From Armatimonadota bacterium (GTDB lineage: Bacteria > Armatimonadota > UBA5829), in assembly GCA_012522575.1 (NCBI GenBank), contig JAAYKE010000048.1, forward strand, positions 1-33,572: a stretch of 33,572 nt of DNA. Direction: 5' to 3'. The translations under genes and the position numbers were made by a program. Below the pieces are notes generated by a model. It was given only the letters and a program-made list of their open reading frames with translations, did not search any database and was not told where the DNA came from. Below are positions 1-33,572 of this stretch, one piece after another (within the stretch, counting starts at the first letter, position 1; the number at the start of each line of letters is the position of its first letter).

Positions 1-864
1 CCGGCGATGGGCGGGGTTGCCTCACTTTTGGGCTGGGGTCTCATTCTGGTAGGTTTCGGCTTCAAGCTTGCGTGGGTTCCGTTTCATACATGGTCCCCTG
101 ATGTATATCAGGGTGCGCCCTCGCCGGTCACTGCGCTTATCGCCAGCGGCTCAAAAGCAGCCAATTATGCACTGCTGCTGCGATTGGCTCCGATGTCCTG
201 CCTTTTGGCGCACAAATCCGCATTTGCAGCTATGGCTGTGCTTGCGGTCGCGACGATGACCGTCGGAAACCTGCTGGCTCTTACCCAAAACAACATAAAA
301 CGCCTGCTGGCTTACTCATCGGTTGCGCACATGGGATATCTTTTCATCCCTTTGCTTTCCGGAAATTTCGGAGTATCGTCGGCTCTGTTTTATCTTTTTT
401 CCTATCTTGCGGCGGTTATCGCAGCGTTTGGTGTGATCTCCATAGTGTCCGCATCAAAGAGCGCAGGTGACGCGGACGATATTGCGGATTACACCGGCCT
501 GGCCAACAGATCGCCTTTGCTCGGAGCGGTGCTTGCGTTGTCGCTGCTTTCTTTGCTGGGAATGCCTCTTACAGCCGGTTTCTTCGCCAAATTCTACATA
601 TTTATGGCGGCGGCGCACGCGGGAATGTGGTGGCTGCTGGTCGTTGGAGCGATCAATACCGGCATATCCGCATTCTACTATCTGCGCGTAACTATTGCCA
701 TTTATGCGCCTTCAGAGCAAAGAGAATCTGAGGTCAAATCACGCTCTGCAGCCGGCCCGGCAATATCGCTGGCGGTTTGTTCGGTTGTGATTGTGATTCT
801 TGGCGTCTATCCATCGCTGCTCGTGCGGCTGGCGCAATATGCGTCTGGGTGGATTGCCTGGTAA
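1..864 (+). CDS. nuoN: NADH-quinone oxidoreductase subunit N, C-terminal part (5' end outside the window)
   Basis: The reading frame is open from base 1, so the ATG at 7 is internal and the gene is cut by the window edge. About 287 residues are visible, roughly the last 60% of a normal 480-residue NuoN. The stretch KLAWVPFHTWSPDVYQGAP is the hallmark of the antiporter-like proton-channel subunits of complex I, and the pattern of hydrophobic helices with a lysine in the TQNNIKRLLAYSS segment is typical of NuoN. The product would be an inner-membrane proton-pumping subunit of respiratory complex I. It is normally the last gene of the nuo operon, which fits the unrelated gene that follows after a gap of about 120 bases. 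NuoM and NuoL share the fold, but the end-of-operon position and the motif spacing favour NuoN. Confidence 0.93.
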   Translation, partial: PAMGGVASLLGWGLILVGFGFKLAWVPFHTWSPDVYQGAPSPVTALIASGSKAANYALLLRLAPMSCLLAHKSAFAAMAVLAVATMTVGNLLALTQNNIKRLLAYSSVAHMGYLFIPLLSGNFGVSSALFYLFSYLAAVIAAFGVISIVSASKSAGDADDIADYTGLANRSPLLGAVLALSLLSLLGMPLTAGFFAKFYIFMAAAHAGMWWLLVVGAINTGISAFYYLRVTIAIYAPSEQRESEVKSRSAAGPAISLAVCSVVIVILGVYPSLLVRLAQYASGWIAW

Positions 865-987
865 AAAGAGGATAATTGACCCTGGCTCGACTAAACTGAT
901 TGGTGCGTTCTTGCGTTATTATCATCAGTCGGCATACCGGCGTAAAGGTCGTCGGTTTAGTGTTGATACCATTCGAGGAGGAGTCCC

Positions 988-2526
988 GTGGAGCTTGGAT
1001 TAGGTTTGCTGGGAGTAATTGCAGGTGGAGCCGGAAGTGTTTTGCTCTTCTGGCTGGCAGGCGGTTTTAAGCGTGTTGAGTGTGAACAGACGGAGCGTAA
1101 AGCAGATTGCCTGTTTGCAGTTACCGCTTTAGTCATTACGCTTTTGTTCTGGGCAATCGCGATGATGAGAAACGGCATCTTTTCTCCGGGACAAAGGCTC
1201 GCATTTGGCTGGTTAATAGGTGGAATCGCCGGTACGGTCTCGATTCTTTTATCCGGCAGGCTCAATGCGGCTCTTCAGGATGCGCCGATCAGGTTGAAAC
1301 GCCTGGCATCGCTATCGTGTGCGTTTTGGGGACTGTTCGCGGTCTCGTTATCCTACATCCTGTTCTACTCAGACCCGTTCTATGCGCTGATGGGCACGGC
1401 AATCGGGGCTGCTATGGCTGCAATACTGCACATGGGCATGCGTTCGTCTGCCACTACGGCACGGGTAGATATCTGGGCGTTATTTACCATTACCCTTGCC
1501 GCTGCGATTATCTTTTCCGTACGGCATTTTGATGAAATCCAGTTCCGCGACTGGTGGTCGGTTCCGATTCTGGTAGCCACTACGGTTCTGCTGGCGAGCT
1601 ATGTTGCAACCGAGCTTAGCTCCATCATGGCGCCTAATGAAAAAACCGGCAGATCATACCTGCTCAATCTGTTTATCGCAGCGATATTTATCGCAGGGCT
1701 TGCGGCTGTTTACTCACTGAAAATAGTGCATAGCTGGCAATTGTTCATAGTGGTCGTCATCGGGCTGGGAGTAGCGGGGCTGATTGCCTGGCTTGCGGCC
1801 TTCGTACAAAATGCAGAGACAAAAAAGCAGGCGACAGCGGTTTGCGCAGTGCTGGTGGTGGCATTCGTGACGGCTGCGTTCAAAGTGTGGGCCGGGCTGG
1901 GCATAGCCATTGGTTTGATTGCCGTATGGTCGGTTATGCTTCCTGCGGCGGCTGAGTCGGATGCCAAAGACGGGACATTCAGACAGATTCGCAATATGCT
2001 GGCAATGTCTTTGTGTCTGGGGCTTGCTATCCTGTTTTTCCGACTCTTTATAGGCTTGCACGCATTTGACCTGCGGCACACAGGGCTGCATATTCATTAT
2101 ATGTTTATCTCAGCAATCCTCGGCGCGCTTCTTCCGTTTGTATTGCCGCAAAAGACCGTGTCTGCGCTGGATTTGCGCTCAGGCTACTTCCATAATCTGC
2201 TTTGGGGACTGATAATTGTCATAATTCCGCTGGCTATGTTTGTTTTCTGGCAGCTCAAAGCTGTGCTGGGCCTTAGTTTAGGTTTGATTCTGGCGATCGT
2301 ATTTGTTGCGATCATGTATCGTTCCGATCAAGACGATTCACTCAGGGTAGGGTTTTTCGCGCTGGGATCGCAGTTGGTGGCGTCGCAATTTCTGATCTCG
2401 TATGGGGATATGGAGATGAGCCGGGCGCTTAGGATATATTGGTTGGCCGGCCTTTTGGTAGCAGTATCCTTATGGCTGCTTATCAGCGGTCTGCGCAGCG
2501 GTCTTTCGACTGGCACGGAGGAATGA
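988..2526 (+). CDS. Polytopic membrane protein of unknown function (512 aa)
   Basis: I do not recognise the family. The GTG start at 988 is chosen because GAGGAGGAG lies just upstream with good spacing. The protein is almost entirely hydrophobic, with roughly 13-14 predicted membrane segments separated by short charged loops (for example KRVECEQTERKAD after the first helix). No transporter signature, catalytic motif or cofactor site is visible. It is not an obvious NuoL/M/N homologue despite following nuoN. The stop is one base before the ATG of the alpha-2-macroglobulin gene, so the two are almost certainly co-transcribed and translationally coupled. Context suggests an inner-membrane partner of the large secreted protein, perhaps an export or anchoring component, but this is only inference. 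Confidence 0.8.
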   Translation: MELGLGLLGVIAGGAGSVLLFWLAGGFKRVECEQTERKADCLFAVTALVITLLFWAIAMMRNGIFSPGQRLAFGWLIGGIAGTVSILLSGRLNAALQDAPIRLKRLASLSCAFWGLFAVSLSYILFYSDPFYALMGTAIGAAMAAILHMGMRSSATTARVDIWALFTITLAAAIIFSVRHFDEIQFRDWWSVPILVATTVLLASYVATELSSIMAPNEKTGRSYLLNLFIAAIFIAGLAAVYSLKIVHSWQLFIVVVIGLGVAGLIAWLAAFVQNAETKKQATAVCAVLVVAFVTAAFKVWAGLGIAIGLIAVWSVMLPAAAESDAKDGTFRQIRNMLAMSLCLGLAILFFRLFIGLHAFDLRHTGLHIHYMFISAILGALLPFVLPQKTVSALDLRSGYFHNLLWGLIIVIIPLAMFVFWQLKAVLGLSLGLILAIVFVAIMYRSDQDDSLRVGFFALGSQLVASQFLISYGDMEMSRALRIYWLAGLLVAVSLWLLISGLRSGLSTGTEE

Positions 2527-2527
2527 C

Positions 2528-5500
2528 ATGTCATCTGCTCGCCTGCTCAGTTTTAGATTGGTTATCATTTTGGCCCTGTTGTGCGCCGGGGGCATACTGG
2601 CCTATAGCATTTCTCAGGAAACTCCGCTTGGGTCTTTGACAGGGACTGCCATTGCGCAGCAGATCGGAACTCCGGTTGACTCCTACGCCTTTTTGACATC
2701 GACAAAAAAAGTGGACGGGCGCAAACGTGAATATGGATCCGCGGTCAAAAAAGATGGGTCATTTTCGTTTAAGAATGTCGTGGTCGGTCAGTATGTGCTA
2801 TACGTATTTAACCGATACCACAGCATAGACGATGTCATCGTAGACATAACCGAAGCGACAACCAATACGATCAATGTCGAGTTGCTGCCCGTTAAGCCGA
2901 AACTGTATGCATATATGAACCAACACGTCTTTTCTCCTGAGCAGCAACCGGAGTTTACCTGCGATGGCTTTCTCGATGAAGATGAATTGAATGTCCGCAT
3001 ATACGAAATTAATCCGACTGCGTATCTGTTTAGCTATGCCGGCTCGCTTCATCGACTTTTAGGGCTGAATCAGTCATATTATTGGGGAAATGATAACGAA
3101 AAACGTGTAAATCTTTCTGCCAATCCGAACCTGAAAATTGTAAGATCGAACACCTTGCCGATAAAACAAAAAGAGGCCGACGGGGGTTTCACACAACGTT
3201 ATAAGATCGAGGAACTGGAGCCTGGGCTGTATCTCACGGAGGTAAGCGCCGGTGGCCTGCAGAGTCTGGAATGGCTTTTAATTACTTCGCTCGGCCTTGT
3301 TACCAAAAGCGCGCCCGGACGAATGCTAAACTACGTTGTCAACCTGCAGACAGGCAATCCTGTTGTAGGAGCGGATGTGTCTATGTATGCGGAATCGCGC
3401 CTTGTCGCACACGGCAAGACAGGCGAAGACGGCCTGTTGTCCGCGAAGATTCCGGACAATTTCCACTCATATACCGAGGCAATCGCTGTTGCCCGGAAAG
3501 GGCAGTCAATAGCCTTTATTTCTACCGCTATGTCGAGTCTGCCCGACTCGGACACCAGCGTCTATGTATATACCGACCGACCGGTATATAGACCCGGCCA
3601 GAAGGTGTTCTTTAAGGGCATTATGCGCAATAGAGTCGATAGCGGCTACAAAACTCCTGTCGGCAAAGATATTACAGTCCAGGTGCGCGATCCCCAGGAC
3701 ACTCTTATCCAGCGCGTCTCGACTAAGACCGATAAATTCGGCGGATTTTCCGACTCATTGCGCCTGCCTCCCGATGCGCTTACCGGGGACTACAGCGTCA
3801 GTGTCTCATCAGGCGCACAAATGAGCAGCGATACGGTGGCCAGCTTCTCGGTTTCCGCATATCGCAAGCCGGAGTTCAGCGTCAAGACTACCTTTGATAA
3901 AAAACGATACTCCCGCGGCGAGTGGGTGAAAGCGAAAATATCGGTAAACTATTATTTTGGCGCGCCAGTGCCAAATGCCGACATCGAATATCGCGTATCC
4001 AACTCCCCATACTGGCTGATTCAAGACACTGATGAGTATGGCGATGCGTACGACTCTGATTATGGCGACTATTCCTACTCCTATTGGAATGCCGGAGGAC
4101 GCATACGCACTGATGCCAACGGCGAAGCTACAATAACATTCAGGGCTTCCTGGTCTCAATCAGAAACTATGGAGGAGCTATGGGGATCAGACCAAATGTT
4201 TGAAGTCTCGTCATCGGTTACTGATGCTGCCGGCTCCTATGCAAACGGAGAAGGCAGGGTAGTGGTGACCCGAGGCAGTTTTGCGATCATGTCTCAAACG
4301 GATCGTCAGATTCTTTCCCCTGGTTCCAAAGTAAAAGTATCGATAGAAGCCAGGGATTTCGACCTCAAACCCGTGAAAAATCAAAAAATAACAGTTTCTT
4401 TGATCAAACGGGACTTTAATGAGAACCAGGAGTTTGAAAATAAGGTCATAGAGCGCAGGGGTGTTGTGACCGATGCACACGGCAATGCCTCAATACATCT
4501 GTCTGCCGACGAAGAGGGAGAGTTCTATATCCTCGCTTCTGCAAGGGATTCTCACAGAAACTACATATCTTACAACACCAATATTTTCGTTTTCAACGAT
4601 GATGGGCAAATAAAATATATTATCCCCGAGAGCAGTCTGAAGATACTTACCGATAAACGCAGCTATGCGCCCGGAGAAACCGCTACGGCGATTCTTCTGA
4701 GCCATAATCTGAATGCAACGGCTCTGGTCTGTGTAGAAGGTGCGCGATTATATGAAGCCAGGACCGTATATCTTACACGTACTGCCACCAAGATCACCAT
4801 TCCGATTCTCGATACATATAAACCAAATTGCTACATAAACGTCTGCATCGTTAAGGGCAAGGAGTTTATGGAGACGGAAAAGAAGGTGAATGTGTCGATT
4901 GGCTCTCAAGCGCTAAAAGTGGATATTAAGCCGGACAAAAGCAATTACAAACCCGGCGCACAGGCCACCTACAACCTCAAGGTAACTGACTCGAAAGGCG
5001 ACCCGGCCAGCGCCACGTTGTCTCTTGGAGTCGTCGATGAGGCCATCTATGCCATTCAGCCCGACCGCACCACCCCTATAACCGACTTCTTCTATTCGCA
5101 AAGATGGAACGAGGTGGATACCAGGTTCTCATTCCCGTCGATCTATCTCAGTGACCCTGATAAGGCAGGAGCCGCGCTTAGAGATGAGTTACCTAAAATT
5201 CGAATGCGGAAACGCTTCGAGGATACGGCCTACTGGAATCCAACGATTATAACCGACCACAATGGCCTGGCCAGCGTCAGTTTTAAGTGGCCGGATAATC
5301 TTACCACATGGAGGGCGACTGCTCGGGCTGCCACGACAGCCACCAAATTCGGTCAATCGCAAAATACGGTCATCTCCCGGCAGGATATGCTGGTGCGACT
5401 GGAGTTGCCGAGATTCATGGTGCAAAAAGACCGCTGCAAACTCGTCGCCGCAGTGCACAATTATACGAACAAAGACCAACGAGTTAAGGTGCGCCTGAAG

Positions 5501-7264
5501 GCTCCGGGGCTGACGATACACGACAAGCTCGAACGATCGGTATCTATCCGCAAAAATGCTTCTGCACGCATAGAGTGGGTCGTCAACGCGCCAAAGCCGG
5601 GTTCGTTTACAATCAGCGTCACCGCACAAGGTCAGACCGCAGGGGATGCTGTCCAGCTTGATCTTCCGGTGAAACCTCACGGCGAAGAGCTTATAAGCGC
5701 CGCGAATTTCATCGCAAGGGCCCAGGGAGATTCCAAAAAGACGATCAACATCAGGCAGGACTCAATCACGGAGTCTACCAGCTTCAAAATCACCCTTGCG
5801 CCATCCCTTGCCTCGACGCTGCTCGGTTCTCTCGATTATCTGTCGGCATATCCTTATGGATGCACCGAGCAAACGGTGAGCCGCTTCCTGCCCGATGTTA
5901 TCTTATCTCGTTCTATGCTCTCACTCGGAATCAATAATCCAAAACTGCAGACCGAACTGCCGGATATGGTCAGGAAGGGCCTTGCGCGGATATATTATCT
6001 CGAGCGAAGCGATGGCGGATGGGGCTGGAGCGAATACGGCGAGGCGGACCCCTGGATGACTGCGTATGTTACTTATGCCCTCATTCAGGCGCGGGATGCC
6101 GGTTTTGCGATAAATGATGGCGTATTGGAAAGGGCGATAAGCCAACTCTCCAAAATTGCTCCGTCGCGAAAAGTTCGACTGTATCCCAGGGCATTTGCGG
6201 CTTATGTGCTGGCCCTGGGCGGATATGATTCCTCTCCTGTTATGGAGGAAATAGCCCGCCGAAAGAACGTCAACAACGAGGCTCTTGCAGTTCTCGCCCT
6301 GGGCTTCAACCGGGTAGGCCAGCACGATCGCGCCGAGGCTGTGCTGGAAAGACTTTTCGATAAGGCTATCGTGTCCGGCGACATACATTGGGCAGGAGTA
6401 TCGAGATGGGATGGAGGAGGTATCGAGCCGACCGCGCTTGCGCTACAGGCGCTGCTTCTCATAAAACCGGACGATTCGCGCGCCTATGACATAGTGCGCT
6501 GGCTGATGGCTCAGCGATACAATAACTATTGGTTCTCCACCAGAGGAACCGCGATGACACTCTATGCGATGGCCGAGTTCCTCGGAAGAACCAAAGAGCT
6601 TGCTGCGGATTTCGACGCAACGGTATCCGTCAATGGCAAAACCATTCGCACAATTCACTTCGATAAAAACTCCATCTACAGCCCGCATGTTGAAGTCAGA
6701 ATACCGAACAGCGAACTGCGAAAGGGAAGAAATACTCTGGTGATAAACAAAGTCGGGCAGGGTGTTTTGTATTACACGACAAGCCTGACCCAATACACCG
6801 CGCGCGACCCGATTCCGGCTATGTTCAGCAAAGCGGGGATTTCGATAGAGCGAAGCTACTACAAACCCAGGCCGCAATACTACAGCAGCCGATCGGCCAG
6901 GCATCTCGGATCGCCGATCAGACGATGCAAGACAGGTGACATACTGCTGGTGCGCCTGGTGATAAATGCGTCCGTGCCGGTAAGTCATATGCTGGCGGAG
7001 GATTTCGTCCCTGCCGGATGTGAGATCACTGATCGCGGTAATATCCTTTACGACGACTGGCGTAACTGGTGGGTTGGCCGTGACATTCGAGATGACAAAG
7101 TGTCATTTTATATCGACAAAATGGATAAGGGCAGAAAGGTGGTAGAGTATCAGATCAGAGCAGGGTTCGCCGGCAAATTCAGCGCTCTTCCCGCTCAGTT
7201 CTTCTCTATGTACGATCCCTCGGTTCGCGCTACCACCGGGGGAAAGGGCTTCGATATCAGATGA
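2528..7264 (+). CDS. Alpha-2-macroglobulin family protein with thioester motif (1578 aa)
   Basis: A large extracytoplasmic protease-trap protein. It has an N-terminal hydrophobic export signal (about residues 8-27) without a clear lipobox, then a carboxypeptidase-regulatory-like beta domain. The MG2 region carries YVYTDRPVYRPGQKVFFKG (about residue 345), and further macroglobulin domains follow. The conserved A2M segment around DNLTTWRATA is followed by the thioester domain with YPYGCTEQT; Cys1112 and Gln1115 would form the reactive thioester. The alpha-toroid repeat GGWGWSEYGEADPW follows. The C-terminal part looks like the receptor-binding/MG10 end. Known bacterial members trap proteases by covalent linkage and are often paired with penicillin-binding protein PbpC; here the neighbours are a membrane protein and a VanW protein instead. 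GGAGG precedes the ATG. Its stop overlaps the next ATG by 4 bases. Confidence 0.95.
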   Translation: MSSARLLSFRLVIILALLCAGGILAYSISQETPLGSLTGTAIAQQIGTPVDSYAFLTSTKKVDGRKREYGSAVKKDGSFSFKNVVVGQYVLYVFNRYHSIDDVIVDITEATTNTINVELLPVKPKLYAYMNQHVFSPEQQPEFTCDGFLDEDELNVRIYEINPTAYLFSYAGSLHRLLGLNQSYYWGNDNEKRVNLSANPNLKIVRSNTLPIKQKEADGGFTQRYKIEELEPGLYLTEVSAGGLQSLEWLLITSLGLVTKSAPGRMLNYVVNLQTGNPVVGADVSMYAESRLVAHGKTGEDGLLSAKIPDNFHSYTEAIAVARKGQSIAFISTAMSSLPDSDTSVYVYTDRPVYRPGQKVFFKGIMRNRVDSGYKTPVGKDITVQVRDPQDTLIQRVSTKTDKFGGFSDSLRLPPDALTGDYSVSVSSGAQMSSDTVASFSVSAYRKPEFSVKTTFDKKRYSRGEWVKAKISVNYYFGAPVPNADIEYRVSNSPYWLIQDTDEYGDAYDSDYGDYSYSYWNAGGRIRTDANGEATITFRASWSQSETMEELWGSDQMFEVSSSVTDAAGSYANGEGRVVVTRGSFAIMSQTDRQILSPGSKVKVSIEARDFDLKPVKNQKITVSLIKRDFNENQEFENKVIERRGVVTDAHGNASIHLSADEEGEFYILASARDSHRNYISYNTNIFVFNDDGQIKYIIPESSLKILTDKRSYAPGETATAILLSHNLNATALVCVEGARLYEARTVYLTRTATKITIPILDTYKPNCYINVCIVKGKEFMETEKKVNVSIGSQALKVDIKPDKSNYKPGAQATYNLKVTDSKGDPASATLSLGVVDEAIYAIQPDRTTPITDFFYSQRWNEVDTRFSFPSIYLSDPDKAGAALRDELPKIRMRKRFEDTAYWNPTIITDHNGLASVSFKWPDNLTTWRATARAATTATKFGQSQNTVISRQDMLVRLELPRFMVQKDRCKLVAAVHNYTNKDQRVKVRLKAPGLTIHDKLERSVSIRKNASARIEWVVNAPKPGSFTISVTAQGQTAGDAVQLDLPVKPHGEELISAANFIARAQGDSKKTINIRQDSITESTSFKITLAPSLASTLLGSLDYLSAYPYGCTEQTVSRFLPDVILSRSMLSLGINNPKLQTELPDMVRKGLARIYYLERSDGGWGWSEYGEADPWMTAYVTYALIQARDAGFAINDGVLERAISQLSKIAPSRKVRLYPRAFAAYVLALGGYDSSPVMEEIARRKNVNNEALAVLALGFNRVGQHDRAEAVLERLFDKAIVSGDIHWAGVSRWDGGGIEPTALALQALLLIKPDDSRAYDIVRWLMAQRYNNYWFSTRGTAMTLYAMAEFLGRTKELAADFDATVSVNGKTIRTIHFDKNSIYSPHVEVRIPNSELRKGRNTLVINKVGQGVLYYTTSLTQYTARDPIPAMFSKAGISIERSYYKPRPQYYSSRSARHLGSPIRRCKTGDILLVRLVINASVPVSHMLAEDFVPAGCEITDRGNILYDDWRNWWVGRDIRDDKVSFYIDKMDKGRKVVEYQIRAGFAGKFSALPAQFFSMYDPSVRATTGGKGFDIR

Positions 7265-8067
7265 TAGGGCGCACAAGATTCACCAAGATTAACAGGGCGA
7301 TGATTCCGGCGATTGTCGGGGTCATCGCGTGCCTGCTGTTGCTTGGCGGAATGGGATTCTGGGCGGTGCGGACGTCCGAAGAAGAGCATCTGATAGGCTC
7401 CTACGCCACCGGTTTGCGTGGCCGCACGCCCTCTCAGGTGCATAACCTTACCCTTGCGGCCCGGCGCATAGACGGGCTTATGCTGCAGCCCGGCGCGACG
7501 TTCTCTTTCACGAAAGCCGATGGCCCCTGGACCGCTGATATGGGATATAAAAAGGCCCCGGTCAGTTATGATGGGGAGTTGATACGCAGTTGGGGAGGCG
7601 GCGTCTGTCAGACCTCGACGACGCTGTATAACGCCGCTCTGATGGCGGGACTGAAAATCGTAGAACGTCATCCGCACCACTGGCCTGCCAGATATGCGCC
7701 GGTCGGTCGCGATGCGGCGGTGGCATACTCAAGCATAGATCTCAAATTCACGAACAATCTGCCCAGAGCAGTGCGAATATCCGGCAAGGTCAAAGACGAT
7801 AAAATGACCTTTCACCTCTACTCCGCTGCCAAACCCGAATACCGGGTGCATGTCCACACACAGGCGGTCTCCGTCACCAAGCCGGGTCAGATTTTATTGC
7901 CCAACGCCACCGGCAGGGGTCGGTTGAAGCTAGTAAGCAAGGGTCACCCGGGCTTCCACGTCATCACGTACCGCGACTTCGAATACCCGGATAAGGTTAG
8001 ACGGGAGCAGATATCCGACGATCAATATCCTGTGATGGATCGCGTCGTGCAGTTGGTGGATAAGTAG
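7261..8067 (+). CDS. VanW family protein with N-terminal membrane anchor (268 aa)
   Basis: The VanW domain is recognised from the run LQPGATFSFTKADGPW, GGGVCQTSTTLYNAALMAGL and ERHPHHWPARYAPVGRDAAV, which matches the conserved core of this family. An N-terminal hydrophobic segment (about residues 12-30) suggests a signal anchor with the domain outside the membrane. VanW was named from vancomycin-resistance clusters; its biochemical role is unknown and is generally placed at the cell wall. The protein lacks the peptidoglycan-binding or G5 domains found in longer Firmicutes homologues. The ATG overlaps the stop of the A2M gene (ATGA), so expression is coupled. The next gene converges with a gap of only 4 bases. 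Confidence 0.92.
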   Translation: MIGRTRFTKINRAMIPAIVGVIACLLLLGGMGFWAVRTSEEEHLIGSYATGLRGRTPSQVHNLTLAARRIDGLMLQPGATFSFTKADGPWTADMGYKKAPVSYDGELIRSWGGGVCQTSTTLYNAALMAGLKIVERHPHHWPARYAPVGRDAAVAYSSIDLKFTNNLPRAVRISGKVKDDKMTFHLYSAAKPEYRVHVHTQAVSVTKPGQILLPNATGRGRLKLVSKGHPGFHVITYRDFEYPDKVRREQISDDQYPVMDRVVQLVDK

Positions 8068-8071
8068 GCCG

Positions 8072-9466
8072 TCATACCTTTGTCTCCCGCCAGTTGCCGA
8101 ACTTGAACCATATCGCCATCAAAGCTCCGCCGAAACACGCAGTCAGCGACATCGACCACCAGGCTCCGGCGGCTCCCATCTTAAAATGAATCGCCAGCAA
8201 CCACTCCAGCGGCAGCCGCACAATCAACAGGCTGACGGTGGTCAACACGAACGGCATAAAAGTATTTCCCGCGCCCTGCAGCGCACCTCTCAGCACCATA
8301 TTAAGCGCAAGAAATGGCTCGGAAAAGGAATTGATCCGCAGATATGCGACGATAAGGGGCACAAGCGCGGTGTCCGAACTGAACGGTTTAGCCAGGGTTT
8401 TGGGGATGATGAGAAACAGCGACGCTATCAGTCCCATTATCGCCGCCGCCTGCCCTGCAGCCACCCATGCGCTGCGTTCCGCTCGTTTTGGCTGACCGGC
8501 TCCCAGATTTTGTCCTACAAGAGGAGTTGCGGCCATGCTGTAGGCGATTCCGGGTTGGAATGCCAGCGCTTCAAGAGCCAGAGCTACCGTAAATGCCGCC
8601 TGCGCAGGTGTCGCCTGTCCATTGGGCAGCATTCCCAATATCCTCAAATATCCGGCTGATGCCAGCGACATAACCAAATTCTGCCCGGAAGCCGGCCAGC
8701 CGATATGAAATATCCTACTGAGCCATCGTAAATCCAGCCGCCAGTGCGATAGCGCCTCTCCAAGCATCGATTTACGCACAAACCACAGGGTCAGCAGCAT
8801 CCCAACCACTCTGGAAGCTCCCGAGGCTACGCCTGCTCCTCGAATGCCCATAGGTTGGATCACGCCGTCGATGCCGAAGATCAACAACCAGTCCAGCAGC
8901 ACATTAACCACGATTACAGCGGCTCCGGAATAAAGCGGAGAGCGAACGTCGCCCTGACTTCGAAGAATTGCGGTTGCGATCATATTCACAAACAGCGGGA
9001 TCGAGGCCCAGCTTATTATGGCCGTATACGATGCCGCCAGAGGCGCTACCGAGCCGGACGCGCCGATTGCCGAAACTAGATATTTCGCGCACAAAGCCAG
9101 CGGAACGCCTGTCAGCACAGCCGCCAAAACGGATAATATCAGCGACTGTCGCGCAGCCTGCACCGCATCTGAGCGTCGATCTTCGCCGATCGAGCGCGAC
9201 ACCAAAGCCGAGGTTCCGGCGGATAATCCAAAGAGAAGAGCCATCTGAAAGTTGAGGGCGTTTCCGCCTATCCCCGACGCGGCAAGTGAGGCTTCAGCAT
9301 TCGGCACGTGACCCAGAAAGATGCGGTTGACGATATTGTAAAACGTCATTATAAAGGTGCTGATGGCCGAAGGCCATGTCAGATACCAAACCGCGCTCCA
9401 GATAGGCCCGGAGGTAATTATGGCGGTGGCGTCGTTGCGCCCCCGAATAGAAGAATTGCTGCCCAT
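8072..9466 (-). CDS. MATE family efflux transporter
   Basis: A 464-residue, 12-helix multidrug and toxic compound extrusion protein, recognised by its length, two homologous six-helix halves and segments such as NIVNRIFLGHVPNAEASLAASGIG in the first helix pair and QNLGAGQPKRAERSAW opening the second half. It would export cationic or organic compounds using a Na+ or H+ gradient. The track ORF runs to 9712, but the extra N-terminus is hydrophilic, antisense to rimI and unlike the family, so I place the start at ATG 9466. Two alternatives exist: ATG 9535 with GGAG 10 bases upstream, and an in-frame CTG at 9490 that sits 8 bases after a strong AAAGGAG. The substrate cannot be inferred. It is divergent from rimI and convergent with the VanW gene. 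Confidence 0.9.
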   Translation of the reverse strand: MGSNSSIRGRNDATAIITSGPIWSAVWYLTWPSAISTFIMTFYNIVNRIFLGHVPNAEASLAASGIGGNALNFQMALLFGLSAGTSALVSRSIGEDRRSDAVQAARQSLILSVLAAVLTGVPLALCAKYLVSAIGASGSVAPLAASYTAIISWASIPLFVNMIATAILRSQGDVRSPLYSGAAVIVVNVLLDWLLIFGIDGVIQPMGIRGAGVASGASRVVGMLLTLWFVRKSMLGEALSHWRLDLRWLSRIFHIGWPASGQNLVMSLASAGYLRILGMLPNGQATPAQAAFTVALALEALAFQPGIAYSMAATPLVGQNLGAGQPKRAERSAWVAAGQAAAIMGLIASLFLIIPKTLAKPFSSDTALVPLIVAYLRINSFSEPFLALNMVLRGALQGAGNTFMPFVLTTVSLLIVRLPLEWLLAIHFKMGAAGAWWSMSLTACFGGALMAIWFKFGNWRETKV

Positions 9467-9539
9467 TACAAAAATTGATTCTAATTGCAGATATGAAACT
9501 CCTTTATTGCCTCTGATGCAAGAACGGTAATTCATCTGA

Positions 9540-9569
9540 TTGACACTCCGCTTTGCAGCGTGATAGACT
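9540..9569 (+). promoter_or_regulatory. Putative sigma70 promoter for rimI-tsaD
   Basis: TTGACA (9540-9545), an 18-base spacer and TAGACT (9564-9569). It predicts transcription starting near 9576, just before GGGGGA and the ATG at 9594. This would rule out the TTG start at 9573 shown in the ORF track. Confidence 0.5.
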
Positions 9570-9593
9570 ACCTTGCCTTTGGGGGATAAGCTG

Positions 9594-10109
9594 ATGACGA
9601 TGGTAGAAATCCGGCAGATGCAGCCGGAAGACCTCACTTCGGTTATGACAATTGAGCGGGAATGCTTCACGATGCCCTGGAGAGAAAGCTCGTATCTTGC
9701 CGAGCTTTCCAACCGTTCCGCTCATTATCTTGTCGCCTGCATCGATTCGGTAATTGTCGGTTTTTGCGGGGAGTGGGTGATAATGGACGAGGCTCACATC
9801 ACCACCCTCGGAGTCGCCTCACAATACCGCGGCCAAAGGATAGGGGAACAACTGCTGATAGCCCTGCTGGAGCAGGCTATGCGCCACAATGCGCGTCGAG
9901 CCACCCTGGAGGTGCGTAAAAGTAATCTCGTTGCACAGCAGCTTTATATCAAATATGGCTTTCGGACGGCTGCCGTCAGGCGCGGCTACTACACCGACAA
10001 TGGAGAGGATGCGCTGGTGATGTGGGTGGATAATCTTTCCACGCTCGAATATGGCGACAAACTCGATGAGCTTAAGCAAAATCTATGGCAGAGCGTGCAG
10101 TCCGCGTGA
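9594..10109 (+). CDS. rimI: Ribosomal protein S18-alanine N-acetyltransferase RimI (GNAT)
   Basis: A 171-residue GNAT acetyltransferase. The RimI hallmarks are IERECFTMPWRESSY near the N-terminus, the acetyl-CoA loop QYRGQRIGEQLL, and the end motif GFRTAAVRRGYYTDNGEDALVMW. RimI acetylates the N-terminal alanine of ribosomal protein S18 using acetyl-CoA in the cytoplasm. ATG 9594 is preferred to the tracked TTG 9573 because GGGGGA lies 8 bases upstream; ATG 9600 is also possible. About 25 residues extend beyond the usual end. The gene overlaps tsaD, an arrangement common in bacteria because RimI, TsaB and TsaD are often clustered. tsaB and tsaE are not in this window. Confidence 0.92.
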   Translation: MTMVEIRQMQPEDLTSVMTIERECFTMPWRESSYLAELSNRSAHYLVACIDSVIVGFCGEWVIMDEAHITTLGVASQYRGQRIGEQLLIALLEQAMRHNARRATLEVRKSNLVAQQLYIKYGFRTAAVRRGYYTDNGEDALVMWVDNLSTLEYGDKLDELKQNLWQSVQSA

Positions 10110-11110
10110 AAGTACTTGGCATAGAAACCAGTTGTGATGAAACCAGCGCCGCCGTCGTGGAAAATGGCGATTGCATCATCTCAAATGTCATCGCCTCTCA
10201 GATTGACATACATTCAAAATACGGCGGAGTAGTGCCCGAAGTAGCCAGCCGACGCCATGTTGAGTTGATATTACCTGTGGTTCAGGAGGCTCTCGATCAG
10301 GCCGGGCTGACTTTTGCAGACATCGGATGCATTGGCGCAATAAACCGTCCCGGATTGATCGGCGCGCTGATCGTGGGAGCCGCCGCCGCCAAGACGATCG
10401 CCTATGGAGCCGACATTCCGCTCGTCGCCTTGCATCATCTGGAAGCCCACATCTATGCCAACTTTCTTACCAATGCGCACATCGAATTTCCCCTTATCTG
10501 TTTGGTCGTATCGGGCGGGCATTCCGATATCGTATATATGACCGGGCATGGGCAGTATCAAATACTTGCGCGCACGCGAGATGATGCCGCAGGGGAGGCA
10601 TTCGACAAATGCGCCCGGGCTTTGGGTTTGGGCTATCCGGGCGGCCCTGTCATAGACAAACTTGCCGGCAGCGGCGATACCAACGCAGTCGATTTCCCTC
10701 GTGCAAAAGTGGGAGACACACTGGATTTCAGTTTCAGCGGCCTGAAAACAGCGGTTATCAGATATGCTCAGAACACGGGGACCCAAACGCGCATTGAGGA
10801 TATCGCGGCCAGCTTCCAGCAGGCGGTGGTCGATGTGCTGACGGATCATACGTTTCGCGCAGTAGAGCAGACGGGCGTCAGGCAGGTGTTGATGGCGGGC
10901 GGCGTTGCTGCGAACAGCTCTTTGCAGGCTGCAATCAAGTCTCGCGGATCAGAACTCGGCATCAGCGTAAATGCGCCTCCTCCCGTTTTATGTACCGACA
11001 ACGCTGCGATGGCCGCCTCAGCCGCATATTACGCCTGCAGACGCGGTGAGAATGCCGGTCTGGATATGGATTGCTTTGCAAGCGAGCCTTTGGGCAGTGC
11101 GCAGAGATAA
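10106..11110 (+). CDS. tsaD: tRNA N6-adenosine threonylcarbamoyltransferase TsaD
   Basis: TsaD transfers the threonylcarbamoyl group to A37 of ANN-decoding tRNAs, acting with TsaB and TsaE. The sequence opens with KVLGIETSCDETSAAVV and has the metal-binding HHLEAH, VVSGGHSDIVYM, and GEAFDKCARALGLGYPGG. I choose GTG 10106, which forms a GTGA overlap with the rimI stop; this gives 334 residues, and the metal ligands fall at His111 and His115, the same numbers as in E. coli TsaD. The tracked ATG at 10085 would add seven residues and overlap rimI by 25 bases. Neither start has a strong Shine-Dalgarno sequence, so translation is probably coupled to rimI. Confidence 0.96.
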   Translation: MKVLGIETSCDETSAAVVENGDCIISNVIASQIDIHSKYGGVVPEVASRRHVELILPVVQEALDQAGLTFADIGCIGAINRPGLIGALIVGAAAAKTIAYGADIPLVALHHLEAHIYANFLTNAHIEFPLICLVVSGGHSDIVYMTGHGQYQILARTRDDAAGEAFDKCARALGLGYPGGPVIDKLAGSGDTNAVDFPRAKVGDTLDFSFSGLKTAVIRYAQNTGTQTRIEDIAASFQQAVVDVLTDHTFRAVEQTGVRQVLMAGGVAANSSLQAAIKSRGSELGISVNAPPPVLCTDNAAMAASAAYYACRRGENAGLDMDCFASEPLGSAQR

Positions 11111-11209
11111 GCCGCCGTTGGTTTGCATAACGCTTCCTGAGCCTGAAAAAGCTGCAAATATGCGTGCCGGTTTATTTGCGCCCTTGACTTGAAAATATAA
11201 CAATAACGC

Positions 11210-11239
11210 TTGTATCACGCGCAGATGTTGTGGTATAAT
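11210..11239 (+). promoter_or_regulatory. Putative promoter for tRNA-Ala
   Basis: TTGTAT (11210-11215), an 18-base spacer and a perfect TATAAT (11234-11239) preceded by TG at the extended -10 position (TGGTATAAT). The tRNA begins 17 bases downstream of the -10 box, consistent with a short leader removed by RNase P. Confidence 0.65.
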
Positions 11240-11256
11240 TTGGTCTGGGACAGCGT

Positions 11257-11332
11257 GGGGCTGTAGTTCAGCTGGGAGAACACCACACTGGCAGTGTGGA
11301 TGTCAGGGGTTCGAGTCCCCTCAGCTCCACCA
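11257..11332 (+). tRNA. tRNA-Ala, anticodon GGC
   Basis: A complete cloverleaf: acceptor GGGGCTG/CAGCTCC, D stem GTTC/GAAC, anticodon stem CCACA/TGTGG around loop CTGGCAG (anticodon GGC), and T stem AGGGG/CCCCT around TTCGAGT. The discriminator is A and CCA is encoded (11330-11332). It reads GCC and GCU codons. The ORF track starts a protein at 11294 inside this tRNA, which cannot be the real start. Confidence 0.97.
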
Positions 11333-11416
11333 TTTTCCATTTACTTCGATGGGCCGCTCACAGTGACTCAAGTATTTGTCCACGGAAAAAAGCTCTCTTC
11401 TGCGGCGGAGCGCGTC

Positions 11417-12097
11417 ATGCTCTTGCTGATAAATGTTTTCGCAATCATTACCCTGTGTTTTGCTATGCCCGGCTCTGCTGTATCGGATTCAGAGTCGAAT
11501 TTTCAGCCGCAGGTTCTTGTGCTGATTATGGGCGGACAGGGCAGCCACGATCTGGTTTCGATAAACTATACCGATGTAGTGCCGCTTTCCACCGCTCAAG
11601 CGGACCTCGATTCGATTGCCAAAATCGGAAATTGGGAGGCCGTGGACGCTCGCGGGGAGACCAGATCATCCGGCGGGCCGAACCCTGTCGACACCACTAG
11701 CATCAGCTTTAAGGCCAAAGGGATCATCGGCTATGACAACGGCTCTCTTCCCATCGAGCCATTCATCACGCCGCTAAAGCGTTTCAAGAACATCGAGATT
11801 GACTATATCGTCCCTTCAGGCATCGAATTCAGAGGCTTGCAGGACTATGAGAATAAATATGTTAAAATACAATTGAAGAGTATGGGTTCAAACGCCCATC
11901 GCTACCGCGTAGTCGTCAAGGACGCGGGCTTTGCCGCACTGGATCTGCCTTTGCTCCAACCGGCAGAACCCGTCGAAGATGAACAAGGCGGACGCACGCT
12001 GGCTCAGCGATTGATGCTGGGGATTGCACTCGGACTTGTCGGCGCGGCAGGGGCGTATATTTTGACTGCTGTAATCATCAGGCGACGGGCTGCTTGA
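11417..12097 (+). CDS. Secreted, C-terminally anchored protein of unknown function
   Basis: I do not recognise the family. The tracked ORF starts inside tRNA-Ala, so I move the start to ATG 11417, which has GGCGGAG just upstream and gives 226 residues beginning with a clear signal peptide (MLLLINVFAIITLCFA, then a likely cleavage near GSA). The middle, rich in beta-prone segments, contains a Gly/Ser/Pro stretch (RSSGGPNPVDT) and no catalytic motif. A single hydrophobic helix (about residues 198-220) followed by RRRAA at the C-terminus suggests a type I membrane topology with most of the protein outside the cytoplasm. It lies directly before three PilT ATPases in the same direction and might be a pilus accessory protein. 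A separate promoter between it and pilT weakens that link. Confidence 0.72.
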   Translation: MLLLINVFAIITLCFAMPGSAVSDSESNFQPQVLVLIMGGQGSHDLVSINYTDVVPLSTAQADLDSIAKIGNWEAVDARGETRSSGGPNPVDTTSISFKAKGIIGYDNGSLPIEPFITPLKRFKNIEIDYIVPSGIEFRGLQDYENKYVKIQLKSMGSNAHRYRVVVKDAGFAALDLPLLQPAEPVEDEQGGRTLAQRLMLGIALGLVGAAGAYILTAVIIRRRAA

Positions 12098-12122
12098 AAG
12101 CCCGGCCCTGAATATGCATAAT
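12094..12122 (+). promoter_or_regulatory. Putative sigma70 promoter for the pilT cluster
   Basis: TTGAAA (12094-12099), a 17-base spacer and CATAAT (12117-12122), each one mismatch from consensus. It overlaps the stop codon of the preceding gene and predicts a start near 12129, about 20 bases before the first pilT ATG, leaving room for the AGAAAGG ribosome-binding site. Confidence 0.55.
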
Positions 12123-12148
12123 TTCATATCTTTAAGAAAGGCTTCCAA

Positions 12149-13219
12149 ATGGCTCTAGATATCAAGCAAATGGCTGCGCAGGCAGCACAGGTCAGGGCAT
12201 CGGACATATTTGTCAAAGCCGGCAACGAGCCGATGATGCGATTGAACGGAAAGATCAGACCTCTGGGCAACGGCTATACAGAACTTACCGGGGAGGATGT
12301 CGAACAGCTTGCTTATGGCATGATGAGCCATGAGCAGATTGGTAGATTCGAACGCAGACACGAACTGGACCTTGCATTTACAGTCGAAGGAGTGGCCAGG
12401 TTTCGCGCAAACGTCTATAAACAGCGCGGCACTATGGGAATGGTTCTGCGGGTCATCCCTCTGGAGATTTATTCTATCGAGCAGTTGGGATTGCCGGAAG
12501 CAGTCGCAAAGTTTGCCGATTTGAGACAGGGACTTGTGCTTGTTACCGGGCCGACGGGATGCGGAAAATCGACCACGCTGGCCGCTATCATCGACCTCAT
12601 CAACCGCAATCGACGCTGCAATATCGTAACGGTTGAAGACCCTATCGAGTTTGTACACCCGGACAAAAAAGCAATCGTGAATCAGCGCGAGATCGGCATC
12701 GACACCGATTCATTTACCGATGCGCTCAAATATGTCGTGCGCCAAAGCCCTGATGTGATTCTCATTGGTGAAATGAGAGACGTGGAGACTATGAACGTAG
12801 CCCTGGCGGCTGCGGAAACCGGCCACCTTGTATTCTCAACGGTTCACACCTGCAGTGCAGCGGAGACGATGGATCGTATTATGAACATGTTCCCGCCGCA
12901 CGACAAGCCGATGGTTTGTATGAGGCTTTCGGTATCTCTCAAGGGCATTGTTTCGCAGAAACTGGTCCCGCGAACCGACAAAGACGCCCGAATCGCCGCT
13001 CTTGAGGTTATGATCGCAAACCCAACCGTCAGCAAACTCATCGAAGAGGGCCGCTCCGGACAGATATATCAGGCGATAGGGGAGGGCGACTTCTGGGGAA
13101 TGCAGACTATGAACCAGAGTTTGGACAGATACTTCAAAGCCGGTATAATCAGCGAAGTGGAAGCTATTGCCAACGCGGGCAACGTAACAGAGCTGCGCCA
13201 GATGATGAGGCGGACATAA
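12149..13219 (+). CDS. pilT: PilT-family type IV pilus retraction ATPase, copy 1 (most divergent, PilU-like features)
   Basis: A 356-residue secretion-superfamily ATPase with an N-terminal PAS-like half and a RecA-like half. It has Walker A GPTGCGKST (Lys140), the Asp box VTVEDPIEF, Walker B DVILIGEMRD and the His box GHLVFSTVHT. Such ATPases form cytoplasmic hexamers that depolymerise pilin to retract type IV pili. This copy differs from the next two: where canonical PilT has AIRNLIRE it reads TVSKLIEEGRSGQ, and its end contains GMQTMNQSLD, closer to PilU-type proteins. Nucleotide-binding residues are intact, so it is probably active. It starts with ATG after AGAAAGG and is separated from copy 2 by about 80 bases. 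Confidence 0.93.
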   Translation: MALDIKQMAAQAAQVRASDIFVKAGNEPMMRLNGKIRPLGNGYTELTGEDVEQLAYGMMSHEQIGRFERRHELDLAFTVEGVARFRANVYKQRGTMGMVLRVIPLEIYSIEQLGLPEAVAKFADLRQGLVLVTGPTGCGKSTTLAAIIDLINRNRRCNIVTVEDPIEFVHPDKKAIVNQREIGIDTDSFTDALKYVVRQSPDVILIGEMRDVETMNVALAAAETGHLVFSTVHTCSAAETMDRIMNMFPPHDKPMVCMRLSVSLKGIVSQKLVPRTDKDARIAALEVMIANPTVSKLIEEGRSGQIYQAIGEGDFWGMQTMNQSLDRYFKAGIISEVEAIANAGNVTELRQMMRRT

Positions 13220-13303
13220 ATCTGCCTCAAAAATCTATTTATTGTCTAACCTGGCGTCGAACGCTCAGGGCTTAGGCAGTGATATTCGCAAGGAGTGATG
13301 TTG

Positions 13304-14389
13304 TTGCATATAGATGAATTGCTCCGCGAACTGGTTGAAAAAGAGGGTTCGGACCTGCACCTCAAGGTCGGTGAGCCTCCCGTTTTTCGCGTCCACGGGA
13401 AGCTCATACGAACGTCTTTTCCTGTCGTGACTGCCACGGAGGACTATCTATTCCCGATTCTCAATGAAGAACGCAGGGAGAGGTTTGCCCGGAACATGGA
13501 GCTTGACCTCTCCTATGAGATCGAGGGTTGTTCCAGATTCAGGGTGAATTGCTTCCGTCAGCGCGGGCAAATGGGAGCTGTGCTGCGCGCTATTCCGGTG
13601 CGGATCAAAACTATCGATGAGCTGATGCTCCCGCAGATTGCCAAAGACATCTGCATGCGTCCCAGAGGGTTGGTTCTGGTGACCGGCCCGACCGGATCGG
13701 GAAAATCCACCACTCTGGCTGCAATGGTCGATCACGTCAATCGAAATCGACGCTGCAACATCATCACCATCGAAGACCCCATAGAGTTTGTTCACGTGGA
13801 CAATAAAAGCGCGATCAACCAGCGCGAAATAGAGATCGATACGCATTCGTTTGCGGCGGCCCTCAAACACGTAATGCGACAGAATCCCGATGTCATTTTA
13901 GTAGGGGAAATGAGAGACCTGGAAACCATCGCGCTGGCCATCACTGCGGCGGAAACAGGCCACCTGGTATTTGCCACCCTGCACACTACCGACGCGCCTC
14001 AGACTATCGACCGTGTCATTGACGTGTTTCCTCCTGAACAGCAAAATCAGATACGGATGCAGCTTTCGGTGACGATACAGGCGATCATTTCTCAGACTCT
14101 GTTGAAGCGGGTCGATGTCGAGGGCAGAGTGGCGGCGTTTGAGGTGATGGTGGCGACTCCCGCCATTCGCACCCTGGTCAGGGAAGGCAAAACCCATCAG
14201 ATTTATTCAGATATCCAGGCAGGAGGGGAGCACGGGATGGTATCGCTGGATCAGTATCTCATCAGCCTGTTAAAAAAGCGCTGGATATCGTTCGACGACG
14301 CGCTCAACAAGGCATCCAACCCGCGCGAGTTCGAGCAGCTTGCTTCGCGACAGTTGCAACAGCCATTGCAGCCGAGGGCCAACCTATGA
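13304..14389 (+). CDS. pilT: PilT-family type IV pilus retraction ATPase, copy 2
   Basis: A second full-length PilT ATPase of 361 residues. It has Walker A GPTGSGKST (Lys134), ITIEDPIEF, Walker B DVILVGEMRDLET, the His box GHLVFATLHT and AIRTLVREGKTHQIYS, which is the PilT C-terminal motif. The tracked start (GTG 13295) lies inside the AAGGAG at 13290-13295, and ATG 13298 is only 2 bases from it. A TTG at 13304 has the ideal 8-base spacing and yields the family-typical opening HIDELLRELVEKEGSDLHLK, so I use it; TTG 13301 is also possible. The stop overlaps the ATG of copy 3 (ATGA). Its N-terminal half is clearly related to copy 3. Confidence 0.93.
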   Translation: MHIDELLRELVEKEGSDLHLKVGEPPVFRVHGKLIRTSFPVVTATEDYLFPILNEERRERFARNMELDLSYEIEGCSRFRVNCFRQRGQMGAVLRAIPVRIKTIDELMLPQIAKDICMRPRGLVLVTGPTGSGKSTTLAAMVDHVNRNRRCNIITIEDPIEFVHVDNKSAINQREIEIDTHSFAAALKHVMRQNPDVILVGEMRDLETIALAITAAETGHLVFATLHTTDAPQTIDRVIDVFPPEQQNQIRMQLSVTIQAIISQTLLKRVDVEGRVAAFEVMVATPAIRTLVREGKTHQIYSDIQAGGEHGMVSLDQYLISLLKKRWISFDDALNKASNPREFEQLASRQLQQPLQPRANL

Positions 14390-15465
14390 GCATAACGGTT
14401 GATGAACTCCTGAAAAAGACCGTTGAGCGTGACGGAAGCGACCTCCATCTCAAGGCCGACAGCCGTCCCCTTATCAGGATATACGGCGAGTTGATGCCCG
14501 TAGCAGAAGTCGACCCGATGGAACACGAACTGGTGAGAAAACTGGCCTACAGCATTATGTCAGAGTCCCAGCGGGAGCGTTTCGACAAAGAATGGGAACT
14601 GGATATGGCCTATGTCATTGAGGGAGTAGCCCGCTTCCGTGTCAACGCCTTTATCCAGCGCGGAAACGTGGGACTGGTTTTCAGGGTCATTCCCATTCGA
14701 ATTCAGACAATGGAGGAGCTTGATCTGCCTGCTGTCTGCAAATACTTCGCGGAAAGGCCGAGGGGACTGGTGCTTGTCACGGGGCCGGCGGGTTCCGGCA
14801 AATCCACCACCCAGGCGGCTATGATCGACTATATCAATAAGCGGGAACCCTGCCATATAGTCACCGTCGAGGACCCTGTCGAATTTCTGCACGAAGATGT
14901 GCAGGCGTTGATCAATCAGCGAGAACTAGACACCGATACGCTTTCGTTTGCAAACGCGCTGAAATACGTATTGCGGCAGGACCCGGACGTTATTTTAGTC
15001 GGCGAAATGAGAGACCTCGAAACAATCCAGCTTGCCATAACCGCAGCCGAGACAGGACATCTGGTTTTTGCCACCCTGCATACTCCCGATGCCGTGCAGA
15101 CGATAGACCGCGTCATCGACGTGTTTCCGATGTATCAGCAAGCCCAGGTTCGGATGCAGCTTGCGGTCAATCTCATCGGAGTCACCTCCCAGACCCTCGT
15201 GCGCAGGGTAGGGGGCAAGGGCAGGGTAGCCGCGTTCGAGACGCTTGTCGCCGTCTCTTCGATCCGCAATATGATCCGCGAATCCAAAACATTTCAGATA
15301 TCCTCTATGATACAAACCGGAGCCAGGCAGGGGATGATGACCCTGGATCAATACCTGGCGCAACTTGTTAAGGCCGGCAAGGTGACCAGAGAAGATGCCT
15401 ATCAGAAGGCGTCCAACCACAGGGAATTCGAGGCTCTGTTAGAGAGCAGCCAACCCCGCAAATAA
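14386..15465 (+). CDS. pilT: PilT-family type IV pilus retraction ATPase, copy 3
   Basis: A third PilT ATPase of 359 residues, translationally coupled to copy 2 by a 4-base overlap. It opens with ITVDELLKKTVERDGSDLHL and has Walker A GPAGSGKST (Lys139), VTVEDPVEF, Walker B DVILVGEMRDLET, the His box GHLVFATLHT, SIRNMIRESKTFQI (the PilT C-terminal motif) and GMMTLDQYL. All catalytic elements are present. No pilin, pilB, pilC or pilM-Q gene is visible, so this is a cluster of retraction-type ATPases only. The next gene lies on the other strand with an 18-base gap. Confidence 0.93.
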   Translation: MSITVDELLKKTVERDGSDLHLKADSRPLIRIYGELMPVAEVDPMEHELVRKLAYSIMSESQRERFDKEWELDMAYVIEGVARFRVNAFIQRGNVGLVFRVIPIRIQTMEELDLPAVCKYFAERPRGLVLVTGPAGSGKSTTQAAMIDYINKREPCHIVTVEDPVEFLHEDVQALINQRELDTDTLSFANALKYVLRQDPDVILVGEMRDLETIQLAITAAETGHLVFATLHTPDAVQTIDRVIDVFPMYQQAQVRMQLAVNLIGVTSQTLVRRVGGKGRVAAFETLVAVSSIRNMIRESKTFQISSMIQTGARQGMMTLDQYLAQLVKAGKVTREDAYQKASNHREFEALLESSQPRK

Positions 15466-15483
15466 TCCCGACTACTGCACTGC

Positions 15484-16377
15484 TTAGGACGCCGCCCGCA
15501 TCAATTCATTGTAGTTTTGCTCCAGCACGGCGATGGCATCGGTCAGCGTAGCCTCATTCAGTGAGACCTCGTACAAAAACGGCCCTGAATATTTAATTTC
15601 CCGCAAAGCGTGAATGAACCCTGTCCAGTCGATCACGCCTTTGGTAGGCAGCCAGTGACGTTCATCAACATCGTCATAATCGGATATGTGAAGAGTCACG
15701 ATGCGCTTTCCCAGAGTGCGCACAACTTCTGCCAGAGCGCTTGCAGGGAAGCAATGATTGACATCAAGGCAGATGCCCGCGTTGGGTCTGTCGATGAGTT
15801 CGAGCATGGTCAGCAGTTCCGGAGCCGAGTTTCCTATGCACTGTCGTGGCAGAATCTCCACAGCCACGGTTATGCCATATCCGGCGCATACGTCGGCTAC
15901 GCTCGCGATGCTCTTTGCGGCCAGCTCAACTCGTTGTTCTCTGGATATGCTTACGGGCGCTTCAAGGGCGCTATGAACGGTCAACACCTTAGCTCCCAGT
16001 CCGTGCCCAATCTCCGCTGCTCGGCAGACCCATTTGACCGATTGCAGACGCATCTCGTCATCCGGGGAAGCAAGATCAACGCCGGTAAATGGCGCGTGCA
16101 CCGACCATACTTCGCAGTTGTCTCCGATGTTTCTGAACATTTCCACGATCGGATTGTTCAGGCCGGAATCCAACATCGCGACCGTGAGAAAATATTCCAG
16201 GCTCCTGATCTCGGAGTTGGCAATCGCAACTCCGGCCTCGCGTGCAATCGACGCCAGTCGCCTGTATTCATCGTCTGTATAGCTGGTTGTTTTGTAGATG
16301 CCCGCAGCGAAGTCGTCAGGTATGCACCGGCACAACCCGGAAGTCGACGTGCCCAGTCTAAGTGGATTTTGTTTCAT
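15484..16377 (-). CDS. Sugar phosphate isomerase/epimerase family protein (xylose isomerase-like TIM barrel)
   Basis: A 297-residue protein of the AP endonuclease 2/xylose isomerase-like TIM-barrel family. Metal-site positions are suggested by VWSVHAPF, TVAVEILPR, GICLDVNHC, TLHISDYDD and FLYEVSLNE, which supply the His, Glu, Asp, His and Glu ligands usual for these divalent-metal enzymes. Members interconvert ketoses or act on inosose and related compounds; the substrate cannot be told from sequence alone. The track starts at 16404, but ATG 16377 has GGGAG 6 bases upstream and gives the typical opening. It diverges from a second TIM-barrel gene, with about 150 bases between them. Confidence 0.85.
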   Translation of the reverse strand: MKQNPLRLGTSTSGLCRCIPDDFAAGIYKTTSYTDDEYRRLASIAREAGVAIANSEIRSLEYFLTVAMLDSGLNNPIVEMFRNIGDNCEVWSVHAPFTGVDLASPDDEMRLQSVKWVCRAAEIGHGLGAKVLTVHSALEAPVSISREQRVELAAKSIASVADVCAGYGITVAVEILPRQCIGNSAPELLTMLELIDRPNAGICLDVNHCFPASALAEVVRTLGKRIVTLHISDYDDVDERHWLPTKGVIDWTGFIHALREIKYSGPFLYEVSLNEATLTDAIAVLEQNYNELMRAAS

Positions 16378-16439
16378 AATAACTCCCGCCCAAGATATAC
16401 TCAATATAAGTATTACTTAGCTCTTTCGCGCCGGTTTCC

Positions 16440-16468
16440 TTGACATGGTTTTGTGTGTCTAGTAACAT
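16440..16468 (+). promoter_or_regulatory. Putative sigma70 promoter for the rightward isomerase-foldase unit
   Basis: A consensus TTGACA (16440-16445), a 17-base spacer and TAACAT (16463-16468). Predicted start is near 16475, giving a 5' leader of about 57 bases that contains a 9-bp hairpin before the ATG at 16532. Confidence 0.6.
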
Positions 16469-16482
16469 TTAAGGGCGTAATG

Positions 16483-16508
16483 GAGAGAATGTCATCGGGC
16501 ATTCTCTC
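16483..16508 (+). promoter_or_regulatory. 9-bp hairpin in the 5' leader of the TIM-barrel gene
   Basis: GAGAGAATG (16483-16491) pairs perfectly with CATTCTCTC (16500-16508) across an 8-base loop. It begins about 8 bases after the predicted transcription start and ends 23 bases before the ATG. There is no T-run, so it is not a normal terminator. As DNA it is also an inverted repeat that a regulator could bind. Confidence 0.45.
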
Positions 16509-16531
16509 TGCTTGCCAATGGGGGTTGGAAC

Positions 16532-17380
16532 ATGCGGCTTTCAGTTATCACAGACGAAATTTCGATGGACCTCGAGCATGCGCTTGATGTAATGAAAGAA
16601 TACGGCTGCACGGGCGCGGAAATCAGAAGCCTGTGGGGGACAAATATCGGTGAACTTTCTGACGAGCAGGTTGATAAGGCGCTTGCTATTCTGGATAAGG
16701 CGGGGCTGGAAGTCTGCTGTCTGGCGTCTCCGCTGTTCAAATGCGAACTTGAAGAATCCGCAGGGGGCCAGGTGGGCAATACTCATCAGGCCGGCGAGCG
16801 AACCGCACAGCAGCAACTGGATTTGCTCAAACTTCTCCACAAGCGGGCAAACCAATTCAAAACGCGCAATATAAGGACATTTGCATACTGGAGAAGAGGT
16901 GAACTCACTCCGAAAATAGAAGAAGCGATAGCCGACGGAATGGCAGATGCCATAAAATATGCCGAGGACAACGATCTGATGCTGCTGATGGAAAATGAGC
17001 ACGATTGTTATCTGGGCACAGGCGCGGAAACTGCCAGATTTCTGTCTCGAATCAATTCCCCTGCTTTGAGGGCCTGCTGGGATCCGGGCAACGGATTTGC
17101 CGCGGGCGAGCAGCCATATCCCGAGAGTTATAACGCGATTGCCAGCTTTGTGGAGCACGTACACATCAAAGACGTGGAACTCCTTGCGAGCGGCAAATAT
17201 CGTTTTATAGTATGTGGTGAGGGCGAGGTGGACTACCCGGGCCATTTTGCCGCACTGAAGGCCGATGGCTATAAGGGCTATCTGTCCGTAGAAACCCACT
17301 ATAAGCCATTTGGCGGAACAGCCGAGCAGGGGACCAGACTATCCCTGCAGGGCTTGCTGAAGCTGTTGTCTGAGTGTTGA
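16532..17380 (+). CDS. Sugar phosphate isomerase/epimerase family protein (TIM barrel), second copy
   Basis: A 282-residue TIM-barrel protein of the xylose isomerase-like family. It opens with RLSVITDEIS and GCTGAEIRSLWGTN, and shows putative metal ligands in LLMENEHD (Glu), RACWDPGNGF (Asp), EHVHIKDVE (His) and LSVETHYKP (Glu). The probable role is aldose-ketose or inosose-type isomerisation or epimerisation in the cytoplasm; the substrate is unknown. The ATG follows GGGGGTTGG. The next gene begins 16 bases after its stop, with its own strong GGAGG, so the two are probably co-transcribed even though no functional link is obvious. Sequence identity to the divergent neighbour is low by eye, so this is not a recent duplication. 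Confidence 0.87.
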   Translation: MRLSVITDEISMDLEHALDVMKEYGCTGAEIRSLWGTNIGELSDEQVDKALAILDKAGLEVCCLASPLFKCELEESAGGQVGNTHQAGERTAQQQLDLLKLLHKRANQFKTRNIRTFAYWRRGELTPKIEEAIADGMADAIKYAEDNDLMLLMENEHDCYLGTGAETARFLSRINSPALRACWDPGNGFAAGEQPYPESYNAIASFVEHVHIKDVELLASGKYRFIVCGEGEVDYPGHFAALKADGYKGYLSVETHYKPFGGTAEQGTRLSLQGLLKLLSEC

Positions 17381-17396
17381 TCGGAGGATCTACTGC

Positions 17397-18956
17397 ATGA
17401 GCATATACAAAATTAGAACGAATTTTGGCACCCACTTCAAGTACATTCTGTTGGGCGTTGCCTTTATATTCGTTGTCGGCGCGGTCTTTACGTTCGCGGG
17501 AATGCCTACCGGTGATGGCGGCGAGCAGGAAGAGGTAGCGAAGGATGTCGTCGCAACAGTTAACGGCATTCCGATCACCAGAAACGAATATGACTCGCAA
17601 TGGCAACAGATGAGCGAACAACTGCGTGACAGCGGCTATCGTTCGACATTGCAGTTTGCACAGCAGAGAGCCTCTCTGTTCCAGAGCATGGTGGAGAGCA
17701 GGGTGATCTTGATATCGGCGGAAGCGGTCGGTGTCGATATCAGCAAGAAACAGATTGCAGCCAAGCGAGATGCGATGATAGTCGATTATCTCAAACAAAA
17801 CCGCAGCAAGGTTCTCGGCAAACTCAGCACCGAGCAGGATAAGCTCGATCCGCGAAAAGATAAAGCCTACAAATCCGAGCTTGCCAAGGGCGGAATGAGC
17901 CTCACATTGTTGGAGCGGCAGGCTGGCATGCTCATTCCTGAGGGACAGGTGACGGTTCAGTTGGCGCAGGAAGGCTTCCAGAAGGCCATTGAGAGCAAGG
18001 TTGGAGCTGTCACAAAAGACGATATCAAGAAGAGTTTTGATGTCTTCCAACTCAGACAGATAACAATGTTCAACGATGGCTCTCCCGCCCAACAGTTCAA
18101 GACGCAGGTGGACAAAGTAGCCGCAGAAGCCAAAACCGGCGACTTCGTTGAGTTGGCCAAAAAATATGGAAAAGACCCGGACCAGGGCGCAGTCAGATCG
18201 GCCAGCTATGGCATGCTTGCGCAGGAAGTATGGGATCAGCTAACAAAATTGAAGCCGGGACAGGTGACCGGCCCGATCGAGGTTAATCAGGCTGTCTACA
18301 TCGTCAAGCTCGAATCGGTCAAGTCCGAATATCCCGAAAAAATGGAGAAAAAGGACGAAGACCAGCGGCGCGATATGATCAAAAACATGCGCATGATGCA
18401 GGAATACCTCAAATACGATAAGCAGGTAAAGGCAAATCTCAAGGTAGTGGTCACCAACCCGGAACTCAGCGGCTATTGGCATATTACCCAGGCTCAGCAG
18501 GCCACCAGTGAGGCTGAGGCCAAAAAACAAATATCGCTGGCACGCAGTTCGTTCGAAAAAGCCATCGGCCTGGAGCCTAACAATAACTATGCCACGGCCA
18601 TGCTTGCCGTCGTGCTGAACCAGCAGGAGAAAACCAAGGAGGCAACTCAGCTTTTGTATCAACTGCTCGAAGGCAAGGACTCGCAGGCAGTTGGATATGA
18701 TCTGAGGATTATGCTTGGCGACCTCCTCAACAAAGCCGGCAAAAAGGATGAGGCCGTCAAACAATTCGAAAAAGGCGTAGATGAGGCCGGGTTTGATGTG
18801 TCCGCTCACCAGCAGATTATGGCCAAGTTCAAGGAAGTCGGAAGAGAGGACCTGGCGGCTGAGCAACAAAAATGGATCGATGATTACGAAACAAAGAAAA
18901 AACAATACGAAGCCCAGCAGGAAAACAAGCAGCCAACTCAGGAAGGCGGCCAGTAG
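17397..18956 (+). CDS. Membrane-anchored peptidyl-prolyl isomerase (PpiD/SurA-like) with C-terminal TPR repeats
   Basis: A 519-residue periplasm-facing foldase. A short basic N-terminus precedes one membrane helix (about residues 18-37), as in PpiD. A SurA-N-like helical chaperone region follows, with the opening VVATVNGIPITRNEYDSQW. A parvulin-type rotamase domain lies at about residues 200-310 (DFVELAKKYGKDP, LKPGQVTGPIEV). Then come two or three TPR-like repeats (ARSSFEKAIGLEPNNNYA and DEAVKQFEKGVDEAG) and a charged Gln-rich tail. It is likely to assist folding of exported proteins. Fusion of TPR repeats behind the rotamase domain is not part of classical SurA or PpiD. Whether the parvulin active site is functional is uncertain, since I cannot place the usual catalytic histidines. 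GGAGG lies 9 bases before the ATG. Confidence 0.88.
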   Translation: MSIYKIRTNFGTHFKYILLGVAFIFVVGAVFTFAGMPTGDGGEQEEVAKDVVATVNGIPITRNEYDSQWQQMSEQLRDSGYRSTLQFAQQRASLFQSMVESRVILISAEAVGVDISKKQIAAKRDAMIVDYLKQNRSKVLGKLSTEQDKLDPRKDKAYKSELAKGGMSLTLLERQAGMLIPEGQVTVQLAQEGFQKAIESKVGAVTKDDIKKSFDVFQLRQITMFNDGSPAQQFKTQVDKVAAEAKTGDFVELAKKYGKDPDQGAVRSASYGMLAQEVWDQLTKLKPGQVTGPIEVNQAVYIVKLESVKSEYPEKMEKKDEDQRRDMIKNMRMMQEYLKYDKQVKANLKVVVTNPELSGYWHITQAQQATSEAEAKKQISLARSSFEKAIGLEPNNNYATAMLAVVLNQQEKTKEATQLLYQLLEGKDSQAVGYDLRIMLGDLLNKAGKKDEAVKQFEKGVDEAGFDVSAHQQIMAKFKEVGREDLAAEQQKWIDDYETKKKQYEAQQENKQPTQEGGQ

Positions 18957-18987
18957 CTTCCACGCAAGGCTAATATAAGGAGATTAT

Positions 18988-19013
18988 CGGAGGAGCTTAT
19001 ACAGGCTCCTCCG
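18988..19013 (+). terminator. 9-bp hairpin containing an SD/anti-SD pair ahead of rsmI
   Basis: CGGAGGAGC (18988-18996) pairs perfectly with GCTCCTCCG (19005-19013) across an 8-base loop. No T-run follows (TTGTGC), so it is a weak terminator candidate at best. The left arm is a perfect Shine-Dalgarno-like GGAGGAG and the right arm is its complement. The structure ends 12 bases before the rsmI ATG, so a role in translational control is possible. Confidence 0.5.
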
Positions 19014-19025
19014 TTGTGCAATTAA

Positions 19026-19883
19026 ATGGCAGGCACCCTGTATATCGTGGCGACCCCCATAGGCAACCTGGAGGATATCACCCTCCGGGCGCTTCGTGTC
19101 CTTAAAGAGGTCGATGTGATCGCAGCGGAGGACACTCGCGTGACCCGCAAGCTGCTCAGCCACTACGATATTCATACACAGATGGTTGCCTATCATCAGC
19201 ACAGCAGCGGTCGGCGCGCCGAGGAAATAGTTGATATGATTAAAGCAGGCGCGACCGTGGCGTTGGTCTCAGACGCCGGCACTCCGGGCATATCCGACCC
19301 CGGCCACGAGTTGATAGCTCTTTGCATTGCTGCAGACCTGCCCATCCAGAGCGTGCCGGGACCTGCGGCTCTGATTCCTGCGATTGTGGTGTCGGGATTA
19401 TCGACCTCACACTTCATATTTGACGGTTTTCCGCCGCGAAAACTCAGCGAGCGAAGGACATACTTCAAAAGCATAGCCGACGAAACCCGCACCATAGTTC
19501 TCTACGAATCACCGCTCAGGCTGTCGGTTACGCTGCGCACTATAAAAGAAGTGCTTGGAGACAGGCAGGTTGCGGTTATTCGCGAGGCGACCAAGTTATT
19601 TGAAGAAGTGTTCCGAGGGGATGTAAGCGAAGCCATCGAGCGCTTTCAGGGCAGAATACGAGGGGAAATAGTTTTGGTGATAGAGGGAGGCATCCCGCAG
19701 ACCAACACAAACCCCGAAGAAGTCCAACCTCTGCTGAGGCGGCGGCTGGCCGAGCTGCTGGCCTCCGGATTATCCCAGCGCGACGCTGTCCGACAAGGCA
19801 CAATTGAGCTTAGACTGCCGAGGCGTCTGGTTTACGCGACTATGCTGGCTATGAAAGAAAACGGCGACGAAATCGATAGTTGA
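19026..19883 (+). CDS. rsmI: 16S rRNA (cytidine(1402)-2'-O)-methyltransferase RsmI
   Basis: A 285-residue SAM-dependent methyltransferase of the tetrapyrrole-methylase fold that methylates the 2'-OH of C1402 in the ribosomal P site. The opening GTLYIVATPIGNLEDITLRAL, then AAEDTRVTRKLLSHY, VSDAGTPGISDPG and SVPGPAALIPAIVVSGL are the family signatures. The start at ATG 19026 is fixed by an in-frame TAA immediately upstream and by the family's usual N-terminus. There is no Shine-Dalgarno sequence at normal distance; the nearest GGAGGAG is about 30 bases upstream and is held in a hairpin. The gene converges with the ABC-F gene across an 11-base gap. Confidence 0.96.
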   Translation: MAGTLYIVATPIGNLEDITLRALRVLKEVDVIAAEDTRVTRKLLSHYDIHTQMVAYHQHSSGRRAEEIVDMIKAGATVALVSDAGTPGISDPGHELIALCIAADLPIQSVPGPAALIPAIVVSGLSTSHFIFDGFPPRKLSERRTYFKSIADETRTIVLYESPLRLSVTLRTIKEVLGDRQVAVIREATKLFEEVFRGDVSEAIERFQGRIRGEIVLVIEGGIPQTNTNPEEVQPLLRRRLAELLASGLSQRDAVRQGTIELRLPRRLVYATMLAMKENGDEIDS

Positions 19884-19894
19884 TGGTCGGGTTG

Positions 19895-21823
19895 CTACTT
19901 GGCAATCTCCTCGAGGGTTCTCTGCGTCTGGGATATTTCCTCGCAAACGCGCTCCCAGTTCGCATACAACTCGGCCAGTCTCTCCGATGCCTTGTTGAAG
20001 TCTCTTGTAAGATCCCCCGGCGAGCCATCGATATAGGTCTGCGGGTCGCCAAGGGCTGCGGTCAGAGCTTCCGCCTCGTGTTCCAGTTGTTCGATCTCAG
20101 TTTCAAGAGCGGATCGGTTCCTGCTCAAATCACGAAGCAGTTTTTCCGTCTCCCTAAGCTGGGACTGCGGCCTGATCGTCGGCTTTGCGGCTGTCGGCTG
20201 TGCTATGGACTGGTCTGCCGGCGCGTGTTGGGAAGATTTTTCTGTGTAAGAAGAATAGCTGCCGGGGTAGGCGTGCCATGTCCCGTCGGCTATCTCAAGT
20301 ATTTCATCTGCCACCGTGTTGAGCAGATACCGGTCGTGTGACGCCATGAGAATGGTTCCGTTATAATGCCGCAGGGCGTCCTCCAACGCCTCTCTGGATC
20401 GTATGTCGAGATGATTTGTAGGCTCGTCGAGCAGCAGCAGATTAGGAGAACGCGCGAGAACTTTGGCCAGAGCCAGCCTGCATTGCTCTCCGCCTGAAAG
20501 CGCATCCACGAGCTTGAATGCATCATCACCCATAAAGAGGAATTGCGCGAGCAGATTGCGCGCCGCCAGCGAAGTCAAGTCGGCATCCGCCAGCAATTCC
20601 TCAAGCACCGTTCGGCTCCGCACCAGATGATCGAATTCCTGGGCAAAATAAACCGGCTCGACGTTATGACCAAAAATCAATTCCCCGCTGTCCGCTTCCA
20701 ACAGCCCGGCAATAATCTTCAGAAGAGTGCTCTTTCCGCTGCCGTTCGGCCCGACGATGCCCACCTTGCGGCCGCGCTCCACCAAAAGGCTCAGGTCGGC
20801 AAAAAGCTCCTTTTGCGGATAGCTTTTAGAGAGTTTGATGAGGCGCAAAACGTCCCTGCCGCTTCGGATGGCCTGATTGAACTGCGCGGAGATGGTGCGC
20901 TGAGAGTCCACATCTGCGACCCGCTTGATTTTTTCCAGTTCCTTGATCTTACTATCCCGACGGGTGAATTTGCGATGGGAAAACAGCGTCTGAATCGCCT
21001 CTTCTATGCGCTTGATCTCTTTTTGCTGTTCTTTATATGCCTTGCGCTGCTCCTCGATTTTCGCTGCTTTAAGCTTGGCGAACTGTGAGTAATTCCCCGG
21101 ATATGACGATATGGTTGCGTTCTCTATCTCGACTACTTTGCTGACAACCCCATCGAGAAAATACCTGTCGTGGCTGACTATCAGCGCGGCTCCGTTATAA
21201 CGGTTGTTCAGAAAATCGCTGAGCCAGTCGCTTGCGCGAATATCGAGGTGGTTGGTAGGCTCGTCGAGCAGCAGCACGTCCGGGGAGAGCAGCAGCAGTC
21301 TAGCCAGCGCCGCCCGCGTTTTTTGTCCGCCGGAGAGCGTCCGCACCGGTTTGTCCAATTCGGACTCCTCAAAACCCAGTCCCAGCAGAATCGCTTTGGC
21401 CTGCGCAAAATAATCGAAGCCGTGCAGCCCATCGAACTTATGGTTCACCTCGGCCAGGCGCGCGCCAATCGCATCGGCCTGTTGTGCCGTTGCCGAGGCC
21501 ATCTGCCTCTCCAGAACCTTCATTTCACCGGCGCAGGCAAGCAGTTCGGGGGTCACTCCCATCACAGCCAGATGAAGATCGGCCACCTGCGGCAGATCCA
21601 CCTCCTGCGGCAGATAGCCCAGCGTACAGCCCTGCTCGATGTGCACTGAGCCGGCGTCGGCGGTTTGCTCCCCATAGATGATTCGCAGCAGCGTGGTTTT
21701 GCCGGAGCCGTTCGCGCCAATCAGCGCAATGCGCTCAGACTCGGACACTCCCAACGAGGCATCCTCAAATAAGGTATGCGTGCCGTATGATTTACTTAGC
21801 CTGGAGATAGTAATGAGAGGCAT
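19895..21823 (-). CDS. ABC-F family ATP-binding protein (Uup-like, C-terminal coiled coil)
   Basis: A 642-residue soluble protein with two ABC domains and no membrane segments. Walker A motifs are GANGSGKTT (Lys42) and GPNGSGKST; signatures are LSGGQKTR and LSGGEQCR; both Walker B regions read LLLLDEPTNHLDIR. The charged linker between the domains (about residues 245-300) and the C-terminal coiled coil after about residue 560 match Uup/EttA-type ABC-F proteins, which bind the ribosomal E site or resolve stalled or branched structures. It cannot be assigned to a resistance subtype. On its strand a perfect TATAAT lies at 21924-21929, but with a poor -35. The roughly 90-base leader this predicts contains a GGGCTG/CAGCCC hairpin (21883-21903). 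Confidence 0.94.
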   Translation of the reverse strand: MPLITISRLSKSYGTHTLFEDASLGVSESERIALIGANGSGKTTLLRIIYGEQTADAGSVHIEQGCTLGYLPQEVDLPQVADLHLAVMGVTPELLACAGEMKVLERQMASATAQQADAIGARLAEVNHKFDGLHGFDYFAQAKAILLGLGFEESELDKPVRTLSGGQKTRAALARLLLLSPDVLLLDEPTNHLDIRASDWLSDFLNNRYNGAALIVSHDRYFLDGVVSKVVEIENATISSYPGNYSQFAKLKAAKIEEQRKAYKEQQKEIKRIEEAIQTLFSHRKFTRRDSKIKELEKIKRVADVDSQRTISAQFNQAIRSGRDVLRLIKLSKSYPQKELFADLSLLVERGRKVGIVGPNGSGKSTLLKIIAGLLEADSGELIFGHNVEPVYFAQEFDHLVRSRTVLEELLADADLTSLAARNLLAQFLFMGDDAFKLVDALSGGEQCRLALAKVLARSPNLLLLDEPTNHLDIRSREALEDALRHYNGTILMASHDRYLLNTVADEILEIADGTWHAYPGSYSSYTEKSSQHAPADQSIAQPTAAKPTIRPQSQLRETEKLLRDLSRNRSALETEIEQLEHEAEALTAALGDPQTYIDGSPGDLTRDFNKASERLAELYANWERVCEEISQTQRTLEEIAK

Positions 21824-21941
21824 ATTCGTGCGGGCTTAGTCCCCATACTGTTCAAATTATCGTATCTCTACGAATAACCTGCGGGCTGCAACCGAGACAG
21901 CCCTGCAAGTAAAGAATATTTCCATTATATAAGAAAAGAAT

Positions 21942-22997
21942 CTACACAGGTTTCAGGCTGTCGAGTATCTCTGTTACGCTCAAGTCCGCAGCGGCCATCA
22001 CCTCATCAGACGCACCGTAATAAATCGTTACCGTGTCGCCCCGAACAATGGCCCCGCAGCTAAATACAACATTTGCCTTGAAGCCGGATGTTTCATAGTC
22101 CATCTCAGGTTCCAGAATCGGGTAGGGGCTTTTCGCGATCACTTTTTCGGGATACTCCGCATCAAGCAACGCTGCGCCGAGGCAATAGCGGTCATCGGTT
22201 GTGGCTGCGTGATATATTTCCAGCCATCCCCTATCCGTCATAAACGGCACCGCTCCTCCGCCAAGTCGTCCGCCTTCCCATGTCCCTGCCGTGCACCCCA
22301 GCAACAGCGCGTGTTCCCCCCAGTGAATGAGGTCTTCGGAATACGCGATCCACATATTCGGCGCGCCCATCATCTTCGGCTGAGGACGATGCAAAGCGAC
22401 ATATTTGCCGCGCACTTTTTCCGGGAAAATCATCGCGTCCATATTCTCAGGAGGGAAAATAATACCGTGCTTCGTCCAGTTTACAAAATCTTTTGTGCTG
22501 GCCAGGCATTGGGTTATAGCAAACGGCGCAACGCCCTTATAGACAATCCAATATGTATCATCCAGCTTTGTTATGCGAGGGTCCTCAAGGCCATAGGCTT
22601 CATAGGGCTGATCGGGCCACAACGATGGCTTCTCTTCGACGGTAAAATTGTGACCATCTTTGCTGCGAGCTAGCCTCAGATGAGAGATCGAGGTCAGGAG
22701 CATCCCATCAGGTGTCCCTATGACGCGCGGGTCGCTGAAATCATACCTCGAGTCGCCTTTATTAAATTCAATAATCTTAAGAGCCGGTCGGTTGTCGGCA
22801 AAGTCTATGATCGGAACAAGCGCAACCTCAGGGTCAGTCGAGATCGGCCTCTCAGCCACCCGCATCAACATCAATATCTCGTCTTGGTGCTCAATCACTC
22901 CGGCATTGAACGCGGACATTACCTCCCAACCCTCGAACGTGGGCGGCACGTCATGCTGGGTCACGATCGGGTTTTGAGGAAAACGACGAACCTTCAT
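21942..22997 (-). CDS. GH130 family glycoside phosphorylase/hydrolase
   Basis: A 351-residue five-bladed beta-propeller enzyme of family GH130. Recognised features are NPIVTQHDVPP at the N-terminus, SAFNAGVI, the strongly conserved YGLEDPRITK, WEGGRLGGGAVP and IYHAATTDDRYCLGAALLD. Most family members phosphorolyse beta-mannosides, releasing mannose-1-phosphate; some hydrolyse. No signal peptide is present, so it acts in the cytoplasm. It is the last gene of a four-gene leftward operon, 30 bases after the SDR stop, which suggests that the sugar released or its product feeds the aldolase/dehydrogenase steps. Subfamily and acceptor sugar are not resolvable by eye. Confidence 0.9.
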   Translation of the reverse strand: MKVRRFPQNPIVTQHDVPPTFEGWEVMSAFNAGVIEHQDEILMLMRVAERPISTDPEVALVPIIDFADNRPALKIIEFNKGDSRYDFSDPRVIGTPDGMLLTSISHLRLARSKDGHNFTVEEKPSLWPDQPYEAYGLEDPRITKLDDTYWIVYKGVAPFAITQCLASTKDFVNWTKHGIIFPPENMDAMIFPEKVRGKYVALHRPQPKMMGAPNMWIAYSEDLIHWGEHALLLGCTAGTWEGGRLGGGAVPFMTDRGWLEIYHAATTDDRYCLGAALLDAEYPEKVIAKSPYPILEPEMDYETSGFKANVVFSCGAIVRGDTVTIYYGASDEVMAAADLSVTEILDSLKPV

Positions 22998-23027
22998 AAG
23001 AGCTTTTCCCTTTCGATTTGGCTGAAA

Positions 23028-23813
23028 CTATCTCATCTCCTGGCCGCCGGTGATATTTATTGCCTGGCCGGTCATATAACTGGCCTCATCAGATGCAATA
23101 AATGCCACGGCATTTGTCACATCATCATACGTACAGCCGCGGCCCAACGGCACTTGATCCATATATTTCCTGCGCACATCCTCCACGCTGATGCCCTGAG
23201 TATGCGCATATTGCTCGAAGAGGCTGTCCTGCCAGAGGGTTCCGTCAAGCAAATTGCCCGGACACACAGCGTTCACTCTAACCCCAAACTGCGCCATTTC
23301 CAGCGCCAGGCTCTGGGTCAAACCGATGCCGCCGAACTTGCTGGCCGCATAAGCGGAATTTCGAAAGCTGCCCTTTTTCCCGGATTTGGAGTTGATCTGG
23401 ATGATCACGCCGCTCTTTTGCCTCTGCATTATCTGGCACGCATGCTTCGCGCAAATCATATAGCCCACAAGGTTTACTTCGATCACCTGTCGCCATTCGC
23501 TCACCGGAAACATTGTGATCTCGCCGGCCTTAAGGATTCCGGCGTTTGCTATCAGTATATCCAGCCTGCCAAAATTGCCGTCGATATCCTCCATCGCGGT
23601 ATGGACGGCGAAATCGTCCGTCACATCAAGACCGAGTCCGAGCGTCGTCACTCCATATTTTTCGCCGATTTCCTTTGCGGTCGCCTTCGCCTTATCCTCA
23701 TTTATGTCCGCTGCTATGACGACCGCCCCTTCGCTGGCGAATCTTTCGCAGATCGCCTGCCCAAGACCTTGAGCGCCCCCCGTGACCAAGGCTACTTTAT
23801 CTTTGAAGCGCAT
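23028..23813 (-). CDS. srlD: SDR oxidoreductase, sorbitol-6-phosphate 2-dehydrogenase-like
   Basis: A 261-residue short-chain dehydrogenase. The nucleotide-binding motif is TGGAQGLGQAI, followed by IANAGILKAG and the catalytic segment INSKSGKKGSFRNSAYAASK with YxxxK. The run SKFGGIGLTQSLALEMAQFG, then KYMDQVPLGRGCTYDDV and the end TGQAINITGGQEM closely resemble E. coli SrlD, which oxidises D-sorbitol 6-phosphate to D-fructose 6-phosphate with NAD. Substrate assignment is an inference. I prefer ATG 23813 (opening RFKDKVALVTGG) because GGAG lies 6 bases upstream; the tracked start at 23825 adds four residues. It sits between the MDR gene (20-base gap) and the GH130 gene. Confidence 0.85.
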   Translation of the reverse strand: MRFKDKVALVTGGAQGLGQAICERFASEGAVVIAADINEDKAKATAKEIGEKYGVTTLGLGLDVTDDFAVHTAMEDIDGNFGRLDILIANAGILKAGEITMFPVSEWRQVIEVNLVGYMICAKHACQIMQRQKSGVIIQINSKSGKKGSFRNSAYAASKFGGIGLTQSLALEMAQFGVRVNAVCPGNLLDGTLWQDSLFEQYAHTQGISVEDVRRKYMDQVPLGRGCTYDDVTNAVAFIASDEASYMTGQAINITGGQEMR

Positions 23814-23846
23814 ATTCATCTCCATTTTACTGCACCGTTTTACGCA

Positions 23847-25589
23847 TCATATTTTAAGCGCACTGCGCAAAAGCTCTTCCTCTGCTTCATTAGTCCAGAA
23901 TTTGCCGTCTTTGAGCTTGGCAAACACGTTCGGCATCACTTTATCGAGATCGACCAAAGCCGTCAGCGGCAGTTCGATAGACGGGAAAATAACGGTCTTG
24001 CCGGGATAGCTAGCTTCCTTGACCGCCCGAACCCCTTCCGCCATCGCGTTTATGCCACCTATGGCGGCCAGCGAATGCCGGGTGGGCAGTTCTCCGGATT
24101 CAGTGAAACCGAGGGTGTCGACCATATCCTGCGGCCTCGAACCGCTGGATCCAACGAATCTGTTGCCCTTCATATATGTCGCGCTGAGATCGAGGTTTGC
24201 CATAGTGCCCCTTGGGACGCCGGCAAATATATTCATCAGGCCGTCATTTGCCAGATAAGGAATCGCCTGCTCGATAAGCGCAGCCGCCGGAACCAGCACA
24301 ACTATATCGTCGAATCCGTCTGCGCCGGTGATTTTTTCGATAGCCGCATCTACGGCCCCTTGACCTTCTCGCACAGGGTTTACATAAATAACCTCTATGC
24401 CGTGTTCGCGAACGTTGTCGGCAATGCTCTCTTTCAGGCATTCCAACCGATAGTCATCGACGTCGGTGCAAAGCATTTTCTTTGGCCCATCGGCCATCTT
24501 CGCGGCGCGCTGAACGTGCATGCTTCCCATCGCGCCCGCAGCTCCCAAAAACCACGTAGTCCCGCCGGGTTTGAGTTCGCTTACCCGGCTGGATGTATAG
24601 GCGTCGGCGACGGATTGTGATTTGGTCCCCACGTAGTCGATATAATCATAATGCACTCGTCCGACATCGATACTTACGGGCCGAGAGATCGCTTTATCGG
24701 CCGCAATAGCCATCACGGCGTTTTTGGCGAGGTGTGCGCCAAGGGCTTCCACTAGTTCGGCATCCGGGGTCCCGAATATTACGACATCATCAAACCCTTC
24801 CGCCCCGGTCCGCTCCTGTGCCAATGCGACTACATTGCCTGCAGCGAGTTTATCGATTGCTATAATCTCGGAATTGCCTTCGAGCCCTTTGCGGATGGCC
24901 GACGCGACTGCATCGGAAAGTCCCGCCAGAATAGCCTTAGCCGGAGCATTTTCCGTGCATATCAGATTGCCGACATCATAATCCCCATCGGCGCAACCGA
25001 CAAAGAGTGCGACTCCGCCGGGTTTCAAACACTTGCGGGGATGGATTCGATATGAGGCCACCACGCAAGTCCACGGCTCAACCAGCGCCGCTTCCGCATA
25101 GCCCGTGTCCGGCTGCACGGGGATAAGGTATGAACCCTCATCTCCATCAAGAACAGGCTCCCCGATGATGCCATACTGCTGCATTCCACCCGGCAGCACA
25201 TAGCCGTATGCTATGCTTGCTCCCTTAAAATATACGTCGGCCTGCACTATATAACGGCTGCCCGGCTTATATATATCTTTTCGGTTGGCCCCGGCCTCGA
25301 TCACCGTAAGTGAGACCTCATGGCCGGGAGTTACCGGGTCGGCCACCATATCGCGTCCCGTTATTCGCGGGTGGGTCGAGCCTTGAGTGATCAGCTTTAC
25401 ATCAGAAAAACATATCCCGATCGCATCGACCCTGACCAGAATTTCATCATCTTTCGGGGAGATCACCGGCAAAACATCCGGCCCGTCCACCCCGAAATTC
25501 TCCACTCCGGCTTCTTTCATCCGCCAGGCGATATTGGTCTGTGGCAGATCATAGTCCAGATTTTTATATCTCTTCAAGGCGTCGCTCAT
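23847..25589 (-). CDS. Zinc-type medium-chain dehydrogenase (SorE-like) with duplicated nucleotide-binding domain (580 aa)
   Basis: An MDR-superfamily alcohol dehydrogenase, unusually long (family members are about 340-410 residues). The GroES-like catalytic domain holds probable zinc ligands Cys60 (IGICFSDVK) and His90-Glu91 (PGHEV), with VEPWTCVVASYR nearby. Two copies of the Rossmann region follow. Copy 1 (about residues 185-335) begins LKPGGVALFVGC and contains TGAEGFDDVVIFG. Copy 2 (about 337-490) begins LKPGGTTWFLGAAGAMG and contains TGADGFDDIVVLV. Copy 2 keeps a usable GxxGxxG motif; copy 1 reads GCADGDYDVG and is probably unable to bind NAD(P). The end resembles L-sorbose-1-phosphate reductase-type enzymes. 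The start at ATG 25589 has AGAGG 8 bases upstream; GTG 25598 is the alternative. It lies 20 bases downstream of the aldolase gene. Confidence 0.85.
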   Translation of the reverse strand: MSDALKRYKNLDYDLPQTNIAWRMKEAGVENFGVDGPDVLPVISPKDDEILVRVDAIGICFSDVKLITQGSTHPRITGRDMVADPVTPGHEVSLTVIEAGANRKDIYKPGSRYIVQADVYFKGASIAYGYVLPGGMQQYGIIGEPVLDGDEGSYLIPVQPDTGYAEAALVEPWTCVVASYRIHPRKCLKPGGVALFVGCADGDYDVGNLICTENAPAKAILAGLSDAVASAIRKGLEGNSEIIAIDKLAAGNVVALAQERTGAEGFDDVVIFGTPDAELVEALGAHLAKNAVMAIAADKAISRPVSIDVGRVHYDYIDYVGTKSQSVADAYTSSRVSELKPGGTTWFLGAAGAMGSMHVQRAAKMADGPKKMLCTDVDDYRLECLKESIADNVREHGIEVIYVNPVREGQGAVDAAIEKITGADGFDDIVVLVPAAALIEQAIPYLANDGLMNIFAGVPRGTMANLDLSATYMKGNRFVGSSGSRPQDMVDTLGFTESGELPTRHSLAAIGGINAMAEGVRAVKEASYPGKTVIFPSIELPLTALVDLDKVMPNVFAKLKDGKFWTNEAEEELLRSALKI

Positions 25590-25609
25590 AGATACCACCT
25601 CTTCTTGCT

Positions 25610-26368
25610 CTATTTGAACTGTTGCTTTCGATAATGCTCATCAGGTCGAGTGTAAATTCGGTTCACATTTTCCTTAGTAAAATAATTTACCCCGCCAAAA
25701 ACGTGCGCTCCGGCCAGCACCTTGCAGGTCTTGCACCACATCGCCGTGATTGCTTCTACTTCGTGGGCGGTTTTGCCCAGCGCTATCATACCGTGGTTCT
25801 GAATCAGAATCACTTTAGGGTTGCAGTTTTGCTCTTCGACGAACTTCAGGGAGCGTTGTCGAATAATTCGCGCCAATTCCAGCCCGGGATCGACATATTC
25901 TATATAGATCGGCTCCACTCCGCAGTAGACTATCTCGTCCGGGAAAATCCTGCCTCGCAGAATCTTTTCGGCATTGACGCTGCACAGAAGCGAATTGACA
26001 GAAGTCGGGTGCGTATGGCCGACGAAGTTTACATCCGGCAGGCTCAGAAGAAAAGCGTGAAAAGTCGTCTCAACCGATGGCTTAACCTTGTTTTCAGGAT
26101 CGGCGCAGACCGCAAAGAGAGCGTCTTTTATTTCCTCATCGCTCAAGTCCCCGGAATCCAGAATCGCCAGCGCGTCCCTGCTTTTCACCTTCACAAATGT
26201 GTCATTATCCGATTTCGAAAGATATTTGCCACTGGCTTTGACGAAGAAGTAGTCGTCGTCTATCTTCGCCGAGGTGTTACCCTCTCCGAGAATAACATAG
26301 TCACTCTCAGGCTCGCCAAGCAGCAGCGACATATTTACTAGCTCACTTAGAACAGTTTGTTCATCCAT
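25610..26368 (-). CDS. Class II aldolase/adducin family protein
   Basis: A 252-residue zinc-dependent class II aldolase of the fuculose/rhamnulose-phosphate type. It shows the phosphate-binding loop LGEGNTSAK, a catalytic-position Glu100 in SVETTFHAF, zinc ligands His118 and His120 in VGHTHP, and a third histidine in IQNHGMIALG. Such enzymes split a ketose-1-phosphate into dihydroxyacetone phosphate and an aldehyde. The ATG has a strong GGAGGAT upstream. It is the first gene of a leftward operon with an MDR dehydrogenase, an SrlD-like SDR and GH130, suggesting breakdown of a phosphorylated polyol or ketose; no kinase or transporter is seen. The exact substrate is unknown. Confidence 0.88.
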   Translation of the reverse strand: MDEQTVLSELVNMSLLLGEPESDYVILGEGNTSAKIDDDYFFVKASGKYLSKSDNDTFVKVKSRDALAILDSGDLSDEEIKDALFAVCADPENKVKPSVETTFHAFLLSLPDVNFVGHTHPTSVNSLLCSVNAEKILRGRIFPDEIVYCGVEPIYIEYVDPGLELARIIRQRSLKFVEEQNCNPKVILIQNHGMIALGKTAHEVEAITAMWCKTCKVLAGAHVFGGVNYFTKENVNRIYTRPDEHYRKQQFK

Positions 26369-26388
26369 AGATCATCCTCCAGACACGC

Positions 26389-26445
26389 AAAAAGCCGGCT
26401 CAGGCCGGGCATGGGTATTCTACAGCAAACCGGCCCTACAGTCTA
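26389..26445 (-). promoter_or_regulatory. Leader of the aldolase operon: candidate promoter and terminator/antiterminator-like hairpins
   Basis: Read leftward there is TAGACT (26440-26445), a 17-base spacer and TAGAAT (26417-26422). A short GC stem follows, CCGGC-CTGA-GCCGG then CTTTTT (26389-26408), which resembles an intrinsic terminator ahead of the aldolase gene. An upstream GGCCGG (26430-26435) could pair with CCGGCC (26403-26408) and break that stem. The pairing needs transcription to begin upstream of 26435, which conflicts with the promoter listed here, so only one of the two readings can be right. Confidence 0.35.
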
Positions 26446-26511
26446 GTGCTACCGCCGTGGTATCAGCTCACAAATGATGAGCGCCCCTGTCCGTAGTGTC
26501 CGATCTCCGTC

Positions 26512-26630
26512 TTAGAGGTTGGAAGTTGGATGTTAGAGGTTGGGAATGGGGTGGCGATACCGGCTCGAACCTCGGACATCTGACCTCGGAGATCGAAAAA
26601 AGCAGATCTCTCACTACGTTCGAAATGACA
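26512..26630. repeat. Low-complexity direct repeats plus a dispersed-repeat-like motif
   Basis: Two 21-base units beginning TTAGAGGTTGG (26512 and 26533) are followed by two units of ACCTCGGA (26569 and 26583). The segment then reads AGATCTCTCACTACGTTCGA and continues into AATGACA. On the reverse strand this last part translates to CHFERSERS, a peptide I recall from spurious short ORFs in many unrelated bacterial genomes, where it marks a dispersed intergenic repeat. Base composition and periodicity differ clearly from the flanking genes. Confidence 0.6.
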
Positions 26631-26769
26631 TATTTTGTGTGGCTGGGACAGAGGCCAGTCACTACAATCACTCACGAAGAAGTGTGTTGCTACTGCCGCC
26701 CATACAGCCGCGTTTCATTCACAGCGATGCGAGGGTAGTAAGTAGGCAGGCAGTCAGAGGGGGACAAAG

Positions 26770-27111
26770 ATGAATGAATCACAAGCAAAGTGCGCCGCCT
26801 GTGAAGGGCTGACTTCCACGCTGTCTGCGGATCAGATTCAGAAAAATCTACGGCAGATACCCGGTTGGGAGCAGGTGCAAAACACGATTGCTCGAACGTT
26901 TCGATTTGCCGATTTTGCACAGGCTATGGATTTTGCCAAAGGGATTGCGCTGATCGCTGAAGAAGAAAATCACCATCCGGAACTTCACGTAGCGTGGGGC
27001 AGGGTGACTGTCGAGTTAACCACCCATTCCGTCGGCGGGCTTTCGTTAAACGATTTTATTGTGGCCGCCAAGATCAACAGGCTGTGGGATCAAACCGAAC
27101 ACGCCGAATGA
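26770..27111 (+). CDS. phhB: 4a-hydroxytetrahydrobiopterin dehydratase (pterin-4a-carbinolamine dehydratase)
   Basis: A 113-residue protein with the complete family signature EEENHHPELHVAWGRVTVEL followed by TTHSVGGLSLNDF; His68, His69 and His86 are the active-site histidines. It dehydrates the 4a-carbinolamine form of a tetrahydropterin so that it can be recycled after aromatic amino acid hydroxylation. The length is normal. The N-terminus has a CAAC pair not needed for activity. GAGGGGGAC precedes the ATG. Its stop is 23 bases before a FolM-like pteridine reductase and then folB, folK and folE, so here it probably belongs to pterin synthesis or repair. No phenylalanine hydroxylase gene is in view. 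Confidence 0.93.
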   Translation: MNESQAKCAACEGLTSTLSADQIQKNLRQIPGWEQVQNTIARTFRFADFAQAMDFAKGIALIAEEENHHPELHVAWGRVTVELTTHSVGGLSLNDFIVAAKINRLWDQTEHAE

Positions 27112-27134
27112 AATCAGCAGGAGTCTAAAACTGT

Positions 27135-27875
27135 ATGAGCCTTTCAGGTCAAAGTGCGCTAATCACCGGCGGCGCGAGGAGAATTGGCCGCGAGATCGCC
27201 CTTACTCTGGCGCGCGCCGGGGTCAATATCATAGTGCATTATCGCTCTTCATCTCAGGAAGCGGAGGCATTGGCCGCTGAACTGCGACAGCTTGGAGTAA
27301 AAGCATATACCATCAAATGCGACCTTGCAGATGAGCAGCACATTGATGAGCTTGTCGACAATGCTGCGCAAATCGCAGGGCCGATAAACATACTCATCAA
27401 CAATGCCTCGGCCTATCCCAAGGCAGAGTTCGACACAATCACCCGCAGCGAACTGCTTTCCGCCATCACCACCGATGCATGGGCTCCGTTTGCTTTGGGA
27501 CGTCGATTTGGCCGCATGCCTGAGGCCAGACACATCGTGAACCTGCTCGATACGCGAATATTCGGAGATTATGACTGGCGGCATTTCGGTTATCATGCCG
27601 CTAAGGACCTCCTCGCTTTATTTACGAAAATGATGGCGATTAAGCTCGCTCCGCAAGTCGCCGTAAACGCGGTCGCACCGGGATTGATTCTGCCTCCCGA
27701 AGGAATGCCGCAAAGCTATATGGAAGGCCTCACAGGCGAACTGCCGTTGAAAAAAGTGGGAAGCCCGGAGTTTGTGGCGGAGGCGGTGATGTTTCTGGTG
27801 CAAAGTCAGTTCATCACAGGGCAGGTCATTTTTGTGGATGGAGGAAGACATCTGAGAGAGGCCGGACGTGGATAA
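27135..27875 (+). CDS. SDR oxidoreductase, FolM/pteridine reductase-like
   Basis: A 246-residue short-chain dehydrogenase. The cofactor motif is TGGARRIGREIA; the TGxxxRxG form with arginine is typical of NADPH-dependent pteridine reductases (PTR1/FolM) rather than FabG. The active-site strand reads HIVNLLDTR, with Asp in the usual Ser position, followed by YHAAK as the YxxxK pair; both traits match PTR1/FolM. NNAS replaces the usual NNAG. The end is TGQVIFVDGGRHL. It probably reduces dihydromonapterin or dihydrofolate-type pterins, consistent with its place between the pterin dehydratase and folB. It overlaps the folB GTG start by 8 bases. A general SDR role cannot be excluded. Confidence 0.8.
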   Translation: MSLSGQSALITGGARRIGREIALTLARAGVNIIVHYRSSSQEAEALAAELRQLGVKAYTIKCDLADEQHIDELVDNAAQIAGPINILINNASAYPKAEFDTITRSELLSAITTDAWAPFALGRRFGRMPEARHIVNLLDTRIFGDYDWRHFGYHAAKDLLALFTKMMAIKLAPQVAVNAVAPGLILPPEGMPQSYMEGLTGELPLKKVGSPEFVAEAVMFLVQSQFITGQVIFVDGGRHLREAGRG

Positions 27876-28224
27876 AATAACCATACGAGAGATCGCCCTG
27901 CGTTGCATAATTGGCATCTATCCGGAAGAGCGGCGAGAAAAACAGGATGTGATCATCACGATCACCCTCCACGCCGATCTTCGACGGGCGGCAGAGACGG
28001 ACAATGTTGCCGATACGGTAGACTATAAGGCGGTGAAAAAAGCTGTAGTAAATCTCGTGGAGGGCAGCAGTTTTATGCTGGTGGAAGCCCTCGCACAGGC
28101 CGTTGCTGACAAATGTCTCAGCTTCGATGGCGTGCAGGAGGCGGATGTTGTTGTCGAAAAGCCGGGAGCGCTGAGGTTCACTCGAACTGTTGAAGTGGAG
28201 ATGTCTCGCAGAAGAGACGGCTGA
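27868..28224 (+). CDS. folB: Dihydroneopterin aldolase FolB
   Basis: A 118-residue FolB. It opens with DKITIREIALRCIIGIYPEERREKQDV, which matches the family pattern for the pterin-binding start, and continues with DTVDYKAVKKAVVNLVEGSSFMLVEALAQAVAD and the closing VVVEKPGALRFTRTVEVEMSR. It converts 7,8-dihydroneopterin to 6-hydroxymethyl-7,8-dihydropterin and glycolaldehyde in folate synthesis. Translation starts at GTG 27868 with GAGAGAGG upstream, overlapping the previous gene by 8 bases. The stop overlaps the folK start by one base (TGATG), so the two are coupled; the next pathway step is indeed FolK. Confidence 0.95.
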   Translation: MDKITIREIALRCIIGIYPEERREKQDVIITITLHADLRRAAETDNVADTVDYKAVKKAVVNLVEGSSFMLVEALAQAVADKCLSFDGVQEADVVVEKPGALRFTRTVEVEMSRRRDG

Positions 28225-28760
28225 TGGCTCAGGTTTTTGTCAGTATCGGGTCGAATATCGATCCGCAAACCAACATCACCGAAGCCTTTCGCAGACTTCT
28301 GGCTTTGGGTGGCGTTGTCGGCGTCTCCAAATTCTATCTGACTGAACCATATCTGGCGCAAGGGCCGTCGTTTTATAACGGCGTGGTTCAACTCAGCGTC
28401 GATTTGAAGCCGCTGCAGCTTAAAAATCAAGTACTGCGCACTATCGAAACTGACCTTGGGCGCGTTCGGACCGAGGATAAATATGCGCCAAGGCAGATAG
28501 ATTTGGATATTATAATATATGATGATCTGGTAATTGACGATCCCGATCTTACGATACCCGACCCGGAGATCGCGATTCGACCGTTTTTAGCCGTGCCTTT
28601 GTGTGACCTTGCGCCGGATATTATTCTGCCGGGAACCGGGATCAGGCTGGCGGATATCGTTAGTAAGATGCGAACCGATACAATGGCGGAGTTGACGGAT
28701 TTCACCGAAAAAATAAAACAGGAGTTTACAGGATGGATCAAAAGAGAGTCGCGGAGCTGA
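28224..28760 (+). CDS. folK: 2-amino-4-hydroxy-6-hydroxymethyldihydropteridine diphosphokinase FolK
   Basis: A 178-residue HPPK. The family signatures are [15 protein letters not shown] at the N-terminus, [21 protein letters not shown], and the core [25 protein letters not shown] carrying the conserved Arg and Asp residues that bind ATP and magnesium. It pyrophosphorylates 6-hydroxymethyl-7,8-dihydropterin, making the substrate for FolP. The C-terminus extends past the typical 160 residues and overlaps the folE start by 28 bases, which provides the folE Shine-Dalgarno (CAGGAG). folP is absent from this window. Confidence 0.96.
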
Positions 28761-29308
28761 TCCGCGAGTTGTTGATAGAGATAGGAGAGGACCCCAACCG
28801 CGAAGGGCTGATTCGCACCCCTGAGCGAGTGGCCAAGTCCTATGAGTTTTTGACCAGCGGCTGCAAGACCAGCGTCCACGAAATCACCTCCGGCGCGATC
28901 TTCGAGCAGGACACCAATAATATGATCGTGCTGCGCGATATCGAGGTTTACAGCCTCTGCGAGCACCACATGCTGCCATTTTTTGGCCGCTGTCATATCG
29001 GTTACGTATCCAAGAAAAAAGTGCTGGGCGTAAGCAAACTCGCTCGAATCGTCGACTGCTATGCGCGGCGGCTGCAGATACAGGAAAGGCTCACCCAGCA
29101 GATCGCTCGCGCCATAATGGATACGCTGCATGCCGAGGGAGTCGGAGTGGTGATGGAATGTCAGCACCTGTGTATGATGATGCGGGGAGTGCAAAAGCAG
29201 AACTCGCTTATGAATACATCGTCCGTTCTCGGCAGTTTCCACGATTCGGTCGCAACGCGCAATGAGTTTCTTGCGCTGATAAGCAAGCGGCGCGTCAACG
29301 ATGGATAG
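28733..29308 (+). CDS. folE: GTP cyclohydrolase I FolE (type IA)
   Basis: A 191-residue FolE with all zinc ligands: Cys76 and His79 in [10 protein letters not shown] and Cys147 in [11 protein letters not shown]. Other signatures are [18 protein letters not shown] and [19 protein letters not shown]. It converts GTP to dihydroneopterin triphosphate, the first step of folate and pterin synthesis. The gene is last in the five-gene pterin operon although it catalyses the first step. The start is ATG 28733 after ACAGGAGTTTACAGG, within the folK reading frame. The canonical zinc site makes the zinc-independent FolE2 type impossible. Confidence 0.97.
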
Positions 29309-29362
29309 CCGAATAATTACAGGCAAAAGCAAAATAAATCTTTCCGCGCAATAGCAAAATCC

Positions 29363-29391
29363 TTGTATGATCGTCTCATATTTGGTACTAT
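29363..29391 (+). promoter_or_regulatory. Putative promoter giving a leaderless hisH mRNA
   Basis: TTGTAT (29363-29368), a 17-base spacer and TACTAT (29386-29391), with an overlapping TATAAA at 29389-29394. The GTG of hisH starts at 29399, 7 bases after the -10 box, where transcription would begin. The -35 hexamer is identical to that before tRNA-Ala. Confidence 0.5.
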
Positions 29392-29398
29392 AAATTCA

Positions 29399-30022
29399 GT
29401 GATAGCGATCATAGATTACAACGCGGGCAACCTCACCAGCGTCAGGCTGGCACTGGAATATATTGGAGCAGATTGTGAAATCACAAGCGATCCCAAGCAT
29501 ATTCTGGCGGCTGAACGCGTTATTTTCCCGGGAGTCGGTGCAGCCGGCGCTGCGATGGCCGAACTGCGAAAACTCGGACTGTTGGATACGATCAAAACCG
29601 TTGTAGACAACAACACCCCGTTTTTGGGTATATGTCTCGGCACACAGGTCATATTCGAGTTTTCAGAAGAAGACGGCGGCACTGCCTGCATTGGATTAGT
29701 GCCAGGGGCGGTCAAGAGATTTTCATCTTCCGACCCTATGTGCAAGATTCCCCAGATCGGCTGGAACACCGTCCAAATTGAGTGGCCTCATCCGCTGTTT
29801 GAGGGCATAAAAGACTCCAGTGAGTTCTATTTTGTTCACAGCTACTATCCATCGGTAGCCGCCCGCAGCTATGTTATGGGACAAACGGAATATGCAGGAG
29901 TCTGCTTCGCCTCGGCAGTCGGAATAGGCAGCCTTTTCGCTGTGCAATTCCATCCGGAACGCTCCGGCAGAGTCGGATTAAAAATGCTGGAGAACTTCAG
30001 TAAGTGGGTACCATTATGTTGA
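29399..30022 (+). CDS. hisH: Imidazole glycerol phosphate synthase, glutamine amidotransferase subunit HisH
   Basis: A 207-residue class I glutamine amidotransferase that supplies ammonia to HisF in histidine synthesis. The opening IAIIDYNAGNLTSV, oxyanion-region PGVGAAGAAM, nucleophile Cys79 in FLGICLGTQVIF, the HSYYP segment, and His185/Glu187 in VQFHPERSGRVGL complete the Cys-His-Glu triad. The usual GICLGMQ is GICLGTQ here. The tracked TTG start at 29363 coincides with the -35 box and adds 12 unlike residues, so I place the start at GTG 29399. No Shine-Dalgarno precedes it. It overlaps hisF by 7 bases. Confidence 0.95.
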   Translation: MIAIIDYNAGNLTSVRLALEYIGADCEITSDPKHILAAERVIFPGVGAAGAAMAELRKLGLLDTIKTVVDNNTPFLGICLGTQVIFEFSEEDGGTACIGLVPGAVKRFSSSDPMCKIPQIGWNTVQIEWPHPLFEGIKDSSEFYFVHSYYPSVAARSYVMGQTEYAGVCFASAVGIGSLFAVQFHPERSGRVGLKMLENFSKWVPLC

Positions 30023-30792
30023 TCAAAAGAATCATTCCCTGCCTTGATGTACGCAATAAAAAGGTCACCAAGGGTGTCAAATTTCGGGACAATGTCGATC
30101 TAGGCGACCCCATAGAAATGGCTGTAGCCTACAGCGAGGGCGGATGCGACGAGCTGGTCCTATACGATATAACAGCGTCAGCCGAGCGTCGGCCTATCGA
30201 CATCGACCTGGTAAGAGAAGTCGGCAAAGTCGTGCATATACCCTTCGCGGTGGGCGGCGGCATAGAGACCCTCGACGACATCTATTCCGTATTGAACGCC
30301 GGAGCCGAGAAAGTCTCCGTCAACTCCCTTGCAGTCAAAAACCCTGCAATTATTGCCGAAGGTGCAAAACGATTTGGCTCGCAGTGCATTGTGCTCGGCA
30401 TGGACCCCGTCAAATCCGATGACGAAAAGTTTGCCAGCGGATACGAGATCACAACTCGAGGCTTCAGGGAATTCACCGGCATGGACGCGCTCGATTGGGC
30501 GAAAAAGGCGGAGGATCTGGGAGTAGGGGAGATCGTTGTCAATTCAGTCGACGCTGACGGAACGCGCGATGGCTTCGAGTTGAACCTGACCAGACTGATC
30601 TCGACCAATGTCGGCATACCGGTAGTCGCATCCGGCGGAGCCGGTACTCCTCAGCATCTGGTTGATGTTTTCAGCGAGGGCGCAGCGGATGCGGCCATCG
30701 TCGCGAGCATGGTGCACTCCGGGGACTATACGATCAGGCAAATCAAAGAGGAACTGGCCAGGGCAGGCATACCTGTTCGCTGCACCTGGTAG
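30016..30792 (+). CDS. hisF: Imidazole glycerol phosphate synthase, cyclase subunit HisF
   Basis: A 258-residue (beta-alpha)8 barrel. It begins with LIKRIIPCLDVRNKKVTKGVKF, which includes catalytic Asp11-type residue in CLDV. ELVLYDITAS, FAVGGGIETLDD, the second catalytic aspartate region VLGMDPVK, and NSVDADGTRDGFE (phosphate-binding, usually DRDGT) complete the signature. HisF uses ammonia from HisH to form imidazole glycerol phosphate and AICAR. ATG 30016 is preferred to the tracked GTG 30004 because it gives the exact family N-terminus; it lies inside the hisH end. The other his genes are not in this window. Confidence 0.97.
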   Translation: MLIKRIIPCLDVRNKKVTKGVKFRDNVDLGDPIEMAVAYSEGGCDELVLYDITASAERRPIDIDLVREVGKVVHIPFAVGGGIETLDDIYSVLNAGAEKVSVNSLAVKNPAIIAEGAKRFGSQCIVLGMDPVKSDDEKFASGYEITTRGFREFTGMDALDWAKKAEDLGVGEIVVNSVDADGTRDGFELNLTRLISTNVGIPVVASGGAGTPQHLVDVFSEGAADAAIVASMVHSGDYTIRQIKEELARAGIPVRCTW

Positions 30793-30799
30793 TTTGCCG

Positions 30800-31429
30800 C
30801 TAAAGGGAGACGAACTTTCGCATTTTGTCCAGCTTTACAGGGCCGATGCCCTTGACATCGTCAAGCTGGTCAACGCTGGTAAATCGACGAATCTGAGAGC
30901 GATACTCCAATATCGACTGCGCCGTTGACGGCCCGACACCCGGCAGACGCTGGAGTTCCCCTGCATCGGCGGTGTTAATATTCACCGTGCCATCCTGCGG
31001 ACTTTGCAGTTTATTTGATGACGCCGGTTTTGTTTCGACTGTATAACCGGCAGTCGCAGCGGGCGCTGCAGTCGCGCCTGCGTTGTGCGGTTCGGACTCG
31101 GATGGCACATATATTCTGCTGCCGTCTTCAATCATTGCGGCCAGATTAAGACAATCTACGTCCGCGCCGTCTTTCGCTCCTCCGGCCTTTTTTATGGCAT
31201 CCATTACGCGCTTGCCTTTGGGAAGAGTATATACGCCCGGATTGTTGACGCATCCTGCGACGTGAAATATGACCTCCCCGCTTTGATCGCCGCCTGTGGG
31301 TTCTGTGAGAACTACATCACCCTGGATATGCGCTCTGGAAGTCTGCGCGATCTTCAACGACATGCCCAGCACAATCAGACCTACAATGGCAAGCAGAGTC
31401 AGCTTTTGATTTTTAGAGAACTCCGGCAT
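30800..31429 (-). CDS. comEA: ComEA-like competence DNA-binding protein (SLBB + helix-hairpin-helix)
   Basis: A 209-residue membrane-anchored protein. One N-terminal helix (about residues 9-26) precedes an SLBB domain (VIFHVAGCVNNPGVYTLPKG through GSRIYVPSE). An Ala/Pro/Ser-rich linker follows, then a C-terminal tandem helix-hairpin-helix domain (NINTADAGELQRLPGVGPSTAQSILEYR and FTSVDQLDDVKGIGPVKLDKMR). This order is that of Gram-positive-type ComEA, the receptor for double-stranded DNA in natural transformation. No comEC is adjacent. GGAGG lies upstream of the ATG. The gene converges with hisF across 7 bases and follows the glycoside hydrolase gene by 20 bases, perhaps in one transcript. Confidence 0.93.
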   Translation of the reverse strand: MPEFSKNQKLTLLAIVGLIVLGMSLKIAQTSRAHIQGDVVLTEPTGGDQSGEVIFHVAGCVNNPGVYTLPKGKRVMDAIKKAGGAKDGADVDCLNLAAMIEDGSRIYVPSESEPHNAGATAAPAATAGYTVETKPASSNKLQSPQDGTVNINTADAGELQRLPGVGPSTAQSILEYRSQIRRFTSVDQLDDVKGIGPVKLDKMRKFVSL

Positions 31430-31449
31430 CTGCGCCTCCGTATGTTATG

Positions 31450-32832
31450 CTAAATGTCCCACGGGTCCGGCACGTGCCTTGGGTCAATGTTCTTCTTTTT
31501 ATCGGGTTCCGGCTTGCCCGTCGGGGATTTTGGCTTCGGTTCGCTTGCATAAATGAGATTTATGGACGTCGGCACCAGGCTGTCGACCACAACTCGCTGT
31601 ATCTCGATTCCGCCGGCGACTTCCTTATATTCATAGCCCACGGGTCTCATCGGAATCTTTGTTGGGACGAACACATTGACGGTGGTCGCAGGTTTTCGCA
31701 GGATTGCGGAGTTTAGTTGTGATTCCAGCAGCCATTTATATGTCGGGCGCGGACTCATATCTCTGCGCACGATCCCATAGCCATAATCATCAATGGTCAT
31801 GCCGGAAGGCAGCGACGCTTTGGTTTTGATTTCTCCATCATCATCGCGCTCATTGCCGGCCTGAAACTGATAAGGCAGCGTTTTATTGAACAGCCCCAGC
31901 TCGGTGTTCTTTTCCAGGCTTGTTCGATAATCCTCCAACTGTTTGGCGTCGAACGCGGTCGCGTCATCCTGCGCAGGGTTCCAGTCGTGCGGATAACCCC
32001 AGGCTCCGACTACATTGCCCGCATCCAAACCGAACTCAGTATTCCACAGCGGCTTATTCTCATCGTCGAATTCCGCCATTATTTTCCGCACATTTTGTCC
32101 GCGCTCGACAAACGCAAGCGAAAACGGCGCCCCGTATGTGTGGATATTCATGATATCAAAAAAGCGCTTTCCGCCGCCCTGATAGATACCTCTTGGGAAG
32201 TCCGCAGTGTCCGTCATCCCTCCGCACAGCACCCACGCAGCAGGATTGGCGGATTTGATCGCCGGATATACGATTTTAAGCATCTGCGTATATTGTTTGC
32301 CGCGCTCCACCATAGGGACGGAATCATTTGCGCCGAACAAGCACGTAAAGCCGGCATCCATTTCATTGAACAATTCCCAATATATGACGCTTGGGTATCT
32401 GCTTGCCATATCGGCCATAAAGCGTGCATATCTTTCATATCCCGCCAGCCTGTCGGAATAGCTCACTCCCGGAGGGTCGCCGTGGACGACTCCCACAAGA
32501 CAGATGCCCTCCTTGCGGCAATCATCTACCAGCTTATCCCATTGCGGCAGATATTTGGTATCATACAACCCGGCCTTGTCCGTGGTTTCCATTAGATTCC
32601 AGTAGAGAGTATGCCGCACCAGGCGTATTCCCAACTCGTCGACCATTTCGCGAGCGGGCTTGGACAAATCATGCATTCCCATGCCGAGTTCAGGTCTGGC
32701 GTCATAGACGACAACCCGGGTCTCGCAGGGACGATAAATTGTCGGTTTGGGAGCGCTGGCTGATGATGCAGGAGCGGCGATGGCCGAGACTGAAAACCCA
32801 AGCAAAACAAAAAACAGCAGGAGTGTGCGCAT
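31450..32832 (-). CDS. Secreted glycoside hydrolase of clan A (GH5/GH39-like)
   Basis: A 460-residue exported protein with a clear signal peptide (TLLLFFVLLGFSVSAIA, cut near AIAAPA). The catalytic TIM barrel shows VRHTLYWNLME early, the acid/base Glu157 in YWELFNEMD, MNIHTYGAP, and the nucleophile Glu266 in PLWNTEFGLD, the pattern of clan A retaining hydrolases. The C-terminal part is a small beta region and a charged tail rich in Lys and Pro. The family (GH5, GH39 or a related unclassified group) and the substrate cannot be resolved by eye. GGAGGG precedes the ATG. It may be co-transcribed with comEA, which is functionally unrelated. Confidence 0.83.
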   Translation of the reverse strand: MRTLLLFFVLLGFSVSAIAAPASSASAPKPTIYRPCETRVVVYDARPELGMGMHDLSKPAREMVDELGIRLVRHTLYWNLMETTDKAGLYDTKYLPQWDKLVDDCRKEGICLVGVVHGDPPGVSYSDRLAGYERYARFMADMASRYPSVIYWELFNEMDAGFTCLFGANDSVPMVERGKQYTQMLKIVYPAIKSANPAAWVLCGGMTDTADFPRGIYQGGGKRFFDIMNIHTYGAPFSLAFVERGQNVRKIMAEFDDENKPLWNTEFGLDAGNVVGAWGYPHDWNPAQDDATAFDAKQLEDYRTSLEKNTELGLFNKTLPYQFQAGNERDDDGEIKTKASLPSGMTIDDYGYGIVRRDMSPRPTYKWLLESQLNSAILRKPATTVNVFVPTKIPMRPVGYEYKEVAGGIEIQRVVVDSLVPTSINLIYASEPKPKSPTGKPEPDKKKNIDPRHVPDPWDI

Positions 32833-32866
32833 GTGATACCCTCCAAAAACACAGTTTTGTTGGCGT

Positions 32867-32895
32867 ATTGTAACACTATACGGGCTTTAAGTCGA
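32867..32895 (-). promoter_or_regulatory. Putative promoter for the glycoside hydrolase-comEA transcript
   Basis: On the minus strand: TCGACT (32890-32895), a 17-base spacer and TACAAT (32867-32872). Predicted start is about 30 bases before the ATG at 32832, leaving space for GGAGGG. The -35 box is weak (4 of 6). Confidence 0.4.
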
Positions 32896-32918
32896 GTAAT
32901 TTTAGGGTCGAGGAGGTA

Positions 32919-32947
32919 TTGACAGGCGGCGGTCAGGCCAATATAAT
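32919..32947 (+). promoter_or_regulatory. Consensus sigma70 promoter of the tRNA-tuf operon
   Basis: A perfect TTGACA (32919-32924), an exact 17-base spacer and a perfect TATAAT (32942-32947). It is the strongest promoter in the window, as expected for stable RNA and EF-Tu. Start near 32954 leaves a leader of about 67 bases before tRNA-Thr. Confidence 0.85.
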
Positions 32948-33020
32948 ATATCGGATATGCCATTGAGGTCGACCCTGAAAAGGCGTTGCGACCTTCGGCG
33001 CGACTGGCAAGTCGATGTGG

Positions 33021-33096
33021 GCCGACGTAGCTCAATTGGCAGAGCAGGGGTTTTGTAAACCTCAGGTTGCGGGTTCGAGTCCCATCGTCGGCTCCA
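33021..33096 (+). tRNA. tRNA-Thr, anticodon TGT
   Basis: Acceptor GCCGACG/CGTCGGC, D stem GCTC/GAGC, anticodon stem GGGGT/ACCTC around TTTGTAA (anticodon TGT), T loop TTCGAGT, discriminator T, encoded CCA at 33094-33096. The T stem GCGGG/CCCAT contains one C-A mismatch and one G-T pair. It decodes ACA and related Thr codons. Confidence 0.95.
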
Positions 33097-33130
33097 ATAT
33101 CGCTATTTTTGAGGCTATGTCGTTTTTCGT

Positions 33131-33215
33131 GGGGGGATGCCCGAGTGGTTAAAGGGGGCAGACTGTAAATCTGTTGCCAAAGGCTACGTTGGTTCAAATC
33201 CAACTCTCCCCACCA
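33131..33215 (+). tRNA. tRNA-Tyr, anticodon GTA
   Basis: A class II tRNA with a long variable arm (GCC-AAA-GGC). Acceptor GGGGGGA/TCTCCCC, anticodon stem GCAGA/TCTGT around CTGTAAA (anticodon GTA), T stem GTTGG/CCAAC around TTCAAAT, discriminator A, encoded CCA at 33213-33215. Confidence 0.96.
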
Positions 33216-33239
33216 GAATGTTAACGCAGTCCGACTTGA

Positions 33240-33276
33240 CTTAATGGGGCGGGGTGTTGCATCCCGCCCCATTAAG
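33240..33276 (+). repeat. Perfect 14-bp palindromic hairpin between tRNA-Tyr and tRNA-Thr
   Basis: CTTAATGGGGCGGG (33240-33253) pairs without mismatch with CCCGCCCCATTAAG (33263-33276) across a 9-base loop. The right flank is AATAAAACTGG, so there is no T-run for a standard intrinsic terminator. It lies in the 82-base gap between two tRNAs of one operon, where tRNA-Gly is often found in other bacteria. It may be a processing signal, a partial terminator or a mobile palindromic unit. Confidence 0.8.
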
Positions 33277-33297
33277 AATAAAACTGGGCTGCAATCT

Positions 33298-33372
33298 GCC
33301 CACGTGGCGCAGGGGTAGCGCACCTCTTTGGTAAAGAGGAGGTCATGGGTCCGAATCCCATCGTGGGCTCCA
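33298..33372 (+). tRNA. tRNA-Thr, anticodon GGT
   Basis: Acceptor GCCCACG/CGTGGGC, D stem GCGC/GCGC, anticodon stem CCTCT/AGAGG around TTGGTAA (anticodon GGT), T stem ATGGG/CCCAT around TCCGAAT, discriminator T, encoded CCA at 33370-33372. It decodes ACC and ACU. Confidence 0.96.
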
Positions 33373-33495
33373 TTTTTATCTGGTCGATAGACCAAAATGT
33401 TGCATTTCGCAGCGAACGCGAAAGCATAATTGGTGCAAGCAGACATCAATCAAAACGAATCCGAACTTTGCACTACTCTTTAGGAGGCATTAAAC

Positions 33496-33572
33496 ATGGC
33501 TAAGCAGCGTTTTGAAAGGACTAAGCCGCACGTAAACATCGGCACGATTGGTCATGTTGACCATGGCAAGAC
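33496..33572 (+). CDS. tuf: Elongation factor Tu, N-terminal fragment (cut by the window end)
   Basis: The visible 25 residues, opening AKQRFERTKPHVNIGTIGHV and ending DHGK, are the invariant EF-Tu N-terminus; the first GTP-binding P-loop is GHVDHGKT-type and runs off the window. EF-Tu carries aminoacyl-tRNA to the ribosome. TAGGAGGCA lies just upstream of the ATG as a strong ribosome-binding site. Its place directly after tRNA-Thr, Tyr and Thr genes matches the classical tRNA-tufB operon (usually followed by tRNA-Trp, secE and nusG), so transcription probably starts at the consensus promoter at 32919. Confidence 0.97.
   Translation, partial: MAKQRFERTKPHVNIGTIGHVDHGK

Follow-up and report, generated by a model that had tools for sequence, protein, structure and literature searches.

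A conserved MDR dehydrogenase family of Armatimonadota with a tandemly duplicated Rossmann domain, the first copy of which may stand in for a dimer partner

The MDR gene in a stretch of 33,572 nucleotides of Armatimonadota DNA (the window; assembly GCA_012522575.1, contig JAAYKE010000048.1) encodes a protein with two Rossmann domains, D1 and D2, whereas textbook MDR chains carry one and associate into dimers or tetramers. Sequence comparison shows that D1 and D2 are homologous and go back to an old tandem duplication of the Rossmann domain between two halves of the catalytic domain, and that the ancestral motifs are sorted between the copies by complementary loss. We consider it an even call that this MDR works as a dehydrogenase with zinc and NAD(H) and carries D1 as an internalised dimer partner, which would make the chain a pseudo-dimer with one active site. 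The features of the gene are as follows.

23847..25589, minus strand: MDR gene, 580-residue two-Rossmann zinc MDR with the layout catN-D1-D2-catC.
25044..25589, minus strand: catalytic (GroES-like) N-terminal part, residues 1-182 (Pfam ADH_N at 47-139, E=2.8e-9).
24579..25043, minus strand: D1, degenerate Rossmann domain, residues about 183-337 (homology to D2 and SorE/YggP, and fold prediction).
24096..24578, minus strand: D2, cofactor-binding Rossmann domain, residues about 338-498 (Pfam ADH_zinc_N at 354-493).
23850..24095, minus strand: catalytic C-terminal part, a SorE-like tail, residues about 492/499-580 (alignment to the SorE/YggP C-terminus, including the W-x-x-x-AE motif).
25410..25412, minus strand: Cys60, catalytic zinc ligand (G-I-C-F-S-D).
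25317..25322, minus strand: His90-Glu91 (GHE), catalytic zinc site.
25077..25079, minus strand: Glu171 (EPWxC), catalytic zinc site.
24648..24653, minus strand: His313-Tyr314 (HY), kept in D1 only.
24525..24545, minus strand: GAAGAMG, cofactor glycine motif of D2, residues 349-355.
24138..24146, minus strand: Ser482-Gly483-Ser484 of D2, the expected cofactor/nicotinamide loop.

The reading frame gives 580 residues from the ATG at 25589 and 583 from a GTG start. It is intact at about 580 residues in about 100 related genomes, which rules out a frameshift, an assembly artefact or a pseudogene. The protein scores 37.6 bits against ADH_N (cut-off 23.5) and 38.2 bits against ADH_zinc_N (cut-off 31.8), placing it among the zinc-dependent MDRs. 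For motifs and trees, we used a sample of 70 two-domain and 19 single-domain proteins; the Cys, His/Glu and Glu ligand set that marks zinc-dependent MDRs is present as C60, H90, E91 and E171 in all 70 of the former. The Pfam scan matched no family in D1 and recognised D2 alone as a Rossmann domain, so that D1 is missed by standard annotation. One Rossmann domain per chain is the usual arrangement, not a strict requirement, and the two homologous regions thus make a variant layout inside the zinc-dependent MDR superfamily. An earlier note on this DNA had described a catalytic domain followed by both Rossmann domains as non-standard for MDRs, which holds with the addition that a catalytic part also follows D2 (about residues 492-580).

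The same note had proposed the tandem duplication, and the comparisons bear it out. Local alignment of D1 with D2 yields z=16.6, with none of 1,000 shuffles scoring as high, blastp aligns the two at 27% identity (E=2e-11), and the hhalign profile-profile comparison returns 99.7%. The repeated motifs lie at the spacing that the note had given, with LKPGG at residues 188-192 and 339-343, TGAEGFDD at 261-268 and TGADGFDD at 421-428. By partner, the median z of D1 is 7.0 against SorE/YggP, 5-6 against D2 and 0.9 against a generic MDR (galactitol-P DH), so the objection that D1 and D2 might align no better than unrelated MDRs fails. The shuffle z, blastp, the profile-profile comparison and the median z against SorE/YggP together rule out a chance likeness of two MDR domains. 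That D1 was acquired from a foreign MDR is unlikely, its sequence being nearer to SorE/YggP than to the generic MDR, although the branching among D1, D2 and SorE is poorly resolved.

AlphaFold predicts a Rossmann-like fold for both D1 and D2. The model of D1 alone (pLDDT 79, pTM 0.81) shows a Rossmann-like beta-alpha alternation without helix alphaA, and its best Foldseek matches are ADHs with a probability of 0.99-1.00, at a weak E of ~0.01 and a TMq of ~0.46. The full-length model, built from a four-sequence alignment, has a mean pLDDT of 62, with both Rossmann regions fairly good and the catalytic domain poor; its best Foldseek matches are MDRs, many with more than 500 aligned columns including gaps.

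Judged from its distribution, the two-Rossmann MDR is a conserved multi-phylum family, widespread in Armatimonadota, and no one-off oddity. In the phylum of the window, 163 of 291 genomes have a match (E<=1e-20), which covers the full length in about 100, and a few weaker matches are single-Rossmann relatives. Named records assign the family to Armatimonadota and include relatives from Lentisphaeria and Deinococcus, and the phylum of the Lentisphaeria genome (a Verrucomicrobiota-type group) holds both two-domain (~560 aa) and one-domain (~420 aa) forms. One scan for viral homologues found none. The one annotated record of a member that we saw is named “alcohol dehydrogenase catalytic domain-containing protein”, and the open-access literature yielded no description of an MDR with two Rossmann domains or of the motif partition.

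A tree of the catalytic domain separates the 70 two-domain proteins from the 19 single-domain ones with a support of 0.85, as would be expected if the duplication happened once. In the Rossmann-domain tree, the D1 sequences group together (support 1.0), as do the D2 sequences (0.89), while the order of the D1, D2 and SorE-type branches is poorly resolved. A recent duplication is ruled out by these separate clades, which extend across phyla, the support for D2 being moderate, with one stray sequence in an IQ-TREE subset.

Among named proteins, SorE and YggP come closest, with blastp E-values of 1e-25 to 2e-26 over the catalytic domain, the Rossmann domain and the C-terminal tail; each has one Rossmann domain, which can be aligned to D1 as well as to D2. 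SorE (L-sorbose-1-phosphate reductase, about 407 aa) reduces L-sorbose-1-phosphate to D-sorbitol-6-phosphate (PMC12817954). It shares the FDD, FAG, HY and SG[GS] motifs with the two-Rossmann MDR and is often paired with an SrlD-type SDR (SorD), but at 25-28% identity it carries all of these motifs on one Rossmann domain. Orthology to SorE does not fit the architecture or the operon, given 580 residues, two Rossmann domains and aldolase, SDR and GH130 neighbours, and PTS genes, a mark of the sor operon, are absent among the neighbours of the MDR gene. YggP and YggP-like dehydrogenases of ~420 aa belong to the same branch and are found in the same groups of bacteria, but have a single Rossmann domain with HY and SGG together. 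Two genomes from the family of the window itself, L125 and L126, have such a protein; in them the single-Rossmann YggP-like enzyme is 69% identical to L101, and there is no full-length two-domain match. The scyllo-inosose 3-dehydrogenase IolM and the other MDR equivalogs of NCBIfam were rejected, since the best score, 42.3 bits, falls far short of the cut-off, 450.

The motif counts show how the two copies divide what the relatives hold on one domain. In the single-domain proteins, GxxGxMG (or AxxGxMG), FAG, HY and SG[GS] lie together on the one Rossmann domain, with a few variants, HY and either SG[GS] or TG[GS] being found in all 19. In the two-domain proteins, HY is present in D1 in 70/70 and in D2 in 0/70, and GxxGxMG, FAG and SGS are present in D2 in 70/70 and essentially never in D1. 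The claim that D1 has lost the glycine motif which D2 retains thus extends to all homologues. The beta2 strand of D2 closes with an Asp in 69/70 proteins, suggesting NAD(H) rather than NADP(H) as the cofactor.

Within D1, conservation is uneven. Its cofactor half is the least conserved and fastest-evolving part of the protein, at 22% mean identity, compared with 36% for the C-terminal half of D1 and 40-56% elsewhere, and four of the seven conserved D1 positions fall within residues 305-322 (hypergeometric p=0.004). In four homologues (L074, L075, L076 and L119), D1 is cut to 105-121 residues by deletion of about 203-240, the old cofactor half, and HY is retained. The note had suggested that the extra domain became a regulatory or oligomerisation unit. 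Degenerate Rossmann domains often turn regulatory, and the variable first half of D1 could be read as remodelled to bind a metabolite, with D1 sensing this ligand. We regard such a role as improbable, since the half that would hold the ligand varies more than any other part of the protein and the four homologues have lost some of it, which argues against a shared ligand site. The retention of HY and loss of the cofactor motifs in D1, with the reverse in D2, instead favour a role in replacing an oligomer contact, so that the second part of the suggestion stands better than the first.

Ordinary MDR subunits pair via a strand of the Rossmann domain, close to the active-site cleft of the neighbour. 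From an alignment to horse liver ADH, HY would lie just after this pairing strand, next to residues 306-314, and we assume that Met306 and Leu309 of horse liver ADH are contributed by the neighbouring subunit. With these two placements, the reading that suits D1 best is that of a substitute partner within the chain, although HY could have some other role. One paper names both Met306 and Leu309 among the residues that interact with the substrate (PMC4028059); we looked for a literature statement that they come from the other subunit and found none.

Somewhat more tentatively than the pseudo-dimer itself, we propose that an obligate MDR dimer turned into a single-chain pseudo-dimer by one Rossmann duplication and complementary loss, leaving the cofactor motifs in D2 only and the partner-subunit motif HY in D1 only. 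The ancestor would be an MDR of the SorE/YggP branch. A tandem duplication then placed two copies of its Rossmann domain between the catalytic halves, the step that the sequence comparisons show, after which the copies would have shed complementary parts. D2, with the cofactor motifs that are seen in it, would bind NAD(H) and serve the single zinc site in cis. D1, which is not matched by a second catalytic domain, has lost the cofactor half and kept the HY segment. It may then pack on D2 within the chain like a second subunit and complete the active-site entrance; the packing, its geometry, the oligomeric state and the role of HY are all predicted here.

The D1-specific conserved segment coincides with the usual MDR dimer region, and this would also fit pairing of D1 with D1 between chains, with HY acting in trans and D2 purely catalytic, in line with the oligomerisation suggested in the note. 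Such a domain accommodates the motif data equally well except in one respect: the loss of HY from D2 in 70/70 proteins is unexplained unless D1 fully replaced D2 there. We consider pairing between chains unlikely, if clearly less so than ligand sensing.

Internal pairing of a Rossmann domain with a degenerate copy has a parallel in modular PKS/FAS ketoreductases, where a truncated, cofactor-less Rossmann copy packs on the active copy as an internal partner; these are SDRs, not MDRs, and the likeness is one of working principle with no homology claimed. Class II ketol-acid reductoisomerase sets a precedent for intragenic domain duplication (PMC8615647), and its ancestral class is dimeric or dodecameric (PMC8615647); this too is an analogy of working, and the duplicated part is of an unrelated fold.

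The MDR gene lies in a same-strand run of aldolase, MDR, SDR and GH130 genes with gaps of 20-30 bases.

25610..26368, minus strand: class II aldolase with an N-domain like that of RhaD/RhaEW, 20 bases upstream of the MDR gene (Pfam Aldolase_II, 7.1e-21); kept as a neighbour in many loci.
23028..23825, minus strand: SrlD-family (sorbitol-6-phosphate dehydrogenase) SDR, 21 bases downstream of the MDR gene (NCBIfam PRK12384, 357.4 bits, cut-off 307).
21942..22997, minus strand: GH130 mannoside phosphorylase-like gene, next in the run (Pfam, 9.6e-59); adjacent in close relatives only.

The MDR is probably a polyol or sugar-phosphate dehydrogenase. The pairing of SorE with SorD, and rhamnose pathways, offer the analogy from which we infer that it probably handles intermediates of ketose or deoxysugar catabolism together with the aldolase and the SrlD-like SDR. 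Away from the MDR locus, the window's genome carries an L-rhamnose isomerase above the cut-off and a rhamnulokinase relative below it. In locus L046 (301-11990), an MDR paralogue is flanked by the genes for pyruvate dehydrogenase E1 (fused alpha-beta) and E2, after which come E3, a class II aldolase, an SDR, L-rhamnose isomerase and a rhamnulokinase-like kinase. The rhamnose genes in both places make a role in deoxysugar or ketose catabolism plausible. The Deinococcus locus L034 (7216-11970) has the order SDR, MDR, FGGY kinase and GntR regulator, which suggests a carbohydrate kinase pathway. Distant homologues in L077 (5899-13040) and L079 (6423-11500) are accompanied by an SrlD-like SDR; the operon in L077, the one of the two whose families were scanned, also includes an E2-like acyltransferase, a KpsF/GutQ isomerase and a mannitol-1-phosphate dehydrogenase-like gene.

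Class II aldolase and SDR neighbours recur in many, though not all, of the 43 loci that we examined. Homologues of about 580 aa, which the note had proposed to seek, do exist, but its question whether all of them sit beside a class II aldolase and an SrlD-like SDR is answered in the negative, since most Armatimonadota loci examined have both and several have one or neither. Three MDR-SDR in-frame fusions of ~850-860 aa with a short linker occur in L050 (minus strand, from 9697), L051 (plus strand, from 8817) and L070 (plus strand, from 7960), all with TGxxxGxG and YxxxK intact in the SDR part. These fusions and the conserved aldolase-MDR-SDR operon would suit D1 as a docking scaffold for the SDR, the aldolase or both. 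That function is even less probable than ligand sensing, as many D1 proteins with neither neighbour (for example in L060, L061, L069, L071-L073 and L004) still keep D1 and HY.

For annotators, HY in D1 together with GxxGxMG, FAG and SGS in D2 offers a marker for the two-Rossmann MDR family. The family makes it possible to test directly what a second subunit adds to the active site of an MDR, and how an oligomer turns into a single chain. If the proposed history is true, duplication, degeneration and complementation would be readable within one protein.
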